Source: Acidobacteriaceae bacterium
GTDB lineage: Bacteria; Acidobacteriota; Terriglobia; Terriglobales; Acidobacteriaceae
Direction: 5' to 3'
Assembly (NCBI GenBank): GCA_025462885.1
Contig: JAOAPN010000013.1
Location: 62,001 to 126,000, forward strand
Length of the DNA: 64,000 nucleotides
Shown here: in pieces, positions 1-64,000 of the stretch
Layout: each line of letters begins with the position of its first letter
Position numbering within the stretch: position 1 is the stretch's first letter
Translations under genes and position numbers: made by a program
The notes under the pieces: generated by a model
Seen by the model: the letters and a program-made list of their open reading frames with translations, nothing else
Told to the model about the DNA's origin: nothing
Database searches by the model: none

Positions 1-361
1 TGTCTGCAGGACCATCTGCTTTCGATGGATAGACTTGCCCCGCTCTCGCACGGTGCGTCCGGAACTCACGTTCCATCTCGGCAAAGAATGGATTGTTCTG
101 TGGAATCGGAATCCCCTCACCGCAGACGCAGTTGACGACGATATCCCGCAGATCCTGGCCGGAAACCTTCTCGTGAAAACGGCCCAATGAATCGACCAGG
201 CCCCAGAAATCCATTGCAAAAGGACGATTCTGACGCAGCTTTTCAAGGAAGACAGAAGCCAGTTCATGCGAACCAGTTTCCACTTCGTGCATGAAAAAAA
301 TGCCTTCGAACTTGTGCCGGATGGCGCCCATCAGGCTTGTTTCAGGACCGGTGGTACCCAT
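1..361 (-). CDS. Hypothetical protein, 3' end outside the window
   Basis: An open frame on the minus strand runs from an ATG at 361 out of the left edge, about 120 residues seen. The frame is closed upstream by a TGA, so this ATG or the one at 292 is the likely start. The visible protein begins MGTTGPETSLMGAIRHKF and is mixed helical with several Trp/Phe; there is no signal peptide. I do not recognise the family. No clear Shine-Dalgarno precedes either ATG, which lowers confidence. Confidence 0.5.
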   Translation of the reverse strand, partial: MGTTGPETSLMGAIRHKFEGIFFMHEVETGSHELASVFLEKLRQNRPFAMDFWGLVDSLGRFHEKVSGQDLRDIVVNCVCGEGIPIPQNNPFFAEMEREFRTHRARAGQVYPSKADGPAD

Positions 362-833
362 AGAGTGAATTGGATGCCAATGACCTACCCGATGGACTTC
401 GATCCTCTCGAATTTCTGTATTCAAAGACCATTACCAAAGTGCGAACCACTCCTGCATCTCAGGCATCCGATTGCTGCCAACAAGCCGATATATCGGTAC
501 TGATCGGGTGTCGATGAGTGCATTGGCGATTTCTCAACAGTAGCCTCGGCGACAGATGGCGCAGTATCCGAATCCGAGTTGCCGATAAGCTCTGAATTAC
601 TGAAGTCGCATTAAGCACCGATGAACGGAGAAATTCAGAATACCGAGCGTTCGGGCAGAGCAATAAACACCTTTCATATCAATTACTTGCCAAAGATGAG
701 CAGTCGCTCCCAATGGTCCAGGTATCGAACGAATCAGCAAGATTCTGATACCGTGGTACCACCTTTGGGGTCACGTACGGATAGACGCCCGGACAGAACA
801 AGTAAGCTAATTCGGCTCAATCAGGAGATTGCT
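362..833. other. Non-coding stretch before the oleate hydratase gene
   Basis: No convincing gene is seen. The frame of the downstream gene stays open back to 621, but that extension lacks a ribosome site and does not resemble the family's N-terminus. The stretch should hold the promoter of the oleate hydratase gene and includes the inverted repeat listed at 721-752. Confidence 0.5.
721..752. promoter_or_regulatory. Inverted repeat upstream of oleate hydratase
   Basis: GGTATC (721-726) and GATACC (747-752) form the outer arms and GAATC / GATTC an inner pair, 80-110 bases before the ATG at 834. It could be an operator or an RNA hairpin; no partner regulator is adjacent. Confidence 0.3.
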
Positions 834-2402
834 ATGAGCGAGTATTACTTTGTAGGCAGCGGTATCGCTTCACTCGCCGGCGCGGCATATCTGATTCGCG
901 ATGGCAATGTCAGTGGCGCCGACATCGTAATCTTCGAGGAATCGAAAGAGTTCGGCGGCTCCATCGATGCGCATGGATCTCCGAAAGACGGCTACTTCAT
1001 GAGCGGCAGCCGCATGTTCGAGCACAAGTACAACGCCACCTTTGATCTGTTCTCGTTCATCCCATCCGCAAGCGATCCGAATTTATCCGTGAAAGAGGAG
1101 ACGGCCCTGGCTGAGAAGGACGCGTTGTGGCATAACAAGGCCCGGCTGGTGAACGGGGAAGGAAAGATCATCAACTTCCACGAACTGGGCTTCAGCGAGA
1201 AAGATCGCATCGATTTAATTGCGCTGATGGCAACGCCGGAGAAGATGCTCGATTCCAAGCGCATTACTGATTGCTTTGGAGCCGATTTCTTCAATACAAA
1301 CTTCTGGTTCGAGTGGTGCTCTCTGTTCGCGTTTGAGCGGTGGCATAGCGCGATCGAGTTCAAGCGGTATCTGCTGCGCTTTATCCATCACTTCTCGACG
1401 ATCGATACGCAGGAGGGCATCTTCCGGACACGCTACAACCAGTACGACTCGATGGCGGTTCCGTTGGTCAACTGGCTTCGGGGGAAGGGCGTCGAGTTTC
1501 GCATGCAGACGCAGGTGACCAACCTGGGGTTCAAGGCCGCGGGCACCGATATTACGGTGAATTCGCTTCAGTACAACACCGCCGGCACCGAGAGTGAGCT
1601 TCCGGTTGCAGACGGCGATCTGGTGTTCGTTACAAATGGCTCCATGACGGCAGATAAGACGTTTGGTTCGATGACTGAAGCGCCGAAGATGGACCGGAGT
1701 AAAAGAAGTGGGGCGTGGCGGCTATGGGAGACGATTGCTGCGGGGCGTCCGGAGTTCGGCAATCCGACTGTGTTCGACAGCCATATCGAAGAGTCCTCGT
1801 GGGAGTCGTTTACGGTAACGATGAACGATCCTACGTTCTTCCAACTGATGCAGCAGTTCAGCGGCAGCGAGGCAGGCAAGGGCGGTCTGATTACCTTCAA
1901 GGACTCGAACTGGCTGCTTACCCTGTCTATCTTCCATCAGCCGTTCTATGCGGACCAGCCGAAAGACGTCGTTGTCTGGTGGGGCTATGGCCTGTACCAC
2001 GACAGGCCTGGGAACTTCGTCAAGAAGACGATGGCGGAGTGCACCGGAAGAGAGATCCTCGAAGAGGTCATAGGTCAGCTAAGGTTCGATGAGCACAAAG
2101 AGAAGATGCTCGCGACGTCAAACGTGATTCCCTGCATGATGCCTTACATTACCAGTCAGTTTCTGGTGAGAAAGGCCGGGGACCGGCCTGACGTGGTGCC
2201 GAAGGGATCGACGAACCTCGCTTTCCTGGGCCAATATTCGGAGTTGCCGGATGATGTTGTGTTCACCGTGGAATACTCGGTGCGGTCGGCACAGATCGCG
2301 GTGTACTCTCTGTTGAAGCTGGATAAGAAGCCATCTCCGTTCTATAAGGGGCAGTACGATCCACGGGTGCTGTTCGATGCGCTTAAGACATTGCACCGAT
2401 AA
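834..2402 (+). CDS. ohyA: Oleate hydratase (myosin-cross-reactive antigen family)
   Basis: FAD-dependent enzyme that adds water to the cis-9 double bond of unsaturated fatty acids, giving 10-hydroxy fatty acids; the family is used in detoxifying free fatty acids at the membrane. 522 residues. The N-terminus MSEYYFVGSGIASLAGAA is the Rossmann dinucleotide motif with GSGIAS at residues 8-13, followed by an acidic strand end and FGGS near residue 45, all typical of the family. The start at 834 is chosen because AGGAG lies at 823-827 and because the upstream extension is not family-like. At 522 residues it is at the short end of the family. It stands alone on the plus strand; the neighbouring operon converges on it. 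No signal peptide is seen, so a cytosolic or peripheral membrane location is expected. Confidence 0.9.
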   Translation: MSEYYFVGSGIASLAGAAYLIRDGNVSGADIVIFEESKEFGGSIDAHGSPKDGYFMSGSRMFEHKYNATFDLFSFIPSASDPNLSVKEETALAEKDALWHNKARLVNGEGKIINFHELGFSEKDRIDLIALMATPEKMLDSKRITDCFGADFFNTNFWFEWCSLFAFERWHSAIEFKRYLLRFIHHFSTIDTQEGIFRTRYNQYDSMAVPLVNWLRGKGVEFRMQTQVTNLGFKAAGTDITVNSLQYNTAGTESELPVADGDLVFVTNGSMTADKTFGSMTEAPKMDRSKRSGAWRLWETIAAGRPEFGNPTVFDSHIEESSWESFTVTMNDPTFFQLMQQFSGSEAGKGGLITFKDSNWLLTLSIFHQPFYADQPKDVVVWWGYGLYHDRPGNFVKKTMAECTGREILEEVIGQLRFDEHKEKMLATSNVIPCMMPYITSQFLVRKAGDRPDVVPKGSTNLAFLGQYSELPDDVVFTVEYSVRSAQIAVYSLLKLDKKPSPFYKGQYDPRVLFDALKTLHR

Positions 2403-2515
2403 GTGCCCGGAACCGCGGAACTGACGCAGGCATCCCAGAGGAGTTGATCGGAGCGCCGTTGCCAGCGCTGCCAATCCGCTTCTGTCTGGCAGAATCTGGT
2501 TCCGTAACGACCGCG

Positions 2516-3286
2516 TTACTTCACCTGCTCCAGCACCACCTCGACGTCCAGATGCCGGGTACTGCCTTGAATATCCAGGGCCCCCAACATGACAGGCTTG
2601 CCCAGCGTCAGGAACGACGTGCCCTCCAGCAGCGTCTGCCGGATCACCGGGTCCTGCGATCCAACGCCGGACCGCTCCTCGGCGACGCTGGATTGCTCCA
2701 CCTTCGTCCGCAGACGCAAGCCGTTGGCAAACTCGTCGAGCGTGGCATCGATATTGATTCCAACGTCGAGATACTGCACCTGGGTGCTATCCGTGCTGGG
2801 AGCTCCTTTGGAAGAGCCAGTCACTACCGGCACCTTGCTTCCCTGTTTCAGCAACGCTCGCTGTCCGGCAATCGCGACCATTGCGAAGTGTTGCGCCCCG
2901 ATGCGTTTGCCGCTGTCCGACTCGATAATCGTGTAGGTCAGGCGATAACTTTTGCTGGGCCGCTCTAACTCCGCCATGACCTTCCGCGCCAGGGCGAGTT
3001 GCTCCGGCGTTCCGCCAACGATGATGCCGTTCTGATTCGGAAGCGGAAATACCTTGGTGCTCGCTGGCAGGAGGTTTCGAAGTGTATTGTTGACCTCATT
3101 TAGATCCTGACTCTGTCCGAGGAAGTTAAGGTGAAAGACCTCCTGCACATACTCTGGATCGGGCCTGGGAGCACCGCCGGTCTGCTGTGACACGGCAAAA
3201 ACTGAGGAAAGCAACAGAAGCGCAGCTCCCGCCACTCCGGCCCAACTCCTCGTCCATTGAAACCCTTTATCTCGCTTCGAATTCAT
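2516..3286 (-). CDS. Secreted secretin-like protein without outer-membrane barrel
   Basis: About 256 residues: an N-terminal hydrophobic signal, then a region resembling the secretin N-domain (a Leu/Pro-rich strand, then GIIVGGTPEQLALARKVM, typical of the N-domain of GspD/PilQ), then a region like the start of the secretin core (LKQGSKVPVVTGS, TQVQYLDVGINIDATLDE and a LLEGTSFLTLGKPVMLGAL strand). It is far shorter than a true secretin and ends where the barrel would close. Third gene of an operon with the sigma factor and the TM protein. The ATG at 3286 has AGAGGA at suitable distance; an ATG at 3301 overlaps the previous stop as ATGA and is the alternative start. Function is inferred only: a periplasmic ring or scaffold protein. 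Confidence 0.65.
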   Translation of the reverse strand: MNSKRDKGFQWTRSWAGVAGAALLLLSSVFAVSQQTGGAPRPDPEYVQEVFHLNFLGQSQDLNEVNNTLRNLLPASTKVFPLPNQNGIIVGGTPEQLALARKVMAELERPSKSYRLTYTIIESDSGKRIGAQHFAMVAIAGQRALLKQGSKVPVVTGSSKGAPSTDSTQVQYLDVGINIDATLDEFANGLRLRTKVEQSSVAEERSGVGSQDPVIRQTLLEGTSFLTLGKPVMLGALDIQGSTRHLDVEVVLEQVK

Positions 3287-3297
3287 TCGCTTTCCTC

Positions 3298-3876
3298 TCA
3301 TTTCTTCTCGCTAAAAAACTTTGCCACCTCTGCCTGCTCTTCGGCCTCACGCCCGGCCCGTACCGCCGGATTAAGCATCGCCACCAGCTCAGGATCGTTG
3401 TGGTGGTGCGCCACCTTCAGCAGCAGGCGTTCTTGCTCCGTCAAAGGCATCGGTGGAGCAGGTAAACTCCGCACATTCTCGTCGCTTGCCAGGGCCGTCT
3501 CACTCCTGACCGCCACGGTTCGCCGCACATGCAACCGAGGCTGAGGCTCAATCGCAGCGACACGCTGCGGAGCTTTCTGCTCGCCTTCAGGCTGCCTCGT
3601 CGCCGCTCGCGGCGTCCCTGCCGCCACTCCGGTCCTATGCGCGGAGTCAAGCTTCGTTCGGTACATTCCAATTGCGACTAGTAGTAGCGCACATAGTCCT
3701 GCCGCGCCCAGGCCCCAACCTGCCACCGGCATCCGCAACCAACCAGAGCTTGAGACAGCCTCCGCAGCGATACCCTCCTCCAACCCTTTGAGAATCCGGC
3801 GCTCCATCCCCTCTGGAGCCTCGGCTTCGCGCAGCCCCCGTAGGATTCTTTCCATTGCATCGTCCGTTGACTTCAT
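3298..3876 (-). CDS. Single-pass membrane protein, putative anti-sigma factor
   Basis: 192 residues. A charged cytoplasmic N-terminus of about 45 residues (MKSTDDAMERILRGLREAEA) precedes one transmembrane helix around residues 52-70; a Pro/Ala-rich external linker and a charged C-terminus follow. The ATG overlaps the stop of the sigma gene (ATGA) and has a strong GGAGG, so the two are translationally coupled. Position directly after an ECF sigma gene and the one-helix topology suggest a sigma-binding membrane protein, but no ZAS zinc motif (HxxxCxxC) is visible, so the anti-sigma role is inference. Confidence 0.6.
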   Translation of the reverse strand: MKSTDDAMERILRGLREAEAPEGMERRILKGLEEGIAAEAVSSSGWLRMPVAGWGLGAAGLCALLLVAIGMYRTKLDSAHRTGVAAGTPRAATRQPEGEQKAPQRVAAIEPQPRLHVRRTVAVRSETALASDENVRSLPAPPMPLTEQERLLLKVAHHHNDPELVAMLNPAVRAGREAEEQAEVAKFFSEKK

Positions 3877-4427
3877 CTCGCGCTTCCTCCTTTCTCCAGC
3901 CGCTCCCGCAACCGCGTCCTGGCGCGAAACAGCAGGGCACGCACCGCCGATTCGCTCTTGCTCAACACCTTGCCCATTTCCACCGTCGTCAATTCTTCGA
4001 CCGCCGAGAGCAGCAACACCTGCCGCTCCGCCTTCGGCAATCGTTCCATCTCCTGCAGCACACGCAGCATGGACTGCACCTCAACCAGAGCAGCATCGGC
4101 GGACACCTCACGTGCAACCAGGCTCTCGGCAAACAGGGCATCCATCTGATCCGGTCGCGTGCTCCTTCTGCGGTCCAGTGACAGGTTCATCGCGATCCGT
4201 ACCAGCCAGGGCCTCATCTCCAGCACATCCAGCAGGGTCTTCTGCTGCACGACCCGAAGAAACGTATCCTGCACGACGTCTTCCGCCTCGGCAGCGTTAC
4301 GCAACACCGAGAACGCCACGCGATACAGCAGACCGGAGTGCTCGCTCACCAGCGACGCTACATCGGGTTCAGCCTTCACCCTGTCTGCGGCAAACCATCG
4401 CAAGCTCTGTTCCCCGATCGCTGTCAT
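3873..4427 (-). CDS. ECF-family RNA polymerase sigma factor
   Basis: 184 residues. Region 2 is recognisable (LVSEHSGLLYRVAFSVL, then NAAEAEDVVQDTFLRV, about residues 27-60), followed by RPWLVRIAMNLSLDRRR, and region 4 near the C-terminus (LPKAERQVLLLSAVEELTT ... SKSESAVRALLFRARTRLRE). No region 1 or 3, as expected of the ECF group. It is the first gene of a three-gene operon with 4-base overlap to the next gene, so sigma, putative membrane partner and secretin-like protein are made together. Targets are not visible, although autoregulation is usual for this arrangement. Confidence 0.9.
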   Translation of the reverse strand: MTAIGEQSLRWFAADRVKAEPDVASLVSEHSGLLYRVAFSVLRNAAEAEDVVQDTFLRVVQQKTLLDVLEMRPWLVRIAMNLSLDRRRSTRPDQMDALFAESLVAREVSADAALVEVQSMLRVLQEMERLPKAERQVLLLSAVEELTTVEMGKVLSKSESAVRALLFRARTRLRERLEKGGSAR

Positions 4428-4530
4428 GCTTTAGTTCCGCTCCGGCCTTCTACCTCAAAGACGTCCCATCCGGCCATCCGCTCGAATTAATTTCACCTTG
4501 CATGATCGAGAGTTACCGGCCAAAAAGAAA

Positions 4531-4555
4531 GGCGGCCACGTTAAGTGTGGCCGCC
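4531..4555 (-). terminator. Rho-independent terminator of the M13 peptidase gene
   Basis: Nine-base-pair GC stem (GGCGGCCAC at 4531-4539 with GTGGCCGCC at 4547-4555). On the minus strand it is followed by TTTCTTTTT. It lies 23 bases beyond the stop of the peptidase gene. Confidence 0.8.
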
Positions 4556-4577
4556 CAATCCCTGCCTGCGCAGCGAT

Positions 4578-6599
4578 CTACCAGAGCACACACCGCTCCG
4601 CCTCTGCCCGCACCATCGCATCGCCCTTCTTGCACGAGAACGCCTTCTCGAACTCAGGCATGTTCGACAGCGGCCCGATCACCCGGTACTTCCCTGCCGG
4701 ATGCGGATCGACCTGCGCTGCCATCCGCGCGTACTCTGGCCGAGCGAGCGCTCCGCGCCACTGCGCTTCGGCGAGGAAGAACTGCTGCTCCGGCGTAAAT
4801 CCATCCACCGTCGGCTCCGGCCCTTTGCCCTCGCGAGACTTCTTGTAGGCACGAAAAGCCAGGTTCACGCCCCCAAGATCACCCAGCGCTTCACCCAGCA
4901 CGAACCGCCCATTCAGATGAACGCCCGGATCGACGAAGTACGTGTCGTACTGCTCCGCCGTGCAGCCCGTCTTCGCTTCAAACTGCTTATAGCTCGCCGG
5001 AGACCACCAGTCCGTCAGCGCTCCCTTCGCGTCGTACCGCGCGCCCTGGTCGTCGACGCCGTGGCTGATCTCGTGCCCGATCGTCACCCCGATCGCCCCG
5101 TAGTTCACCGCATCGATGCCCTTCAGGTTGAACCCGGGTGGCTGCAGATAGCCCGCCGGAACCACGATCTCATTCATCTGCGGGTTGTAGTACGCGTTCA
5201 ACGTCGGCGGAGTCATATCCCAGCGCCCGCGATCCAGCGGCTTGCCAATCTGAGCCAGGTCGTCCCGCACCTTGAACGCATCGGTCGCCATCGCATCCTT
5301 CAGGAACTCACCCCGGCTCACCGGAACCGAAGCATAGGTCTTCCACTTGTCCGGATACCCGACCTTGATATTGAGCGCGCCCACCTTCTCCAGCGCCTTG
5401 GTCTTCGTATCCGCCGTCATCCAGTCGTTGTGCTGGATGCTCAGCTTCAACTGATCGACGATATTGACCGCCATCTCGCGCGCACGCGCCTTGGCCTCCG
5501 GAGGAAAGTACGCCTCAACGTACTTCTTACCCAGCGCCTCACCAAGCTGCGTATCCGTCTGGCGCACGCATCGCTGATCCCGCGGCCGCTGTTCCTTCGC
5601 ACCCGTCACCGTGGTCCCGAAGAACGCGAACGTCTCATCCCCAAACACCACCGGCAGCGCGGCCGATTCCTTCCGCAGCACATGCCACTTCAGATAGCTC
5701 TTCCACTCAGCCAGCGGAGTCGCCTCCAGCTCCGCATCGAACACCTTCACCAGCTTCGGCTCATCCACATTCAGCTTGCCCTGCGGAACCCCCAGCGCCC
5801 GGTACGCCGACACCCAGTCGAAGCGCGGCGTCATCGCCTGCAACTCCGCAAAGCTCGTCGGATGGTCGGTCTCCTTGGTGTCCCGCATCTGCACCTTGGT
5901 CAGCTTCGCTGTAGCCAGCTTCGTCTCCAGCTTCAACACCGCCGCCGCAGCCCGCTGCGACGTAGCCGTGTCATACCCCGCCAGCGTGAACATCTTCTCC
6001 ACATGCGCGACGTACTTCTCGCGAATCCCCTTGAAGCGAGGCTCGTCCCGCAGATAGTAGTCGCGGTCCGGCAACCCCATGCCGTTCACCTCCAGCTCTG
6101 CGATCACATCCGCGGGTGAGTGCGGATCCTGCGAAGCCGAAACCCGCACCGGAACCGCAATGCCGTACCGCTGCAGCTCCACGATCTCCGCCGCAAGACC
6201 CTTCCGGTCCTTCACCGCATCGATCTTCACCAGCACCAGCTCCAGAGGCTTCAACCCGAGCCCGTTGATCTGCGCCTCATTCATACACGCACCATAGAAG
6301 TCCCCGATCAACTGGTCCGTCGAGCCTTTGGCAGCGGAAGTCTTCGCAGAAGATTCCAGCAGCGTCTTCAGCTTCCCCAGGGTCTCGTCCTGCGCGACAT
6401 TCCTGCGCGCCCACGTCGTCTGGATCGCCGGCATCGGATGCTCCTTGCGCCATGTCCCATTCGCAAACCCATCGAAGTTCTGGCAGGCGTCCACACTGCG
6501 ATCGATGTCACCAACCTTCGCCCCTTCCAACTGGCCGTGCGCGATCTCCGCGCCAACACCCAAAAAAACACACAGCACTGCCATTCGCAATACGTTCAT
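4578..6599 (-). CDS. M13 family zinc metallopeptidase (neprilysin/PepO type)
   Basis: Exported endopeptidase that cleaves small peptides. 673 residues, normal for the family. Signal peptide at residues 1-22 (MNVLRMAVLCVFLGVGAEIAHG). The zinc motif HEISH is at about 509-513, inside GHEISHGVDDQGARYD, and the third ligand lies in EALGD at about 570-574. The family substrate-binding region (NAYYNPQMNEIVVPAGYLQPP) precedes HEISH. The protein ends in CVLW, matching the short Cys-x-x-Trp end of M13 enzymes. A GGGGG run precedes the ATG. Single gene with its own terminator; the neighbouring TetR gene starts on the far side of a 115-base gap. Confidence 0.93.
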   Translation of the reverse strand: MNVLRMAVLCVFLGVGAEIAHGQLEGAKVGDIDRSVDACQNFDGFANGTWRKEHPMPAIQTTWARRNVAQDETLGKLKTLLESSAKTSAAKGSTDQLIGDFYGACMNEAQINGLGLKPLELVLVKIDAVKDRKGLAAEIVELQRYGIAVPVRVSASQDPHSPADVIAELEVNGMGLPDRDYYLRDEPRFKGIREKYVAHVEKMFTLAGYDTATSQRAAAAVLKLETKLATAKLTKVQMRDTKETDHPTSFAELQAMTPRFDWVSAYRALGVPQGKLNVDEPKLVKVFDAELEATPLAEWKSYLKWHVLRKESAALPVVFGDETFAFFGTTVTGAKEQRPRDQRCVRQTDTQLGEALGKKYVEAYFPPEAKARAREMAVNIVDQLKLSIQHNDWMTADTKTKALEKVGALNIKVGYPDKWKTYASVPVSRGEFLKDAMATDAFKVRDDLAQIGKPLDRGRWDMTPPTLNAYYNPQMNEIVVPAGYLQPPGFNLKGIDAVNYGAIGVTIGHEISHGVDDQGARYDAKGALTDWWSPASYKQFEAKTGCTAEQYDTYFVDPGVHLNGRFVLGEALGDLGGVNLAFRAYKKSREGKGPEPTVDGFTPEQQFFLAEAQWRGALARPEYARMAAQVDPHPAGKYRVIGPLSNMPEFEKAFSCKKGDAMVRAEAERCVLW

Positions 6600-6714
6600 G
6601 CAAACCCCCGCGGCAAACTATCTTCTGGAAAAATCGATGCCCCAACCTTATCAGCTTGCCCGCATCAGATCGTCCAACCTGAAAGCGAAAGCCTCACCCC
6701 TAATGCTGAGCCAG

Positions 6715-7383
6715 CTATTGAACCGGATGCTGGCCCGGAAGTCCCCACGTCACCAACCGGTCGAAACACAGCAGCGAGAGTGCCCGAGCCTGCTCCAACT
6801 CCAGCACTCCAGAGACCGCCTGCCGCACCGCCAACCCCTCCGACAGACTCCCCAGCAGCGCCACGATCTCCTCCGGAGATGCACTCAGCACCAGCCCCAT
6901 CTGACTCGTAAATTCCCGCAGCAAAGCGGCGCCATCCCTGCGCCGTCGCGCCTGCTGCTCCAGAAAGGCCTCCCGGATCATCGCGCTCCGCAAGGCGTTC
7001 GCCTGAAACTCGGCCTGCAACACAATCCACGCGGGATCCTGCATCCGCGCGCCGATCGCCTCCCGCAGCATCTGAAACCGTTCCTGCGCAGACCGCGTGC
7101 TCGCCAGGATCGACTGAAACGTAAGTAGCTCCATATCGGATCCCGACTTGAGAACGGCCACGAACAGCTCTTCCAGATTCTGGAAGTTCGCGTACAGAGC
7201 GCCGCGCGTAAAACCGGCCTCAGCGGCGATCTTCGCCACCGAGGCACCGCCCATACCGAAGCGCACAAAGTGCTCGCGTCCAACCGCAATTAGCCGCGCC
7301 CGAGTCTGCGCCTGGCTCTCTTTCCGGCCGAGAACCGGCACCTCAAGCTTTCGTTTCTTCAAGTTGCGCTCTCTCTGCGTCAT
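6715..7383 (-). CDS. TetR family transcriptional regulator
   Basis: 222 residues. After a basic N-terminal extension (NLKKRKLEVPVLGRKESQ), the TetR helix-turn-helix is seen: TRARLIAVGREHFVRFGMGG, then SVAKIAAEAGFTRGALYANF at about residues 48-68. The C-terminal ligand-binding half is helical and not diagnostic. It is divergent from the DHA2 exporter gene, and a 19-bp perfect palindrome lies between them, so it is likely the local repressor of the exporter and of itself. The ligand is unknown. Confidence 0.88.
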   Translation of the reverse strand: MTQRERNLKKRKLEVPVLGRKESQAQTRARLIAVGREHFVRFGMGGASVAKIAAEAGFTRGALYANFQNLEELFVAVLKSGSDMELLTFQSILASTRSAQERFQMLREAIGARMQDPAWIVLQAEFQANALRSAMIREAFLEQQARRRRDGAALLREFTSQMGLVLSASPEEIVALLGSLSEGLAVRQAVSGVLELEQARALSLLCFDRLVTWGLPGQHPVQ

Positions 7384-7481
7384 TGCTCTTCGCCAGCACT
7401 CTCCGTCATATCAACACCACGCGCAATCGTAAAGCCTCGGAGCCCACCCGAAACCGAGGAAGAATGAATCCAACTCTATCT

Positions 7482-7500
7482 CAGATACATCCTGTATCTG
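7482..7500. promoter_or_regulatory. Candidate TetR operator palindrome
   Basis: CAGATACA (7482-7489) and TGTATCTG (7493-7500) form a perfect 8-bp inverted repeat around TCC. Size and symmetry fit a TetR-dimer operator. It sits between the divergent TetR gene (start 7383) and the exporter gene (start 7542), 42 bases before the exporter start. Confidence 0.65.
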
Positions 7501-7541
7501 TAATCGTTTTTAAGATGACCTCGGGGCAGGGACCGCAAAGC

Positions 7542-9131
7542 ATGGCTGCAGCAGAATCGTCCGCACAATGGAAACCACGGGTTAACCCTTGGCTCATCGC
7601 GGCCACCGTTGCACTTGCAGCCTTCATGGAGGTGCTCGATACCTCCATCGCCAACGTCGCCCTGCCGCACATCGCCGGCGACCTCGGCGCCAGCACCGAC
7701 CAGGGAACCTGGGTCCTCACCAGCTATCTCGTCTCGAACGCCATCGTCCTGCCCGCCGGAGCCTGGGCCTCCTCCGTCATCGGACGCCGCAACTTCTTCA
7801 TCACCTGCATCATCATCTTCACCATCTCCAGCTTCCTATGCGGCATCGCTCCGACGCTTCCGATCCTGCTGTTCGCCCGCATCATCCAGGGCATCGGAGG
7901 CGGTGGTCTGCAACCCATGGCGCAAGCCATCATGGCCGACTCCTTCGACGAGAAACGCCGCGGTCAGGCCTTCGCGCTCTACGGCCTCGTCGCCGTGCTT
8001 GCGCCCTCCGTCGGCCCCACTCTCGGCGGCTGGATCACCGACAACTACTCCTGGCGCTGGATCTTCTACATCAACATCCCCGTCGGAATCCTGGCCTACA
8101 TCCTGGTCATGCGCTTCGTCGAAGATCCACCCTGGATCAAGGCCGACCGCGGTAATCTTCGCAAGCTCGACTACATCGGCCTCGGCCTGCTCACCATCGC
8201 CATGGGCGGCATGCAGATCATGCTCGACAAGGGCGAGGAGAACGACTGGTTCGCCTCCAACTTCATCCGCACCTCGGCCTTCCTCTTCGTCTCGGGAATG
8301 ATCGGCCTCATCTGGTGGGAGTGGCGTCACAAGGCCCCCATCATGAACATCAAGCTGTTCAAGTACAAAAACTTCGCCATCTGCTGCCTGCTGATGATCC
8401 TGGTCGGAGGAGTACTCAACGCCTCCACCGTCCTGCAGCCGCAGTTCATGCAATCGCTGCTCGGCTACACCGCCACCATCGCTGGAGAGGCCCTCACCGG
8501 AGGCGGCATCGCCTTGCTGATCGTCATGCCGATGGCCGGAATCGCCACCAGCAAATTCCCCGCGCGCAACCTCGCCGCCATCGGCTTCGCCTTCTTCGCC
8601 GCCGCCTTCTATATCAACTCCATCTCCATCAATCTCGGCCTCAGCTTCGGCTACAACGCCTTCCTCCGCATCATCCTCATGATCCCGATTCCCTTCTGCT
8701 TCATCGCCATCACCAACGCCGCCTACGTCGGCCTGCCGCGCGAAGCATCGAACCAGGTCTCCGGCATCATCAACTTCGTCCGCAACGTCGGCGGCAGCAT
8801 CTTCATCGCCGTCACCGGAGCCATCGTCACCAATCGCTCGCTCTACCACCAGGCGCGCCTGCAGGAGTCCATGCAGCCAGGCAGCCAGGCCTACGTGAAC
8901 ACCTTCAACGGCCTCAAGAACTTCTTTGCCAGCGGAGCAGGCGCCCCCCAGGCAGCAGAGCTCGCCCGCGCCAATATCTACCAGCAGCTCAACCAGCAAG
9001 CCGCCGCCCAGGCCTACCAGGACATCTTCCGCCTCCTCTGCTGGATGGCCTGCGGCATGGTCTTCTGCGCCTTCCTGCTAAACAAGAACCGCCCCGGCCA
9101 AGGCGCTCCAGCAGGCGAAGCCGTCCACTAA
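7542..9131 (+). CDS. DHA2-type major facilitator exporter (EmrB/QacA)
   Basis: Proton-driven multidrug exporter of the inner membrane, 529 residues, the usual length for the 14-helix DHA2 group. Helix 1 (LIAATVALAAFMEVLDTSIANVAL) carries the DTSIANVALP motif typical of EmrB, and WVLTSYLVSNAIVLP and the motif A region (SVIGRRNFF) follow. Later helices contain the GPTLGGWITD motif C-like sequence. ATG 7542 is chosen because of GCAGGGA about ten bases upstream; ATG 7515 is in frame and possible. Divergent from a TetR gene with a shared operator-like palindrome. No membrane-fusion or TolC-like partner gene is adjacent. Confidence 0.92.
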   Translation: MAAAESSAQWKPRVNPWLIAATVALAAFMEVLDTSIANVALPHIAGDLGASTDQGTWVLTSYLVSNAIVLPAGAWASSVIGRRNFFITCIIIFTISSFLCGIAPTLPILLFARIIQGIGGGGLQPMAQAIMADSFDEKRRGQAFALYGLVAVLAPSVGPTLGGWITDNYSWRWIFYINIPVGILAYILVMRFVEDPPWIKADRGNLRKLDYIGLGLLTIAMGGMQIMLDKGEENDWFASNFIRTSAFLFVSGMIGLIWWEWRHKAPIMNIKLFKYKNFAICCLLMILVGGVLNASTVLQPQFMQSLLGYTATIAGEALTGGGIALLIVMPMAGIATSKFPARNLAAIGFAFFAAAFYINSISINLGLSFGYNAFLRIILMIPIPFCFIAITNAAYVGLPREASNQVSGIINFVRNVGGSIFIAVTGAIVTNRSLYHQARLQESMQPGSQAYVNTFNGLKNFFASGAGAPQAAELARANIYQQLNQQAAAQAYQDIFRLLCWMACGMVFCAFLLNKNRPGQGAPAGEAVH

Positions 9132-9154
9132 AGCGGCGGGGAATCACTCTCACC

Positions 9155-9195
9155 ATTTGGAAGGGCATACCTTCAGGTATGCCAAACACTTTTTG
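9155..9195 (+). repeat. Solo hairpin of the composite repeat family; likely terminator
   Basis: TTTGGAAG followed by GGCATACC (9164-9171), loop TTCA, GGTATGCC (9176-9183), then AAACACTTTTT. This is the left hairpin of the composite repeat, with C-G pairs changed to T-A on both arms relative to the copies at 18369 and 47104. It follows the exporter gene and probably serves as its terminator. Confidence 0.7.
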
Positions 9196-9362
9196 ATCTG
9201 TTTCCTAAGTCCTAGTGCGCCGAGTTGCAGGCGAATCACGTTATTGCCGAAAACGCGACGTTCCAGGAGCTATGGTCGAACTAATCAACATAGGAGTATT
9301 TCCTAGGACTGATGTCGTTTGCTTATGAGATATTGGTGCCGACTCGCTTCGAGGAGGCGTGT

Positions 9363-10331
9363 ATGCGTCAATTGTGGAAACTGCCGTTTTTACTCAGCGC
9401 CTTATTATGGCTTGCTGCACATACTGGCGTTCAGACTGATTCATCTCCACACAGAGTTCAGATGGTCACCGTCGAACAAGGTGTTCAGCTTGAAGTGCTC
9501 GATTGGGGCGGATCCGGAAGGGCTCTCATTTTCTTGGCTGGTGCTGGAGATACCGCGCATCGTTTCGATGGCTTCGCGCCACAGTTCACCAATCAACATC
9601 ACGTCTACGGCATCACGAGGAGAGCCTCTGGCGCATCGAGTCGCCCCGCACCGGCAAACGGCAATTATTCGGCGGACCACCTCGGAGATGACGTACTTGC
9701 GGTAATGAAGGCACTTCAAATCGACCGTCCTGTGCTGGTTGGACATTCCATCGCGGGCCAAGAACTGAGTTCAGTCGGCAGTCGATTTCCGGAAAAAGTT
9801 TCCGGGCTTATCTATCTCGACGCCGCAACTGGCTTCGCTTTCTACGATCCGGCCCGCCCACCAATAGCCATTGAGATGAATGACATTAAGAGGCGTATCG
9901 ATGAGATCGAAGCCGGTGGGGTAGATGAACAGAAGAAGCTATTGGAGCTGGAAATCGCCGTCGCACGCTTCGAAGAGGTTCTTCATCAGAACAATGCAGA
10001 AGTAGTGAATATGCCGCCACTGCAACCTCGTTCTCCGATCAATGCGGCACTCGCTTTTGGCATGCAGAAATATACGAGCATTCCTGTTCCCAGTCTCGCC
10101 ATTTATGCCTGCCCGCACAACTGGGATCGCCTTCCAGCCGATCAATCGGGCCGTAAGGCAGCCCTGATTGCAGATGACAAAGTCCGCTGCACAGCTTGGG
10201 CCGATGCTTTCACCCACGGCGTGCCAAGCGCCCGCATTGTTCTGATCCCGAACGCCGATCACTATGTGTACCTCAGCAACGAAGCTCAGATCCACACCGA
10301 GATGAACGCGTTTCTGGCCACGATCCACTAG
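9363..10331 (+). CDS. Exported alpha/beta hydrolase
   Basis: 322 residues with an N-terminal signal (MRQLWKLPFLLSALLWLAAH). The hydrolase fold shows the oxyanion region (LIFLAGAGDTAHRFDGF), the nucleophile elbow GHSIAG with Ser129, and the catalytic His at about residue 300 (NADHYVYLS). Start 9363 is chosen for GAGGAGG at 9351-9357; an in-frame ATG at 9312 would put 17 residues ahead of the signal. The substrate cannot be read from the sequence; it may act on small esters or epoxides. Its stop codon lies within a tandem 15-bp repeat. Confidence 0.85.
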   Translation: MRQLWKLPFLLSALLWLAAHTGVQTDSSPHRVQMVTVEQGVQLEVLDWGGSGRALIFLAGAGDTAHRFDGFAPQFTNQHHVYGITRRASGASSRPAPANGNYSADHLGDDVLAVMKALQIDRPVLVGHSIAGQELSSVGSRFPEKVSGLIYLDAATGFAFYDPARPPIAIEMNDIKRRIDEIEAGGVDEQKKLLELEIAVARFEEVLHQNNAEVVNMPPLQPRSPINAALAFGMQKYTSIPVPSLAIYACPHNWDRLPADQSGRKAALIADDKVRCTAWADAFTHGVPSARIVLIPNADHYVYLSNEAQIHTEMNAFLATIH

Positions 10332-10356
10332 GACACGATCCACTAGGACACGATCC
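10319..10356. repeat. 15-bp tandem repeat spanning a stop codon
   Basis: Unit CACGATCCACTAGGA occurs at 10319-10333 and 10334-10348, then 8 bases more. The first unit contains the TAG stop of the hydrolase gene. A recent slippage duplication without effect on the protein. Confidence 0.8.
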
Positions 10357-10424
10357 AACTAAGCGATACCTAACGAACACCTAAGTCAGTACACATGTTC
10401 TTAGCGCTCGGCTAAGCATCCCTG

Positions 10425-11216
10425 CTAATTCGCCGTAGGCTTTTTAATTTGGTCGATGACCATTACATCCACCGACGCCTTCACTGGCTCAAACTTCAAA
10501 CCTAGTTGCTCCTTGATCGCTGTAAACATCGTTGGCGGCTGATCCGCATCTCCATCTGCGCTAGGCGCATCGCCATAGGAGTAGGTCAGCTTGAAATCGT
10601 ATCGGCCCGATAACCCCGTCTGGTCAACGAGCGGTCTGTCCATGAACAGTTGCTTAATGAGCAGAAAATCCGCCATCGAACTGCTCCGATAGTTTTCGCT
10701 CCTCACCCAATCATGCCCCTGCGTCCACTCCAGGGGCTGGAGTGCAGGATCAGCCGCAGCCGCCAGCTTGGGCTGGTTCTTCACGATCTGCAACGCATAC
10801 GCCGGCATCTCCCGCTTTTCTCGATGGAAGTGCAACCCGAAGCGCTCCACCAGCAGTTGACGAATCAGCTGCTGCTCCTGCGAGAGCGTTGCGTCCTGAG
10901 TCAGGTTCGTTTTGCCGCTCATATCCCAGTGGTCTTCAGAAACCCAACCGGACGCGCCCACAATTTGACGCGAATTCAGCGAGTAAGCAAATGCAATCAA
11001 TTTGAGAAGTGGCTGATCTTCCAATTCAAAGCGGTTCTTCACAAAGCTAAAGTTGTTGTGCATTACCGCAGAGGGGTGCGGCTTCACCACCGCGACTTCG
11101 ATGGAAGCATCGCCCATCGACTGCTCTGTGGCAATCGAATGCGCTGCGGCCCCCAACGCGGAGAGAACAAAAACTGCGATGACGGACAGATTCCGCCCAA
11201 GGCAATTTGTCAGCAT
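10425..11216 (-). CDS. TIGR03435 family secreted protein
   Basis: 263 residues with a signal peptide (residues about 1-28). It matches the acidobacterial TIGR03435 family along its length: IEVAVVKPHPS, LLKLIAFAYSLNSRQIVGASGW, DHWDMSGKTN, QLLVERFGLHFHREKREMPAYAL, PLVDQTGLSGRYDFKLTYS and a C-terminal FTAIKEQLGLKFEPVKASVDVMVID. The family is highly paralogous in soil Acidobacteria and has no known biochemical function. In this family it is often near BlaR1-like sensor genes, but none is present here; this one is isolated. ATG 11216 is preceded by GCGAGGTGCAGG. Confidence 0.92.
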   Translation of the reverse strand: MLTNCLGRNLSVIAVFVLSALGAAAHSIATEQSMGDASIEVAVVKPHPSAVMHNNFSFVKNRFELEDQPLLKLIAFAYSLNSRQIVGASGWVSEDHWDMSGKTNLTQDATLSQEQQLIRQLLVERFGLHFHREKREMPAYALQIVKNQPKLAAAADPALQPLEWTQGHDWVRSENYRSSSMADFLLIKQLFMDRPLVDQTGLSGRYDFKLTYSYGDAPSADGDADQPPTMFTAIKEQLGLKFEPVKASVDVMVIDQIKKPTAN

Positions 11217-11452
11217 CCTGCACCTCGCGATTCAGTCATTCGATAATAAGAGATGGTACGAGGCAAATGAATAAACGGTTCAAAACATAATGCAAGTAGT
11301 CGCGGGAATAACGTGAAGTCGGCTTATCTTGAGTAATCGCCTCCGACTCCGCATCCGGCATCCCTGCCGCGACGCGAGTTTCTCAGCCTGACGCGGGCAC
11401 CGGCGCACAGGTATTCTCTCGAAGGTCTGGCATCAATAAATGGGGCCCGTGT
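11217..11452. other. Intergenic region between divergent genes
   Basis: Holds the divergent promoters for the TIGR03435 and Gfo/Idh genes. I see no clear -35/-10 pair, operator or repeat. Confidence 0.4.
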
Positions 11453-13015
11453 ATGCTGGAGCGCGTGCCGAAGCCAAACGAAAACATCCTCCCTGTGAAC
11501 GCCTCTGAGACCGCGCCATCGCGTGTCGACCGCCGTCAATTTATCAAAATCAGTTCTCTCGCCGCCGGCGCTCTCGCGTTTGGCGCGCCTGCGATTGTGC
11601 GCGGACAGCATCTCAACAGCAAGCTGAACATCGCCTGCATCGGCATCGGCGGAAAAGGCCGCAGTGACACTGATGCCTGCGCCGGGGAGAACATCGTCGC
11701 GCTGTGCGATGTGGATTCAGGTTCCGAGGCCTACCAGACGCAGACAAAGAAATATCCAGACGGAAAGTTCTACAAGGACTTCCGCCAGATGCTCGATCAA
11801 ATGGGCAATCAGATCGATGCGGTGACAGTCTCCACGCCGGATCACATGCACGCCATCGTGGCATCGGCGGCAATGAAGAGGAACAAAGCGGTCTTCTGCC
11901 AGAAGCCGCTGACGCAAACGATCTACGAAGCGCGCTATTTACGGAAAATGGCCCACGACCGAAAGCTCGTGACGCAGATGGGCAATCAGGGCAGCGCCTC
12001 GGACGGTCTCCGCCGCGCTGTGGAGACGATTCAGGACGGTCTCATCGGACAGGTGCATGAAGTCCACGTCTGGACCAACCGCCCGGTCTGGCCACAGGCA
12101 ATGGAACGTCCCTCCGGAGAAGACCTCATCCCAGCCACCTTGGATTGGGATACCTGGGTCGGCCCGGCTCCTATGCGGCCCTACGTAGGCAACAGAAACC
12201 CAAAAGATAAATTCGGCACGTACACGACGTTCAACTGGCGCGGCTGGCAGGATTTCGGTACCGGCGCACTGGGCGACATGGCCTGCCACACCGTCAATGT
12301 GCCCTTTCGTGCTCTGGATCTCGATTACCCGACCGAGATTGAAGCAATGCCCTTCGGTAAAATGAACAAGGAATCCTATCCCGTCGGCTCCAAAATCCGC
12401 TTCGCCTTTCCCAAACGCACGGGCCGCATTCCCCTTGAGCATCCGCATCTTTTCCACCACTACAAGAAAATCGAGCACGATCCGGTGACACTCTGGTGGT
12501 ACGACGGCGGCCAGCCCGACCCCACAGCCCGTGGCGGCCACGACCTGACCAACAAGCCGCCCGTAGAACTCACTGCCGATATCATCGCGCTGCAAGGCAA
12601 GCTTCCCGACAGCGGCAGCCTGCTCGTTGGCGAGGGAGGCATGGTCTTTTCACCGGACGATTACGGGACCAATTTCTTCATCAAGCTCAAGGGCGAGAAA
12701 GAATTCGTCAACTACCTTAAGCATCCAGCCATGGCGCAATACCCGGAGCGAATCCCGCGCAACCGTCACGTCGGAAACCTCGTGCAGGCGCATGCACTCG
12801 AATGGCTCGATGCCATCAAGGCGAATAAACCGGAGATGTGCTACTCGCGCTTCGATATCGGCGCACGCCTCGTCGAGATCATGCTGCTGGGCTGCGTGTC
12901 CTTGCGCGTCGGACAGAAGATCGAGTGGGACGGACCGAAGATGGTTGCGAAAAACTGCCCTCAAGCGGCACAGTTCATCAAGCGGCAGGACCGCACCGGC
13001 TGGGCACTCTCCTGA
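11453..13015 (+). CDS. Tat-exported Gfo/Idh/MocA oxidoreductase
   Basis: 520 residues. A Tat signal at about residues 27-52 (DRRQFIKISSLAAGALAFGA) is followed by the NAD-binding Rossmann domain (LNIACIGIGGKGRSD, then IVALCDVD at about 85). The conserved KPLT motif region (VFCQKPLTQTIYEARYLRKM) is present at about 145, and the C-terminal alpha/beta domain of the family follows. Such exported members act on sugars or sugar-like compounds with tightly bound NAD; the exact substrate is unknown. Single gene, convergent with the esterase pseudogene. No strong Shine-Dalgarno is visible before 11453. Confidence 0.88.
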   Translation: MLERVPKPNENILPVNASETAPSRVDRRQFIKISSLAAGALAFGAPAIVRGQHLNSKLNIACIGIGGKGRSDTDACAGENIVALCDVDSGSEAYQTQTKKYPDGKFYKDFRQMLDQMGNQIDAVTVSTPDHMHAIVASAAMKRNKAVFCQKPLTQTIYEARYLRKMAHDRKLVTQMGNQGSASDGLRRAVETIQDGLIGQVHEVHVWTNRPVWPQAMERPSGEDLIPATLDWDTWVGPAPMRPYVGNRNPKDKFGTYTTFNWRGWQDFGTGALGDMACHTVNVPFRALDLDYPTEIEAMPFGKMNKESYPVGSKIRFAFPKRTGRIPLEHPHLFHHYKKIEHDPVTLWWYDGGQPDPTARGGHDLTNKPPVELTADIIALQGKLPDSGSLLVGEGGMVFSPDDYGTNFFIKLKGEKEFVNYLKHPAMAQYPERIPRNRHVGNLVQAHALEWLDAIKANKPEMCYSRFDIGARLVEIMLLGCVSLRVGQKIEWDGPKMVAKNCPQAAQFIKRQDRTGWALS

Positions 13016-13159
13016 TCCAGTCCTCTCAGGCACAGCCGAGCATACATTCAACCAGACAATCACGTTCGAAATCAGATGGGACAACGGGTTGCGGAATGCT
13101 CATGGTAGCCACCATGAGCTTCCGCCATGCGCGCTTTTAAGTCCGGCGGAGTCGATGAG

Positions 13160-14128
13160 TTAGTTCGCGATCATTCCTATGGTATGAAGCCAGGCTTCCA
13201 CAAGTTGCGGCCAACGGGTCGCAGGATACTTCGTTGGACGCAGACCAAAGGCATGGGCGCCTTCAGCATAAGAATGGAATTCGACCGGCACCTTGGCTTT
13301 GATCAGAGCAGCCTCGTAGCTGAGAGCATCCCAGACGCTGTCCACATTATCGTTCTCATTCTGGAGGAGAAACGTGGTCGGTGTCCCCGCGCTGATGTTC
13401 CGGGCTATATCCGGATTCAGCTCCAAAGTCCCTCGCTTGAACGCTAAATGCCCTGGGTAGAGAGCGACTGCGAAATCAGGGCGACAGCTCTCATCGTCGG
13501 CAGCATCAACACGTTCGTAAACGCGCTTATCAAAATGAACGCTCATAGCCGCAACAAGGTGACCTCCCGCGGAGAACCCGAGGACACCTATCTTCCGAGG
13601 ATCGATTCGCCACTCCGTTGCATGCAGACGAACCAGTCCCATAGCTCTTTGAGCGTCCTCCAGCGACATCGGGGAACCCGGATATGCGCCCCAGTATGGG
13701 GCGGAACGAGGATTCGGCACGCGGTACTTCAATAGAACGCATGTGATCCCTTTACTGGTCAGCCAATCACAGACCTCCGTTCCCTCAAGATCGATGGCCA
13801 AAACGGAGAACCCGCCACCCGGGAAGACCATCACGGATACACCGGTGTTCTTTCCTTGCGGGTGATAGACCGTCAAGGTGGGGATAGAAACATCCTCAAC
13901 GGAGAGCCATGGTTTACCAGCCACGAAATCCTTCGTCTCGGTAGTTAGAACCGTGTGCTCGACCTTTTTTGTTGGCCGGGCATCGGGAATGGTGGAAGGC
14001 CAGAGTGGCACCTGCACATAGCCGGGGGAGGGTTACCAAGCGGCTTGCTGACCAGCCCCCACTTGGACAAGTACAAACATCGAGAAAACACCTAGAGTAA
14101 AAGCTAGGAGCTTTATGAGCTTACGCAT
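13160..14128 (-). pseudogene. Acetylxylan-esterase-like hydrolase interrupted by a stop codon
   Basis: The catalytic domain (13160-14017, from a GTG) is an alpha/beta hydrolase: the oxyanion motif VMVFPGGGFSVLAIDLEGTE, nucleophile elbow GFSAGGH and a late EGAHAFGL His. Extending the same frame upstream gives PSPGY, a TAA at 14033-14035, and then a complete signal peptide (MRKLIKLLAFTLGVFSMFVL, ATG at 14128, AGGA before it). Without the TAA the protein would be a normal secreted esterase of this family, where a residue between W and PSPG is expected. So one nonsense codon separates export signal and enzyme. Alternatives are a reinitiated cytosolic enzyme from the GTG at 14017, stop readthrough or a sequencing error. 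Confidence 0.75.
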
Positions 14129-14222
14129 CGGGATCCTGTTGCTTCAGGTAGTGTAGATTTCACTTCCAGTGATGACTAGAAGAGCGAACAACTAGACTAC
14201 GTTGCCTTAGGGTCGCAGGCAT

Positions 14223-14435
14223 TTGCCTCGGGTCGGCGACTCAAGAGTGTCAACATGCGCTGGAGTAACAATAAGTCAGATAGCAATCTTGGCGACAGCC
14301 GCATTGGGGTTGGACATCCATTGGGTGTCTAAGACTAGGTTTTACGTGACGGCTGCTATTGCAGCTATCTTGCTATCGGCTTCTGTTGTTGCTGGAATTA
14401 AACTCAAGAGAAGCGCAAGAGAACTGCTCCCCTGA
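14223..14435 (+). CDS. Possible small membrane protein
   Basis: A 70-codon frame with no ATG: it would start at TTG 14223 or a GTG inside. It encodes two hydrophobic stretches (about residues 15-31 and 40-58) and a basic C-terminus, so a small two-helix membrane protein is conceivable. No ribosome site and no family recognised. It may be spurious. Confidence 0.2.
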   Translation: MPRVGDSRVSTCAGVTISQIAILATAALGLDIHWVSKTRFYVTAAIAAILLSASVVAGIKLKRSARELLP

Positions 14436-14478
14436 AACGGTTTCCACCAACTTCACCTCTCACTGGCGCGTACCCCAT

Positions 14479-16320
14479 TCACCTCAGCGAAGGCATATCG
14501 CTCGCTCGCTGCTGCCACCGAACCACCTGTTGCAGCGCCTGCGCCATCGTATGGATCACCACATCCGGGCGTCCGTTCCTCATCCGCTCCATCACCCGCT
14601 CTGCCTCTTCATCGCTGTTCCACAGACCCACCGCAATCCTGTTGTGCTCCAGCACCCGGCGAATCCGCTGACACGTCGCCTTCGCCTGCGAGAGCGCAAA
14701 CGGTGGCAGTGCCGAGATGAAAATCATCGTCGCCGGTTCAGCCGCCAGCCCTGCCAATACCTCCGTCGACAGCGCCCCCGCCGACATCATCACCGTCGGA
14801 TGCCCGGCCCGCTCCATCAACTGCGCCAGCATCAGCGTCGTCAGATCGTCCGCAAACTCGCTGGTCGAAACGCACACCACCGCCAGCTCCTTCCGCTCCT
14901 TCCGACGAGCCGCCCCACTGCGTATCCCGCTATCGTCCGAGACCCCTTTCGTCTCGCGATACTCCGCCAACTCCGTCACCAGCTCCCGCACGCACAGCAG
15001 CAGAAAATTCGATCGCACCTCATCCAGCAGTCCCTTGTAGCGATCCTGTTCCGCAAGACTCAGCGTAGGAATCAGCACGCAGTCGTAAAGCTCGACCAGC
15101 GATTTCTCCGTCAGGTAACGATGCACAATCGCCCGCGCCTCCTCCTGGTCCATGGCCAGTAAGCGCTCGTAAAAGTGTGCCTCCGCCGAGAGCTCCGCCT
15201 CCGAACCCAGCAGCGTATTCAGAAACGACATCTGCGGAATATATCGTCCCAGCACCACCATGCAGACCGTCAGTGGAGTCGACAGCACCAGCCCCGGCCA
15301 TCCCCACAGCAGCGCCCAGAAGATCGCCGACGCCAGCAGCGCCAGCGAAGAAATTCCCGTCCGCGAGCTGTAAAGCCAGGGCTCCACGATATTCGTCACC
15401 GCCACCTCCAGCACCAGGAACAGACCCAGCACCAGCACCGGCGGCCACCACGAAGCGCTCACCGAGATCGACACCACCAGCGGCAGCAGCAGGCCCGTCA
15501 AAGTCCCCACATACGGAACGATCCGCAGCAGCCCCGCGATCACGCCCCACAGCGTCGCATTCGGAACCCCGATCAGAAACAGCCCCGACCCGAACAGCAA
15601 CCCATAGCAGGCGTTCACCGCAAACTGCATCACCAGGTACTCACTGATCCGCGTCGCCGCATCCTGCAGCGCCTGCGTCATCAGGTTGATGTGGCCGATC
15701 CCCGCCAGTTGCAGCAGCCGGTGCCGCAGCTCCTCGCGTTTCACCAGCATGTAAATCGTGAACACCCCAACGATCCCAATCGCCCCAACTGGCCGCAGGA
15801 AGCGCATCAGAAACTCAAAGTCCGCCTCGATCTGACTCTCTCCCGGATCGACCACCCGCACCGGAAGCGCCTTCGCACTCGGTGTCGGAACTCCCGGAGT
15901 GGCTGGGCCACTGTCGGTCGTAAACTCCGACCCGATCCCCTCCACCGCACTCAGCGCCTTCTCCACCGACTGCTCCGCCGGCGAGTGCAGCGCCGCAACC
16001 TTCGCATGAAGATTCGCCTGGTACGCAGGCAGTGTCTGCGCCACATTAATCAGTTGTCGAGAGACCACATAGCCCACACCCAGCACACCCACCAGCGTAA
16101 CCGCACCCACAATCGCCACCGAAGCGACCCGCGGAATCCGCATCCGTTCCAGCCAGCCCACCGCCGGAGCCAGCAGAAACGCCAGCGTCAACGCCAGCGC
16201 CAATGGAATCAACAAAGCCTTCGCAAAGAAGAGGGTCAGGATAATGACGGCAAACCAAAGGAAGGGTTTACCCAATGGAAGCTCCACCCCTCGGCCATGC
16301 GCCATAAGGCCGTTCGCCAT
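14479..16320 (-). CDS. AI-2E family permease fused to a B12-binding-like domain
   Basis: 613 residues. The first 370 or so residues are an AI-2E/PerM family membrane protein: several helices at the N-terminus, a periplasmic insert (about 100-165), then the conserved helices (FAVNACYGLLFGSGLFLIGV, LRIVPYVGTLTGLLLPLVV, GWPGLVLSTPLTVCMVVLGR). The C-terminal 240 residues are cytoplasmic: a helical part, then a Rossmann-like segment (ELAVVCVSTSEFADDLTTLM, AGHPTVMMSAGALSTE, PATMIFISALPPF) resembling the cobalamin-binding fold but without the DxHxxG cobalamin ligand motif. GGAGG precedes the ATG. The family exports small molecules or ions; 'AI-2 export' should not be assumed. Single gene. Confidence 0.85.
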   Translation of the reverse strand: MANGLMAHGRGVELPLGKPFLWFAVIILTLFFAKALLIPLALALTLAFLLAPAVGWLERMRIPRVASVAIVGAVTLVGVLGVGYVVSRQLINVAQTLPAYQANLHAKVAALHSPAEQSVEKALSAVEGIGSEFTTDSGPATPGVPTPSAKALPVRVVDPGESQIEADFEFLMRFLRPVGAIGIVGVFTIYMLVKREELRHRLLQLAGIGHINLMTQALQDAATRISEYLVMQFAVNACYGLLFGSGLFLIGVPNATLWGVIAGLLRIVPYVGTLTGLLLPLVVSISVSASWWPPVLVLGLFLVLEVAVTNIVEPWLYSSRTGISSLALLASAIFWALLWGWPGLVLSTPLTVCMVVLGRYIPQMSFLNTLLGSEAELSAEAHFYERLLAMDQEEARAIVHRYLTEKSLVELYDCVLIPTLSLAEQDRYKGLLDEVRSNFLLLCVRELVTELAEYRETKGVSDDSGIRSGAARRKERKELAVVCVSTSEFADDLTTLMLAQLMERAGHPTVMMSAGALSTEVLAGLAAEPATMIFISALPPFALSQAKATCQRIRRVLEHNRIAVGLWNSDEEAERVMERMRNGRPDVVIHTMAQALQQVVRWQQRASDMPSLR

Positions 16321-16471
16321 AAGACCTCCAGACCTCGCACGCCCACGATCAGGGGCGAAAAATAGTCATACCCGGCCCAGGGTCCCGCATTACAGGAACT
16401 GCACCTCACCACCCTACACATCCATCCCCTGCCATACAATAAGCAAGGCACTCCAGAAGGGCAACGAAAGC

Positions 16472-17326
16472 ATGACCTGGTTCAAACGCGAAGACAACGA
16501 GATCGTCAACGACTCCGAGAAGACCGTCCGCACGGAAGGGCTCTGGGTACGCTGCCCCTCCTGCAAGCAGATCGTCTTCAAGGCGGAGATCGAAGCCAAC
16601 CTCCAGGTCTGCCCCCGCTGCGGATACCACTACCGCATCGACGCCCGCTCCCGCATCGAAAACCTGCTCGAGCCCGGCTATGAACTCGTCGACCTGGAAC
16701 TCCGCTCGACCGATCCGCTAGAGTTCACCGACCTCAAGCCTTACTCCAAACGCCTGCTCGAAGCCCAGAAGAAGACCGGCCTCAACGACGCCATCATCAA
16801 CGCCATCGGCCACATCGGCGCACAGCCCGTCGTCCTCTCCGTCATGGAGTACGCCTTCATCGGCGGCAGCATGGGCGCAGTCGTCGGCGAAACCATCGCC
16901 CGCGCCGTAGACCGCTCGCTGGCCACCCGCCACCCCCTCATCATCATCGCCGCCTCCGGTGGAGCCCGCATGATGGAAGGCATCGCATCCCTGATGCAGC
17001 TCGCCAAAATCTCCGCAGGACTAGCCCGCCTCGACGACGCCCGCATCCCCTACATCTCCATCATGACCGACCCCACCACCGGCGGAGTCACCGCCAGCTT
17101 CGCCATGCTGGGAGACCTCAACATCGCCGAACCCGGAGCCCTCATCGGCTTCGCCGGCCCCCGCGTCATCGAGCAAACCATCCGCCAGAAGCTCCCCGAA
17201 GGCTTCCAGCGCAGCGAATTCCTGCTCGAACACGGCTTCCTGGACGCCATCGTCCCCCGCAAAGACCTGAAGCCCTACCTCGCCGCAACCCTCGCCTGGA
17301 TGATCGCCCCGCCAACCAACGCCTAG
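16472..17326 (+). CDS. accD: Acetyl-CoA carboxylase carboxyltransferase subunit beta
   Basis: Carboxyl transfer from biotin to acetyl-CoA, the first committed step of fatty acid synthesis, in complex with AccA. 284 residues. The N-terminal zinc ribbon has Cys28, Cys31, Cys47 and Cys50 (RCPSCKQ ... VCPRCGYHY). The crotonase-fold core shows the family signatures GGSMGAVVGE, IIIAASGGARMMEG and MTDPTTGGVTASFAMLGD. The start at 16472 gives the normal N-terminus MTWFKRE and has AGAAGG upstream; the frame stays open to 16244 but that part is unlike the family. accA is not in the window. Cytosolic, essential housekeeping gene. Confidence 0.97.
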   Translation: MTWFKREDNEIVNDSEKTVRTEGLWVRCPSCKQIVFKAEIEANLQVCPRCGYHYRIDARSRIENLLEPGYELVDLELRSTDPLEFTDLKPYSKRLLEAQKKTGLNDAIINAIGHIGAQPVVLSVMEYAFIGGSMGAVVGETIARAVDRSLATRHPLIIIAASGGARMMEGIASLMQLAKISAGLARLDDARIPYISIMTDPTTGGVTASFAMLGDLNIAEPGALIGFAGPRVIEQTIRQKLPEGFQRSEFLLEHGFLDAIVPRKDLKPYLAATLAWMIAPPTNA

Positions 17327-17354
17327 ACGGCTGCACCCACACCCCACAAATAAT

Positions 17355-17381
17355 TGTCATCCTGAGCGCAGCGAAGGACCT
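17355..17381. repeat. Short dispersed repeat (TCATCCTGAGCG type)
   Basis: GTCATCCTGAGCGCAGCGAA in the gap after accD. A related sequence, TCATCCTGAACGAAGTGAAG, lies at 29729-29760 after the isomerase-family gene. In both cases it follows the stop codon of a plus-strand gene. Confidence 0.6.
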
Positions 17382-17504
17382 GCTTCTGCACTTGCCTTAG
17401 CACCGCCCCCGAACCCCTTCAAGAAATCGGATAGGCCGCGACGATCTGAAGAAGGCGCGCTCGAACCTCGTCGTAGGTCGGTGGCGAGCGATAAGCAAAC
17501 AGCT

Positions 17505-18200
17505 TTAGTGACTTCCACCCGCACCCTGCGGAGTCGGCGCAGGCTTGGCGGCGGTCTTCACCACCGGCTTCTTCTTCTTCACCGGAGCCGGCGCAGGACA
17601 AGCCACCGGAACCGGCGCAGGCACATCCTTTGCCGCCTTCAACGACGCCTGGAGATCCCCCACCTGCTTCTCCGTCGCTGCCGCCGAAATCTGGATCCGC
17701 TCCGCCAGGCCTCGGCGTCCACTATCAAGGCTCAGCATTGCGGCATCCAGAGCCCCGCTCTGCTGAGTCGGAGCCGCAATATGCGCCGCCGCCGCAATCC
17801 GCAGCAGCACATCGTACAAAGCCTCCACATTGCGATACACCGGCATCACAGCGACCACTGAATTGGGCGCGGCATCCGCACTCGCCAGCAGTCCCGGTAA
17901 CGTCGCATCCAGATCCTTCTGGATCGAGTTGCGGTTTGCATCGGCCTCGTCGCGCACCGCCTCCGAAGCCTTCCATTTATCCAGACGAATCCCGCCCATC
18001 GCACCGCGCACCGCTTCGATCCCAGGCTGCAAAAGCGCCGAAGGAAGCTTCGCCCCCGAGGCTGGCGCTTCAACAGCCGCACCCTGAGAAGGCGCCGTCG
18101 CTGGAATCTGCTGCGCCCCGGCCCATCCCGTCACAGCAAACGCTGCAGCCACAGCCAGAGCCAGCACTGAAAAACATCCACGCAAAACTCTCTCACGCAT
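17505..18200 (-). CDS. Secreted Ala-rich protein of unknown function
   Basis: About 231 residues from ATG 18200: a signal peptide (VLRGCFSVLALAVAAAFAVT), a Pro/Ala linker, a helical central region (IEAVRGAMGGIRLDKWKASE, then a predicted bundle) and a Pro/Lys-rich tail (KKKKPVVKTAAKPAPTPQG). In-frame ATGs at 18236 and 18278 are possible starts, but only 18200 puts the signal peptide at the terminus. The central WKAS... helices occur in acidobacterial proteins of unknown function. Not recognised beyond that. Confidence 0.65.
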   Translation of the reverse strand: MRERVLRGCFSVLALAVAAAFAVTGWAGAQQIPATAPSQGAAVEAPASGAKLPSALLQPGIEAVRGAMGGIRLDKWKASEAVRDEADANRNSIQKDLDATLPGLLASADAAPNSVVAVMPVYRNVEALYDVLLRIAAAAHIAAPTQQSGALDAAMLSLDSGRRGLAERIQISAAATEKQVGDLQASLKAAKDVPAPVPVACPAPAPVKKKKPVVKTAAKPAPTPQGAGGSH

Positions 18201-18340
18201 CGGAACAGTCCTCGAATCCTCAGGAGTTCGTTCCATTCCGTCGCAGAAGCAGACCGCACTCAAACGGCCAGGGAACATCCAATCATGCTACGCGTGATCC
18301 GCCCACAAGAGAAACCACCATCCCTTGCAAAACGGTTCTT

Positions 18341-18566
18341 GGGCAGTATCGGCATATACCTTTGGAAGGGCACACCTTCAGGTGTGCCAAATGCTTCGTA
18401 TTTTGATTTATTTCTTTTGTCGGTTTGCCATAGGCAAACCGACAAAAGAAACAGAGGATAGAGGAGAACGCTTCTTTCGGCACGGCTGAAGCCGTGCCCT
18501 TCCAAATATCCTTCCGAATTCAACCACACCGGCGAAGATGTAACGCCTGTATATGTCGATATGGCG
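18341..18566. repeat. Full-length composite hairpin repeat (copy 1)
   Basis: About 226 bp. Left end GGCAGTATCGGCATATACC; left hairpin at 18369-18388 (GGCACACC/GGTGTGCC, loop TTCA); central hairpin with a 19-bp perfect stem at 18411-18429 and 18433-18451, loop ATA; right hairpin at 18479-18498 (GGCACGGC/GCCGTGCC, loop TGAA). The right end reads, on the minus strand, GCCATATCGACATATAC. Terminal sequences are therefore inverted copies, both for the outer CGACATATACC and for the inner TTTGGAAGGGCAC. It carries no gene and ends 14 bases before the GTG of the methyltransferase gene. Confidence 0.85.
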
Positions 18567-18580
18567 TGGCTAAAACTTGA

Positions 18581-19462
18581 GTGCACAAGCCCAAACCATC
18601 ACCACTGGATAAACTGATTGAAGTGCAAGAATCCCGCCCATCGCGCACCGCCCTCCGTGTAGCTCTCCGCCGGGCTGCCCACCAACTCTACGACGCCCCG
18701 CCCCTCGTCCTCGACGACCCTATCGCCGTTCCCATCCTCGGCAAACAGTACGCGGAAGAACTCCACAAGACCGCGACCAAACTGGAAAAACCGTTCTCCG
18801 TCGCCCTCCGTGCCTTCCTCGTAGCCCGCAGCCGCTACGCCGAAGATACCCTCGCCCTCCCCGAAGGTGTCACCCAATACGTCCTCCTCGGGGCCGGCCT
18901 GGACACCTTCGCCTACCGCAATCCGCACCCGAACCTCCGCGTCTTCGAGATCGACCATCCCGCCACTCAGCAATGGAAGCGCGAGCTGCTGCAGACCAAC
19001 TCCATCGCCATCCCCGCGTCCCTCACCTTTACGCCGGTCGACTTCGAAACCCAGTCCCTCTCCGCGCAGCTCCTGAACACCGGCTTCGACCCCGCAGCAC
19101 CGACCGTCTTCGCCTGGCTTGGAGTCGTCCCCTACCTCACCCTCGCCGCCTTCCGCGCCACTCTCGCCTTCATCGCCCAGAGCCCAGCCGGAAGCACGCT
19201 CATCCTGGACTACGCCCAACCCCGCCACGCCCTGCCGTACTTCGAGCAGCTCGCCCGCGACTCTCTCTCCGACCGCGTAGCCCTCGCCGGAGAGCCCTTT
19301 CAGCTCTTCTTCACCCCGGACGAGATGGCCATCGAACTCGCCGCCTTCCGCCGGATCGAAGACCTCGGCTCAGCGGAGATCAACGCCCGCTACTTCGCCG
19401 ACCGCACCGACGAGTTCAAAGCCCGGGGCAGCTCCGGCCGCATCCTCAGCGCCCACCTCTAA
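18581..19462 (+). CDS. SAM-dependent methyltransferase, leucine carboxyl methyltransferase family
   Basis: 293 residues, normal for the TIGR00027/PF04072 group. Signatures: RTALRVALRRAAHQLYDAPPLVLDDP at the N-terminus, FLVARSRYAED, the SAM-binding QYVLLGAGLDTFAYR at about residues 102-116 and the acidic strand FEIDHPATQ. The later TVFAWLGVVPYLT is also typical. Substrate unknown; relatives modify polyketides and small carboxylates. GTG start with only weak ribosome-site similarity, immediately downstream of a repeat element, so the element may supply part of its promoter or leader. Confidence 0.88.
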   Translation: MHKPKPSPLDKLIEVQESRPSRTALRVALRRAAHQLYDAPPLVLDDPIAVPILGKQYAEELHKTATKLEKPFSVALRAFLVARSRYAEDTLALPEGVTQYVLLGAGLDTFAYRNPHPNLRVFEIDHPATQQWKRELLQTNSIAIPASLTFTPVDFETQSLSAQLLNTGFDPAAPTVFAWLGVVPYLTLAAFRATLAFIAQSPAGSTLILDYAQPRHALPYFEQLARDSLSDRVALAGEPFQLFFTPDEMAIELAAFRRIEDLGSAEINARYFADRTDEFKARGSSGRILSAHL

Positions 19463-19484
19463 AGAACCTCTGAACAAGTCATCG

Positions 19485-19571
19485 TCTTGAAAGGGCGGGC
19501 TGTCTTGAAAGGACAGGACTTTTTTGAAAGGGCGGGACTTCAGGCCCGCCGCAACTCCAGGCACCGCAATC
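19485..19571. repeat. GC hairpin repeat block after the methyltransferase gene
   Basis: Three tandem TTGAAAGGRCRGG-like units (19487, 19507, 19525 regions) followed by GGCGGG-ACTTCAG-GCCCGCC. The last hairpin has the same layout as the composite repeat's left hairpin (GGAAGGGC, TTCA loop) but different arm bases. Confidence 0.55.
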
Positions 19572-19632
19572 CGGCTTTAGCCGCCGAGGGAATGCCAGCC
19601 ACTGGTTCAGAGCTTCCCTCTCAGCACCGTCC

Positions 19633-19720
19633 TATAATCAGGACGCGGCAGCCTTCGGGTTGTCGTTCTCGATGGCCCTCCGCAGTGCTTCGCCAAAAAG
19701 TCTGCTGTGGAGGGTCGTTT
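19633..19720 (+). ncRNA. Candidate structured RNA
   Basis: A perfect TATAAT at 19633-19638 is followed by two hairpins that pair fully only if transcribed from the plus strand. The first is CGGCAGCC-TTCG-GGTTGTCG (a UUCG tetraloop, two G-U pairs). The second pairs 19674-19685 (GGCCCTCCGCAG) with 19705-19716 (CTGTGGAGGGTC), with two G-U pairs. GTTTTCC follows. No open frame is nearby on this strand and the next gene runs the other way. I could not name the family; no -35 at standard spacing is seen. Confidence 0.4.
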
Positions 19721-19839
19721 TCCGTTAAGTCCTTTGCTGTGTACAAGTCCAATATATACGACAACTACAGTCCTAGATCTACCCCGGCGGCGGAAATGCC
19801 CGGAAGATAGCTACCCCACGCTGTCGCTGCATGAAACAA

Positions 19840-19868
19840 AACGGCTGGAGCATCAAGCTCCAGCCGTT
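19840..19868 (-). terminator. Rho-independent terminator of the M28 peptidase gene
   Basis: A perfect 12-bp stem, AACGGCTGGAGC (19840-19851) and GCTCCAGCCGTT (19857-19868), loop ATCAA. On the minus strand it is followed by TTGTTTCA. It lies 22 bases after the stop of the peptidase gene. Confidence 0.85.
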
Positions 19869-19890
19869 CCAGTTCCCTGCTCGTTTGCGA

Positions 19891-21633
19891 CTAAGGTTTG
19901 GCAGCGTTGGGATAGATCCCCGGAATCGGGGCGGTCGCCTTCGTCTCGTTCTCCGGATGCGGGAAAGGCTTGCGCGGCATCATCGCCTCACGCTCGCTCG
20001 TGTTGTAGAGGAAGATCGCCTCGACGATCGCCGCCTGCTCCAGATCGAGCGGGTGCAGCCGGTCGTACGTGTCCATGTCCGAGTGGTGGGTCCGCGTCTC
20101 GTAGTCCATCGGGTCCTGGATGTACTGGAAGCCCGGCAGGCCGACCGCGTCGTACGAAAGATGATCCGTTCCGCCCGTATTCCGGTAGCTGATAGTCGAA
20201 ACCCCCAGGTCCTTCAGCGGAGCGATCCACTGCTTGAAGATCGGAGCGATCGCCCAGTTCTCCTGCGTGTAGACGCCGCGCACCTTACCCGTACCGTTGT
20301 CCAGGTTGTAGTAGGCGTCCAGCGTCTCCCACTCCTTGGTGGTCGTCAGCGCGCCCTTGGGCCGCAGAAACGAGGGAATATTCGGATCGGCATCCTTCGG
20401 CTCCGCAAAGGTCCCGAAGTGCGACTTCACGTAGCCCAGTGAGCCGTAGAGCCCCTGCTCCTCGCCGGACCATAGCCCAATCCGGATGGTCCGCTTCGGC
20501 TTGATGCCCAGCGCCTTCAGGATACGAACCGCCTCCATCGCCACCACCGAGCCGGCGCCATTGTCCGTCGCGCCCGTGCCCGAGATCCAGCTATCGAGAT
20601 GTCCACCGACCATCACCACCTGGTCCTTCAGCTTCGGATCGGTGCCAGGAATCTCGGCGACCGTGTTGTAGCCATGCTCATGCTCGCCCGTGAACTTCGT
20701 ATCGATGTTCACCTCCAGCGAGACCGGAACGTGGTTCTGGAGCAACCTGACCAGCCGGTTGTAGTGCTCGACCATCATCACCGCATTGGGAATGGTCACG
20801 GCAGTCGCCTTCGTCTGCGCGCCGCGAATCAGGTTCGCGCCGTTGTCGTCGAAGATGATGCCGGTTCCGCCGCCGCTGCCGCCATCGCGCGAAGGCGTCA
20901 GCACCACCGCGACTCCCTCCTCGGTCATCATCTTCAGCGCCGCAGCCCGCAAAGCAGCCAGTTTTGCCCGGTCCGCCAGCGCCTGCTGGATGTTCGGAGC
21001 GCCTGCGCGGCCCGCGCCGGTGGGATAGGTCTCCATCTCGGCCAACTCTTCCGCCGTATAACGACGAAACAGCGGCTCAGTCAGGTCCGGCGTAGGACGC
21101 AACGCGCCCAGCAGCACGATCTTGCCGCTCAGCTTGCCCTTGTACTTATCCAGGTCCTTCACATCCTGCGCGTCGAGGAACACCACCTCTCCCGACACAG
21201 CACCTTTAGTAGCCGGAGACCACGGAGCAGCCTGCGCCCAAAGCGGCTCAGGATCAGGCGAAACCATCCTGACCCAGGTATTGATCTGCTGCCAGCCAAA
21301 GCCGAACTCGCCCCAGTCCTCCAGGTGCGCGTTCTCGAGCCCAATCGCCGTCAGAGTATCCCGCGTCCAGGCATTCGCCTTCACCATGTTCGGTGAACCG
21401 GTCAGCCGCGGCCCGATGCCATCGCTCAACGCCCCCGCAAACTGCATGACGTGCGAGTGCTTGAAGCCCTCCTCGCGGATCCGCGCATACATGGTCAGGT
21501 CAATGTTCTCCGTCGTCGGCTGCACGCCATAGTACGAAGGGACTTCTTTCTTATCAGCGGCAAAGGTCGAAAGGGAAAGGCTCGCTACAGCTGCAAGGCA
21601 GCTCCAGCGCACGATCGTGCGTGGGAAGGTCAT
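19891..21633 (-). CDS. M28 family zinc peptidase with PA domain
   Basis: Exported aminopeptidase or carboxypeptidase of the glutamate carboxypeptidase II-like group. 580 residues. Signal peptide at 1-25; a PA domain insert (VSGEVVFLDAQDVKDLDKYK) at about 150-260. Metal ligands: VGGHLDSW (His, Asp), GTGATDNGAGSV (bridging Asp), SGEEQGLYG (catalytic Glu and ligand), and the late GGTDHLSYDAVG ... HHSDMDTYD histidines. GGAGG lies 9 bases before the ATG. Single gene with its own terminator; likely degrades peptides in the periplasm or medium. Confidence 0.92.
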   Translation of the reverse strand: MTFPRTIVRWSCLAAVASLSLSTFAADKKEVPSYYGVQPTTENIDLTMYARIREEGFKHSHVMQFAGALSDGIGPRLTGSPNMVKANAWTRDTLTAIGLENAHLEDWGEFGFGWQQINTWVRMVSPDPEPLWAQAAPWSPATKGAVSGEVVFLDAQDVKDLDKYKGKLSGKIVLLGALRPTPDLTEPLFRRYTAEELAEMETYPTGAGRAGAPNIQQALADRAKLAALRAAALKMMTEEGVAVVLTPSRDGGSGGGTGIIFDDNGANLIRGAQTKATAVTIPNAVMMVEHYNRLVRLLQNHVPVSLEVNIDTKFTGEHEHGYNTVAEIPGTDPKLKDQVVMVGGHLDSWISGTGATDNGAGSVVAMEAVRILKALGIKPKRTIRIGLWSGEEQGLYGSLGYVKSHFGTFAEPKDADPNIPSFLRPKGALTTTKEWETLDAYYNLDNGTGKVRGVYTQENWAIAPIFKQWIAPLKDLGVSTISYRNTGGTDHLSYDAVGLPGFQYIQDPMDYETRTHHSDMDTYDRLHPLDLEQAAIVEAIFLYNTSEREAMMPRKPFPHPENETKATAPIPGIYPNAAKP

Positions 21634-21689
21634 TCGGGTGGTCCTCCAGAGATTAGTTCAGTTATAGCAAACGAGGGCGAAGTCCCCTC

Positions 21690-21745
21690 ACGCGAAGCGT
21701 CCAACACCCCACGAAGTGGCGCCCGCCCGGCGTCAGGGCGCACTT
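21690..21745. repeat. Dispersed repeat, CGCGAAGCGTCCAA type (copy 1)
   Basis: Starts ACGCGAAGCGTCCAA (with C for A first) and continues through CCACGAAGTGGCGCC to GCCCGGCGTCAGGGCGC. The second copy is at 50784-50855. Both copies lie beside the 5' ends of minus-strand genes. Confidence 0.7.
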
Positions 21746-21790
21746 GGCCTTTACCTCGCACCTGCAAGAATCCGCTCCGGAAAATAAAAA

Positions 21791-21812
21791 GGGCTCAGCC
21801 AAAGCTGAGCCC
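21791..21812 (-). terminator. Rho-independent terminator of the TonB receptor gene
   Basis: GGGCTCAGC (21791-21799), loop CAAA, GCTGAGCCC (21804-21812); on the minus strand followed by TTTTTATTTT. 13 bases past the receptor stop codon. Confidence 0.88.
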
Positions 21813-21825
21813 CCCCGAAACAGCC

Positions 21826-24363
21826 CTACCGCTTGGGTGAATATCCAAACGTAACCGAAAGCATTACACTTCTGCCCGGCAGCAAGGACAGCGTATCCGC
21901 ACTGTTCGGCGTGAACGCCTGGGTCGCCGTGGCAGGATTCACGCCCGTGATGTTGTGCTGGTCGAACAGGTTGTTCACGGTGAGCCGCACCTTCGTCTGG
22001 TCAAACAGGGAGCCGCGGCGAATCGTGAAGTTGAAGTAAGCATTCGTTACGTTGAACGGATCGATCGGCACCGCCTGGTTGAACGAACCCGAGTCGTTCC
22101 ACATCGGACCGATGCGCTTGTTGAACATTCCAACATCGAAGTACTTCTGCTGATACGTCAGCCCAAGAGCCTCGGTATTCGCAGGGGTATTCGCAACCCA
22201 GCGCTGATAGTTATTCAACGCGACACCATTGATCGACTGGCTGACATAACGCGCCGTACCCGCAGTGCCATTCGCATACAGACTCAGACCGTGTGCGAGG
22301 TAAAGGTTCGTCTCGCCCTCGAATCCCTTGCTTACCGAGTCGCCCGACTGCACGTAGTACGTCTCACCCGCCGTGTCCGTCGCCGTGTTGTAAGCGTTCT
22401 GGAAGTGCGTGTAGTAGGCATCCAGATTCAACGTAATGCGCTTCAACTTCAACACCGTTCCACCCTGGAACGTACGAGCCGACGTCGGCTTCGGAAGCAC
22501 GCTGATCGTGGGATTCGGATTCGCCGGAGTCGGCGTCTGGTTGTAGTCGAACACGCTGCTGGGAGGAATAATGCTGCCCGTCGAGAACTGCCCGTACACC
22601 GACCAGTTCGTCTTCAGCCGGTAGTTCGCATCCGCCGAAGGAAGGTAGGATTTGTAACCACCCGAGTTCGCCACAAACGGCTTGCCGCCCAAAAATCCGA
22701 CCGTCTTGCCGTTGTCTGCGAACTGCTTCAGCGACTGGTTGTAGTACGCATACTTGAAGCCACCCACCAGAGTCAGCTTCCGCGTCGCGTGATACTCGTA
22801 CTCGGCGAACGGCTGGTAGGAGTTCGTCCAGAACTGCTCGTGGAAGTTCGGCAGCACATCATCCACCCGTGCGGCGGTTGTCGGATCCGAAGGGATCTGG
22901 TAGCGGTTCGTCGTCGCCCACTCATACCAGAGCCCGGTGCGGAACACGCCATACTTCGACACATGGCTGATGGCGCTGGTCTCGCCATATTTGCGATAGC
23001 TGTTCAGCTTGTCGATCGCACACGGTCGAATCCCCTTCACCGGCAGGCAGTTCGCTGCGTTGATGCCGCCCGTCGTCTTGATCGTATTCGCATAGTACTG
23101 CGCGTTGTAATAGCTGTACGTGTAAGGCTTCACATCCAACAGCCAGCCCTTGCCGAGCTTCGTCTTGAACCCTACGTACTCGAAGTCCGTCGGCACATGG
23201 TAGGTGTTGTAAGCGTTGTACGAAGCCTGCGTGGTATCGGTATTCTGCAGCAGGTAGTTGTCACCGAACTGCGCGATCTGCGCCCGCGTGGGCCCTTTCA
23301 GGTTCGGCGTATTCGCATCCAGCCACACCACCCCTGCAAAGCCCGTCAACACTGTATCGTCGCTGAACCGATACTGATACTTCAACGCACCTGCATTGCG
23401 CGTCTGGTTGTTGAAGGTCTCATATCCGTCCGAAGTGAAGTGATGCACATCCAGAAACAGGTTCGACTTATGCGACCGTCCGCCGAAGTTACCCGAGTCG
23501 TAATGCCCGTCATACAGCAGCGTGTTGAAGGAGCCATACGACACGCCACCGCGAATGGATTGATTCGTCGGCATGTCCTTCGAGAGCAGGTTGATCGAGC
23601 CACCGAACGGCGTAGGCCCGACCGTTGAAGCAGAGCCAGGGCTGCGATCGAAGTCGACTCCGCCGATCCATTGCGACGGGAAGAACGCCCACGAGTGGTG
23701 CGTCGGGCTGTTCGTATCTTCAAACGGAATGCCGTCGAACGTAATGTCATACGAGCCATCCGCGAAGCCGCGGAAATACGTCTTGCTGTCGCCCAGGCCG
23801 ACACCGTTCGAATTCACGCTGAATGTGCCGGGAGCCATCTGCAGCAGTTCGCTGAAGTCAGAAATCGGTGACGTAAAGTTCTGGATAAAGGCCGTGCTGA
23901 TCTCCGTCCGCGCAGACCGCGCCTCCAGCAGCCCGTCCATCGGGGCAAGCTGTGCCGCGATCGAGCCGGAGTTCGCTGCCTCCACCGTCACCTGCTGCGA
24001 CACATCCCCCAACGTCATCGCGACGGTAATGTCCTGCGGCTGTCCGGGCGCGACCTGCACCTCGGTCTTGCGCGCCGTGTCGAAGCCGCTCACCGTCACC
24101 TCGACCGTGTATTTCCCAGCATCCAGTCCCGAGACCGTGAAGCGTCCCTGCGTATCGCTCTTCGCCGTCTGCGTCGATCCTGTCGCCTTGTTCTTGACCA
24201 CTACCGCGGCGTTCGGCAGCACACTGCCGCGCGGATCCTGCACGGTACCGGTCACGCTGCCGCCCTGTTGCGCGAGCAGCGATGTGGAACCAAGAACGAG
24301 AAAGAACAGGAACACGCCGACCGAGACAAGACGCGACCAACGGCTAACCGAATGGGTTTTCAA
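21826..24363 (-). CDS. TonB-dependent outer-membrane receptor with carboxypeptidase-regulatory-like domain
   Basis: 845 residues. Signal peptide (residues 1-32), then a CarboxypepD_reg-like domain (GGSVTGTVQDPRGSVLPNAA ... GRFTVSGLDAGKYTVEVTVSGFDT, about 33-120). A plug domain follows (FSELLQMAPGTFSV, KTYFRGFADGSYDITFDGIPFED) and then a 22-strand barrel region. It takes up a ligand energised by TonB/ExbBD; the plug and barrel are closest to siderophore or small-ligand receptors, but the substrate is not readable. The start is TTG with GGAGG five bases ahead; there is no ATG in frame before the signal peptide. A response-regulator gene pair lies upstream on the same strand with a 291-base A+T-rich gap that holds spaced direct repeats, so it is probably their target. 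Confidence 0.9.
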   Translation of the reverse strand: MKTHSVSRWSRLVSVGVFLFFLVLGSTSLLAQQGGSVTGTVQDPRGSVLPNAAVVVKNKATGSTQTAKSDTQGRFTVSGLDAGKYTVEVTVSGFDTARKTEVQVAPGQPQDITVAMTLGDVSQQVTVEAANSGSIAAQLAPMDGLLEARSARTEISTAFIQNFTSPISDFSELLQMAPGTFSVNSNGVGLGDSKTYFRGFADGSYDITFDGIPFEDTNSPTHHSWAFFPSQWIGGVDFDRSPGSASTVGPTPFGGSINLLSKDMPTNQSIRGGVSYGSFNTLLYDGHYDSGNFGGRSHKSNLFLDVHHFTSDGYETFNNQTRNAGALKYQYRFSDDTVLTGFAGVVWLDANTPNLKGPTRAQIAQFGDNYLLQNTDTTQASYNAYNTYHVPTDFEYVGFKTKLGKGWLLDVKPYTYSYYNAQYYANTIKTTGGINAANCLPVKGIRPCAIDKLNSYRKYGETSAISHVSKYGVFRTGLWYEWATTNRYQIPSDPTTAARVDDVLPNFHEQFWTNSYQPFAEYEYHATRKLTLVGGFKYAYYNQSLKQFADNGKTVGFLGGKPFVANSGGYKSYLPSADANYRLKTNWSVYGQFSTGSIIPPSSVFDYNQTPTPANPNPTISVLPKPTSARTFQGGTVLKLKRITLNLDAYYTHFQNAYNTATDTAGETYYVQSGDSVSKGFEGETNLYLAHGLSLYANGTAGTARYVSQSINGVALNNYQRWVANTPANTEALGLTYQQKYFDVGMFNKRIGPMWNDSGSFNQAVPIDPFNVTNAYFNFTIRRGSLFDQTKVRLTVNNLFDQHNITGVNPATATQAFTPNSADTLSLLPGRSVMLSVTFGYSPKR

Positions 24364-24654
24364 AGGAGCCTCCGAACAATTTCTGCTTATGGAAAGTAGT
24401 TCGGCAAACTTAGAAGGTCAGAGTGAATGGGAGGTTACAGCATCGATCTGATACGAATCTCACGAAAACCGGAGCATCGGATCGAACCACCAACCCAAGC
24501 TGGAACCATTGAAAACATTGCTCTTTATATGAACCTCCCGAGCTAAGAAGACGAAAAGTACAATTACACCTATACCCTTAATCTTATAAATAAGGCTGAT
24601 TTTCCCTAAGATGAATTTAAGATTTCCAACCTAGTAAATAGATCGATAAAACTC
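24364..24654. other. A+T-rich control region upstream of the receptor gene
   Basis: The lowest G+C stretch of the window (about 24490-24660). It contains several TAAGAT/ATCTTA words including the spaced pair at 24607-24623. It should hold the promoter for the receptor gene and the 3' end of the kinase transcript. No terminator is visible. Confidence 0.5.
24607..24623. promoter_or_regulatory. Candidate response-regulator direct repeat
   Basis: TAAGAT at 24607-24612 and again at 24618-24623, an 11-base period, as used by OmpR/PhoB-class dimers. A third, inverted-sense word (ATCTTA) lies about 25 bases away. Lies between the two-component genes and the receptor gene. Confidence 0.45.
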
Positions 24655-26109
24655 TTACCCGATGGATTGTTCTTTATGCTCCAGCGCCAGAAGCCCGACC
24701 GGCATCGGAAACTTGGTCTGGAAGATCGATCCCTTCAACGGAGAACTCTCCACCGTGATCTCCGCGCGATGCGCCTCGGCGATCCAGCGAGCGATCGATA
24801 GCCCCAGCCCGCTGCCTGCTTGCGTCTTCCGTTCCCGCAGATCCGCCTGGTAGAAGCGGTCGAACACCTGCTGCCGCACATCTTCGGACATCCCGATCCC
24901 CGAGTCCCGTATCGTAACGACCGCCTCGCTCCCCACCACCGCTACCTCGGCGCGAATCTCGCCGTGCTCCGGGGTATATCGAATCGCGTTGTCGAGCAGA
25001 ATGCCCAGCAACCGCTGCAGCAATAGCGCGTCGCCCTCGATCCAGACCTTCTCCTTCGGAAGATGCCAGTCCAGCAGGATACCGTTCGCTTCGGCAAGAT
25101 CCTCCACCCGTCTGCACGACTCGATCACCAGCGCCGCAAGATCGATCGGCCGGAACGACGCCTCGTGCATGAAGTTGTCGCTGCGCACAATCGACAGCAG
25201 CGCATCCAGCAGCGATGCAGCCGTTCTGCATTCCGTCACAATCTTCCCCAGGTCGTCGCGGTACTCCATCTCCGAGCGATGCGTGCGATGCAGCGAGAGC
25301 TGAGCCGTGGCCAGCATCACCGTAATGGAAGTACGCAGATCGTGCGACGTATCCGCCGAGAAGCGCGTCAGCCGCGAGACCGCGGCCTCAAGCCGCGCCA
25401 GCAACTGGTTCCACGCCACCGCAAGCTGTTGCACCTCGTCCTTCGCCGCCGGTATCGGCAGCCGCTCCGACAGATTGCCGATCCCGATTCCTAACGCCGC
25501 GCGCGTCATACGATCCACCGGCTTCAGCGCACGACGGCTCAGAAAGTAGCCGCACGCAGTTGAAAGCAGAATCAACCCCGGCATCACCAGCAGCAGCGCC
25601 TTGCGATACAGCCGCAGAATCTCAAACTGCTCCTCCGTCGAGCCGCCGAGATACAACCGCACCGACTCACCCTGCAACGAGATCGCGTGGCAAAGCACCA
25701 ACACCGGCTGATGGTCGAACAGCACCGTCGCCACCCTCGGCTCATCGCAGCTCTTCAAATCCGGAGACGACGTCAGCGGATCGTCCCCTCTCGTCGCTGC
25801 TGGATACAAAGCCGCGCGCGGATACAACGCCGTGCCGTCCGCGTGCCGGATCCGAAACAGGTTGCCCTCATGCGTCACCATGGCATAGTTGCGAAGTTGC
25901 TCATCCAGCGAAGCCGTAACGCCCTTGGTATGGTTATCTTCCAACAGCCGGATCAGCCGCTCTTCGCGCCCCTGCAGGTGCGCCTTCTTCCCCTGGATCA
26001 GCGCATACTGCAACGCCCCAAACGAGATCAACCCAAACAGCACCAGACCGGTGAGAGTCACCAGCAGGTACAGCAGCATCAGCTTCGCGCGGACGGAGAG
26101 CGGTCGCAT
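24655..26109 (-). CDS. Sensor histidine kinase
   Basis: 484 residues from ATG 26109 (ATG 26148 is the alternative). Two membrane helices flank a periplasmic sensor region (about 35-165), then a HAMP domain (RRALKPVDRMTRAALGIGIG), a HisKA domain with the phospho-acceptor His256 in SADTSHDLRTSITVM, and a HATPase domain with N-box (LGILLDNAIRYTPEHGEI), G1 (DSGIGMSED) and G2 (GSGLGLSIARWI). The H-box has Ser where the usual Pro follows HDLRT. Start 26109 lies 7 bases after the response regulator's stop, as expected for an operon. It resembles the CusS/heavy-metal sensor group in layout; the signal is unknown. Confidence 0.9.
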   Translation of the reverse strand: MRPLSVRAKLMLLYLLVTLTGLVLFGLISFGALQYALIQGKKAHLQGREERLIRLLEDNHTKGVTASLDEQLRNYAMVTHEGNLFRIRHADGTALYPRAALYPAATRGDDPLTSSPDLKSCDEPRVATVLFDHQPVLVLCHAISLQGESVRLYLGGSTEEQFEILRLYRKALLLVMPGLILLSTACGYFLSRRALKPVDRMTRAALGIGIGNLSERLPIPAAKDEVQQLAVAWNQLLARLEAAVSRLTRFSADTSHDLRTSITVMLATAQLSLHRTHRSEMEYRDDLGKIVTECRTAASLLDALLSIVRSDNFMHEASFRPIDLAALVIESCRRVEDLAEANGILLDWHLPKEKVWIEGDALLLQRLLGILLDNAIRYTPEHGEIRAEVAVVGSEAVVTIRDSGIGMSEDVRQQVFDRFYQADLRERKTQAGSGLGLSIARWIAEAHRAEITVESSPLKGSIFQTKFPMPVGLLALEHKEQSIG

Positions 26110-26116
26110 CGCCGGC

Positions 26117-26800
26117 TCAGGACGCCACAAACATATAGCCGGAGCCATGAATCGTCCGTATCAAAGACTCTTCGGACGACGCACTGTCGTCCAGCTTCGC
26201 CCGCAGCCCGTGGATATACACGTCGAGCGTATTCACTTTGACCTTAACGTCCGCCGCATAACCCCAGCCCGCCTCAATCAACTCCTCGCGCGAGGTAATC
26301 AAGCCGCTCCGCCGCATCAGCGTCTCCAGCAGCTCAAACTGCTTCCGGGTCAGCGGAATCTCCTGCCCATTGCGAGTCGCCACCCGGCGGCTTCGATCCA
26401 GCGTAACCCCGGCGGCGCTCACCGGCCGCTCATCGACAATCGAAGCCCGCCGCGCGATCGCACCGACCCGCGCCAGCAATATCTCCAGGATGAACGGCTT
26501 CACCAGGTAGTCATCGGCGCCCAAATCAAACGCCTCCAGAATCTTCGGCACCGTATCGACCGCCGTCAGCACCAGCACCGGCGTCTTGCAATGCTTGCCG
26601 CGTACGCGTTCCAGCACCTCGAAGCCATCCATCCCCGGCAGCAGAATATCCAGCAGCGCCGCGTCGTACTTCGTGGCGAGCAGCATCTCCGCACCTTCAC
26701 GGCCATTGTGCGAGAGCGTCACCTGGTGGCCGTCGCCGATCAGAGCGCGCTCCACAAGGCCCGCAATTCTCTTATCGTCTTCGATTACGAGCACGTTCAT
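26117..26800 (-). CDS. OmpR/PhoB-family response regulator
   Basis: 227 residues. Receiver domain with acidic pocket E7-D8-D9, phospho-acceptor Asp51 (LLDILLPGMDG), switch Thr (VLVLTA) and Lys (LVKPF) near 101. The C-terminal winged helix is seen from about 125 (GVTLDRSRRVATRNGQEIPLTRKQFELLETL, then VDVYIHGLRAKLD and TIHGSGYMF). ATG 26800 is preferred to the TTG at 26818. First gene of an operon with the kinase; its likely target is the TonB receptor gene downstream. Confidence 0.92.
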   Translation of the reverse strand: MNVLVIEDDKRIAGLVERALIGDGHQVTLSHNGREGAEMLLATKYDAALLDILLPGMDGFEVLERVRGKHCKTPVLVLTAVDTVPKILEAFDLGADDYLVKPFILEILLARVGAIARRASIVDERPVSAAGVTLDRSRRVATRNGQEIPLTRKQFELLETLMRRSGLITSREELIEAGWGYAADVKVKVNTLDVYIHGLRAKLDDSASSEESLIRTIHGSGYMFVAS

Positions 26801-26918
26801 AGAGGGGCTTCCACTCAAACGGTAGCCTGTTTAACGCCGGGTGAAGATTAAGATCGGGTTACAGTCGAAGGCCATGGCGTATAGCATTGGATCAGGTGCT
26901 GCCATGAGTGAGGATCCA

Positions 26919-28187
26919 ATGGATCGCATTAAAGTTACAGTCGGAGTCTGTGGCGGGATCGCCGCCTACAAAGCCGTCGAAGTCGTTCGCCAGCTTCAGG
27001 ACGCCGGCCTCGACCCCCACGTCGTCATGACCGACTCCGCCCAGCGCTTCGTCACCCCGCTCACTTTCGCCGCCATCTCCGGCCATAAGGTCATCTCCAC
27101 GCTCTGGAGCGAGACCGCCGGGTCCGGCCCCACCGACACCCCCCAGCCGGACGGCACACCCCAGCCCATCGAGCACATCGCCGAAGCGCAAAACACCCAT
27201 GCCCTGATCGTCGTCCCCGCCACCGCCGACACGCTCGCCCGCTTCGCCCACGGCCTCGCCGACGACTTCCTCACCACCATGTACCTCGCGACCACCGCAC
27301 CCGTCATCGTTGCGCCCGCCATGAACGTCGTCATGTGGAACCACCCGGCGACCCAGGCCAATCTCGCGACCTTGCGCCAGCGCGGCGTCCGCATCGTCGA
27401 ACCCGGCTCCGGCTACCTCGCCTGCGGCATGACCGGCAGCGGCCGCCTCGCCGAAGTCCCCACCATCGTAGCCGCAGCGTTAGAGGCCATTGCAGCCGCA
27501 GCTCCAGCAGCCGCCGACCTCACCGGCGAGACCGTCCTCATCACAGCCGGAGGCACCCGCGAAGCCATCGACCCCGTCCGCTTCCTCGGCAACCGCTCCA
27601 GCGGACGCATGGGCTACGCCCTCGCCGCCGCCGCGCAGCAACGCGGAGCCCGCGTCATCCTGATCAGCGCCCCTACAGCCCTCACCCCGCCGCCTAATTG
27701 TGAGGTCATCCCCGTCACCTCTGCCGCCGAGATGCGCGCCGCCGTCCTCGCCCAACTGCCCTGCGCCAGCATCCTCATCATGGCCGCCGCCGTCAGCGAC
27801 TTCACCCCCCGCCATCCCGCGGCCCAGAAGATCAAGCGCACCGGCACTCTGCTCCTTGAGCTCGAACCCACGGAAGACATCCTCCACGAAGCCATCGCCC
27901 ATCGCCCCCCCGGCACCCTCATCATCGGCTTCGCCGCCGAGACCGACTCCGCCGGCCTGCTGACCCTCGCCCACGCCAAGCTGGAGCGAAAGGGCGCCGA
28001 CGCGATCGTAGCCAACGACGTCTCCGCTCCCGGTCAAGGCTTCGACTCCGACCGCAACGCCGGAACCTTCATCACCCGCGACCACCAGGTCGAGATCCCC
28101 GCGACCACCAAGCTCGCGATGGCGCACCGCATTCTCGATGAGACGATCACCCTCAAGCGGCATCAACCCGTCTCCGCTCACCGATAA
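26919..28187 (+). CDS. coaBC: Bifunctional phosphopantothenoylcysteine decarboxylase / phosphopantothenate-cysteine ligase
   Basis: Two consecutive steps of coenzyme A synthesis: ligation of cysteine to 4'-phosphopantothenate and decarboxylation to 4'-phosphopantetheine. 422 residues. The FMN-binding CoaC half shows VGVCGGIAAYKAVEVVRQL, the PAMN motif (APAMNVVMW) and catalytic Cys169 in YLACGMTGSGRL. The CoaB half begins at about 205 with VLITAGGTREAIDPVRFLGN, then SSGRMG and AAAVSDFTP, and a lysine-containing K-I-K-R. ATG 26919 has GAGGA six bases before it; ATG 26904 is an alternative. Followed 13 bases later by the sugar-isomerase-family gene, apparently in one transcript. Confidence 0.95.
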   Translation: MDRIKVTVGVCGGIAAYKAVEVVRQLQDAGLDPHVVMTDSAQRFVTPLTFAAISGHKVISTLWSETAGSGPTDTPQPDGTPQPIEHIAEAQNTHALIVVPATADTLARFAHGLADDFLTTMYLATTAPVIVAPAMNVVMWNHPATQANLATLRQRGVRIVEPGSGYLACGMTGSGRLAEVPTIVAAALEAIAAAAPAAADLTGETVLITAGGTREAIDPVRFLGNRSSGRMGYALAAAAQQRGARVILISAPTALTPPPNCEVIPVTSAAEMRAAVLAQLPCASILIMAAAVSDFTPRHPAAQKIKRTGTLLLELEPTEDILHEAIAHRPPGTLIIGFAAETDSAGLLTLAHAKLERKGADAIVANDVSAPGQGFDSDRNAGTFITRDHQVEIPATTKLAMAHRILDETITLKRHQPVSAHR

Positions 28188-28200
28188 AAGGAAACAGACA

Positions 28201-29655
28201 ATGCCACCGGAAGACAAGCAGCCCAAACTCCGCATCGGCCTGTTCGGAATCGGACTCGCCGCCTACTGGCCCCAGTTCCACGGCCTTGAAGCACGCCTCA
28301 AGTCCTACGTCCAGACCGTAGCCGACCGCCTCCAGTCGCCCGTCAACACCATCGTCAACTTCGGCCTGGTCGACTCCGCTGAGCGCGCTGTAGAAGTCAG
28401 TCACCAGACCCGTCAGGAAGATGTAGATCTGCTGGTGATCTACGTCACCACCTACGCCCTCTCGTCCACCGTTCTGCCCATCGTCCGCCGCGCCAAAGTT
28501 CCCGTGCTGGTCCTCAACCTCCAGCCCACGGCTGCCCTGGATTACGCCACCTTCAACGCCCTTCCCGACCGCACTGCCATGACCGGGGAGTGGCTCGCCT
28601 TCTGCTCCGCCTGCCCCATCCCCGAGCTCGCCAACGTCTTCATGCGTACCGGCATTCCCTTCCACCAGGTCAACGGAATCCTCGGAGCCTCTACCGCCGA
28701 AGACCCCGCATGCTGGAACGAAATTCGGGCCTGGATCGACGCCGCCCACGTCGCTCACACCTTGAGCCACACTCGCCTCGGCCTCATGGGCCACTACTAC
28801 TCCGGCATGCTCGACATCGCCACCGACCTCACCACCGTCGCCTCCGTCTTCGGCACCCATATCGAAGCCCTCGAGGTCGACGAGCTCACCGCGCTCCGCC
28901 TGGCCGTTCCCGATGCGGCGCTTCCAGAGAAGCTCGAAGCCTTCCAGCAAGCCTTCGACATCCAGCCCGACTGCCCCGCCGACGAGCTCGACCGCGCCGC
29001 CCGCACCTCCATCGCGCTCGACCAGTTCGTCGCCGCTAACCGTCTCGGAGCCCTGGCCTACTTCTACAAAGGCACGCCCGGCAGCCCCAACGAAGACACC
29101 ATCGCCTCGATCATCCTCGGCACCTCCATGCTCACCGCCCGCGGCATCCCGACAGCCGGCGAGTACGAGATCAAGAACGTCCTCGCCATGAAGATCCTCG
29201 ACACCTTCCAGGCCGGCGGCTCTTTCACCGAGTACTACGCCGTAGACTTCAGCGACGACGTCGTCCTAATGGGCCACGACGGTCCCGGCCACACCGCCAT
29301 TGCAGAGACCAAAACCAAGGTCCGCCCCCTCCAGGTCTTCCATGGCAAGGTCGGCCGCGGCCTCTCCGTGGAGATGAGCGTCAAGCAGGGTCCGGTCACG
29401 CTGCTCTCGGTAGTGGAATGTAACAAAAAGGGTTTCAAGTTCCTGGTCGCCCAGGGCGAAGTAGAGCCCGGCCCCATCCTCCAGATCGGCAACACCAACA
29501 GCCGCTTCCGCTTCCCCATCGGAGCCCGCAACTTCCTCAACCAATGGAACGCCCAGGCCCCCGCCCACCACTGCGCCATCGGCCTGGGACACCTTGCCCC
29601 CAAACTCCAGAAGCTGACACACCTGCTCAACATCGACCTGGTCCAAATCTGCTGA
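28201..29655 (+). CDS. L-fucose/L-arabinose isomerase family protein
   Basis: 484 residues. N-terminal Rossmann-like domain (LRIGLFGIGLAAYWPQFHGL), then the middle domain with LGLMGHYYSGMLDIATDL and the C-terminal domain with the family's metal-site sequences (GSPNEDTIASIILG, FTEYYAVDFSDDVVLMGHDGPGH). It is close to the uncharacterised arabinose-isomerase-like group; the sugar is unknown. AAAGGA lies 8 bases before the ATG at 28201, and the gene follows coaBC at 13 bases. Cytosolic. The genomic link to CoA synthesis is not explained by the family. Confidence 0.85.
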   Translation: MPPEDKQPKLRIGLFGIGLAAYWPQFHGLEARLKSYVQTVADRLQSPVNTIVNFGLVDSAERAVEVSHQTRQEDVDLLVIYVTTYALSSTVLPIVRRAKVPVLVLNLQPTAALDYATFNALPDRTAMTGEWLAFCSACPIPELANVFMRTGIPFHQVNGILGASTAEDPACWNEIRAWIDAAHVAHTLSHTRLGLMGHYYSGMLDIATDLTTVASVFGTHIEALEVDELTALRLAVPDAALPEKLEAFQQAFDIQPDCPADELDRAARTSIALDQFVAANRLGALAYFYKGTPGSPNEDTIASIILGTSMLTARGIPTAGEYEIKNVLAMKILDTFQAGGSFTEYYAVDFSDDVVLMGHDGPGHTAIAETKTKVRPLQVFHGKVGRGLSVEMSVKQGPVTLLSVVECNKKGFKFLVAQGEVEPGPILQIGNTNSRFRFPIGARNFLNQWNAQAPAHHCAIGLGHLAPKLQKLTHLLNIDLVQIC

Positions 29656-29728
29656 TACCAGCAATACCAGAGCCACCGGACAGTTGAACAAAGCACAAAA
29701 CTACTTCGTCTCCCCGCAATAACGCTCG

Positions 29729-29760
29729 TCATCCTGAACGAAGTGAAGAACCCCTGTATT
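29729..29760. repeat. Short dispersed repeat (TCATCCTGAGCG type, copy 2)
   Basis: TCATCCTGAACGAAGTGAAG followed by AACCCCTGTATTTCGC. Partner of 17355-17381. Confidence 0.6.
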
Positions 29761-29803
29761 TCGCTTTTGCAGTTGCAAACCTTACATCAACCACAAACTA
29801 ACG

Positions 29804-31639
29804 TCAGCGAACCCCAATCACCGCAGCCTGCCGTCCAGCCAGATCCAAGTGCAACACGCCGCCCTGCATCGTAGCCCCGTCACCCTTACCCCAAAGCACC
29901 TCGCCCACCGCGCAACCCTCAAGCGAAGTATTTGCAACCGGAACCGTTACACTCTCCGCAGCCACTCCATTATTCACCACCACCATCACCCGCGACCCCG
30001 CCGAGCAGCCTTCCCCCAGCTTAGCCCCGCGCACATACACCAGCACTCCGCCCTTGGCCTCCAGAACCTGCTCCTCGCCGCTGGATAACTCTGTCCGCGT
30101 AGCGCGCATCTTCAGCAGACCCTTCACCCAATCGAACATAGCCGCCTGCTCCGGCGTCCGTCCCGCCGCAGTAAAAGCTCCCGCCCCACCAAAGCCGCCG
30201 GGGAAGTCCCTCCGGTTATCCGGATCGTCGCCGCCGCGCATGGCGATCTCGTCGCCCGAGTAGATCTGTGGCATCCCGCGCATCGTAGTCAGCACCACAA
30301 ACGCCAGCCGCAGCCGCTCCACCGTAGCTCCCGGCTCACCCAGAAAGCGAGTCGTGTCGTGATTCCCCAGGAACGGAACCAGCCGCTCCGGATGCGGGAA
30401 CAACGAGTCCTGCCGCAGCACCTCGGCAAGCTTCGTCATCGGAGCATCCTTCAGGAATACCTCGCGCAAAGCAAAGTAACTCGGAAAGTCGAACGGCGTA
30501 TCCAGCCCCGTATCGACGCCGTTCCGAACCACTCCACCCGCAAACGAAGACGTAATCGTCGCATCCGGATTGAAGACCTCACCCACTGTAGTCAGGCGCG
30601 GGTAGAGCGAATGTAACGTCCCATGAAACCCCTGCCAGAACGCTCGTCCGACATAAGGAAAGGTATCCAGCCGCAAGCCATCGAGCCCGGCCTCCTCCAC
30701 CCACCAGACCGCATTCTGCGTCAGGTACTGCGCCACCGCAGGACTCTCCTGGTTCATATCCGGCAGGAGATTCGCGAACCATCCTTCCGTTACATCCCGC
30801 TTGTCCCGCCACGCTGCATGAGGGTTCGTCAGAGGAGCGAAATCACCTTGCGCCGTGTGATGCTTTGCCGCCGTCCCATGAAACCAATCGTCCGCAGGCT
30901 CGTCTTCAACCCACGGATGCTTCGGCCCAATGTGATTCGGCACCGTATCGAGCACCAGCTTCATGCCGCGCTGATGTACCGCAGCGGACAGCGTCTTCAG
31001 GTCCGCAAGGGTCCCGTAGTGCTCATCGACCGCGTACATATCGGTCGCACCATAGCCGTGATAGCTCTGCGCCTCATGGTTCTGATACACCGGCGTAATC
31101 CACACCGTCGTCACACCCATCTCCTGCAGATAGTCGAGATGCTGCATGACACCGCGCAGATCGCCACCATGCCATCCACGAATCTTCGTCTTCTCGTCGG
31201 AAGCATCGCCTGCCTGCCAATCATTGCTCGCGTCACCATCGGCGAAGCGGTCCGTCATGATCAGGTACATCACGTCCTTCGAAGAGAACCCCGCGAAGCC
31301 ATCGCTCGCCGCCTTGCGCTCCGCAAACCGGTACTGCATCCGAGCGCTCTGGCCCGCGCGTTCCGCAATAACGTCCACCGTCTCAGCCTTCTCGGGCGAT
31401 CCGCTCAACCAGACCTGTGCCCAATGCCCATTCGCCGATACTATGGTCCGCTCCACCCGCAGCTTTTTATCGCTGACCTTGAAGGCAGCCCCATCCAGAT
31501 GTTCGCCCTGCACCAGCAGCATCGCCTTGGGCATCTTCGCCCACCAGTTCGGCGGATCGACCTTCGTCATCACCGGCGACTGCGCCAGCGCTACCGAACC
31601 CAGCAAAGAAAATACAAGCAACACAAGCTTCCGAACCAT
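29804..31639 (-). CDS. Secreted GH13 alpha-amylase / cyclomaltodextrinase-like enzyme
   Basis: 611 residues, signal peptide at 1-19. An N-terminal Ig-like domain (about 24-108, KMPKAMLLVQGEHLDGAAF) precedes the (beta/alpha)8 barrel. Catalytic residues: nucleophile Asp325 (GLRLDTF), general acid Glu354 (VGEVF) and Asp428 (LGNHDT). YHGYGATDMYAVDEHYG is a conserved substrate-region motif. It hydrolyses alpha-1,4-glucans or cyclodextrins. GAGGATGTGGA precedes the ATG. It lies downstream of the Oar-type receptor gene on the same strand, 89 bases away but separated by a terminator, so it may have its own promoter. Part of the glucan cluster. Confidence 0.92.
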   Translation of the reverse strand: MVRKLVLLVFSLLGSVALAQSPVMTKVDPPNWWAKMPKAMLLVQGEHLDGAAFKVSDKKLRVERTIVSANGHWAQVWLSGSPEKAETVDVIAERAGQSARMQYRFAERKAASDGFAGFSSKDVMYLIMTDRFADGDASNDWQAGDASDEKTKIRGWHGGDLRGVMQHLDYLQEMGVTTVWITPVYQNHEAQSYHGYGATDMYAVDEHYGTLADLKTLSAAVHQRGMKLVLDTVPNHIGPKHPWVEDEPADDWFHGTAAKHHTAQGDFAPLTNPHAAWRDKRDVTEGWFANLLPDMNQESPAVAQYLTQNAVWWVEEAGLDGLRLDTFPYVGRAFWQGFHGTLHSLYPRLTTVGEVFNPDATITSSFAGGVVRNGVDTGLDTPFDFPSYFALREVFLKDAPMTKLAEVLRQDSLFPHPERLVPFLGNHDTTRFLGEPGATVERLRLAFVVLTTMRGMPQIYSGDEIAMRGGDDPDNRRDFPGGFGGAGAFTAAGRTPEQAAMFDWVKGLLKMRATRTELSSGEEQVLEAKGGVLVYVRGAKLGEGCSAGSRVMVVVNNGVAAESVTVPVANTSLEGCAVGEVLWGKGDGATMQGGVLHLDLAGRQAAVIGVR

Positions 31640-31684
31640 TCCACATCCTCACAAAACAATTGAGCCCTGCCGCAAAGAAAAAGA

Positions 31685-31710
31685 GCGCCGCGCATCCACG
31701 CCACGGCGCC
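31685..31710 (-). terminator. Terminator of the Oar-type receptor gene
   Basis: GCGCCG (31685-31690) pairs with CGGCGC (31704-31709); on the minus strand followed by TCTTTTTCTTTG. It lies just past the receptor stop codon. Confidence 0.65.
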
Positions 31711-31728
31711 CTCGGATTTACTTCGTCC

Positions 31729-34700
31729 TTAGAACAGGAACCGAACCGCCATCTGCAACTGGCGCTCCGACGACTGACGCGTCCCGGTGATCTGTCCAAA
31801 CGTACCGTTCGCCGGGTTCGAATCCGGGTTGGTGAACTGCGGCGTATTCGTGATGTTGAACGACTCCGCGCGCAGCTCCGTCTTCACCCGTTCCGTCAGA
31901 GCCAGCGTCTTGAACAGCGAGACATCGCCCGTCGCAAATCCAGGTCCGTAGAACTGGTTGCGACCGGTGTTGCCCTGCTGCCCTGCCGTCGGCTGAACGA
32001 ACGTGTTGTTGATCCACTGACCCTGGATGCTGTGCGGCTGAACGATGCGGCCGTTGGTGCTCGCACGCAGGCTGTAGTTGCCGCCGTACTGATTGAAGAG
32101 CACGCTGTACGGAGTGCCCGTCTCAGCCTGCACCACGGCATTCATCTGCCATCCGCCCAGCACCGTATCCACCACGCGATTGATGTTCGAACCGAACTGA
32201 CGGCCACGACCGAACGGCAGATCGTAGACCACGCTCGACACAAACACGTTGCGCTGATCGAGGCTCGAATTGCCCTTGTTCAACTTCGTGTCGTAGATGT
32301 AAAGCTGGCTGACCGCATTGAAACCGATGTAGCCATCCGTATTATCCAGGTTGTGCGACCAGGTATAGGACGAGGTAAACGTCAGACCCTTCGCGGCGTG
32401 ATAGTTCAACGAAGCCTGCAGGCTGTTGTAGTGCGACGTGCCGTTGTTTACGTTGTAAACCACCTGCCCCAGGTTCGGGAAGCTGTTCGCCTGGCTCGCG
32501 GGAGCGCCCAGTGGCTTGTTGTTGTAGTTGTATCCGGTTGCGAGGTGGTCGCTCTTGTTGCCGACGAACGCCACACTGAAGACTAGGTTCTTGGCCAGCT
32601 CCTGCTGGACCTGCAGGTTGTACTGCTGCACCGTCGGAATCTTGTTATCGCGGTTAGTTGCGAAGACGTTCGATCCAGCCGGAGGTACCGCAGCGTTGAA
32701 GTTCGGATAACCCGGCAGCGGCAGAGCAGCCGTAGCCAGTGCGTTGTTGTTGTTGTTCAACGGAGCCTGTCCGGTGAAAGCGATACGATAGCCATTCGAC
32801 GCCGCATAGCTCACACTGCCGCCAAACGGAACCTGCTGACCGAACTGGTTATCGATGCCGCCGCGATCCAGGAAGTAGAACATCCCGTATCCGCCGCGCA
32901 GAACCGTCTTGCCCTGGCCAAACACATCGTACGCAAAGCCGATACGCGGAGCGACATTGTTGTAGTCCGTGTTCACGATGCTGCGCGGAACACCGTTCAC
33001 CCCGGCGAGATCGATCCCACCCGTGTTCGGATTCAGGGCCGACTGGCGGTTATGCTCTTCCGTCGGGTAGGTGATGATGTCGTAGCGGATGCCGAGGTTC
33101 AGCGTCAGCTTCTGCGTGACCTTCCAGTCATCCTGTGCGAACGCGCCGATCTCGTAGTTACGGGTTCCGAAGAAGCCGCTCTGCGCGCCGATGCTGTAGT
33201 TGTCGACGAAGCCAGCCAGCAGCTCCGACACCTGGTATCCGGTGAAGTCGCCATTGCCGATCTGGAAGAAGCCCTTACCGGAGATGGGACGGAAGAACGC
33301 CACATCGCGGCGAATGCCGTTGCCACCGATCTTGAACGTGTGCCGCCCACGCGTGTAGGAGAGAGCATCGTTCAATTGGTAGGTATTCTCCGGCACCGCG
33401 TACGTGCCGTAGTCACCGGTATACTCCAACTGGTTGTTGTTGCCGCCGATCAGCGCGCCGCCGCCAAGAGCAGCGGTACGGTTCGCATTCACAATGCCCA
33501 GGTTCGCAGAGATCGGCTGATCGCTGAAGACCGGAGCATTCGTAAAGGTGTAACGGTTATAAGCTGCGCGAAACTCGTTGACGATGTTCGGCGTGAAGAC
33601 GTGCGTCTCACCCAGCGCATAGCCGCGGCCATGGACGTTGTTCGAGCCCGAAGCAAATCCAGCCGGCAGCAGCGGCATACGCGAGGTTCGCGTAAAGGCG
33701 CTGTTGTCGTATGCAAAGCGAGCGAAGAACTGGTCATGCGCCGTGATCGAGTAGTCGGTGCGGACGTCGAAGGTGTTGTAGTGGCGGATGTCCTTGCGGA
33801 TCGTCCGGTAGTTGTTCTCCGTGCCGTTCGCGATACCCGGAACGTTGGGTAGCGGATAGGCGTTCAGGTAGTTCACCGCAGCCGCGTTACGCCGGCCGGA
33901 GGGGATAATGTTCCCAGCAAACGGAGCGCAGGTCAGCGGATCGTAGATGAAGCCGTTCCGCGTTCCAGCCGGAGCACCGCTAGCCGCGCCTGCCGCAGGC
34001 GTGCAGAACTGCGGAGCCTGCGTCACACCCTGGTTGTACAGCTCGGTAAAATTCCCCTGCCGCATCAGTGCTGTCGGGACTGTGATTAGTTCCGGGTTCA
34101 GAGGCTGGCTCTCGCGCAGGCCCTGGTAGTCGCCGAACAGGAACAGCTTGTCCTTGATGATCGGAATGCCAAGCGCGCCACCGAACTGGTTCCGCTTGAA
34201 CGGAAGCACCGGAGCCACGCCTGCGCCCTGGAAGCGGTAGTTCGGGCTGGCGTCGAACAGGCTGCTGCGAGCGAACTCGAACAGCGATCCGTGGATCTGG
34301 TTCGTACCCGACTTGATCGACGTCTGGACGATCGCACCACCGGCCCGGCCAAACTCCGCCGGAGCAACGCTGGTATTCACGCGGAACTCCTGGGTCGCTT
34401 CGATGTTCGGGAAGAACTCCAGCGTATTCACCAGCGACTCGTTGTTATCCACGCCGTCCAGGATGAAGTTGTTCGCCTGCGGGCGCAGTCCATTGTTCGA
34501 CAAAGCACCGCCACCGTTGCTGGAGTTGCGGAACGTCTCCGCATCGCCATTCACGCCGCTGGCACTGTTGCCGTAGTTGCCGCGCGTCACGCCCGGCGTC
34601 AGCAGGGCCAGCGAGGTAAAGTTACGCCCGTTCAGCGGAAGCTCCGTTACCTGCCGCCCGGAGATCACCTCACCGGTCGAAGAGGTCGAGAGGTCCACCG

Positions 34701-35136
34701 CGGGAGCAGCATCCGTCACCTCGACGGTCATGTTCGCAGAACCGGTCGCGAGGTGGAAGATCACATCCTGCACCTGCGAGACCTGCAGGGTGAAGTTCTG
34801 GGCCGTCTTCGAAAAGCCGTCCTTCGACGCCTCGACCCGGTAGTTGCCGCGGGTCACCGCCGAGAAGTTGAAGTAGCCGTCCGAACCGGAGGTCAGTGTC
34901 TGCTTCGAACCGGTTTCGGTGTTGATCAGGGTGACAGCCGCTCCGGGGATCACGGCTCCGGTCGAATCCGTCACCGATCCGGTAACGCGTCCCGTATCCG
35001 TCTGCGCCTGTCCACCCGTCGTCAGCGTCATCGCCAGAACGACGGCGGCGAAGAGTGCCAGCGCTATCTTGTAAAAGTCTGTCTTGGTTATCGCCCGGGT
35101 AGTCCTACCCGTGGCTCTCTTTATTACTGACTGCAT
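31729..35136 (-). CDS. Oar-type TonB-dependent receptor
   Basis: 1135 residues. A signal peptide (about 17-42) leads into a CarboxypepD_reg-like domain (TGRVTGSVTDSTGAVIPGAAVTL ... GNYRVEASKDGFSKT), then a plug (SSTGEVISGRQVTELPLNGRNFTSLALLTPGV, FILDGVDNNESLVNTLEFFPNIEATQEFRVNT) and a very long barrel ending in AVRFLF with the terminal aromatic. It is the acidobacterial OmpA-related/Oar type thought to move carbohydrates or large compounds. ATG 35136 has a GGAGG; the ATG at 35181 would put 15 residues ahead of it. Divergent from the winged-helix regulator gene, with a 415-base shared control region. Confidence 0.93.
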   Translation of the reverse strand: MQSVIKRATGRTTRAITKTDFYKIALALFAAVVLAMTLTTGGQAQTDTGRVTGSVTDSTGAVIPGAAVTLINTETGSKQTLTSGSDGYFNFSAVTRGNYRVEASKDGFSKTAQNFTLQVSQVQDVIFHLATGSANMTVEVTDAAPAVDLSTSSTGEVISGRQVTELPLNGRNFTSLALLTPGVTRGNYGNSASGVNGDAETFRNSSNGGGALSNNGLRPQANNFILDGVDNNESLVNTLEFFPNIEATQEFRVNTSVAPAEFGRAGGAIVQTSIKSGTNQIHGSLFEFARSSLFDASPNYRFQGAGVAPVLPFKRNQFGGALGIPIIKDKLFLFGDYQGLRESQPLNPELITVPTALMRQGNFTELYNQGVTQAPQFCTPAAGAASGAPAGTRNGFIYDPLTCAPFAGNIIPSGRRNAAAVNYLNAYPLPNVPGIANGTENNYRTIRKDIRHYNTFDVRTDYSITAHDQFFARFAYDNSAFTRTSRMPLLPAGFASGSNNVHGRGYALGETHVFTPNIVNEFRAAYNRYTFTNAPVFSDQPISANLGIVNANRTAALGGGALIGGNNNQLEYTGDYGTYAVPENTYQLNDALSYTRGRHTFKIGGNGIRRDVAFFRPISGKGFFQIGNGDFTGYQVSELLAGFVDNYSIGAQSGFFGTRNYEIGAFAQDDWKVTQKLTLNLGIRYDIITYPTEEHNRQSALNPNTGGIDLAGVNGVPRSIVNTDYNNVAPRIGFAYDVFGQGKTVLRGGYGMFYFLDRGGIDNQFGQQVPFGGSVSYAASNGYRIAFTGQAPLNNNNNALATAALPLPGYPNFNAAVPPAGSNVFATNRDNKIPTVQQYNLQVQQELAKNLVFSVAFVGNKSDHLATGYNYNNKPLGAPASQANSFPNLGQVVYNVNNGTSHYNSLQASLNYHAAKGLTFTSSYTWSHNLDNTDGYIGFNAVSQLYIYDTKLNKGNSSLDQRNVFVSSVVYDLPFGRGRQFGSNINRVVDTVLGGWQMNAVVQAETGTPYSVLFNQYGGNYSLRASTNGRIVQPHSIQGQWINNTFVQPTAGQQGNTGRNQFYGPGFATGDVSLFKTLALTERVKTELRAESFNITNTPQFTNPDSNPANGTFGQITGTRQSSERQLQMAVRFLF

Positions 35137-35551
35137 GGTGAGCCTCCAAATGCGCCCAGGCCGTCCCGATACAAATACCAACCAGACGGACCCTGAGCTG
35201 CGACCAGAACAATCTCGCTTTCATTCATCTCTTCGCAATACTTCGCAGTTCCTTTCTCCCTCAATTGTCCTTCTCCTGATAAACATCCATCTTTCATGAA
35301 GATAGCTATCACCTATCAACAACTCTCAACGGAATCGGATGAGAGAAACGGCCCGCCTGAAAAATTCGATAGCCTTAGCTCTACGCCACCCAGCTCGTCG
35401 AGCCGGAAGAAGTGGCCAGCCAACCCGCCGTATATGAAACACTTACCCGAAGACGAAAAAGCAAGATTCGCCGCATCCCAATCTCGCTGAACCGAATCAA
35501 AACAGTTGTAAATGTCGTCAATGCAAGTCAACGCACCATGAGGTCGTACGC
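35137..35551. other. Shared control region of the divergent receptor and regulator genes
   Basis: 415 bases without a credible gene. It should carry both promoters. I see no clear palindrome; the regulator's own start is preceded by weak TGAGGT. Confidence 0.45.
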
Positions 35552-37837
35552 ATGTCCCCCACCGTCGAGAGCCCGTCGCGGGTTCTTTTCGGTCTCTTTG
35601 AGGCTGATCTACAAACCGGAGAACTCTGGAAGGCCGGCAAACGGATCAAGATTCAGAGCCAGCCCTTCAAAGTCCTCACTGCGCTCCTCGAACACCCCGG
35701 CGAGATCGTCACCCGCGAAGAGCTTCAACTCCGTGTCTGGGGAAAAGACACCACCGTCGACTTCGACCACTCCCTCGGAACCGCCATCAACAAGATCCGC
35801 GAGGCGCTCTCCGACACCGCCGACAATCCCCGCTTCGTCGAGACACTAGCCCGCCGCGGCTATCGGTTCATCGCGCCCGTCAGCCATCCACCCTCTCCGA
35901 CTCCACCGGTAATCGCATCCGTTCCTCCAACTCAGGTCCACACGCCGGAGCTGACCGAGGTCATCTCCCCGACCGTCGGCATTCCCCCCATCCCATCCGG
36001 TCTGTCTGCTCCACCCGACCCCGCGAGCCCTCTATCTGAAGATATTTTAGATAGAAGGTATCTACGCTGGATGCTTCCAGTCATCGCATTGCTCCTCGCC
36101 GGGGCTCTGGGATTCTTCCTAGGGACACGCCGTGGAGCCGATCGATCATTGCATATCAACCAGATAACCCACTCCGGCCGCATCTCCCCCGGCGCACCCG
36201 CGATGGAAAGCCTTCCCGCCACCGCCACCGACGGCGTCCGCATCTTCGCCTCGGTGATCGAAAACGGCCGCGCCGCCCTCAGCCAGATCTCCGTCGCGAC
36301 CGGGGAGATCCAGCCCCTGCCCGTCCCCAGCGAGATCGCAGCCCCCTCCCTCGGCGACCTCTCCCCCGATGGCTCCAGGTTGCTGCTGCGGAGCCACTTA
36401 TCGCCCGAGTCCGAGCAGGCCCTCTGGGTTGTCCCCACCGGCGGCGGCAGCGCCTTCCGCGTCTCGAACATCCTCGCCCACGATGCCACCTGGATGCCCG
36501 CATCCATCCCCGGCGAGGCGAAATCGATCCTCTACGCCATCGGCAACGAGCTTCGCATCAGCAGTATAAATAACGGCAATCAGAGACTTTACGCCACGCT
36601 TCCCGGCCGCGCCTTCTGGCTCCGCTGGTCGCCCGACGGAAAGCTCCTGCGCTTCACCATCCTCGACCCCATCACCCACACCTCCTCCCTCTGGGACCTC
36701 CCGGTCGGCAGCAATAAGCCTGTCCCGATCCTTCCCGGCTGGACCCAGCCCGCCACCGAGTGCTGCGGCACCTGGACCGCCGACGGCAAGTACTTCGTCT
36801 TCCAGTCCACCCACGACGGCACCACCGATCTCTGGCGTCTCACCGGCAAGAGCACCGAAAACCCCGAACGCCTCACCAACGGCCCGCTCAGCTATCAGGC
36901 TCCCGTCGCCGGGCGCAGCGGCCACCGCATCTTCTTCCTCGGCGTCGACACCCACTCCGAGCTGCAGCGCTACCACGCTGACCGCAAAGAGTTTAGTCCC
37001 GAGCGCACCTTCCTCGCCGAAGCCAGCCGCGTCACCTACTCCCGCGATCGCAAGTGGGTCGCCTGGACCGATCCCCAGGGCCACCTCTGGCGCGCCCGCA
37101 ATGAAGGTTCCGAAGGTTCCGAAAGCCCCACCCCCAATTCGCCCGCCGGGTCCGAAAAGCTGCAGCTTACCTCCGACACCTTCGAAGTCTTCCTCGCCCA
37201 GTGGTCGCCCGACGCCACCCACCTCGCCCTTATGGGCCACGAGCCCGGCAAAGCCTGGCAAATCTACCTCATGTCCGCCGACGGCGGCATCCCCGAGCGC
37301 CTCCTCCCGGAGAACCACAACCAGGCCGACCCCTCCTGGTCGCCCGACGGCAAACGCCTCGTCTTCGGCCGCGTCCCCGACCTGATGGGCAAGGAGAACG
37401 GCGAGCGCAACCTCCAGATCCTCGACCTCGCCACCCATAAACTCGAAACCGTCCCCGGCTCCGAAGGCCTCTTCAGCCCCCGTTGGTCCCCAGACGGTCG
37501 ATACATCGCCGCCCTCACCCTCGACCAGCGCAGCCTCCGGCTCTTCGACACCACCGCCGGAACCTGGAAGGACATCGCCGACACCAGCGTCGCCGATCCG
37601 GTCTGGAGCGCCGACAGCAAGGCTATCTATATACACGCCTTCATGGCCGAGACCCAGCCCATCTACCGCGTCGACATCCTCAACGGACACCTCGACCCGG
37701 TCGCCAGCCTGGCCAGCTTCCGCACCGGAGACGCCGCCGACTACTTCTTCAGCGGCATCACCCCGGACAACACTCCCCTCGTCCGCTCCCGCAGCTCCAC
37801 CGGAAACCTCTACTCCCTCGACCTCGACGGCAACTAA
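35552..37837 (+). CDS. Winged-helix regulator with TM segment and TolB-like propeller
   Basis: 761 residues. Cytoplasmic winged-helix DNA-binding domain of the OmpR/CadC type (about 10-105: KIQSQPFKVLTALLEHPGEI, TREELQLRVWGKD, ARRGYRFIAPV), a Pro-rich linker, one membrane helix at about 170-190 (MLPVIALLLAGALGFFLG), and an external beta-propeller of TolB/WD40-like blades with repeated WSPDG motifs (for example LRWSPDGKLLRFTI, PSWSPDGKRLVFGR, PRWSPDGRYIAAL). This architecture is a membrane one-component sensor-regulator common in Acidobacteria. Next to receptor, GH13 and GH31 genes it probably senses glucans or their fragments and controls the cluster; this is inference. Confidence 0.9.
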   Translation: MSPTVESPSRVLFGLFEADLQTGELWKAGKRIKIQSQPFKVLTALLEHPGEIVTREELQLRVWGKDTTVDFDHSLGTAINKIREALSDTADNPRFVETLARRGYRFIAPVSHPPSPTPPVIASVPPTQVHTPELTEVISPTVGIPPIPSGLSAPPDPASPLSEDILDRRYLRWMLPVIALLLAGALGFFLGTRRGADRSLHINQITHSGRISPGAPAMESLPATATDGVRIFASVIENGRAALSQISVATGEIQPLPVPSEIAAPSLGDLSPDGSRLLLRSHLSPESEQALWVVPTGGGSAFRVSNILAHDATWMPASIPGEAKSILYAIGNELRISSINNGNQRLYATLPGRAFWLRWSPDGKLLRFTILDPITHTSSLWDLPVGSNKPVPILPGWTQPATECCGTWTADGKYFVFQSTHDGTTDLWRLTGKSTENPERLTNGPLSYQAPVAGRSGHRIFFLGVDTHSELQRYHADRKEFSPERTFLAEASRVTYSRDRKWVAWTDPQGHLWRARNEGSEGSESPTPNSPAGSEKLQLTSDTFEVFLAQWSPDATHLALMGHEPGKAWQIYLMSADGGIPERLLPENHNQADPSWSPDGKRLVFGRVPDLMGKENGERNLQILDLATHKLETVPGSEGLFSPRWSPDGRYIAALTLDQRSLRLFDTTAGTWKDIADTSVADPVWSADSKAIYIHAFMAETQPIYRVDILNGHLDPVASLASFRTGDAADYFFSGITPDNTPLVRSRSSTGNLYSLDLDGN

Positions 37838-37968
37838 CTCAGCCGAAACATGTTGAGCCGACCCGATGCGGTATTGATTACAAACCACTTACCAGTTGAA
37901 CCAAAAATGAGCCACAAAAGGCCATCCCTGCATTGCGAGGAACTTCCCATCTAGGGTCGTCTAGTCCA

Positions 37969-40422
37969 ATGCGATTGTCCGCCCTGTTCCTCCTGGCCCT
38001 CCCTCTGTCTCTACTGGCGCAAACTCCGTCGGCATCCCAGCCCCTGCCGAACGGCCTGCAGGTCACAGCATCCGGCGTCACCGTCCAGATCACCGCTCTC
38101 CGCGACGACGTGCTTCGCGTCCGCGCGACCCATACCGCGACCCTGCCGGAAGACGCCTCATGGGCCGTGCTCCCCGCCGCCCGCACCGCCTCGGTTCCGG
38201 TCGTCGCAGAGCCGAACGGCTTCCACACCGCCGCCCTCAAGGTCTCGCTGGACTCCACCCTCCGCCTCATCGTCTCCGATCTCGCCGGGCGCGTCCTCCA
38301 GCAGGACGCCGAACCCATCACCTGGCACAACACCGGCTTCCGCATCGCCAAGCAGAAAGACCCCGCCGACCACTTCTTCGGTCTGGGTGACAAGCCCGGC
38401 CCCCTCGACCGCGCTGGCCAGTCCTTCACCATGTGGAACACCGACTCCTTCGGCTTCCAGGAATCCACCGACCCCATCTATAAGTCCATTCCCTTCTTCA
38501 TTAACCTCCGTTCCGGCCGAGCCCTCGGCGTGCTGTTCGACAACACCTGGCGCACCTACTTCGACTTCGGCCACCAGGACCCGAACCAGTACACCTTCAC
38601 CGCGCCGAACGGACCCGCCGACTACTACCTGCTCTACGGACCCACTCCAAAACAGGTGGTCGAAACCTACGCCTGGCTCACCGGCCCGACCCCGCTGCCC
38701 CCGCTCTGGTCGCTCGGCTTCCAGCAGTCCCGCTACAGCTATACCCCCGAGACCAAGGTCATCGAGATCGCCGACCGCCTCCGCGCCGACCACATTCCCG
38801 CCGACGCCATCTACCTCGATATCGACTACCAGGAGAAGAACCGGCCCTTCACCGTCGACGCCGTCACCTTCCCCCACTTCTCCCAGATGGTGCAGGACCT
38901 GGCAAAGAAGAACTTCCACACCATCGTCATCACCGACCTGCACATTGCGAAGCTCCCCAACGCGGGCTACGCACCCTATGACTCGGGCACCGCCGGAGAT
39001 CACTTCGTAAAGAATCCCGACGGCAGCACCTACGTTGGTCCCGTCTGGCCCGGCCCCTCCGTCTTCCCCGACTTCACCCGCAAGGCCTCCCGCGACTGGT
39101 GGGGCACGCTCTATAAAGGCTTCGCAGGACAGGGCGTTGCCGGTTTCTGGAACGATATGAACGAGCCGGCCGTCTTCACCTACCCTACCAAGACCATGCC
39201 GGATAACATCCAGCACCGCATCGACGAGCCCGGCTTCCAGCCCCGCACCGCAACGCATCTGGAGATTCACAACATCTTCGGCATGGAGAACTCGCGCGGC
39301 ACCTACGAGGGCCTGCTTGCACTCCAACCCAACCAGCGGCCCTTCGTCCTGACCCGCGCCAGCTACGCCGGTGGCCAGCGCTACGCCGCCACCTGGACCG
39401 GCGACAACAGCTCCACCTGGAACCACCTGCGCATGACCGTCCCCCAGATCGTCAACCTCGGCCTGAGCGGCTTCGCCATGTCCGGAGCCGATGTCGGAGG
39501 CTTTGCCGGATCACCCTCCCCTGACCTCCTCACCAAGTGGCTGGAAGTCGCCGCCTTCCAGCCCATCGACCGCGACCACGCCGCCAAAGGCACCCGCGAC
39601 CACGAACCCTGGGTCGACGGCCCCGCGCATCTCGCCATTCGCCGCCGCTACATCGAAGAGCGCTACCGCCTGATGCCCTACCTCTACACCGTCACCGAAG
39701 AGATGTCCCGCACCGGCCTCCCCATCGACCGGCCCCTGTTCCTGGAGTTCCCCAACGCCACCACCGACGGCCACCCTCTGGATCTCGATGCCGGCAGCGA
39801 GTTCCTCTTCGGCCCCAGCCTGCTGATCGCTCCCAATCCCTCCCCGGAAGAGGTCGCTCCCTACGAGGTCCATCTTCCTCCCGGCGTCTGGTACGACTAC
39901 TGGACCGGCGATAAGCTCGACCGCCGCACCCAGACCGGCGTCCGCGACCTAGAGATTCGCGATGCAGTAGTGCCCAACAAGCCCATCCTCGTAACCCCCA
40001 CCCTCGCCGACCTGCCCGTCTACGTCCGCGAAGGCACCATCCTGCCCATCGCTCCACTCACCCAGAGCACCAGCGAGAAACCCGCTGGCCCGCTGACTCT
40101 ACGGGTCTACTCCGGACAGAACTGCGCTGGCGATATCTATCAGGACGACGGCATCTCCTTCGCCTTCCGCTCCGCATCCTTCTACCGCGTCCACCTCACC
40201 TGCTCGGAGAATCCGGACGGCACCCTCGCCCTCCATATCGGCGCTCCCGAAGGCACCTTCAAACCGTGGTGGAACCAGCTTCGCATCGAGGCCTACGGCT
40301 GGACTCCGAAGTCGAAACAGGCCACCACCAACCAGGGCACGCGGCCGCTCCAGCAATCCGGCAAGGCGTGGGCTCTGACGATTCCTGCCACCTCCGCCGC
40401 TACCGACCTTACCCTCCGCTAG
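37969..40422 (+). CDS. Secreted GH31 alpha-glucosidase
   Basis: 817 residues, signal peptide at 1-19 (MRLSALFLLALPLSLLAQ). The N-terminal galactose-mutarotase-like domain is followed by the catalytic barrel: nucleophile Asp396 in FWNDMNEPAVF, acid/base Asp508 in SGADVGGFAG, and the substrate region YSYTPETKVIEIADRLR. It removes glucose from the non-reducing ends of maltooligosaccharides. ATG 37969 puts the signal peptide at the terminus; the frame is open to 37933. Last gene of the glucan cluster on the plus strand. The stop TAG is the first base triplet of a repeat element. Confidence 0.94.
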   Translation: MRLSALFLLALPLSLLAQTPSASQPLPNGLQVTASGVTVQITALRDDVLRVRATHTATLPEDASWAVLPAARTASVPVVAEPNGFHTAALKVSLDSTLRLIVSDLAGRVLQQDAEPITWHNTGFRIAKQKDPADHFFGLGDKPGPLDRAGQSFTMWNTDSFGFQESTDPIYKSIPFFINLRSGRALGVLFDNTWRTYFDFGHQDPNQYTFTAPNGPADYYLLYGPTPKQVVETYAWLTGPTPLPPLWSLGFQQSRYSYTPETKVIEIADRLRADHIPADAIYLDIDYQEKNRPFTVDAVTFPHFSQMVQDLAKKNFHTIVITDLHIAKLPNAGYAPYDSGTAGDHFVKNPDGSTYVGPVWPGPSVFPDFTRKASRDWWGTLYKGFAGQGVAGFWNDMNEPAVFTYPTKTMPDNIQHRIDEPGFQPRTATHLEIHNIFGMENSRGTYEGLLALQPNQRPFVLTRASYAGGQRYAATWTGDNSSTWNHLRMTVPQIVNLGLSGFAMSGADVGGFAGSPSPDLLTKWLEVAAFQPIDRDHAAKGTRDHEPWVDGPAHLAIRRRYIEERYRLMPYLYTVTEEMSRTGLPIDRPLFLEFPNATTDGHPLDLDAGSEFLFGPSLLIAPNPSPEEVAPYEVHLPPGVWYDYWTGDKLDRRTQTGVRDLEIRDAVVPNKPILVTPTLADLPVYVREGTILPIAPLTQSTSEKPAGPLTLRVYSGQNCAGDIYQDDGISFAFRSASFYRVHLTCSENPDGTLALHIGAPEGTFKPWWNQLRIEAYGWTPKSKQATTNQGTRPLQQSGKAWALTIPATSAATDLTLR

Positions 40423-40636
40423 GCAGTATCGACATAAAGCCCTTTGGAAGGGCACGCCTTCAAGTGTGCTAACCGTCACATTTTTTTGATGTGTTTCTTA
40501 TGTCGGTTTGCCATAGGCAAACCGACATAAGAAACACAGGATAGAGGGGGACGCTTCTTTCGGCACGGCTGAAGCCGTGCCATTCCAAATATCCGTCCGA
40601 ATTCAATCAACCTGGCGAAGATGCAATATCGATACA
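40420..40636. repeat. Composite hairpin repeat (copy 2)
   Basis: Begins on the GH31 stop codon: TAGGCAGTATCGACATA. The left hairpin is degraded (GGCACGCC/AGTGTGCT); the central hairpin is a 23-bp perfect stem at 40490-40512 and 40516-40538, loop ATA; right hairpin GGCACGGC/GCCGTGCC with GCCATTCC at its end. It tails off at GGCGAAGATGCAATATCGAT, short of the full right end. Confidence 0.85.
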
Positions 40637-40918
40637 GCCTCAACCTCCCGCAATCAAATCCCAGCGATACATACGCCCAAATCTACCTCTAATACGCCTT
40701 AAGTACTGGCCCGTAGCACCTTCGGGTGATTCTTTCCCACTCTGATACTGCTACGTTTTCTTACGAGTCAAGCTACGGATCAACTTGCCCGCAACACCTG
40801 AACGATGGGGGTTGCAGGCCCCGCAGGCGAGACCACCAGCGCCGGTGCAGAATGGTCCGTGTCATTTGGAAAAGACCCTCCCAGCCGACGGCTGAGTATT
40901 CGTAAGAGGCGTCAATCC
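40637..40918. other. Leader region of the giant surface protein gene
   Basis: About 280 bases without a gene. The last 100 bases can fold: GGGGGTT (about 40808-40814) with GACCCTC (about 40876-40882) around GACC/GGTC and CACC/GGTG stems, then CAGCC-GAC-GGCTG before the AAGAGG ribosome site. No riboswitch class was recognised. Confidence 0.3.
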
Positions 40919-43900
40919 ATGCAGCACAGCACGTCGCAACTTCCTTTTCGCACCCTCCCTGGTCTCTCTCTACTGCGCTCCTTCGGTGCTTTTTGCGCCG
41001 CAGCAATGCTGGCTCTCGGAGCCATGACCAGCGCCAGCGCCCAGGGCACCGTGCATTTTCCGGCCCTCGCGGCAGGTGTCACGACCTCCGCCTCGCAGCA
41101 GGTCACCGTCACCGCAACGACTGGCGGCACGATCTCCGGCATCAAGGTTCTTACCCAGGGCGCTCCCAACGCCGATTTTCGTGACATCGGCGGCGGCACC
41201 TGTGCCCTAGCCATAGGACAGACTTACTTCGCCGGCCAGAGCTGCACGGTCAACGTCGTGATGCAGCCTACCTATCCCGGCACCCACACTGGAGCAGTCA
41301 TCCTTCAGGGAGCAGCCGGATCGCTCGGCACCCAGTTCGTCGACGGTCTCAGCCACGGTCCCCTCGCTCTGATCGTCCCCGGAGTCATCACCACCGTCGC
41401 CGGGACCGGCGCCTGGATCTATCGCCAGGATGGCGTACCCGCCTACGACGCCCCCATCTTCCTGCCCATGGGCGTCGCTGTCGATGCCGCCGGCAACCTG
41501 TTCCTCTCGGACTCCAACAACAACCGCGTTCGCCGCGTCGATGGAGCCAGCGGCCTCATCAGCACCGTAGCCGGAACCGGCGACCCCGGTTTCGCCGGAG
41601 ACGGCAGCCTCGCCACCAGCGCCAAGGTCAGCGCTCCCTCCGCCCTCGCGCTCGACGGAGCCGGTAACCTCTACTTCGCGGATACCGGAAACAACGTCAT
41701 CCGTCGCATCGACGGCATCACCGGCATCATCACCACCGTCGCCGGAACCGGCACGCAGCAGGGCTACACCGGCGACAACGGCCCCGCCATCGCAGCCAAG
41801 CTCAACCAGCCCTACGGCCTCACCTTCGACGCCAACCAGAACCTCTACATCGCCGACACGGGAAACAACGTTCTCCGCAAGGTCGTTCTCGCCTCCGGCA
41901 CCATTACCACCGTCGCCGGAACCGGCGTCCCGGCGTATCTCGGAGACGGCGGCCCGGCCGTCGCAGCGCAGCTCAATACCCCCTGGGGCCTCAGCTTCAC
42001 CCCGGACGGCAGCATCTACATCGCCGACCTGAACAATAACGTCATCCGTAGAATTTCCTCCTCCAACATCATCACCACCGTGGTCGGCACCGGCACGCGC
42101 GGCTTCAGCGGAGATAAGGGTGCAGCATCAACCGCTCTGCTCAACAGTCCTGCCGCCGTCACCGTCGACGTCGCCGGCAACATCTACGTCGCAGACTCCG
42201 GCAACAACCGTGTCCGCAAGGTCAACATCTCCAGCGGTATTATCACCACCATCGCCGGCACCGTCGGCGACTCCAACGCGGGCGATGGCGGCGTCTCCAC
42301 CGGAGCCAGCCTCTACGGTCCTTACGCCCTGCTGCTCGACGGCCCGGGAAATCTCTACATCAGCGATATGTTCCACAATCGCGTGAAACGCATCAGCAGC
42401 AACGCGGTAAGCCTCTTCTACCCGGACATGCGCGTCAATCGCATCTCCACGACGATCTATCCGGAGGCCCTCGAAAACGACGGCAACGCCGATCTCAGCC
42501 TGACCACCCTCAGCCTCGACAGCAACTCCGCCCTCGACGCCGCGACCACCACCTGCTTCTCGGGCGCGGTCGTCACGTCTGCCAACACCTGCACCCTGGG
42601 CGTCGAGTTCGCTCCCACCACGGTCGGCAGCCCTATCAGCGGTTCCATCACCCTGCGGACCGATGCTGCAAACTCCCCCGGCGTAATCAAGCTCTCCGGC
42701 ACCGTTCTCAGCGTCGACCCCACCAGTGTGACCCTTACCTCGAGCCTTAACCCCGCGGGTTTTGGCACACCGATCACGCTTACTGCCCTGGTCTCCACCA
42801 CCGGCACCAGCGTTACCGGCACCATGAAGTTCCTCGACGGCACGGCCCTGATCGGCACCGCGACTCTTGATGCTACCGGGTCCGCCTCGACGACGCTGTC
42901 CACCCTGGCCCTCGGCTCTCACACCATCACCGCTGTCTACTCCGGCGACGCAACCAACGCCGCGAGCACTTCGACGGCACTGGTCCAGGTGGTTAGGCAG
43001 CCCACCACCCTCGCGCTCGTGTCCAGCACGAATCCTTCGACGGTCTCGGCCCCGGTCACCTTCACCGCAACCCTCTCCGGTGGAATTATATCTCCGGTCG
43101 GGAACGTCACTTTCTCCGATGGAACGACGATGTTGCAAAGGATTTCACTGACCACTGCAGGGACCGCAAGCATGACTCTCGCCACGCTGACTCCCGGCGC
43201 GCATACGATCACGGCTCTCTACTCTGGCGACACCAACAACATGACCAGCCAAACGGTGCTCACGCAGACCGTCGCGCAGGCGTCGACCCTCACCACCGTC
43301 CCGACCAGTAGTAATCCCTCGGTCACGGTCGGAACCACGATCACCTTCTCCTCCACCGTCACCAGCATCGGCGGGCCTCTCCCCACCGGCTCCGTCACGT
43401 TCAAAGATGGTGCAACCATCCTCGGAGCCGGAAACCTCGACCCCGCCGGGAATGCTACCTTCTCCACCTCCACTCTCGCTCCCGGATCGCATCCCATCAC
43501 CGCCACCTACGCGGGCGATACCAACAGCGTCGCCAGCACCTCCACCGCACTGAACCAGACCGTCGTTCAGGTCGGTACTTCGACCGTCCTCGTCCCCAAC
43601 CCGAATCCTGCCAACGCCGGTGCCACCCTCACTCTTACCGCGACGGTCTCGGCTGCGGGAGGTTCGACGGCCGGAGGCATCCTGAGCGGACGCATCACCT
43701 TTCAGGACGGAGCCACTCCCATCGGCAGCGCCGATATTGCTCCCAACGGAGTCGCTACCCTCAGCATCAAGACCCTGACCGTCGGGGCGCACATGCTCAC
43801 GGCCGTCTACTCCGGCAATACCAACTACGCCACCAGCACCTCGACCGGGTTCACCGAAACCGTACAACAGTCGACCACCACCACCACGCTGGCCTCCAGC

Positions 43901-46405
43901 TCAAACCCCGCCATCGCCGGTAAATCCGTCACCCTCACCGCCACCGTGGTCTCCGTCGGCGGCATCCCAACCGGAACCGTCACCTTCCGTGACGGAACCA
44001 TCCCCCTCGGCCAGCCAGTCCAGCTCAACGCACAAGGCGTCGCCACCCTCTCGACGACATCGCTCAACGTCGCCAACCACACCATCGTCGCCACCTACAA
44101 CGCCGACGCCAACAACTCCACCAGCGACTCCGCCCCATTCGCCCAGAACATCCAGATCGCCACAACCTCCCTCCAACTCGCTGGATCGTCGAACCCAGCA
44201 GTCGTCGGAGTCGCCGTAACTTTCACCGCCACTCTGAGCGGCAATGGCGGCCAGCCCACCGGCTCCATCGTCTTCTCTGACGGAGCCACGGTTCTCGGAT
44301 CACGTCCCATCAACGGCGCCGCACCGGTCTCGTTCACCCTCTCCATCCTCGCCGTCGGAAGCCACCCCGTCACCGCCTCCTACGCAGGCGACGCAGGCAA
44401 CTCGGGTAGCAACTCCACCACCATCAACCAGGAAATCCAGCAGGCCGCCACTACCATCAGCCTGCTTCCCAGCCAAAGCCCCACCCAGCTCGGCCAGGCC
44501 GTCACCTTTACCTCTGCCGTCTCTAATCCGAGCACCACCATCGTGGCAACCGGATCCGTCACCTTCCAGGAGGGCAGCACCGTCCTCGGAACCGCTGCGC
44601 TGAATGGCGCTGGCTCCACCACCTTCACCACCTCCACCCTGAGCCTGGGCAAACACACCATCACCGCCACCTACTCGGGCGATGCGAACCATGTCGCAAG
44701 CACCTCGACAGCGATCGTCCAGCAGGTGCTGCAGGCAACGGCTATCACCCTTACCTCCAACGGCACCCCTTCCATCGCCGGTAAGAACGTGATCTTCACC
44801 GCCAACCTTCCCGGCATCCCGGGCACAGTGCCCACCGGCTCCGTCACCTTCAAGGATGGCACTACGGTCCTCGGCGTCGGCACTCTCGATGGCAGTGGCT
44901 CGGCCTTCTTCAGCACCACCGCATTGCCCCTCGGACTCCACTCCATTACCGCGCTCTACTCCGGCGACAATAACTTCCAGACCGTCACCTCGGGCGTTTT
45001 CAACCAGGCCGTCCAGATCGCCCAGACCAACATCGTTCTTACCTCCAGTGCCAACCCTGCCGTCTACGGTGCGCCGCTGAGCTTTAGCGCATCCATCACC
45101 GGAACCGGCGGGCCTATCACCGGAACCGTCACCTTCCAGGACGGCACCGCCGTCATCGGCAGCGCGACGCTCAACGCAGGCGTAGCGGTCTTCACGATCT
45201 CTACCCTTAGCCCCGCTGGCCACCCCATCAGCGCTCTCTACTCCGGAGACAGCAACAACTCGCCGAACATCTCAGCAGTCCTTCAGCAGCAGGTGCGCCA
45301 GGTCACGAAGACCGTTCTGGCCTCCAGTGCTAACCCGGCCCTGACCCTCGACCCCATTACCCTCACCGCATCCATCACCAACGCAGGAGCGGCCGCTGCC
45401 ACCGGCTCCGTTACCTTCACCGAAGGCGCTTCGGTGCTCGGCACCGTCGCCCTCGACACCAACGGCAACGCCGCTCTGACCATCCCGTCCCTGGCGGCTG
45501 GACAGCACCTCATCGTCGCAACCTACGCCGGTGACGTCGCCAACATCCCCAGCGCCTCGACCGCCTTCGCCCAGGTCGTCAACCTCCGCCCCACCACCAC
45601 GGTCCTGACCGCAACCTCAACCTCCGTCGCGGACACCCAGCAGGTCACCCTGATCTCAGTGGTTCGCTTCAACGGTCCCACGCCTCCCACAGGAACGATC
45701 ACGTTCCTGAACGGCACCAAAGTCCTGGGTGCCAGCCCCGTCGATAAGACCGGCGTCGCTGCCCTGACCATCATCATCAACACCCTGACTGCGAACCTCA
45801 CCGCAAGCTATAGCGGCGACATAAACTACACGCCTTCCGCCTCCGCCGTCACTCCGATCACCAGCGGTCCTCCAACGCAGTTCACCCTGGATATCAGCAA
45901 CTCCGCCGTCCAGCTCAAGAGCAAGGAGCACGTGACCGTCAACGTAGTCCTCAGCTCCATCAAGGGCTTCTCTGACACCCTGGTGTTGGGATGCCTCGGC
46001 CTACCCTACGCCGCGACCTGCACCTTCTCCAGCGATCAGCTCAAGCTCGCCGGCGACACGGCCCAGACCATCAAACTCGTCATCGACACCGGCTCGCCCC
46101 TCACCTCGGGAAGCGTCGGTGCCGGTACCGCAAGCGTCCAGACCAAGTCTTCCTCCACGGTTGCTCTTAGCTTCCTGCCCATCGGCGCGATCCTGGGAAT
46201 CTTCCTCTATCGCGGACGGCGACGGGTCTCCATCGGCGGTCTGCTCCTCGTCCTCTGCCTGCTCGGATCGCTCGGCATCACCGGTTGCGGCAGCATCGAT
46301 ATCAACGGCACCCCCGCCGGAACCTACACCTTCAAGATCACGGCAGCAGGGGTTGGATCCGGGGCCACACAGTACAAGGACATTACGCTCACGGTGGTCC
46401 AGTAA
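40919..46405 (+). CDS. Giant exported NHL-repeat and Ig-repeat surface protein
   Basis: 1828 residues. Signal peptide at about 20-52. Residues about 180-490 hold six NHL repeats, each like GNLYFADTGNNVIRRID with intervening TVAGTGxxGFxGDGG segments: a six-bladed propeller. Residues about 600-1645 hold eleven Ig-like (Big_3_5) domains of about 90-95 residues, each with the TVTFxDG ... LGxGTAxLxxxGxAxxxxxxLxxGxHxITAxYSGD pattern. The C-terminus has two hydrophobic helices (about 1746-1766 and 1767-1788), an LGITGC lipobox-like Cys at 1790, and a last beta segment ending LTVVQ. Adhesion or carbohydrate binding outside the cell is likely. AAGAGG nine bases before the ATG. It overlaps the next gene by TAATG. 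Confidence 0.88.
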   Translation: MQHSTSQLPFRTLPGLSLLRSFGAFCAAAMLALGAMTSASAQGTVHFPALAAGVTTSASQQVTVTATTGGTISGIKVLTQGAPNADFRDIGGGTCALAIGQTYFAGQSCTVNVVMQPTYPGTHTGAVILQGAAGSLGTQFVDGLSHGPLALIVPGVITTVAGTGAWIYRQDGVPAYDAPIFLPMGVAVDAAGNLFLSDSNNNRVRRVDGASGLISTVAGTGDPGFAGDGSLATSAKVSAPSALALDGAGNLYFADTGNNVIRRIDGITGIITTVAGTGTQQGYTGDNGPAIAAKLNQPYGLTFDANQNLYIADTGNNVLRKVVLASGTITTVAGTGVPAYLGDGGPAVAAQLNTPWGLSFTPDGSIYIADLNNNVIRRISSSNIITTVVGTGTRGFSGDKGAASTALLNSPAAVTVDVAGNIYVADSGNNRVRKVNISSGIITTIAGTVGDSNAGDGGVSTGASLYGPYALLLDGPGNLYISDMFHNRVKRISSNAVSLFYPDMRVNRISTTIYPEALENDGNADLSLTTLSLDSNSALDAATTTCFSGAVVTSANTCTLGVEFAPTTVGSPISGSITLRTDAANSPGVIKLSGTVLSVDPTSVTLTSSLNPAGFGTPITLTALVSTTGTSVTGTMKFLDGTALIGTATLDATGSASTTLSTLALGSHTITAVYSGDATNAASTSTALVQVVRQPTTLALVSSTNPSTVSAPVTFTATLSGGIISPVGNVTFSDGTTMLQRISLTTAGTASMTLATLTPGAHTITALYSGDTNNMTSQTVLTQTVAQASTLTTVPTSSNPSVTVGTTITFSSTVTSIGGPLPTGSVTFKDGATILGAGNLDPAGNATFSTSTLAPGSHPITATYAGDTNSVASTSTALNQTVVQVGTSTVLVPNPNPANAGATLTLTATVSAAGGSTAGGILSGRITFQDGATPIGSADIAPNGVATLSIKTLTVGAHMLTAVYSGNTNYATSTSTGFTETVQQSTTTTTLASSSNPAIAGKSVTLTATVVSVGGIPTGTVTFRDGTIPLGQPVQLNAQGVATLSTTSLNVANHTIVATYNADANNSTSDSAPFAQNIQIATTSLQLAGSSNPAVVGVAVTFTATLSGNGGQPTGSIVFSDGATVLGSRPINGAAPVSFTLSILAVGSHPVTASYAGDAGNSGSNSTTINQEIQQAATTISLLPSQSPTQLGQAVTFTSAVSNPSTTIVATGSVTFQEGSTVLGTAALNGAGSTTFTTSTLSLGKHTITATYSGDANHVASTSTAIVQQVLQATAITLTSNGTPSIAGKNVIFTANLPGIPGTVPTGSVTFKDGTTVLGVGTLDGSGSAFFSTTALPLGLHSITALYSGDNNFQTVTSGVFNQAVQIAQTNIVLTSSANPAVYGAPLSFSASITGTGGPITGTVTFQDGTAVIGSATLNAGVAVFTISTLSPAGHPISALYSGDSNNSPNISAVLQQQVRQVTKTVLASSANPALTLDPITLTASITNAGAAAATGSVTFTEGASVLGTVALDTNGNAALTIPSLAAGQHLIVATYAGDVANIPSASTAFAQVVNLRPTTTVLTATSTSVADTQQVTLISVVRFNGPTPPTGTITFLNGTKVLGASPVDKTGVAALTIIINTLTANLTASYSGDINYTPSASAVTPITSGPPTQFTLDISNSAVQLKSKEHVTVNVVLSSIKGFSDTLVLGCLGLPYAATCTFSSDQLKLAGDTAQTIKLVIDTGSPLTSGSVGAGTASVQTKSSSTVALSFLPIGAILGIFLYRGRRRVSIGGLLLVLCLLGSLGITGCGSIDINGTPAGTYTFKITAAGVGSGATQYKDITLTVVQ

Positions 46406-47055
46406 TGTTCAACTCCTGCCAGCAGCTCAGCCGCACCCAGCAACCCGCCTGCCCGGCGACCGTACATCAAGCGGTCGCTCACCGCCAACCCACGGCACGC
46501 GGCCCCCGCAAACAGGGTCTGTTCGCCCTCGCCGCACTGGCAGCCGCGTTCTTCTTCGACGCTCCCGCTCAACAGGCCAAGGCCCAGGCCGTACCCACCG
46601 CCACCGGCCCCGGCCCATACATCTCCATCGGAGGCACGGTCGCCGCATTTGAATCCAGCTACGGCCAACGCGTCGTAGGCGGAGCCAGCATCTACCTCGA
46701 CCTGCACCCCCACAAGACCTACGGGGTCGAGATCGAAGCCAAGACCTTCCGCATGCACCAGGAGGCGGACGTCCGCCAGTCCACCCTGCTCGCCGGACCT
46801 CGCATCTCCTTCGGCAGCGGCCGCCTCACGCCTTTCGCGAAAGTCCTGGTCGGCATGGGGCGGTTTGAGTATCCCTATCACTACGCCACCGGAAACTACT
46901 TTGTAATCGCTCCCGGCGCAGGCGTAGACTTCGCCCTCAACCGCCGCCTCAAGGTGCGTCTCCTCCAAGTCGAATACCAGACCTGGCCCCAGTTCACCTT
47001 CGGCAGCTACAACGCCTACGGAGTAAGCACCGGCTTGAGCCTGCGTATCTTCTAA
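46405..47055 (+). CDS. Outer-membrane beta-barrel protein coupled to the giant surface protein
   Basis: 216 residues. Signal-like hydrophobic segment (about 38-58, LFALAALAAAFFFDAPAQ) after a polar N-terminus; the rest alternates polar and hydrophobic residues (YISIGGTVAAFESSY, VGGASIYLDLHPHKTYGVEIEAKTF, STLLAGPRISFGSG, FAKVLVGMGRFEYPYH) as in eight-stranded opacity-type barrels, and it ends in LRIF with a terminal Phe. The ATG overlaps the stop of the giant protein (TAATG), so both are made together; it may secrete or anchor that protein. Confidence 0.75.
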   Translation: MFNSCQQLSRTQQPACPATVHQAVAHRQPTARGPRKQGLFALAALAAAFFFDAPAQQAKAQAVPTATGPGPYISIGGTVAAFESSYGQRVVGGASIYLDLHPHKTYGVEIEAKTFRMHQEADVRQSTLLAGPRISFGSGRLTPFAKVLVGMGRFEYPYHYATGNYFVIAPGAGVDFALNRRLKVRLLQVEYQTWPQFTFGSYNAYGVSTGLSLRIF

Positions 47056-47197
47056 GCAATACCAACCAATACCGGCGTGATTAAGTTCGGCGGATATTGG
47101 AAGGGCACACCTTCAGGTGTGCCGAAAGAAGCCTCCCCTCCACCCTTTGTTTCTTTTATCGGTTTGCCATGGGCAAACCGATAAAAGAAACAAATCA
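47053..47197. repeat. Composite hairpin repeat (copy 3, partial, opposite orientation)
   Basis: Begins at the TAA stop of the barrel gene (TAAGCAATACCAACC). Hairpin GGCACACC/GGTGTGCC at 47104-47123; central hairpin of 20 bp at 47149-47168 and 47172-47191, loop ATG. It runs up to the 3' end of the PQQ-protein gene, which stops at 47203 on the other strand, so it may act as a two-way terminator. Confidence 0.8.
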
Positions 47198-47202
47198 AAA
47201 CC

Positions 47203-49269
47203 CTAATAAACAACAACCTTCCCAGTACTCCGAGGCGAAGTACAGTCGTTATAGAAATACTCCCCCGACGTCTTGAACGTATAAACAAACGTCTGCCCCG
47301 GCTCTAACTTGCCCGAAGAAAAAAGCCCCTCATAAAACTGCACCGCACAATGCGCCTTCGCATTTCCGGCTGGATTTAAAAACGTCACCGTAGTCCCCAC
47401 CGGAACCCGCAGGTGCTGCGGAGCCATCGAATTAATGGTCGCGGACTCAGTCGCAACCACCGCACCGTTCCTCCAGGAACGCGCAAGGCTCACCGTGTTC
47501 TTCACCACGCTGCCCTCGACCGCTGCCGCATAGATCGGCTGCCGCACCGGCAAAGCAGGAGGAGCAACAGCCTGCGCCACTGTCCCACCCAGCTTGAACG
47601 CCCACAGGGAATCTCCACGCTGCGAGTTATACGGCAGCGCATTTCCACCCGCGAACACCGCTACGTACTGCTCGCCATCCACGGTGTACGTAATCGGAGC
47701 GGTGTGAACTCCCGCGCCCGTCTGGAAGCGCCACAACTCCCGCCCATCCTTGATATCCAAAGCCAGAAAGAGCCCGTCGGGCAGCCCGATAAACATCACG
47801 TCACCCGCCGTCGTCAGGATGCCGTGCCCGTTCGAGAGGCCCCACTGCATCTCCCGCTGCCACGCGATACGGTGCGTCGCCGGATTGAACGCCAGCACCT
47901 TGCCACTGCGCCGCGTCCCCAGCGGACGAAACCCAACGCCACCATCGGTGATGGAGTGTGCCGTATCGACCACGCTCACGCCGGTATAGATCAGCTTCGT
48001 GCGCGGATCGAACGACAGCGCGTTCCAGTCGTTGCCTCCACCGATCCCCGGTGAAGTGACGATGGGCTCATCGGTATGTGGAGTAAAGATGCATCCCGTC
48101 TTGAAGCCCGGCGGAGCCTGCGTCGGGCCACTCTTCGCCGGACACAGCGGCAGCAACGAATCTCCCACCGGAAACGGCTGCGTCGGCCAGGTCTTCTGCA
48201 TCGGCTCCTGCGGGACAGGCTTCTCCACAATAGGAGTCAGCGGGGTGCCGTCCGCGCGGTCGAGGATGTACCACATGCCGGTCTTGCTCCCGTACACCAC
48301 ACCCTTTCGCATCCTGCCCGCGACCTTCACATCGAACAGCAGCGGAGCCATCACGCCATCCATGTCCCAGATATCGTGGTGTACCGACTGGAAGTACCAC
48401 ACTCGCTTGCCCGTCTTCGCATTCAGCGCCACCAGCGAGTCGGCAAACAGGTTCTGCCCCTCCCGCTTCGAACCATCCACCGGAGCACCGGCCCGCGCAT
48501 TTCCAAACGCCCAGTACACCAGCCCCAACTCGGGATCGATGGCAGGATGCATCCACGGCGAAGCGCCGCCCGTCTTCCACGAATCTTCCGCCCAGGTCTC
48601 GTTCCCCGCCTCACCCGGAGCGGGGATTCCATACACCTTCCACACGACTGCGCCAGTCTTCGCATCCAGAGCGAACGCCGCGCCACGCGTCCCATCCGCG
48701 CTACCCAGGTAGATCAAGCCATCGAAGTACACCACCGCCGTCTTGAACGATCCGACAGTCGTCTCCTCCGCAAGCTGCTTTCCCCAGACCACCGCGCCCG
48801 TCTTCTGGTCCAGCGCCACGACGCGCCGGTCGGCCAGCGTAGCAAACACCTTACCCTCTCCGACAGCAACACCGCGATGCACCTGCGACCCATAGCCCGG
48901 CGCATACTTCCACTGCACCGCACCGGTCTTTCCATTCACCGCAAAGACGTTCCCCTGCGTCGTCTCGACAAACAACACCCCGCTCACTGCGACGACAGAG
49001 GCCTGCTGAAACTCTTCCGCGCCCCCACCGTTAGCACCACCCTCCAAGGTGTCATGCCAGGCCGCACCCAACTGCGTAATATTCGCCTTCGTGATCTTGC
49101 TCAAAGCAGAGTAACTCTGGTTGCCCAGGTTGCCGCCGACCTTGGAGAAGTCGGCCTCCGTCGGCCCACAACAAGTCTGCGCGAAAGCAGTCGCACCCGC
49201 CAGCAACACCGGCACAAGCAGCACGCGAAGCACCGAACCCCCAGCGACACACTTCACCGTCTTCGTCAT
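47203..49269 (-). CDS. PQQ-dependent dehydrogenase-like propeller with C-terminal cupredoxin domain
   Basis: 688 residues, signal peptide at 1-31. An eight-bladed quinoprotein propeller (repeated AxDxKTGxxVWK motifs: VNGKTGAVQWKYAPG, ALDQKTGAVVWGK, ALDAKTGAVVWKV, ALNAKTGKRVW) with MWYILDRADGTPLTPIVEKPVPQEP typical of PQQ alcohol dehydrogenases. A CC pair (TCCGPTE) sits near the N-terminus. C-terminal 80 residues (about 605-688) are cupredoxin-like (VPVGTTVTFLNPAGNAKAH, LEPGQTFVYTFKTSGEYFYN), but around its Cys the usual His and Met copper ligands are not seen. It could oxidise alcohols or sugars in the periplasm. ATG 49269 gives the signal at the terminus. Confidence 0.85.
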   Translation of the reverse strand: MTKTVKCVAGGSVLRVLLVPVLLAGATAFAQTCCGPTEADFSKVGGNLGNQSYSALSKITKANITQLGAAWHDTLEGGANGGGAEEFQQASVVAVSGVLFVETTQGNVFAVNGKTGAVQWKYAPGYGSQVHRGVAVGEGKVFATLADRRVVALDQKTGAVVWGKQLAEETTVGSFKTAVVYFDGLIYLGSADGTRGAAFALDAKTGAVVWKVYGIPAPGEAGNETWAEDSWKTGGASPWMHPAIDPELGLVYWAFGNARAGAPVDGSKREGQNLFADSLVALNAKTGKRVWYFQSVHHDIWDMDGVMAPLLFDVKVAGRMRKGVVYGSKTGMWYILDRADGTPLTPIVEKPVPQEPMQKTWPTQPFPVGDSLLPLCPAKSGPTQAPPGFKTGCIFTPHTDEPIVTSPGIGGGNDWNALSFDPRTKLIYTGVSVVDTAHSITDGGVGFRPLGTRRSGKVLAFNPATHRIAWQREMQWGLSNGHGILTTAGDVMFIGLPDGLFLALDIKDGRELWRFQTGAGVHTAPITYTVDGEQYVAVFAGGNALPYNSQRGDSLWAFKLGGTVAQAVAPPALPVRQPIYAAAVEGSVVKNTVSLARSWRNGAVVATESATINSMAPQHLRVPVGTTVTFLNPAGNAKAHCAVQFYEGLFSSGKLEPGQTFVYTFKTSGEYFYNDCTSPRSTGKVVVY

Positions 49270-49439
49270 CCTGCCCCCACACCCAGCATCACTCGCCCGC
49301 AACATCCATCAACGTGCGCAGGAGTCGATAAGAAGAATCCTGCATCGTTGAAACGCTCGTCAAGCCAATACAACTGACAACTGATCACCGCGCGTACACT
49401 GGTACCAGCACAGTTGGAGTCGGCAAACATGGAACTGCA

Positions 49440-49787
49440 ATGACTTTGCGCTCGCTTTGGATCCCGTTTCTTCTCTCGGCCTGTTTGTGGAATAGCCCCG
49501 CCTCTGCGGCCGGACCGCACAACTATCGCGACCTCACCGGCACCGTTACAGATCCTCAACACGAGCCGCTGCGCGGAGCAGTCGTTCAGGTCCACGACGA
49601 CAACACTCTGGCCACCCTCTCGTACATCACCGATCGAGATGGGCACTACAGCTTCCTGCGATTGAACGGCGATGCCAACTATCACGTCTGGGCGACCTTC
49701 CGGTCCCACGAGTCGGCCAAGCACGACATCACTCCGTTCGATACCAGCAAGTCCAAGGTCATCGACCTCGTCGTGCCGCTTCACTAA
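49440..49787 (+). CDS. Small secreted carboxypeptidase-regulatory-like protein
   Basis: 115 residues: signal peptide (1-24, MTLRSLWIPFLLSACLWNSP), then a single CarboxypepD_reg/Ig-like beta domain (NYRDLTGTVTDPQHEPLRGA, DGHYSFLRLNGDANYHVWAT). The same domain sits at the N-terminus of the TonB receptors here, but here it stands alone. GGAA lies close to the ATG. Role unknown; perhaps binds another envelope protein. Confidence 0.8.
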   Translation: MTLRSLWIPFLLSACLWNSPASAAGPHNYRDLTGTVTDPQHEPLRGAVVQVHDDNTLATLSYITDRDGHYSFLRLNGDANYHVWATFRSHESAKHDITPFDTSKSKVIDLVVPLH

Positions 49788-49804
49788 GCGCGAACCAGTC
49801 GACT

Positions 49805-50752
49805 CTACTTCGACCCACCGTTGGCAGCGATAAACGCCAGCATCTCCCGCGTGAATCGCTCCGGCCGCTCCCAGTGCAGCGCATGGCCGGTCTCCGGATA
49901 GACCGAGAACTTCGCGTGCGGCAGCGTCTTCACCAGCAGGTCCTCATCGGCGCGTTTGAAGATCGAGTCCTGCTCGCCCCACAACACCAGCACCGGCACC
50001 TGGATCTTCTTCAGCTCCTCGACCGGCTCGCGATGCCCTCCGCCTAATCCGTGCCACGTATCAGCCGAAACCCGCTGCGCCTCGCCGACCATCGTCTCAA
50101 AGAACGCCGCCGGCACCGGATGATAGATCGTGCTCGCCTGGAAGTCCCGCGCGAACGTATACGGCACCGGATCTTTCAAACCCGAGAACACATTCATCAA
50201 CGCCGAAGCACCATCGCTGCTTTTCACCAACCCCGGTCCCGACCCAATCAACACCACCCGGTCAATCCGCGGACTGCCCGATGCTCCATCCAGCTCCGCG
50301 ACCTTCTGCGACACAAAACTCCCCAGCGAATGGCCAACCAGCGTCGCGTGCGAGATCTTCATCTGCTCCATAAAATCCAACACATCCCCGGCAAAATCCG
50401 CCGAGCTATAGCCGGTCGCAGGATGATCCGAAAGCCCATGCCCCCGCAGCGTAATCGCATAGACCCGGAACCGTCGCGGCAACAGCGGAAACACGCGATC
50501 ATACGAGTGCCAAGAATCCCCCGCCCCATGCAGCATCACAATCACCGGCCCCTTCGCATCCCCCTGGACCACGTAGTTCAGCGTCAGCCCGGCCTTCGTC
50601 TTCAAGACCAGCGAAGTCAATTGAGTATCGTCATCCGCCCGCACCACAGCAGACCGCGCCTGTGCACTGGCCGAAACAATCGCAAACCCCAACGCCGTGA
50701 TCGCAGCCAAACGACCTACCCATAGACCAAAAGCCGAACGAATCGCAATCAT
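49805..50752 (-). CDS. Exported alpha/beta hydrolase
   Basis: 315 residues. Signal peptide (about 12-32, LAAITALGFAIVSASAQA). Oxyanion region VIVMLHGAGDSWHSYDRVF, RGHGLSDHP, nucleophile elbow GHSLGS, acid in LWGEQDSIF and the late PETGHALHWE His: a complete catalytic triad, closest to epoxide hydrolase/haloperoxidase-like esterases. ATG 50752 has GAGAGGTGG upstream; the frame is open back to 50896 through a repeat element, which is not coding. Substrate unknown. Confidence 0.87.
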   Translation of the reverse strand: MIAIRSAFGLWVGRLAAITALGFAIVSASAQARSAVVRADDDTQLTSLVLKTKAGLTLNYVVQGDAKGPVIVMLHGAGDSWHSYDRVFPLLPRRFRVYAITLRGHGLSDHPATGYSSADFAGDVLDFMEQMKISHATLVGHSLGSFVSQKVAELDGASGSPRIDRVVLIGSGPGLVKSSDGASALMNVFSGLKDPVPYTFARDFQASTIYHPVPAAFFETMVGEAQRVSADTWHGLGGGHREPVEELKKIQVPVLVLWGEQDSIFKRADEDLLVKTLPHAKFSVYPETGHALHWERPERFTREMLAFIAANGGSK

Positions 50753-50783
50753 TGCTAACCACCTCTCAAAAATCGACTTTTTT

Positions 50784-50855
50784 ACGCGAAGCGTCCAATA
50801 CACCACGAAGGTCCTGCCGAAGGCCCCGTGGTGCCCGCCCGGCGTCAGGGCGCCT
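50784..50855. repeat. Dispersed repeat, CGCGAAGCGTCCAA type (copy 2)
   Basis: ACGCGAAGCGTCCAATAC, CCACGAAGG, a 14-base insert relative to copy 1 (21690), then GCCCGCCCGGCGTCAGGGCG. Lies directly upstream of a hydrolase gene. Confidence 0.7.
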
Positions 50856-50953
50856 TGCTGTTGCTTTCTTTTACCTGTAGGAAAACGATACCGCAAATAC
50901 GCCGCTTAAACGAAAGCAGGCCCGTACGCCTAAGCGAAGAGGGACCTGCCGTG

Positions 50954-52312
50954 TTATTTCCCAATACAGAACTTGCTGAAGATCAAATGCAGCACATCAT
51001 CGCTCGTAGTAGCGCCTGTCAAAGAGTCCAACGAAGCCAGGCCCTCGTACAAATCCAGCAACACCATCTCATGCGGAACCCCGTGACCCACCGCACCGGA
51101 CGCACGCTCCAGCGCTGCAATCGCCCCGGCCACCGCTTGTTGCTGCCGCACATTCGTCACCATCGCTGACGAAGAGGCCGCACCCCCGCCGCTCACCATT
51201 CCCACCAGCACCCGCCGCAACGCAGCAATCCCCTCGCCCGTCAGAGCCGAGACCCGCACGCCGTCCGCGCCGTTTGTGGACCCAACCAGATCCCACTTAT
51301 TCCAGACCACGACATGCGCCCGCCCTTCCAGACCTGCCAGCACCAGCTCGTCTTCAGGATGTATTCCCACAACGGCATCGATGACGACGACAACAACATC
51401 GGCGTCCGCCATCGCCTCGCGCGACTTCGCAATCCCCAACCGCTCCGCTTCATCAGCCGACTCCCGTAGCCCCGCCGTATCGATCATCTCCACCGGAATA
51501 CCCTCGATCGAAACCCGCTCCGTCACCAGATCCCGCGTCGTCCCTGGCGTCGCCGTTACGATTGCTCGTTCGCGCTCCACCAGCCGGTTGAAGAGCGACG
51601 ACTTCCCCGCATTGGGCCGCCCCACAATCGCCAGCGAGAAACCCTCGCGCACCACGCGTCCATACTCAAAGCTCCGCGCCAGCTCCTGCAACGGAACAAC
51701 CACCGCATCGACAGCCGCGAGGACAGCGTCCGCAGGCATCACATCGATATCATCCTCAGCAAAATCAATCCCCGCTTCGAGACCGGCGATCAGCCCCACC
51801 AACTGCTCCTTCACCGGTGCCACCACCCGAGCCAGCGCTCCACCCAACTGCCGCGCCGCCACCCGCGCCTGCTCCATCGTCTGAGACTGGATCAGATCGT
51901 CGACCGCCTCCGCTTGCGTCAGGTCGATCCGCCCCCGCAGAAACGCCCGCTGCGTAAACTCACCCGCCTCCGCCAGCCGCGCGCCCCCCGTGCAGCACGC
52001 CCGCACCACGTAGTCCAGCAGAGCCGGCGAGCCATGCACCGCCACCTCCACCACGTCCTCTCCCGTATAAGAGTGAGGCCCGGCAAAGTAAGTCACCACC
52101 GTCTCATCCAGAATTTCATATGTAACCGTATCGATTACGAATCCAAAGCGAGCCCGTCCCGCAGTCAGCGGCCGCTTCAACCGCAGCATCGGCCCCACCA
52201 CCGCAAGGGCATCGCCTCCCGAAAGCCGCACGACTCCAATTCCTCCGCGCCCCGGAGGAGTCGAAACCGCGACGATCGTATCCTCATCTTCATCCAACCC
52301 CAGCTCAGGCAT
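50954..52312 (-). CDS. mnmE: tRNA uridine-5-carboxymethylaminomethyl modification GTPase
   Basis: With MnmG installs the carboxymethylaminomethyl group on wobble U34. 452 residues. N-terminal formyl-folate-binding domain (DTIVAVSTPPGRGGIGVVRLSG), helical domain, and the inserted G domain: G1 GRPNAGKSS at 231-239, G3 DTAG, G4 NKWD. It ends in FSKFCIGK with the catalytic Cys. ATG 52312 matches the usual N-terminus, although acidic residues (ELGLDEDED) precede the motif. mnmG is not in the window. Next gene downstream on the same strand is a hydrolase. Confidence 0.97.
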   Translation of the reverse strand: MPELGLDEDEDTIVAVSTPPGRGGIGVVRLSGGDALAVVGPMLRLKRPLTAGRARFGFVIDTVTYEILDETVVTYFAGPHSYTGEDVVEVAVHGSPALLDYVVRACCTGGARLAEAGEFTQRAFLRGRIDLTQAEAVDDLIQSQTMEQARVAARQLGGALARVVAPVKEQLVGLIAGLEAGIDFAEDDIDVMPADAVLAAVDAVVVPLQELARSFEYGRVVREGFSLAIVGRPNAGKSSLFNRLVERERAIVTATPGTTRDLVTERVSIEGIPVEMIDTAGLRESADEAERLGIAKSREAMADADVVVVVIDAVVGIHPEDELVLAGLEGRAHVVVWNKWDLVGSTNGADGVRVSALTGEGIAALRRVLVGMVSGGGAASSSAMVTNVRQQQAVAGAIAALERASGAVGHGVPHEMVLLDLYEGLASLDSLTGATTSDDVLHLIFSKFCIGK

Positions 52313-52334
52313 CCATCCAGCCTACGCCCCCGGC

Positions 52335-53384
52335 TTACTTCCCTTCCGGAATCGTCCCTTCATACGTATCCCAATGCCCTGTCAGTTCATGCACCACCAC
52401 GCTCCCCGCGACCCAGCATCCCTCGAACGCGGTCGATGCAATATACGGTGATGTCACACTCTGCACCGCTGTCTTTCCCGGCCCCTGCATGGTGTAGTTC
52501 GAACCCACGCGCAGCACCATCAGCCGCTTCGAATCCACCCGCCCCATCCGCTCCAGCCGCAGCAATCCCTCTGCAATCGCCGAGTCCTCCATGTTCGCCA
52601 TCGCAAAGTTTCCCTTGCCCTTGGACCACAGTTTCACCCAGTCATTCGCATAGTCCGTCATCACCTTGCCGTGCCAGTACGAGTCCGATGTAAAGCTATC
52701 CCCGCGAATTACACCCGGCACCTTCGTCGCCTCAGGAAACCCGACCCACCGCTTGCGGTCCGCAGCCATCGCCGCATTGTCCGGCATCTTCATATCCTTC
52801 GTCAGCCCATACGCCCAACCCGCCAGCCCCGCATTCAGCGGATAGAGATTGTCCGTCATCGGATGTGCAGGCATCTCATTCGGAGCCTTCGCTCCAATCA
52901 CGAACAACCCATACGGCCATGCCGTCGGCTTCTCCGACGCATCCACTTGCCGGTTCACATCGTTCACGACGTAGTTCGCCCACGCCGCCGTTCCGATCGT
53001 TCCATCCTCAGGATCGACACCCGCGATCCCGCTGACCAGCCAGTAGGCATGGGTCAGATCGAAGCGCGGGTCCAGCCCCAGCGCCACGATTGAAGAACCC
53101 GCATTCGCAATCGTCATCCCCGTCAGCACAGCCAGCACATCGTGCGCGGCGTTCATCCGCAGCGGATGGACGCCCCCGGGAAAGGGCAGCGTCTCCGTCA
53201 ACTTCTCCCGCTCCACCCAGTACTGCAGCTCGCCGGGCTGGTCGCCGGTGTCCGCTCCCACCTCAAACGTTGTCACCACGACGACCTTGATCTTGATTGG
53301 CGCACCCGCACCCTGCGCCCAGCTCATCCCACAACCACCAGCCAAAATCATCAGCATCAGCAGACACTTCAACCCACGCACCAT
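52335..53384 (-). CDS. NUP-family (purine nucleoside permease-like) secreted protein
   Basis: 349 residues, signal peptide at about 1-24. The whole protein matches the PF06516 family, named after a Candida nucleoside permease: KVVVVTTFEVGADTGDQPGELQYW, VLTGMTIANAGSSIVALGL, YWLVSGIAGVDPEDGTIG and a late DSAIAEGLLRLERMG. No further membrane helices exist, and the VTG/GIAG strand pattern is that of nucleoside phosphorylases, so a periplasmic nucleoside-binding or cleaving protein is likelier than a permease. GGAGG five bases before ATG 53384. Lies 22 bases upstream of mnmE on the same strand. Confidence 0.85.
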   Translation of the reverse strand: MVRGLKCLLMLMILAGGCGMSWAQGAGAPIKIKVVVVTTFEVGADTGDQPGELQYWVEREKLTETLPFPGGVHPLRMNAAHDVLAVLTGMTIANAGSSIVALGLDPRFDLTHAYWLVSGIAGVDPEDGTIGTAAWANYVVNDVNRQVDASEKPTAWPYGLFVIGAKAPNEMPAHPMTDNLYPLNAGLAGWAYGLTKDMKMPDNAAMAADRKRWVGFPEATKVPGVIRGDSFTSDSYWHGKVMTDYANDWVKLWSKGKGNFAMANMEDSAIAEGLLRLERMGRVDSKRLMVLRVGSNYTMQGPGKTAVQSVTSPYIASTAFEGCWVAGSVVVHELTGHWDTYEGTIPEGK

Positions 53385-53459
53385 CACACCCTCCAGAGAA
53401 GTTCAGAATTATCGAAAGTCTCTCAAGGATATAAGACCCGGTGATATAAGACCCGGCTA

Positions 53460-54401
53460 CTACGACCGTGGAGGAGGCACCACCAGCGGAGCCTTAGGCG
53501 CTGGAGCAGCCCGCAGTCCCGCCAATATCTGCTGCTGAAAATCATTGGCCGCCCCAGGATTATTCGGCAGAAACAGGGTGCTCGATCCACCCCGCGTTCC
53601 GATATCCCGCAGCGTGTCGAAGTACTGCGTCAGCAGCACCAGCGCCATCACCTCTTCGCTGGTCGAACCCGGCACCGCTCCTTGAAAGTGCTCGATCGAA
53701 GCGCTCAGTCCGTCGATGATCGCCTGCCGTTCCGCCGCAATTCCCTTGCCCTGCAGCGCCTTGCTCTCCGCCTCGGCCTCCGCCTGCTTCACCTTCAGAA
53801 TCTTGTCGGCCTCACCCCGCGCCTGTGCCGCCACCTGCGCTCGTTGCGCCGCGTTGATATCGTTCATCGCCGCCTTCACCTTTACATCCGGAATGATGTC
53901 TGTCACCAGCGCCGTCAGAATGTTGAAGCCAAACCCCGACATGATCGTGTCCAGCTCCACCTTCACCGCCACCGAGATACCCGACTGCTGCTCGAACGTC
54001 TCATCCAGCGTCAACTTCGGCACATGCCCCAGGATCGAATTGAACACGAAGCTCTCAATCTGCTTCTGCGGACTCGACAGCTTGTAGAACGCGTCGTAGA
54101 TCTTCTCGTCCAGCACCTGGTACTGCACGCTCACCGGAATCTGGACAAACACGTTATCCCGCGTCTTCGTCTCCACCGAGAACTGCGCCTGCTTCACCTG
54201 CAGGTCCACCATAAACACCCGCTCCGCATAGGGAATAAGTACATGCAGCCCCGGCCTCACAATGCGGTTGAATTTGCCGAACCGCTCCACCACCCCGGCA
54301 CTCGCCGTCCGCACCGTAAACAACGTCTTCAACACCGTAACCACCGCCACAATCCCAAACACCACCAGCAGAAATACCAGCAAAGAATTCACCGTCTCCA
54401 T
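53460..54401 (-). CDS. SPFH/Band-7 membrane scaffold protein
   Basis: 313 residues. One N-terminal membrane helix (5-25, LLVFLLVVFGIVAVVTVLKTLF), then the SPFH domain (GVVERFGKFNRIVRPGLHVLIPY, VDLQVKQAQFSVETKTRDNVFVQIPVSVQYQV) and a coiled coil (ARGEADKILKVKQAEAEAES), ending in a Pro-rich tail. Close to plant HIR and bacterial QmcA-like proteins that organise membrane domains or hold proteases. No NfeD or protease gene is next to it. ATG 54401 has GCGAGGTG at suitable distance; ATGs at 54407 and 54431 are alternatives. Confidence 0.9.
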   Translation of the reverse strand: METVNSLLVFLLVVFGIVAVVTVLKTLFTVRTASAGVVERFGKFNRIVRPGLHVLIPYAERVFMVDLQVKQAQFSVETKTRDNVFVQIPVSVQYQVLDEKIYDAFYKLSSPQKQIESFVFNSILGHVPKLTLDETFEQQSGISVAVKVELDTIMSGFGFNILTALVTDIIPDVKVKAAMNDINAAQRAQVAAQARGEADKILKVKQAEAEAESKALQGKGIAAERQAIIDGLSASIEHFQGAVPGSTSEEVMALVLLTQYFDTLRDIGTRGGSSTLFLPNNPGAANDFQQQILAGLRAAPAPKAPLVVPPPRS

Positions 54402-54490
54402 AAACATCACCTCGCAGCGAGAATACAGCACACCCTCCGCACACAGCCAAGGCCTGCGAAAGCAGGCGCGCTCGCGTAGCCGTCAGATAA

Positions 54491-54654
54491 GTCTCGTCTT
54501 ACCCGACGCAACCGTCACCCCGCGAACGTACACACCCGTCCCAGCAAACAAGTCTCGCTCTGCCCCGACACGATAGTCTTCACGCGGAAGGCAAGCATCT
54601 AGGCGCGCCAGACACGCCTCGCTCTACCCCGACACAACAATCACCCCACGGAAT
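54491..54654. repeat. Imperfect tandem triplet of about 62 bp
   Basis: Three degenerate copies start near 54491, 54552 and 54615, each with TCTCG(T/C)CT, (A/G)CCCGACRC and CACSCSRCGGAA. The period is 61-63 bases. Function unknown. Confidence 0.65.
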
Positions 54655-54674
54655 GGCACACCTTCAGGTGTGCC
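54655..54674. repeat. Solo hairpin of the composite repeat family
   Basis: GGCACACC-TTCA-GGTGTGCC, then AGAAAAAAG. Identical arms to those of copy 1 and copy 3 of the composite repeat. Probably a terminator-like hairpin between the SPFH and TetR genes. Confidence 0.75.
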
Positions 54675-54755
54675 AGAAAAAAGCCTCGCCTAAGGCCCGC
54701 TCTTATGTGTAGAGCGGCAAGTATTGACTTCGAAGAAGCCCATGAATTGACCGCT

Positions 54756-55346
54756 CTAAGCAGACGGTGAAAGCAACGTAGAGAACAAAACCTTCTTGAA
54801 TCGCTCCGTGGGCACAAGGCTACGCTGCGCCTTCGCCAATAAAAGCGAGCCCTCAAACGAAGCGTGAATAAACACCGCGAGATCCCCACACTTCGTCTTG
54901 GCAGGCAGCTCTCTAGCCTTGACCGCCGCGCGCAGACAGTAGGCGATATTACGTTGCTGCTCGGAGAAGATCTCCGCGAGCCGCGCCTGAATTGTATCGA
55001 TCTCCGCGTTCGCTTCCGCTCCAAAATTACCCAGCAGGCAGCCATTCCACTGGTTGTTTTGATTGAGTGAATTCACACCCGTCTCCGCCCACATCCGCAA
55101 ACGCTTCAGCGGCGGAAGCGCATCGTTGAGCAACGTTTCGGCCATCAATTTCTGAATCGGCTCATAGAACAGCTCAAGGATCTCAAGCCCAAAGGCTTCC
55201 TTGGTAGCAAAGTGATTTGTGAAAGAGCCCTGCGGAACACCAGCTGCCTGAATAATGTCGCGTACGCTCGATGCCGAATAGCCCCGTTCATGCACCACGC
55301 GGAGACCTTCCTGCAGAATCTTCGTCTTGTGAGTCGGTTTGCGCAT
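54756..55346 (-). CDS. TetR/AcrR family transcriptional regulator
   Basis: 196 residues from ATG 55346. HTH at about 8-50 (KTKILQEGLRVVHERGYSA, VRDIIQAAGVPQGSFTNHFATKEAF). The C-terminal domain (WNGCLLGNFGAEANAEI, FEGSLLLAKAQRS) is of the AcuR/YcdC-like group, which often controls reductases and hydrolases. Divergent from the alpha/beta hydrolase gene, 256 bases apart; its operator is not obvious. The frame is open to 55448 but the conserved start is at 55346. Confidence 0.85.
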   Translation of the reverse strand: MRKPTHKTKILQEGLRVVHERGYSASSVRDIIQAAGVPQGSFTNHFATKEAFGLEILELFYEPIQKLMAETLLNDALPPLKRLRMWAETGVNSLNQNNQWNGCLLGNFGAEANAEIDTIQARLAEIFSEQQRNIAYCLRAAVKARELPAKTKCGDLAVFIHASFEGSLLLAKAQRSLVPTERFKKVLFSTLLSPSA

Positions 55347-55602
55347 AAGAATCACTCTGTCCGTCCGTAGTATCAGGTCCTTTGCGTTGGATGCCGCCAG
55401 CGGTCGGAATGACTCTGAACCACGAAGCCACGCGAGATCGAGCTCCACAACGCCCCATCAGCTTACCGCCAAAGATAAATCTGGAAAGTTCTGAGTCGAA
55501 GAGCTCCTGCTGGAATCAATACGGGTGTACATATTTTACCGTACCTGGCTTGTTTCACGAGCACCGGTACGTAGCTCTTGAATCCAGAAAGTGAACCACC
55601 CC

Positions 55603-56577
55603 ATGCTTCGACGCCGATTCTTGAAAACCGCTGCAGCCGTTGCCGTCAGCGGAGAGTGGCTGGACTCCTTCGCGACCGCTCAGCCCAAATCCTCAACGCC
55701 CCACAACCAGAAATCTTCAAGGAAAACCGACATGAGCAACTACACCCATCACACCGCACCTACCCAGTTCGTCGAAGCCAACGGAATCCGCTTTGCCTAC
55801 CGCCGTTTCGGAAAGAAAGAAGGAGTGCCCCTGGTCTTCAACCCGCACATCCTCGGAAACATGGATAGCTGGGATCCCGCGATCACGGACGGCCTTGCCC
55901 AGCACCGCGAAGTCATCCTGTTCGACAATGCCGGCGTCTCAAACTCAAGCGGCGAGGTCCCCCACACCTTTGCCGAGATGGCAACAAATGCAGGAATCTT
56001 CATCGACGCCCTCGGCCTTAAGCAGGTAGACATCCTCGGCTTCTCCATCGGCTCGATGATCGCGCAGAACATCGCGCTCCAGCGTCCGGACCTCGTCCGC
56101 AAGCTCGTCATCGTAGGCAGCGGCCCTCGCAATGGAGACGCCATTCCGCTCACGCCGGAGTCGCAGATCCTCTTTACCAACAAGTACGGCAACCTCGATG
56201 ACTTCTGGATCGACGGCTTCTTTACCCCATCCGCCGCCAGCCAGGCCGCTGCCAAAGCATTCCTGAAACGCAGAGATGCACGCGTGGACAATCGCGATAT
56301 TCCTATCAATGAAAAGGTCCAGTCGGCTCAGTTCGCCGCACTGCAGGAGTGGGGCAAGCCTGTCGGCGAGCGCTTCGCCTATCTCAAGGACATCAAGATG
56401 CCCGTCCTGATCGTTGGCGGAACCTCGGACGTCATCTTCTACACCATCAACTCGTTCTACCTCCAGCAGAATCTGCCGAATGCTCAGTTGATCCTCTACC
56501 CCGACTCTGCACACGGAATGCTGTTTCAGTATCCCGAGTTGTTCGTCGAGCACACCGAGATCTTCCTGCGCGGATAA
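55603..56577 (+). CDS. Alpha/beta hydrolase with Tat-like signal
   Basis: 324 residues. N-terminal Tat-like signal (MLRRRFLKTAAAVAVSGEWL), then a polar linker and the hydrolase fold: RFGKKEGVPLVFNPHILGNM, nucleophile in GFSIGS, acid in VGGTSDVIF, late DSAHG His. The linker contains MSNYTHH, an internal ATG (55732) that would give a cytosolic form. Divergent from a TetR gene, probably controlled by it. A GTG at 55591 is an alternative start. Confidence 0.82.
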   Translation: MLRRRFLKTAAAVAVSGEWLDSFATAQPKSSTPHNQKSSRKTDMSNYTHHTAPTQFVEANGIRFAYRRFGKKEGVPLVFNPHILGNMDSWDPAITDGLAQHREVILFDNAGVSNSSGEVPHTFAEMATNAGIFIDALGLKQVDILGFSIGSMIAQNIALQRPDLVRKLVIVGSGPRNGDAIPLTPESQILFTNKYGNLDDFWIDGFFTPSAASQAAAKAFLKRRDARVDNRDIPINEKVQSAQFAALQEWGKPVGERFAYLKDIKMPVLIVGGTSDVIFYTINSFYLQQNLPNAQLILYPDSAHGMLFQYPELFVEHTEIFLRG

Positions 56578-56682
56578 ATCAGAAACTACGGAAGTAGGTC
56601 TAGCTATTGTTAGACCCACTTCAATACTATGAAGCTCGAAAAGTTTTACTAGTGCCTTGAGTCTAAAGTTCGTTCCATAAAC

Positions 56683-56845
56683 TCAGGGCCAACGGCCCGT
56701 CACATACCAGCCTAGGCCGAAGGCTAGGTCAGATAAATCGCATAAACAGAGGGCTGAAAGCCCGGCCCATAATTCCTTCAATAACTTCAGGCTCAGAACA
56801 CCAGGCGAAGATGTAACCCCGGTATAGGTCGATATCGCCTAAGAT
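56683..56845. repeat. Hairpin-rich repeat block with composite-repeat right end
   Basis: Contains GGGCC-AAC-GGCCC, CCTAGGCCGAAGGCTAGG and GGGCTGAAAGCCC hairpins that are not part of the main family, then GGCGAAGATGTAACCCC with GGTATAGGTCGATATCGCC at the end, which is the right-end sequence of the composite element. So it is a relative with another interior. Confidence 0.6.
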
Positions 56846-56918
56846 CGCGCGAGCTACCGTAAGATCGTTCTAAGCGCCGGATAAGTCAGTCAAACTTCAT
56901 AAGTAAGTCGTGGTGAAG

Positions 56919-57377
56919 ATGAATATAAAGACATGGGAACTAATCAGTATCGTCCTCTCAGCATTCGTCGCGGAAATGTTCCACGGACCATGGATTGCAC
57001 TAAGCAGGTCCATGAAGACCTTCCCTCCGGACATCTTTCTCGCCCTCGTGGATCGAATGAACCGCAACATGGCTCCCGTCATGACGGTCCTGATGCCAGC
57101 GACCTTACTCTCCGTCATCCCAGTCCTGCTCCTGTCCTGGCACGGGTATCCAAAGACCTTCTATCTCAACCTCGCAGCACTGGTCTTATTTATCGTCGCT
57201 TTGATTGTGACAGTTTTAGTTGAAGTTCCAATCGTCGAGCAGATCGTGACATGGAAGGTCTCTTCACTTCCGTCTAACTGGCAGCAGCTTCGCGATCGCT
57301 GGACAAAGTTCCACGTCATCCGTGTAGCCACCGGCCTCGCCAGTCTTATTCTGCTCGTGATCGCAGCTATCTTCTAG
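56919..57377 (+). CDS. DUF1772-like integral membrane protein
   Basis: 152 residues with four likely membrane helices (about 7-24, 53-73, 84-104 and 131-150). The conserved start WELISIVLSAFVAEMFHGPW and later NMAPVMTVLMPATLLS, and HVIRVATGLASLI, are typical of DUF1772-like proteins. Some relatives are anthrone oxygenases. ATG 56919 is chosen; no strong ribosome site is visible. Its TAG stop is the first triplet of a repeat element. Function unknown. Confidence 0.75.
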   Translation: MNIKTWELISIVLSAFVAEMFHGPWIALSRSMKTFPPDIFLALVDRMNRNMAPVMTVLMPATLLSVIPVLLLSWHGYPKTFYLNLAALVLFIVALIVTVLVEVPIVEQIVTWKVSSLPSNWQQLRDRWTKFHVIRVATGLASLILLVIAAIF

Positions 57378-57475
57378 GCAGAATCGACATATACCGGCGT
57401 CGCATCTTCGCCGGGGTGGTTGAATTCGGAGGATATTTGGAAGGGCACGGCTTCCAGCCGTGCCGAAAGAAGCGT
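57375..57475. repeat. Composite hairpin repeat (copy 4, right half, inverted)
   Basis: TAGGCAGAATCGACATATACCGG starts on the DUF1772 stop codon; CATCTTCGCCGGGGTGGTT, GAATTCGGAGGATATTTGG and the hairpin GGCACGGC/GCCGTGCC (57444-57464) are the inverted right end of copy 1, ending GAAAGAAGCG. The left half and the central hairpin are missing. Confidence 0.8.
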
Positions 57476-57583
57476 CTCTTCTATCCTTGCTATAGATGTT
57501 CAAAGTAGAAGCAGAGAAGACGTTAGCATTTCGCTTAGAGCCGGGAAGCTTCTATAACTATGACTCGAAGAAACAAACAGCCA

Positions 57584-57626
57584 GTGACGCGAGGGTGTTC
57601 TATCGAACAGAATACCCTCGCGTCAC
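57584..57626 (-). terminator. Long hairpin terminator of the aldo/keto reductase gene
   Basis: GTGACGCGAGGGT (57584-57596) pairs perfectly over 13 bp with ACCCTCGCGTCAC (57614-57626) around a 17-base loop. It directly follows the stop codon at 57628-57630 on the minus strand; the T-rich tail (TGTTTGTTTC) is weak. Confidence 0.65.
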
Positions 57627-57627
57627 G

Positions 57628-58626
<999 letters not shown>

Positions 58627-58672
58627 TCAACTCCTCTAGTACGTTTCGTTGGGTAGATTGAGCAGCATTGCT

Positions 58673-59680
58673 CTATTGGGTTGCTTTCGATCCGTGTGTT
58701 TCGCGCCACGCTCCAGGAGGCATTCCCTCCCAACCGCGAAATGCGCGAACAAAGGAGTTCGAATCTTCATAGCCAAGCAGGAAGGCAGCTTCGTTCAGTT
58801 CGAGTATCGAATTGCTGAGGTAATACCGGGCCATCTGACGCCGGGCTTCATCGAGAACGCGTTGGAAACTCGTTCCCGACTCTTGCAGCCGTCGCTGGAG
58901 AGTTCGTGGACTCATGTACAGATCGTGAGAGATGTTCTCGATGTTAGGCCGATGCCCCGTCAACTTCTGCTGGATGGCGTGCCGAACCTGCTCTGTAAAG
59001 TCTTCTTTTGCCTGGGACTGCTTTAGTTCATGGTTCAACTGCGGCGCCAGCATATCGAGCAGTTCCGCGTTGCGCGTAACAAACGGACACATCGCATCGC
59101 CGGCTCGAAACACAATGGCATTCTGGGGTGCTCCGGTCACGACCGCGCAGCCGAAATGACGCTCTATCACCTTGGCATACGAACGGGACTGCACATACTC
59201 CACTCGCAGCGGCGAGATACGTGTTCCACTTCCATGGCGGGCGATGGTCTGCATCCAGGCAAAACAATAGTCGGTCAAGGCCGCAGGCTCATGCTCCACG
59301 GCGAGCAACCAGCGGAAACGGATACTCCATTCCTCCGCATCGAAGTGCCCCACCATCTCCTCAGGACAGGTGAGCTGCTTATAGCGGGCCAGGTGCTCTA
59401 CCGCAGATCCAAGGTTCTCCGTCGAGAGCGCAGCAATGCCGCTGGGATGAAACCGCTCTGTCTTTGTCTCGGTTCCCAACTTCAGCCCGATCGCTGGATC
59501 TTTGCTAACCTCCCCAATCGCACGCCAGAACGCAAACAGCTCATCGGTGCTCACCAGAATTCGTGTCTGCTGGAAGAGATCTTGCGCGAGACCTGCGCGG
59601 CGGAGGATCCCCGCTACTGGAACCTCCAACTCCTCCAACTTGAGAGCCAGTCGACCTGCGATTCGGAAGTGCTTTTTCAT
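58673..59680 (-). CDS. AraC family transcriptional regulator (arabinose-binding-like N-terminal domain)
   Basis: 335 residues. N-terminal domain of the OruR/ArgR-like group (PVAGILRRAGLAQDLF, DELFAFWRAIGEVSKDPAIGLKLG) and a C-terminal AraC HTH pair: NIENISHDLYMSPRTLQRRLQ and LNEAAFLLGYEDSNSFVRAF at about 255-330. It probably regulates the adjacent aldo/keto reductase gene. ATG 59680 has GGAAAGG eight bases before it; the frame is open to 59749. Ligand unknown. Confidence 0.9.
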   Translation of the reverse strand: MKKHFRIAGRLALKLEELEVPVAGILRRAGLAQDLFQQTRILVSTDELFAFWRAIGEVSKDPAIGLKLGTETKTERFHPSGIAALSTENLGSAVEHLARYKQLTCPEEMVGHFDAEEWSIRFRWLLAVEHEPAALTDYCFAWMQTIARHGSGTRISPLRVEYVQSRSYAKVIERHFGCAVVTGAPQNAIVFRAGDAMCPFVTRNAELLDMLAPQLNHELKQSQAKEDFTEQVRHAIQQKLTGHRPNIENISHDLYMSPRTLQRRLQESGTSFQRVLDEARRQMARYYLSNSILELNEAAFLLGYEDSNSFVRAFRGWEGMPPGAWRETHGSKATQ

Positions 59681-60025
59681 CAGATCGGCCTTTCCTTTTC
59701 TTTTAAGGATCGCTGCGGGAGCACCCTTGCAGCGGCTCAGCTTCATCAACCGCCCATCTCAACCTTAGATGTCGGGAGCCAGGTGCTCTATTCAGATCGC
59801 GCCAATGTATATGCGAAACACGCCACTCTTGACCAGTCAGGTATTCAAGAGTCCGAGAGCCAAACGAACGAAGGGTTTGACGTCCCCTGAGGCGCTGTCA
59901 GAGTCCATCTGAGAAATAGCATCCGTGCGAAGATCCCGCATGCATCACATCGCAGAACAGCACTCCCCGCACCCACCCAGCGCGAAAAATACTCCACCCA
60001 TCCACTCACAACTCACACCTGTCCT
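59681..60025. other. Intergenic region upstream of the AraC gene
   Basis: 345 bases. The minus strand probably holds the AraC promoter. I see no gene, hairpin or repeat here. Confidence 0.4.
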
Positions 60026-60244
60026 TCAACTATCTTTCCGGTACAACAAATTCTTCATCGCCGCCCGACGCTCTTCATTCATCGCCTTGCGCTCGCTTGC
60101 GTCAATCGTATCCTTGCCACTCGCAGCATTCGCCTCCGCTTCAGCCTCCGTACACTCCAGGCAACGGTTTGCGAAGCCCGGCTTATCCGGCCTCAGTTCG
60201 AACTCTTCCGAACACACCACACATACTTTGATAGGGAAACCCAT
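60026..60244 (-). CDS. Small zinc-ribbon-like protein
   Basis: 72 residues from ATG 60244 (GGAGGG before it). Cysteine pairs VCVVCSEEFELRP and RCLECTEAE (about 8-11 and 30-33) form a Cys4 zinc site, followed by a charged helix (EAEAEANAAS ... SERKAMNEERRAAMKNLLY). Divergent from the DUF2461 gene with 34 bases between the starts. Function unknown. Too short for many gene finders. Confidence 0.75.
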   Translation of the reverse strand: MGFPIKVCVVCSEEFELRPDKPGFANRCLECTEAEAEANAASGKDTIDASERKAMNEERRAAMKNLLYRKDS

Positions 60245-60278
60245 AGTCCCTCCATGATACGACGCTAGGATAGTACTC

Positions 60279-60974
60279 ATGGCCGCACCGCACTTCAAAC
60301 CCGAAGCCCTCAAATTCCTCCGCTCGCTCAAGCGCAACAACGACCGCGAGTGGTTCGAGCCCCGCAAGCCCACCTACGAGCAGGAGCTGAAAGCGCCCCT
60401 CCTCGCCGTCGTCGCCGCCATCAACGAGGCGATGCTCGACTTCGCCCCGCATAACGTCCGTCCGCCCCAGAAGGCGGCCATGCGCATCTACCGCGACGTC
60501 CGCTTCAGTCCCAACAAGAGTCCCTACAAGACCCAGGTCGCCGCCTGGTGGTCCCGCGACGGCCTAGAAAAGACCTCCGGCGGAGGCTTCTACTTCAGCG
60601 TCAGCGCCACTGAGCTCGTCGTCGCCGCCGGCGTCTACATGCCCGAGCGCGAACAACTCCTCGCCATCCGCCGCTACCTGCTCGAACACCACGTGGAACT
60701 CCGTGCCCTCCTCAGCGGCAAGAAATTAAAATCCAAGCTCACCGAATTCGAAGGCCACCGCCTCACCCGCGCCCCCAAAGGCTTCTCGCCCGAAGACCCC
60801 GCCATCGACCTCCTGCTCTGCCGTCAGTGGGGTGTCTCGGCCACCCTTCCCGCCGAAATCGCTACAACGCCAGCTCTCATAAAAGAGGTAGTCGACCGCT
60901 TTCGCCTCTCCGCACCCATCGTCGAACTGCTCAATCGGCCCCTGCTTGACAAGCCCAGAAAGCCTCTTTTCTAG
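60279..60974 (+). CDS. DUF2461 (TIGR02453) family protein
   Basis: 231 residues. Family motifs: FKPEALKFLRSLKRNNDREWFEPRKP at the start, then RIYRDVRFSPNKSPYKT and GGGFYFSVSATELVVAAGVYMPE at about 65-120. Cytosolic; the family has no known function, although conserved charged residues suggest an enzyme. Start ATG 60279 matches the family N-terminus. Divergent from the small zinc-ribbon gene. Confidence 0.9.
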   Translation: MAAPHFKPEALKFLRSLKRNNDREWFEPRKPTYEQELKAPLLAVVAAINEAMLDFAPHNVRPPQKAAMRIYRDVRFSPNKSPYKTQVAAWWSRDGLEKTSGGGFYFSVSATELVVAAGVYMPEREQLLAIRRYLLEHHVELRALLSGKKLKSKLTEFEGHRLTRAPKGFSPEDPAIDLLLCRQWGVSATLPAEIATTPALIKEVVDRFRLSAPIVELLNRPLLDKPRKPLF

Positions 60975-61212
60975 GCCTCCAAACCCTCAAAAACACCCAA
61001 AATGAACCAAAACCCGAACAAAACCGAAGAAAATAGCAAAATACCTGTGGAAACCCTTCAAATACCGTTGACAAAGCGCTGGGAAAGGTTGAACGTGGAT
61101 TGCGGTACAGTCTCCGCACCCGCATGAACATTGGGGATTTCGCTAATGCAGAATCACCCGCGGCGCGAAGAACAAGCCGCAACATATCTTGAACGTATGA
61201 AGGAGTAACACA

Positions 61213-61509
61213 ATGGCAAAGGGAATGACAAAGACCGCGCTCGTCCGCGCACTGGCCGAGAAGCTCGAGCTCACCAACAAGCAGACCGCAGCCTTCCTCG
61301 AACTGCTGGCAGAGACCGCAGTCAAGGAGACCAAGAAGAACGGCGAGTTCACCATCCCGGGCATCGGCAAGCTCGTAAAGGCTGAGCGCAAGGCCCGCCT
61401 CGGTCGCAACCCCCAGACCGGCGAGACCATCAAGATCAAGGCCAAGACCGTGGTCAAGTTCCGCGTAGCCAAGGTCGCGAAGGACACCATCGCACCCGTA
61501 AAGAAGTAA
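61213..61509 (+). CDS. HU-family DNA-binding protein
   Basis: 98 residues, nucleoid-associated dimer that bends DNA. Motifs: MTKTALVRALAEKLELTNKQ, LLAETAVKETKKNGEFTIPGIGKLVKAERKAR, GRNPQTGETIKIKAKTVVKFR with the GRNPxTG arm, and a basic tail ending PVKK. AAGGAG precedes ATG 61213. Two closely spaced hairpins and a Rho-independent terminator follow it. Confidence 0.96.
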   Translation: MAKGMTKTALVRALAEKLELTNKQTAAFLELLAETAVKETKKNGEFTIPGIGKLVKAERKARLGRNPQTGETIKIKAKTVVKFRVAKVAKDTIAPVKK

Positions 61510-61644
61510 GCACTCCCGCCGCGGCCCCAAGAGCACCTAGCTCCCAAAGCCGCGGCAAGCAGCCCTCCCCACCCTGTGAACGGCCACACGCCCGCACGTC
61601 TAAGCGTTCAACCGCAAACGCAAAGCACCGCCATAAAATCCAGG

Positions 61645-61680
61645 CCCGCTGTCCGGCAATCGCCGTGCAGCGGGTTTTTT
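61645..61680 (+). terminator. Rho-independent terminator after the HU gene
   Basis: CCCGCTG (61645-61651) pairs with CAGCGGG (61668-61674), followed by TTTTTT. An inner hairpin (CGGCAATCGCCG) sits in the loop. Confidence 0.88.
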
Positions 61681-61817
61681 ATTGCCTAACTGGAGGCGTT
61701 AGTCCCGGTGCGACATTTGTGTAATCATCCAGTCCATTTGCGCCGTCTACGCATGTGGACCGCAAGCTCCTCAGAACGCGAAACAGAGGGCTAAATTTTC
61801 CCCTTCGGAGATATTGG

Positions 61818-63197
61818 ATGAAAGCGCAAGACCTGCTGAGATTAGTCGTAGATAGAGACAAAGAGCCTGATGAAAGGGACTGGTGCCCTCCTCTGGACAG
61901 GCGCGCGGTGCTCAAGGCTCTTGGTGCAGGCGCACTCAGCGGTGTAGCCGCAGGTTGCGGTACGAGCCGGTCGAACTCGAGCTCCAGCAGCACCACCGCA
62001 ACCACCGTATCGCTTGGTGCATCGACGTCCTCCACGACAGTTGGCACTGCTGTGACGTTGACAGCGATACTCTCTCCCTCCGCGGGCACCGGATCAGTCA
62101 CCTTCTACAACGGGACGACGGTGCTGGGCAGCGCAACACTCAGTGCTGGCACGGCCACGCTCACAATCACCTTCAGCAGCGCACAGACAGCTTCGATCAC
62201 CGTTGTCTATTCAGGCGATAGTACCTACGCAGGCAGCACATCGAGCGCCCTTGCCATTACCATCATTGCCGTAAGCGGAAGCACGTCGAGCACAACATCC
62301 CTCAGCGTATCCACAACTGCAACGACCGTTGGAACATCTGTGACGCTCACCGCGCAGGTTACTTCCAGCGCGGCGACTGGAACGGTGACCTTCTACAACG
62401 GAACCACGTCGCTAGGCACTGCAACGCTCAGCGCCGGCATAGCCACGCTCGCGACCAGCTTCAGCACCGCCCAGACAGCCGCCATCACCGCCGTCTATGC
62501 AGGCGACAGTACCTACGCTTTCAGTACATCCAGCGTCGTCTCGATTGCTGTCACCACCGGCAGTTCGGCCTCATGCGGCACCTCGACCAATGCGGTTACC
62601 GAAGGCCCTTTTTGGACCGACGACAGCGCTTCAGGGTACAACCGCAGCGATATCCGATCTGATATCGCTGGCACCAATACCCAGTCCGGCGTTTTGTTCA
62701 ATCTGGTCCTTTTCGTCTACGACCGGAAGAACAGTTGTGTCGCAATGCAGAACGTCCAGGTGGACATCTGGCACTGCAACGCGGCCGGCATCTACTCCGG
62801 GGTCAAGAACTCAACGAATGGCAAGGGCGCTGATTACACGAGCCAGAGCTGGCTGCGCGGCTACCAACTGACCGACTCCTCGGGTCGAGTCGCGTTCACG
62901 ACGATCGTGCCTGGCTGGTATACGGGGCGAACCACACACATCCACATACGTTTCCGGTCCACTTATAACTCCTCCTCAACCGGAAGCACCAACACGGCAC
63001 AACTGTTCTTCGACCAGACCTTCGTCGATAGCCTGGATACGACGGTGGCACCCTATTCGAGCGAAGGCAGGAATTCTGTCACCAACGCAGGCGACTCCAT
63101 CTACGTCTCCGAAGGAGGTACGACGCTCTTAAGCCTCAGCGGATCGGCTTCCGCTGGCTACACCGCTACATTCAGCATCTATCTTCCCTTGTCCTAG
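61818..63197 (+). CDS. Tat-lipoprotein with two Ig-like repeats and an intradiol dioxygenase domain
   Basis: 459 residues. Tat signal with lipobox: DRRAVLKALGAGALSGVAAGC (about 27-47, lipidated Cys in AAGCG). Two Ig-like (Big_3_5) repeats at about 58-150 and 155-245, the pattern seen in the giant protein. The C-terminal 200 residues are an intradiol ring-cleavage dioxygenase (protocatechuate 3,4-dioxygenase beta-like): NAVTEGPFW, VDIWHCNAAGIYSGV (Tyr ligand), LRGYQLTDSSGRVAFTTIVP, and GWYTGRTTHIHIRF with the second Tyr and two His iron ligands. All four ligands are present. CGGAG precedes ATG 61818. It would cleave catechols outside the cell. Confidence 0.88.
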   Translation: MKAQDLLRLVVDRDKEPDERDWCPPLDRRAVLKALGAGALSGVAAGCGTSRSNSSSSSTTATTVSLGASTSSTTVGTAVTLTAILSPSAGTGSVTFYNGTTVLGSATLSAGTATLTITFSSAQTASITVVYSGDSTYAGSTSSALAITIIAVSGSTSSTTSLSVSTTATTVGTSVTLTAQVTSSAATGTVTFYNGTTSLGTATLSAGIATLATSFSTAQTAAITAVYAGDSTYAFSTSSVVSIAVTTGSSASCGTSTNAVTEGPFWTDDSASGYNRSDIRSDIAGTNTQSGVLFNLVLFVYDRKNSCVAMQNVQVDIWHCNAAGIYSGVKNSTNGKGADYTSQSWLRGYQLTDSSGRVAFTTIVPGWYTGRTTHIHIRFRSTYNSSSTGSTNTAQLFFDQTFVDSLDTTVAPYSSEGRNSVTNAGDSIYVSEGGTTLLSLSGSASAGYTATFSIYLPLS

Positions 63198-63622
63198 GAT
63201 AAGGCAGTGGTCACTTGAGCCGAGAATTCCATAAGGCCACGGTCACTCACGGCCAAAGGACGAGGCCGTACTCCCTCAAGGCCAAAGGCCCGACCCATTC
63301 CTGCCACCACCTTCTGAATCAGGCACTGGAAAAAGACTGCTCCACGTGCCGCTTCGCTGAAAGGCCCTCCCCAGATCCTCCCTGCATCGATTTTGATGCA
63401 GGAGGGATCCAAAATATCTCCGAACACGAGTGGCAACCTCCTACCGCTGGTGCCTGAGTCCGGGGCCCGTCTCCCCATACACTCAGTCGAAACCCGGTAA
63501 TAGGCCCCCAAAAGCCTATTCAGGTCTATTGCACTTGTGTGAAACGGTGGTTTCAGTGAATACAAGATCATGCTGGAGCAACTCGAGCGCTCGTCTGCAC
63601 ACCATGAAAACAGTACCCACGC
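63198..63622. other. Repeat-rich intergenic region
   Basis: 425 bases. GGCC-containing repeats (GGCCACGGTCACTCACGGCC, GGCCAAAGGCCC) lie at 63225-63300, then the hairpin listed at 63374-63409. No gene seen; short open frames here lack ribosome sites. Confidence 0.5.
63374..63409. repeat. Perfect 15-bp hairpin
   Basis: GATCCTCCCTGCATC (63374-63388) and its exact complement (63395-63409) with loop GATTTT. On the plus strand it is followed by CAAAATATC and on neither side by a T-run, so it is not a standard terminator. Confidence 0.7.
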
Positions 63623-64000
63623 TCAATAGATTTCGTTTTTAGGGATGTCCATCTTCGCCAAATCAAAGGCCAGTATCAATCCCAACTCCCGAACGACGCC
63701 TTTGCTTGGCATCCATCGATCCACGACGTGATACCGTCCTGCTTTCACTCCTTCAATGATCCACTGGGAGCCGTCTGTACCCCTCTGATCGTTCACAGGA
63801 TTCGGAGAATCCCAGAAATGGAGCTCGCTGACGCGTTTGAGGAATGCTTGCGTCTGCTCTTTGTTGACCACTTGCGATCTTTGTTCACTGAGAACACTTG
63901 GACGAAAACCTGCTGCCCCGCTTGCTACTTTGACCAGGAGAGTGCTGGTGCCATCTGGGTTCGGGTCTAGTCGGATGACGATAGGGTGATGGAATGTTCT
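63623..64000 (-). CDS. Hypothetical protein, 5' end outside the window
   Basis: The minus-strand frame is open from the right edge to a stop at 63623, 125 residues seen. The visible part reads RTFHHPIVIRLDPNPDG at its start, then FLKRVSELHFWDSPN and RGTDGSQWIIEGVKAGRYHVVDRW, ending AKMDIPKNEIY. The FWxxP ... RGTDGSQWIIEG pattern is one I associate with unnamed Gram-negative hypothetical proteins. Function unknown; the start lies beyond the window. Confidence 0.75.
   Translation of the reverse strand, partial: RTFHHPIVIRLDPNPDGTSTLLVKVASGAAGFRPSVLSEQRSQVVNKEQTQAFLKRVSELHFWDSPNPVNDQRGTDGSQWIIEGVKAGRYHVVDRWMPSKGVVRELGLILAFDLAKMDIPKNEIY

Follow-up and report, generated by a model that had tools for sequence, protein, structure and literature searches.

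The hairpins scattered over this stretch of DNA probably belong to a nested mobile element, in which a REP-hairpin-REP unit is carried inside an IS5-type MITE shell and template switching keeps the hairpin arms matched. The inner part would be a REPIN-like unit of two inverted REPs, each with a GGAAG foot and an 8-bp GGCA...TGCC hairpin, placed around a long triloop hairpin; the REPs are probably cognate to a RAYT encoded in the same genome, a single-strand HUH transposase. The outer shell would be moved by a DDE transposase of the IS5 family (NF033580) into YTAR sites with duplication of TA, often at TAG stop codons, where the first G of the element itself would restore the stop. We propose that the REP-hairpin-REP unit joined the shell and then multiplied along with it. 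The paired changes in its stems would arise largely through template switching, in which replication recopies one arm from its partner; loop flips and mirrored indels would result as well.

The window, by which we mean the whole 64-kb stretch analyzed here (G000:C6:62001-126000), comes from a soil acidobacterium with a genome of 5.26 Mb in 16 contigs, called G000 below. Named relatives of one protein of the window belong mostly to Granulicella, Edaphobacter, and other Acidobacteriota, with Granulicella sp. dw_53 as the best (77% identity), and the host genus is probably Edaphobacter/Granulicella. Hairpins are present at all six places that an earlier sequence-only reading of the window had named (Table 1), and the family turned out to be larger than that reading had noted, with at least 40 places in the genome. 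Its proposal that copies 1 to 4 share three hairpins fits copies 1 and 2, the only complete REP-central stem-REP units, but copy 3 is a half unit that has no TIR at up to 5 mismatches, and copy 4 lacks the central stem. The central stem lengths of 19 and 23 bp given for copies 1 and 2 are correct, while that of copy 3 is 23 bp and not 20. The paired arm changes described for this stem (GTCGG/CCGAC versus ATCGG/CCGAT and TTTTG versus TTATG) are present, as is the variant left hairpin in the solo copy at 9159. The TIR is GGCAGTATCGACATATA, whereas TTTGGAAGGGCAC, offered as a terminal inverted repeat, is not one and instead holds the foot of the REP hairpin. The suggestion of a nonautonomous element of either the REP or the MITE kind named the right kinds, although they are not alternatives here, since the REP hairpins are nested in a MITE shell.

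Table 1. Positions of the element copies, their parts, and related sequences in the 64-kb window
Feature	Position	Strand	Details
Copy 1, left TIR (GGCAGTATCGGCATATA)	18342..18358	+	1 mismatch to consensus
Copy 1, left REP hairpin, GGAAG foot	18364..18388	+	Pattern match, covariation set
Copy 1, central 19-bp triloop hairpin, loop ATA	18411..18451	.	Pattern match, fold, covariation set
Copy 1, right REP hairpin, inverted	18479..18503	-	Pattern match, covariation set
Copy 1, right arm of the MITE shell	18504..18549	+	Alignment; also found in short elements L083 and L084
Copy 1, right TIR	18550..18566	-	3 mismatches
Copy 2, whole	40422..40640	+	Left TIR 40422-40438; right end decayed
Copy 2, REPs	40446-40470 and 40562-40586		
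Copy 2, 23-bp central stem	40490-40536		
Copy 3, half unit	47056..47195	-	Decayed end and arm; REP 47099-47123; central stem 47146-47192
Copy 4	57377..57464	-	TIR 57377-57393; arm 57398-57427; REP 57439-57464
Solo REP hairpin (GGCATACC/GGTATGCC)	9159..9183	+	Followed by left-type linker
Solo REP hairpin, GGAAT foot	54650..54674	+	
Remnant of a MITE with the same shell and other palindromes	56680..56839	+	Right TIR 56823-56839, 3 mismatches

Three further features of the window were recorded. The MITE remnant at 56680-56839 contains the inner palindromes GGGCCAACGGCCC, CCTAGGCCGAAGGCTAGG, and GGGCTGAAAGCCC, followed by a right arm and TIR as in the copies. By eye, a long hairpin (GTGACGCGAGGGT...ACCCTCGCGTCAC), possibly a terminator, lies at about 57584-57627, between copy 4 and a minus-strand aldo/keto reductase gene. 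Copy 2 is adjoined by an ORF of 1866 amino acids (40805-46405) with NHL and eleven Big_3_5 Ig-like stretches.

A BLAST search of the genome with the 226-bp element gave 79 matches, which reduce to at least 40 places because the palindromic element matches both strands; this is a lower bound, as 40 of 96 candidates were scored. The 40 places were taken with their flanks and aligned. The consensus starts with TA, the TIR GGCAGTATCGACATATAG, and a short left arm, and continues with the left REP hairpin (GGAAG.GGCACACC.TTCA.GGTGTGCC), a linker with TTTTGATTTG, the central hairpin (TTTCTTTTGTCGGTTTGCC.TAT.GGCAAACCGACAAAAGAAA), a purine-rich linker, and the inverted REP hairpin (GGCACGGC.TGAA.GCCGTGCC.CTTCC), ending in a right arm of about 45 nt, the second TIR, and TA. 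Patterns derived for the parts are strongly enriched in the genome, with 96 matches for the TIR when 3 mismatches are allowed (its reversed pattern gave 6), 103 for the REP (2 for the control), and 89 for the central arm (0 for the control). Both TIRs are recognizable at up to 5 mismatches in 20 of the 40 places, and these copies are short (200 to 233 bp) and noncoding; both halves, i.e., the inverted REP doublet with its foldable spacer, parse in 33 of the 40. Among relatives, the composite element gave BLAST matches in at least 47 of the 60 genomes of the genus, and among the matches listed it was mostly the REP part that aligned; no best match of near-full length was found in these 60 genomes outside G000 (best E value elsewhere, 1e-14, among the matches listed); copy numbers there are lower bounds, with 13 candidates scored per genome.

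Some loci depart from this plan. At L418 (381-421) of G000 the central hairpin stands alone, with no recognized REP or TIR nearby. At L084 (514-802), the REP palindrome of a short MITE is occupied by a foreign element of ∼175 bp with CAGGYTGCGGAAAAAGTC ends and, by eye, an apparent 4-bp TGAA duplication, and a shell copy at L087 (701-815) has an unusual left arm holding an extra palindrome (ACCTATACC...GTATAGGT).

By its sequence, the shell that forms the outer layer is that of an IS5-type MITE, with 17-bp TIRs, TA flanks, and YTAR sites. The TIRs of the long copies also bound short elements of 97 to 113 bp, in two of which (L082 and L083) the REP pair is replaced by a single, almost perfect palindrome footed at both ends (GGAAGGG...CCCTTCC, exactly or nearly). 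In a sister species (G035), the same TIRs, with 0 to 1 mismatch per 17-bp end, enclose two 831-bp elements whose two overlapping frames match PF13340, PF01609, and NF033580 (IS5 family). A transposase of the G035 type had no match in G000, so that no autonomous partner was found in the host itself; the autonomous IS is present in relatives. We examined the ends of 30 fetched loci encoding relatives of the G035 transposase. TIR-like ends occurred at L269 of G052 (one end, 1 mismatch) and L270 of G031 (2 and 3 mismatches), and also at L292 of G005 (one end, 3 mismatches) and L271 of G027 (4 and 4, where 4 mismatches are near chance because shuffled loci reach 5 to 7 and several unlinked loci show 4). 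The ends of L286 in G030 have 3 and 2 mismatches, but the transposase match there covers only 26 residues. At most of the other loci no shell-like ends were seen. A 1.6-kb TIR pair at L087 might have been an autonomous element, but this was rejected because two separate remnants there flank an ORF that, by eye, is amidohydrolase-like. Separately, the 2.6-Mb genome of G021 has 89 TIR matches, a large expansion of the shell TIR family.

The TIRs shared with the 831-bp IS, together with the presence of both TIRs at 20 of the 40 places, would also suit a simple IS5-derived MITE whose inner hairpins are decayed IS sequence with no role for REPs or a RAYT. However, no GGCA hairpin lies inside either G035 copy of the IS, and the REP is found next to cognate RAYTs of other species and in units free of TIRs, which makes this explanation very improbable.

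The insertion sites were compared in 40 element pairs, made up of the 20 long copies of G000, 7 other elements of that genome, and 13 from other species. TA stands at both sides in 20 of the 40, at the sites CTAG (9 pairs), CTAA (7), TTAG (2), TTAA (1), and TTAC (1), so the TA is preceded by C or T and mostly followed by G or A. Duplication of 4-bp CTAG was rejected, since the two flanks differ beyond TA in several pairs (e.g., L018 and L026), and a TA duplication therefore fits better. No empty site was found when the window was compared with L193, L219, L170, and L172, none of which aligned across any copy. At 41 of the 71 ends with enough flank, a TAG lies at the junction, and 21 of these 41 terminate an ORF at least 100 codons long. 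The background for these loci, junctions included, is 160 such stops among 1292 TAGs and 35 among 159 CTAGs. The window holds two such cases, as the opening TAG of copy 2 is the stop of the ORF at 37933-40422, and copy 4 begins at the stop codon of the ORF at 56910-57377.

The shell is also found with other contents. Repeats of the CATCCTGAGCG type, or a relative of these, are found in TIR-bounded elements of 171 to 241 bp in G048, G052, G018, G017, and G008, as well as in one shell of G000 itself (L091). The elements of G037 contain GCGGGC and CCTGGGG palindromes. Minimal elements, 80 and 88 bp long, were seen in G048 and G031. A wider reading, possible though on balance doubtful, is that of a doubly mobile element with ends for two unrelated transposases, those for a single-strand RAYT in its interior and those for a double-strand IS5 enzyme at its outer edges. 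In this genus, shells with these TIRs would repeatedly take up different palindromic repeats and disperse them, in many cases to stop codons, and the hairpins would be kept matched by template switching in replication.

For the inner layer, the PF01797 profile had two matches in G000. One of them, the 145-amino-acid ORF of L010 (37.3 bits; cutoff, 23), is a REP-associated tyrosine transposase by NF047646 (111.9 bits; cutoff, 80; E = 2.3e-32), and its gene is flanked on both sides by inverted GGAAG-footed hairpins of the REP family of the element; the other, L009, does not lie between such hairpins. The sequence-only reading had pointed to a REP-associated transposase with matching ends. Such a RAYT is thus present, but the TIRs belong to an unrelated DDE transposase. 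To compare RAYTs and hairpins across the genus, we fetched 30 RAYT loci from 62 genomes and scanned them uniformly for hairpins within 350 bp of the gene. With a split at 54% identity to the RAYT of G000, picked after the data had been seen, a footed hairpin of the GGCA/GGTA type stands beside 17 of the 18 more similar RAYTs (at least 54%) and beside none of the 12 less similar ones, two of which (L314 and L325) have a different hairpin, CGTGGGGC. The feet in the 17 are GGAAG (4), GGAAC (1), and TTAAG (12), and the canonical GT[AG]G foot was not encountered, the foot being GGAAG in G000 itself or TTAAG. The matching of REPs to RAYTs is imperfect, as three genomes that are 74 to 85% complete (G037, G007, and G019) bear GGAAG or GAAAG REPs, yet the best RAYT found in each is mismatched, being accompanied by a TTAAG hairpin in one case (L305) and by no hairpin of this type in the others (L318 and L316). 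Going by sequence, the GGAAG REPs are probably cognate to the RAYT of their own genome.

The presence of this RAYT with REPs of the same family, as well as of units in G000 with no recognizable TIR, raises the question of whether the whole is a REPIN moved by the RAYT alone, with the TIRs as hitchhiking flank. That is quite unlikely, given that the alignment of the copies stops at the TIRs in a TA context and that the short forms, which have no central hairpin, share these ends. Both observations indicate that the unit spreading here runs from TIR to TIR.

Between these layers, the combination of a REP with a long triloop hairpin also occurs outside the shell. A covariance model of the REP, linker, and hairpin reached E ≤0.01 in 50 of 62 genomes, with the caveat that calibration was short, the E values are rough, and weak matches may represent the REP alone. 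We fetched 40 of the highest-ranking matches listed (from G019, G007, G056, G037, G021, G017, G050, and G045), of which 35 parse as REP, linker, and hairpin with a score of at least 10, matches of this model being preselected for a hairpin; none of these 40 loci from other species has a TIR at up to 4 mismatches. The stems differ wholly between species, for example, GTTTCTTCGTTCGCC in G019, TCGCGTTCTCTCGATCGC in G037, and TTTCTGCCCGCTGGATTGC in G021, and G019 has full REP-hairpin-REP units without TIRs (L360, L362, and L364). Within G000, five loci (L419, L420, L422, L429, and L434) have a REP and central arm with neither a TIR (up to 5 mismatches) nor the right arm, and two more (L427 and L430) lack a TIR and have weak right-arm matches at the expected place; as the latter two illustrate, the TIR-free units of this genome may be decayed shell copies. 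A difference in stem type between shell-borne and TIR-free units of G000 was considered and not upheld, because stems of the G007 type (CCGGTTCGCC) occur in copies both with a TIR (L042, L090, and L423) and without one (L434), and stem type thus does not tell which came first. That the inner unit may be the older one is suggested by the TIR-free units of other species only.

A less biased frequency for the companion hairpin was obtained from REPs chosen by BLAST to the REP alone, where 34 REPs parsed (29 of 39 places). A long second hairpin accompanies 8 of these 34; among control windows the figure is 17 of 760. Relaxing the foot requirement lets 8 of the 10 dropped places be parsed, none of them with a long hairpin (one having just 23 nt of sequence), and 2 stay unparsed. 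The eight long-hairpin REPs come from G037 (5 of its 7 GGAAG REPs and 0 of its 5 TTAAG REPs), G021 (two), and G017 (one), so in this sample GGAAG REPs of some species often have a companion hairpin, which in other species did not appear. The TTAAG REPs of G037 are mostly followed by a short GGGGC-ttta-GCCCC hairpin; the G037 loci compared include L399 to L401 and L404 to L406.

Covariation was assessed in the 33 copies with both halves, 7 of the 40 having been dropped because their halves did not parse. Overall, 96.6% of the cells are paired, a measure favored by the fact that the structure was taken from one of the 33 copies. Changes on both sides affect 13 of 37 pairs, namely, 8 of 19 in the central stem, 4 of 9 in the right REP, and, weakly, 1 of 9 in the left REP. 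In total, 49 cells are changed on both sides, compared with 11.5 (standard deviation, 2.5) in shuffled data, where none of 500 shuffles reached this value, and with 1 to 7 in slid controls. This bears out the earlier observation that pairing is conserved and sequence is not. Compared with the consensus arm, the 33 central stems hold 20 mirrored differences, including 5 indels (one T deletion found in four copies and a G deletion in one), and about as many one-sided differences (19, 5 of them indels), which affect 13 of the 33 stems. Four of the five mirrored indels are identical, and a single G>A change accounts for five mirrored substitutions, which makes it probable that some of these differences were inherited. 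The central loop is TAT in 15 of 33 copies and its reverse complement, ATA, in 9, and for 7 of these 9 the nearest neighbor outside the hairpin, judged by distance, is a TAT copy that is 7 to 22 differences away.

Template switching between inverted repeats leaves arm homogenization, multibase compensation, and spacer inversion as its signatures, according to the available portions of PMC8604942 and PMC8794818. Since the mirrored indels and loop inversions match these signatures, we prefer arm-to-arm copying of DNA as the explanation, and regard the matched changes in these sequences as probably due in the main to one arm serving as the template for its partner, and not to a working RNA. A second force may be selection that keeps the strand foldable.

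Compensated changes are also what a functional structured RNA would show, with hairpins selected as a 3′ untranslated region (3′-UTR) stabilizer, terminator, or regulator, an option left open by the sequence-only reading. The stable fold of copy 1 (z = -10.8 as RNA and -9.1 as DNA) is in favor of this, and the TAG junctions that are ORF stops (21 of 41) place hairpins in 3′ UTRs. Yet this stop codon bias is also expected from a CTAG target combined with selection against insertions within genes, and the genes next to the window copies come from unrelated families (LCM methyltransferase, GH31, PQQ enzyme, and anthrone oxygenase). Furthermore, no Rfam family matched within the 64-kb window at gathering scores, the stem sequence is wholly different between species, and the one-sided differences in 13 of 33 central stems, the mirrored indels, and the loop flips speak against selection on an RNA, which leaves this reading unlikely. 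An intrinsic terminator in particular was rejected, as no T-run was seen by eye 3′ of the central stem in copies 1 to 3. We thus retain the nested mobile element, with arms matched by template switching, as the best explanation.

Taken singly, REPINs, RAYTs, IS5-type MITEs, and template switching have all been described before, and it is the nesting that looks new. The inverted REP doublet, the footed hairpin, and a RAYT beside its cognate REPs resemble the REPIN/RAYT systems as described in the accessible text of PMC3116915 and PMC6006769. That compensatory changes are common in REPINs has already been stated there (PMC3116915), "double foot" REPs formed by central deletion of an inverted dimer have been described (PMC3116915, PMC6006769), and noncanonical feet such as CnGA are on record for other classes (PMC6006769). 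Compared with these systems, the foot here is GGAAG (TTAAG in relatives) in place of GT[AG]G, a long triloop hairpin forms the spacer, and the unit lies inside a MITE shell. The nearest precedents are in PMC3733652, which, in the portion available, reports GTAG-1 REP units of Pseudomonas adjoining unrelated stem-loops ("hundreds of these bizarre structures") and a distinct RAYT-like group, TIRYT, in the acidobacteria T. saanensis, K. versatilis, A. capsulatum, and G. mallensis, and which describes no IS5-type shell in that portion. TIRs, YTAR target, and TA flanks are as in the IS5 element (NF033580) and the MITEs made from its ends, but the interior here is palindromic cargo instead of a transposase remnant, and no autonomous copy was found in the host. 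Arm homogenization, compensation, and spacer inversion are shared with template-switch hairpins, which the available parts of PMC8794818 and PMC8604942 report for RNA genes and yeast coding DNA, whereas the present case is a multicopy mobile element of a bacterium. We found no description of a REPIN inside an IS5-type MITE in the open-license literature, represented mostly by titles and the beginnings of abstracts.

If the nested arrangement is correct, it shows how repeats whose spread was believed to require their RAYT can gain copies by borrowing the shell of a DDE transposon. The 33 aligned natural copies from one genome display compensated changes, mirrored indels, and loop flips side by side, which cautions against taking covariation in multicopy hairpins as sufficient proof of a functional RNA, and the same set would serve as a test bed for the rate at which stems are repaired by template switching.
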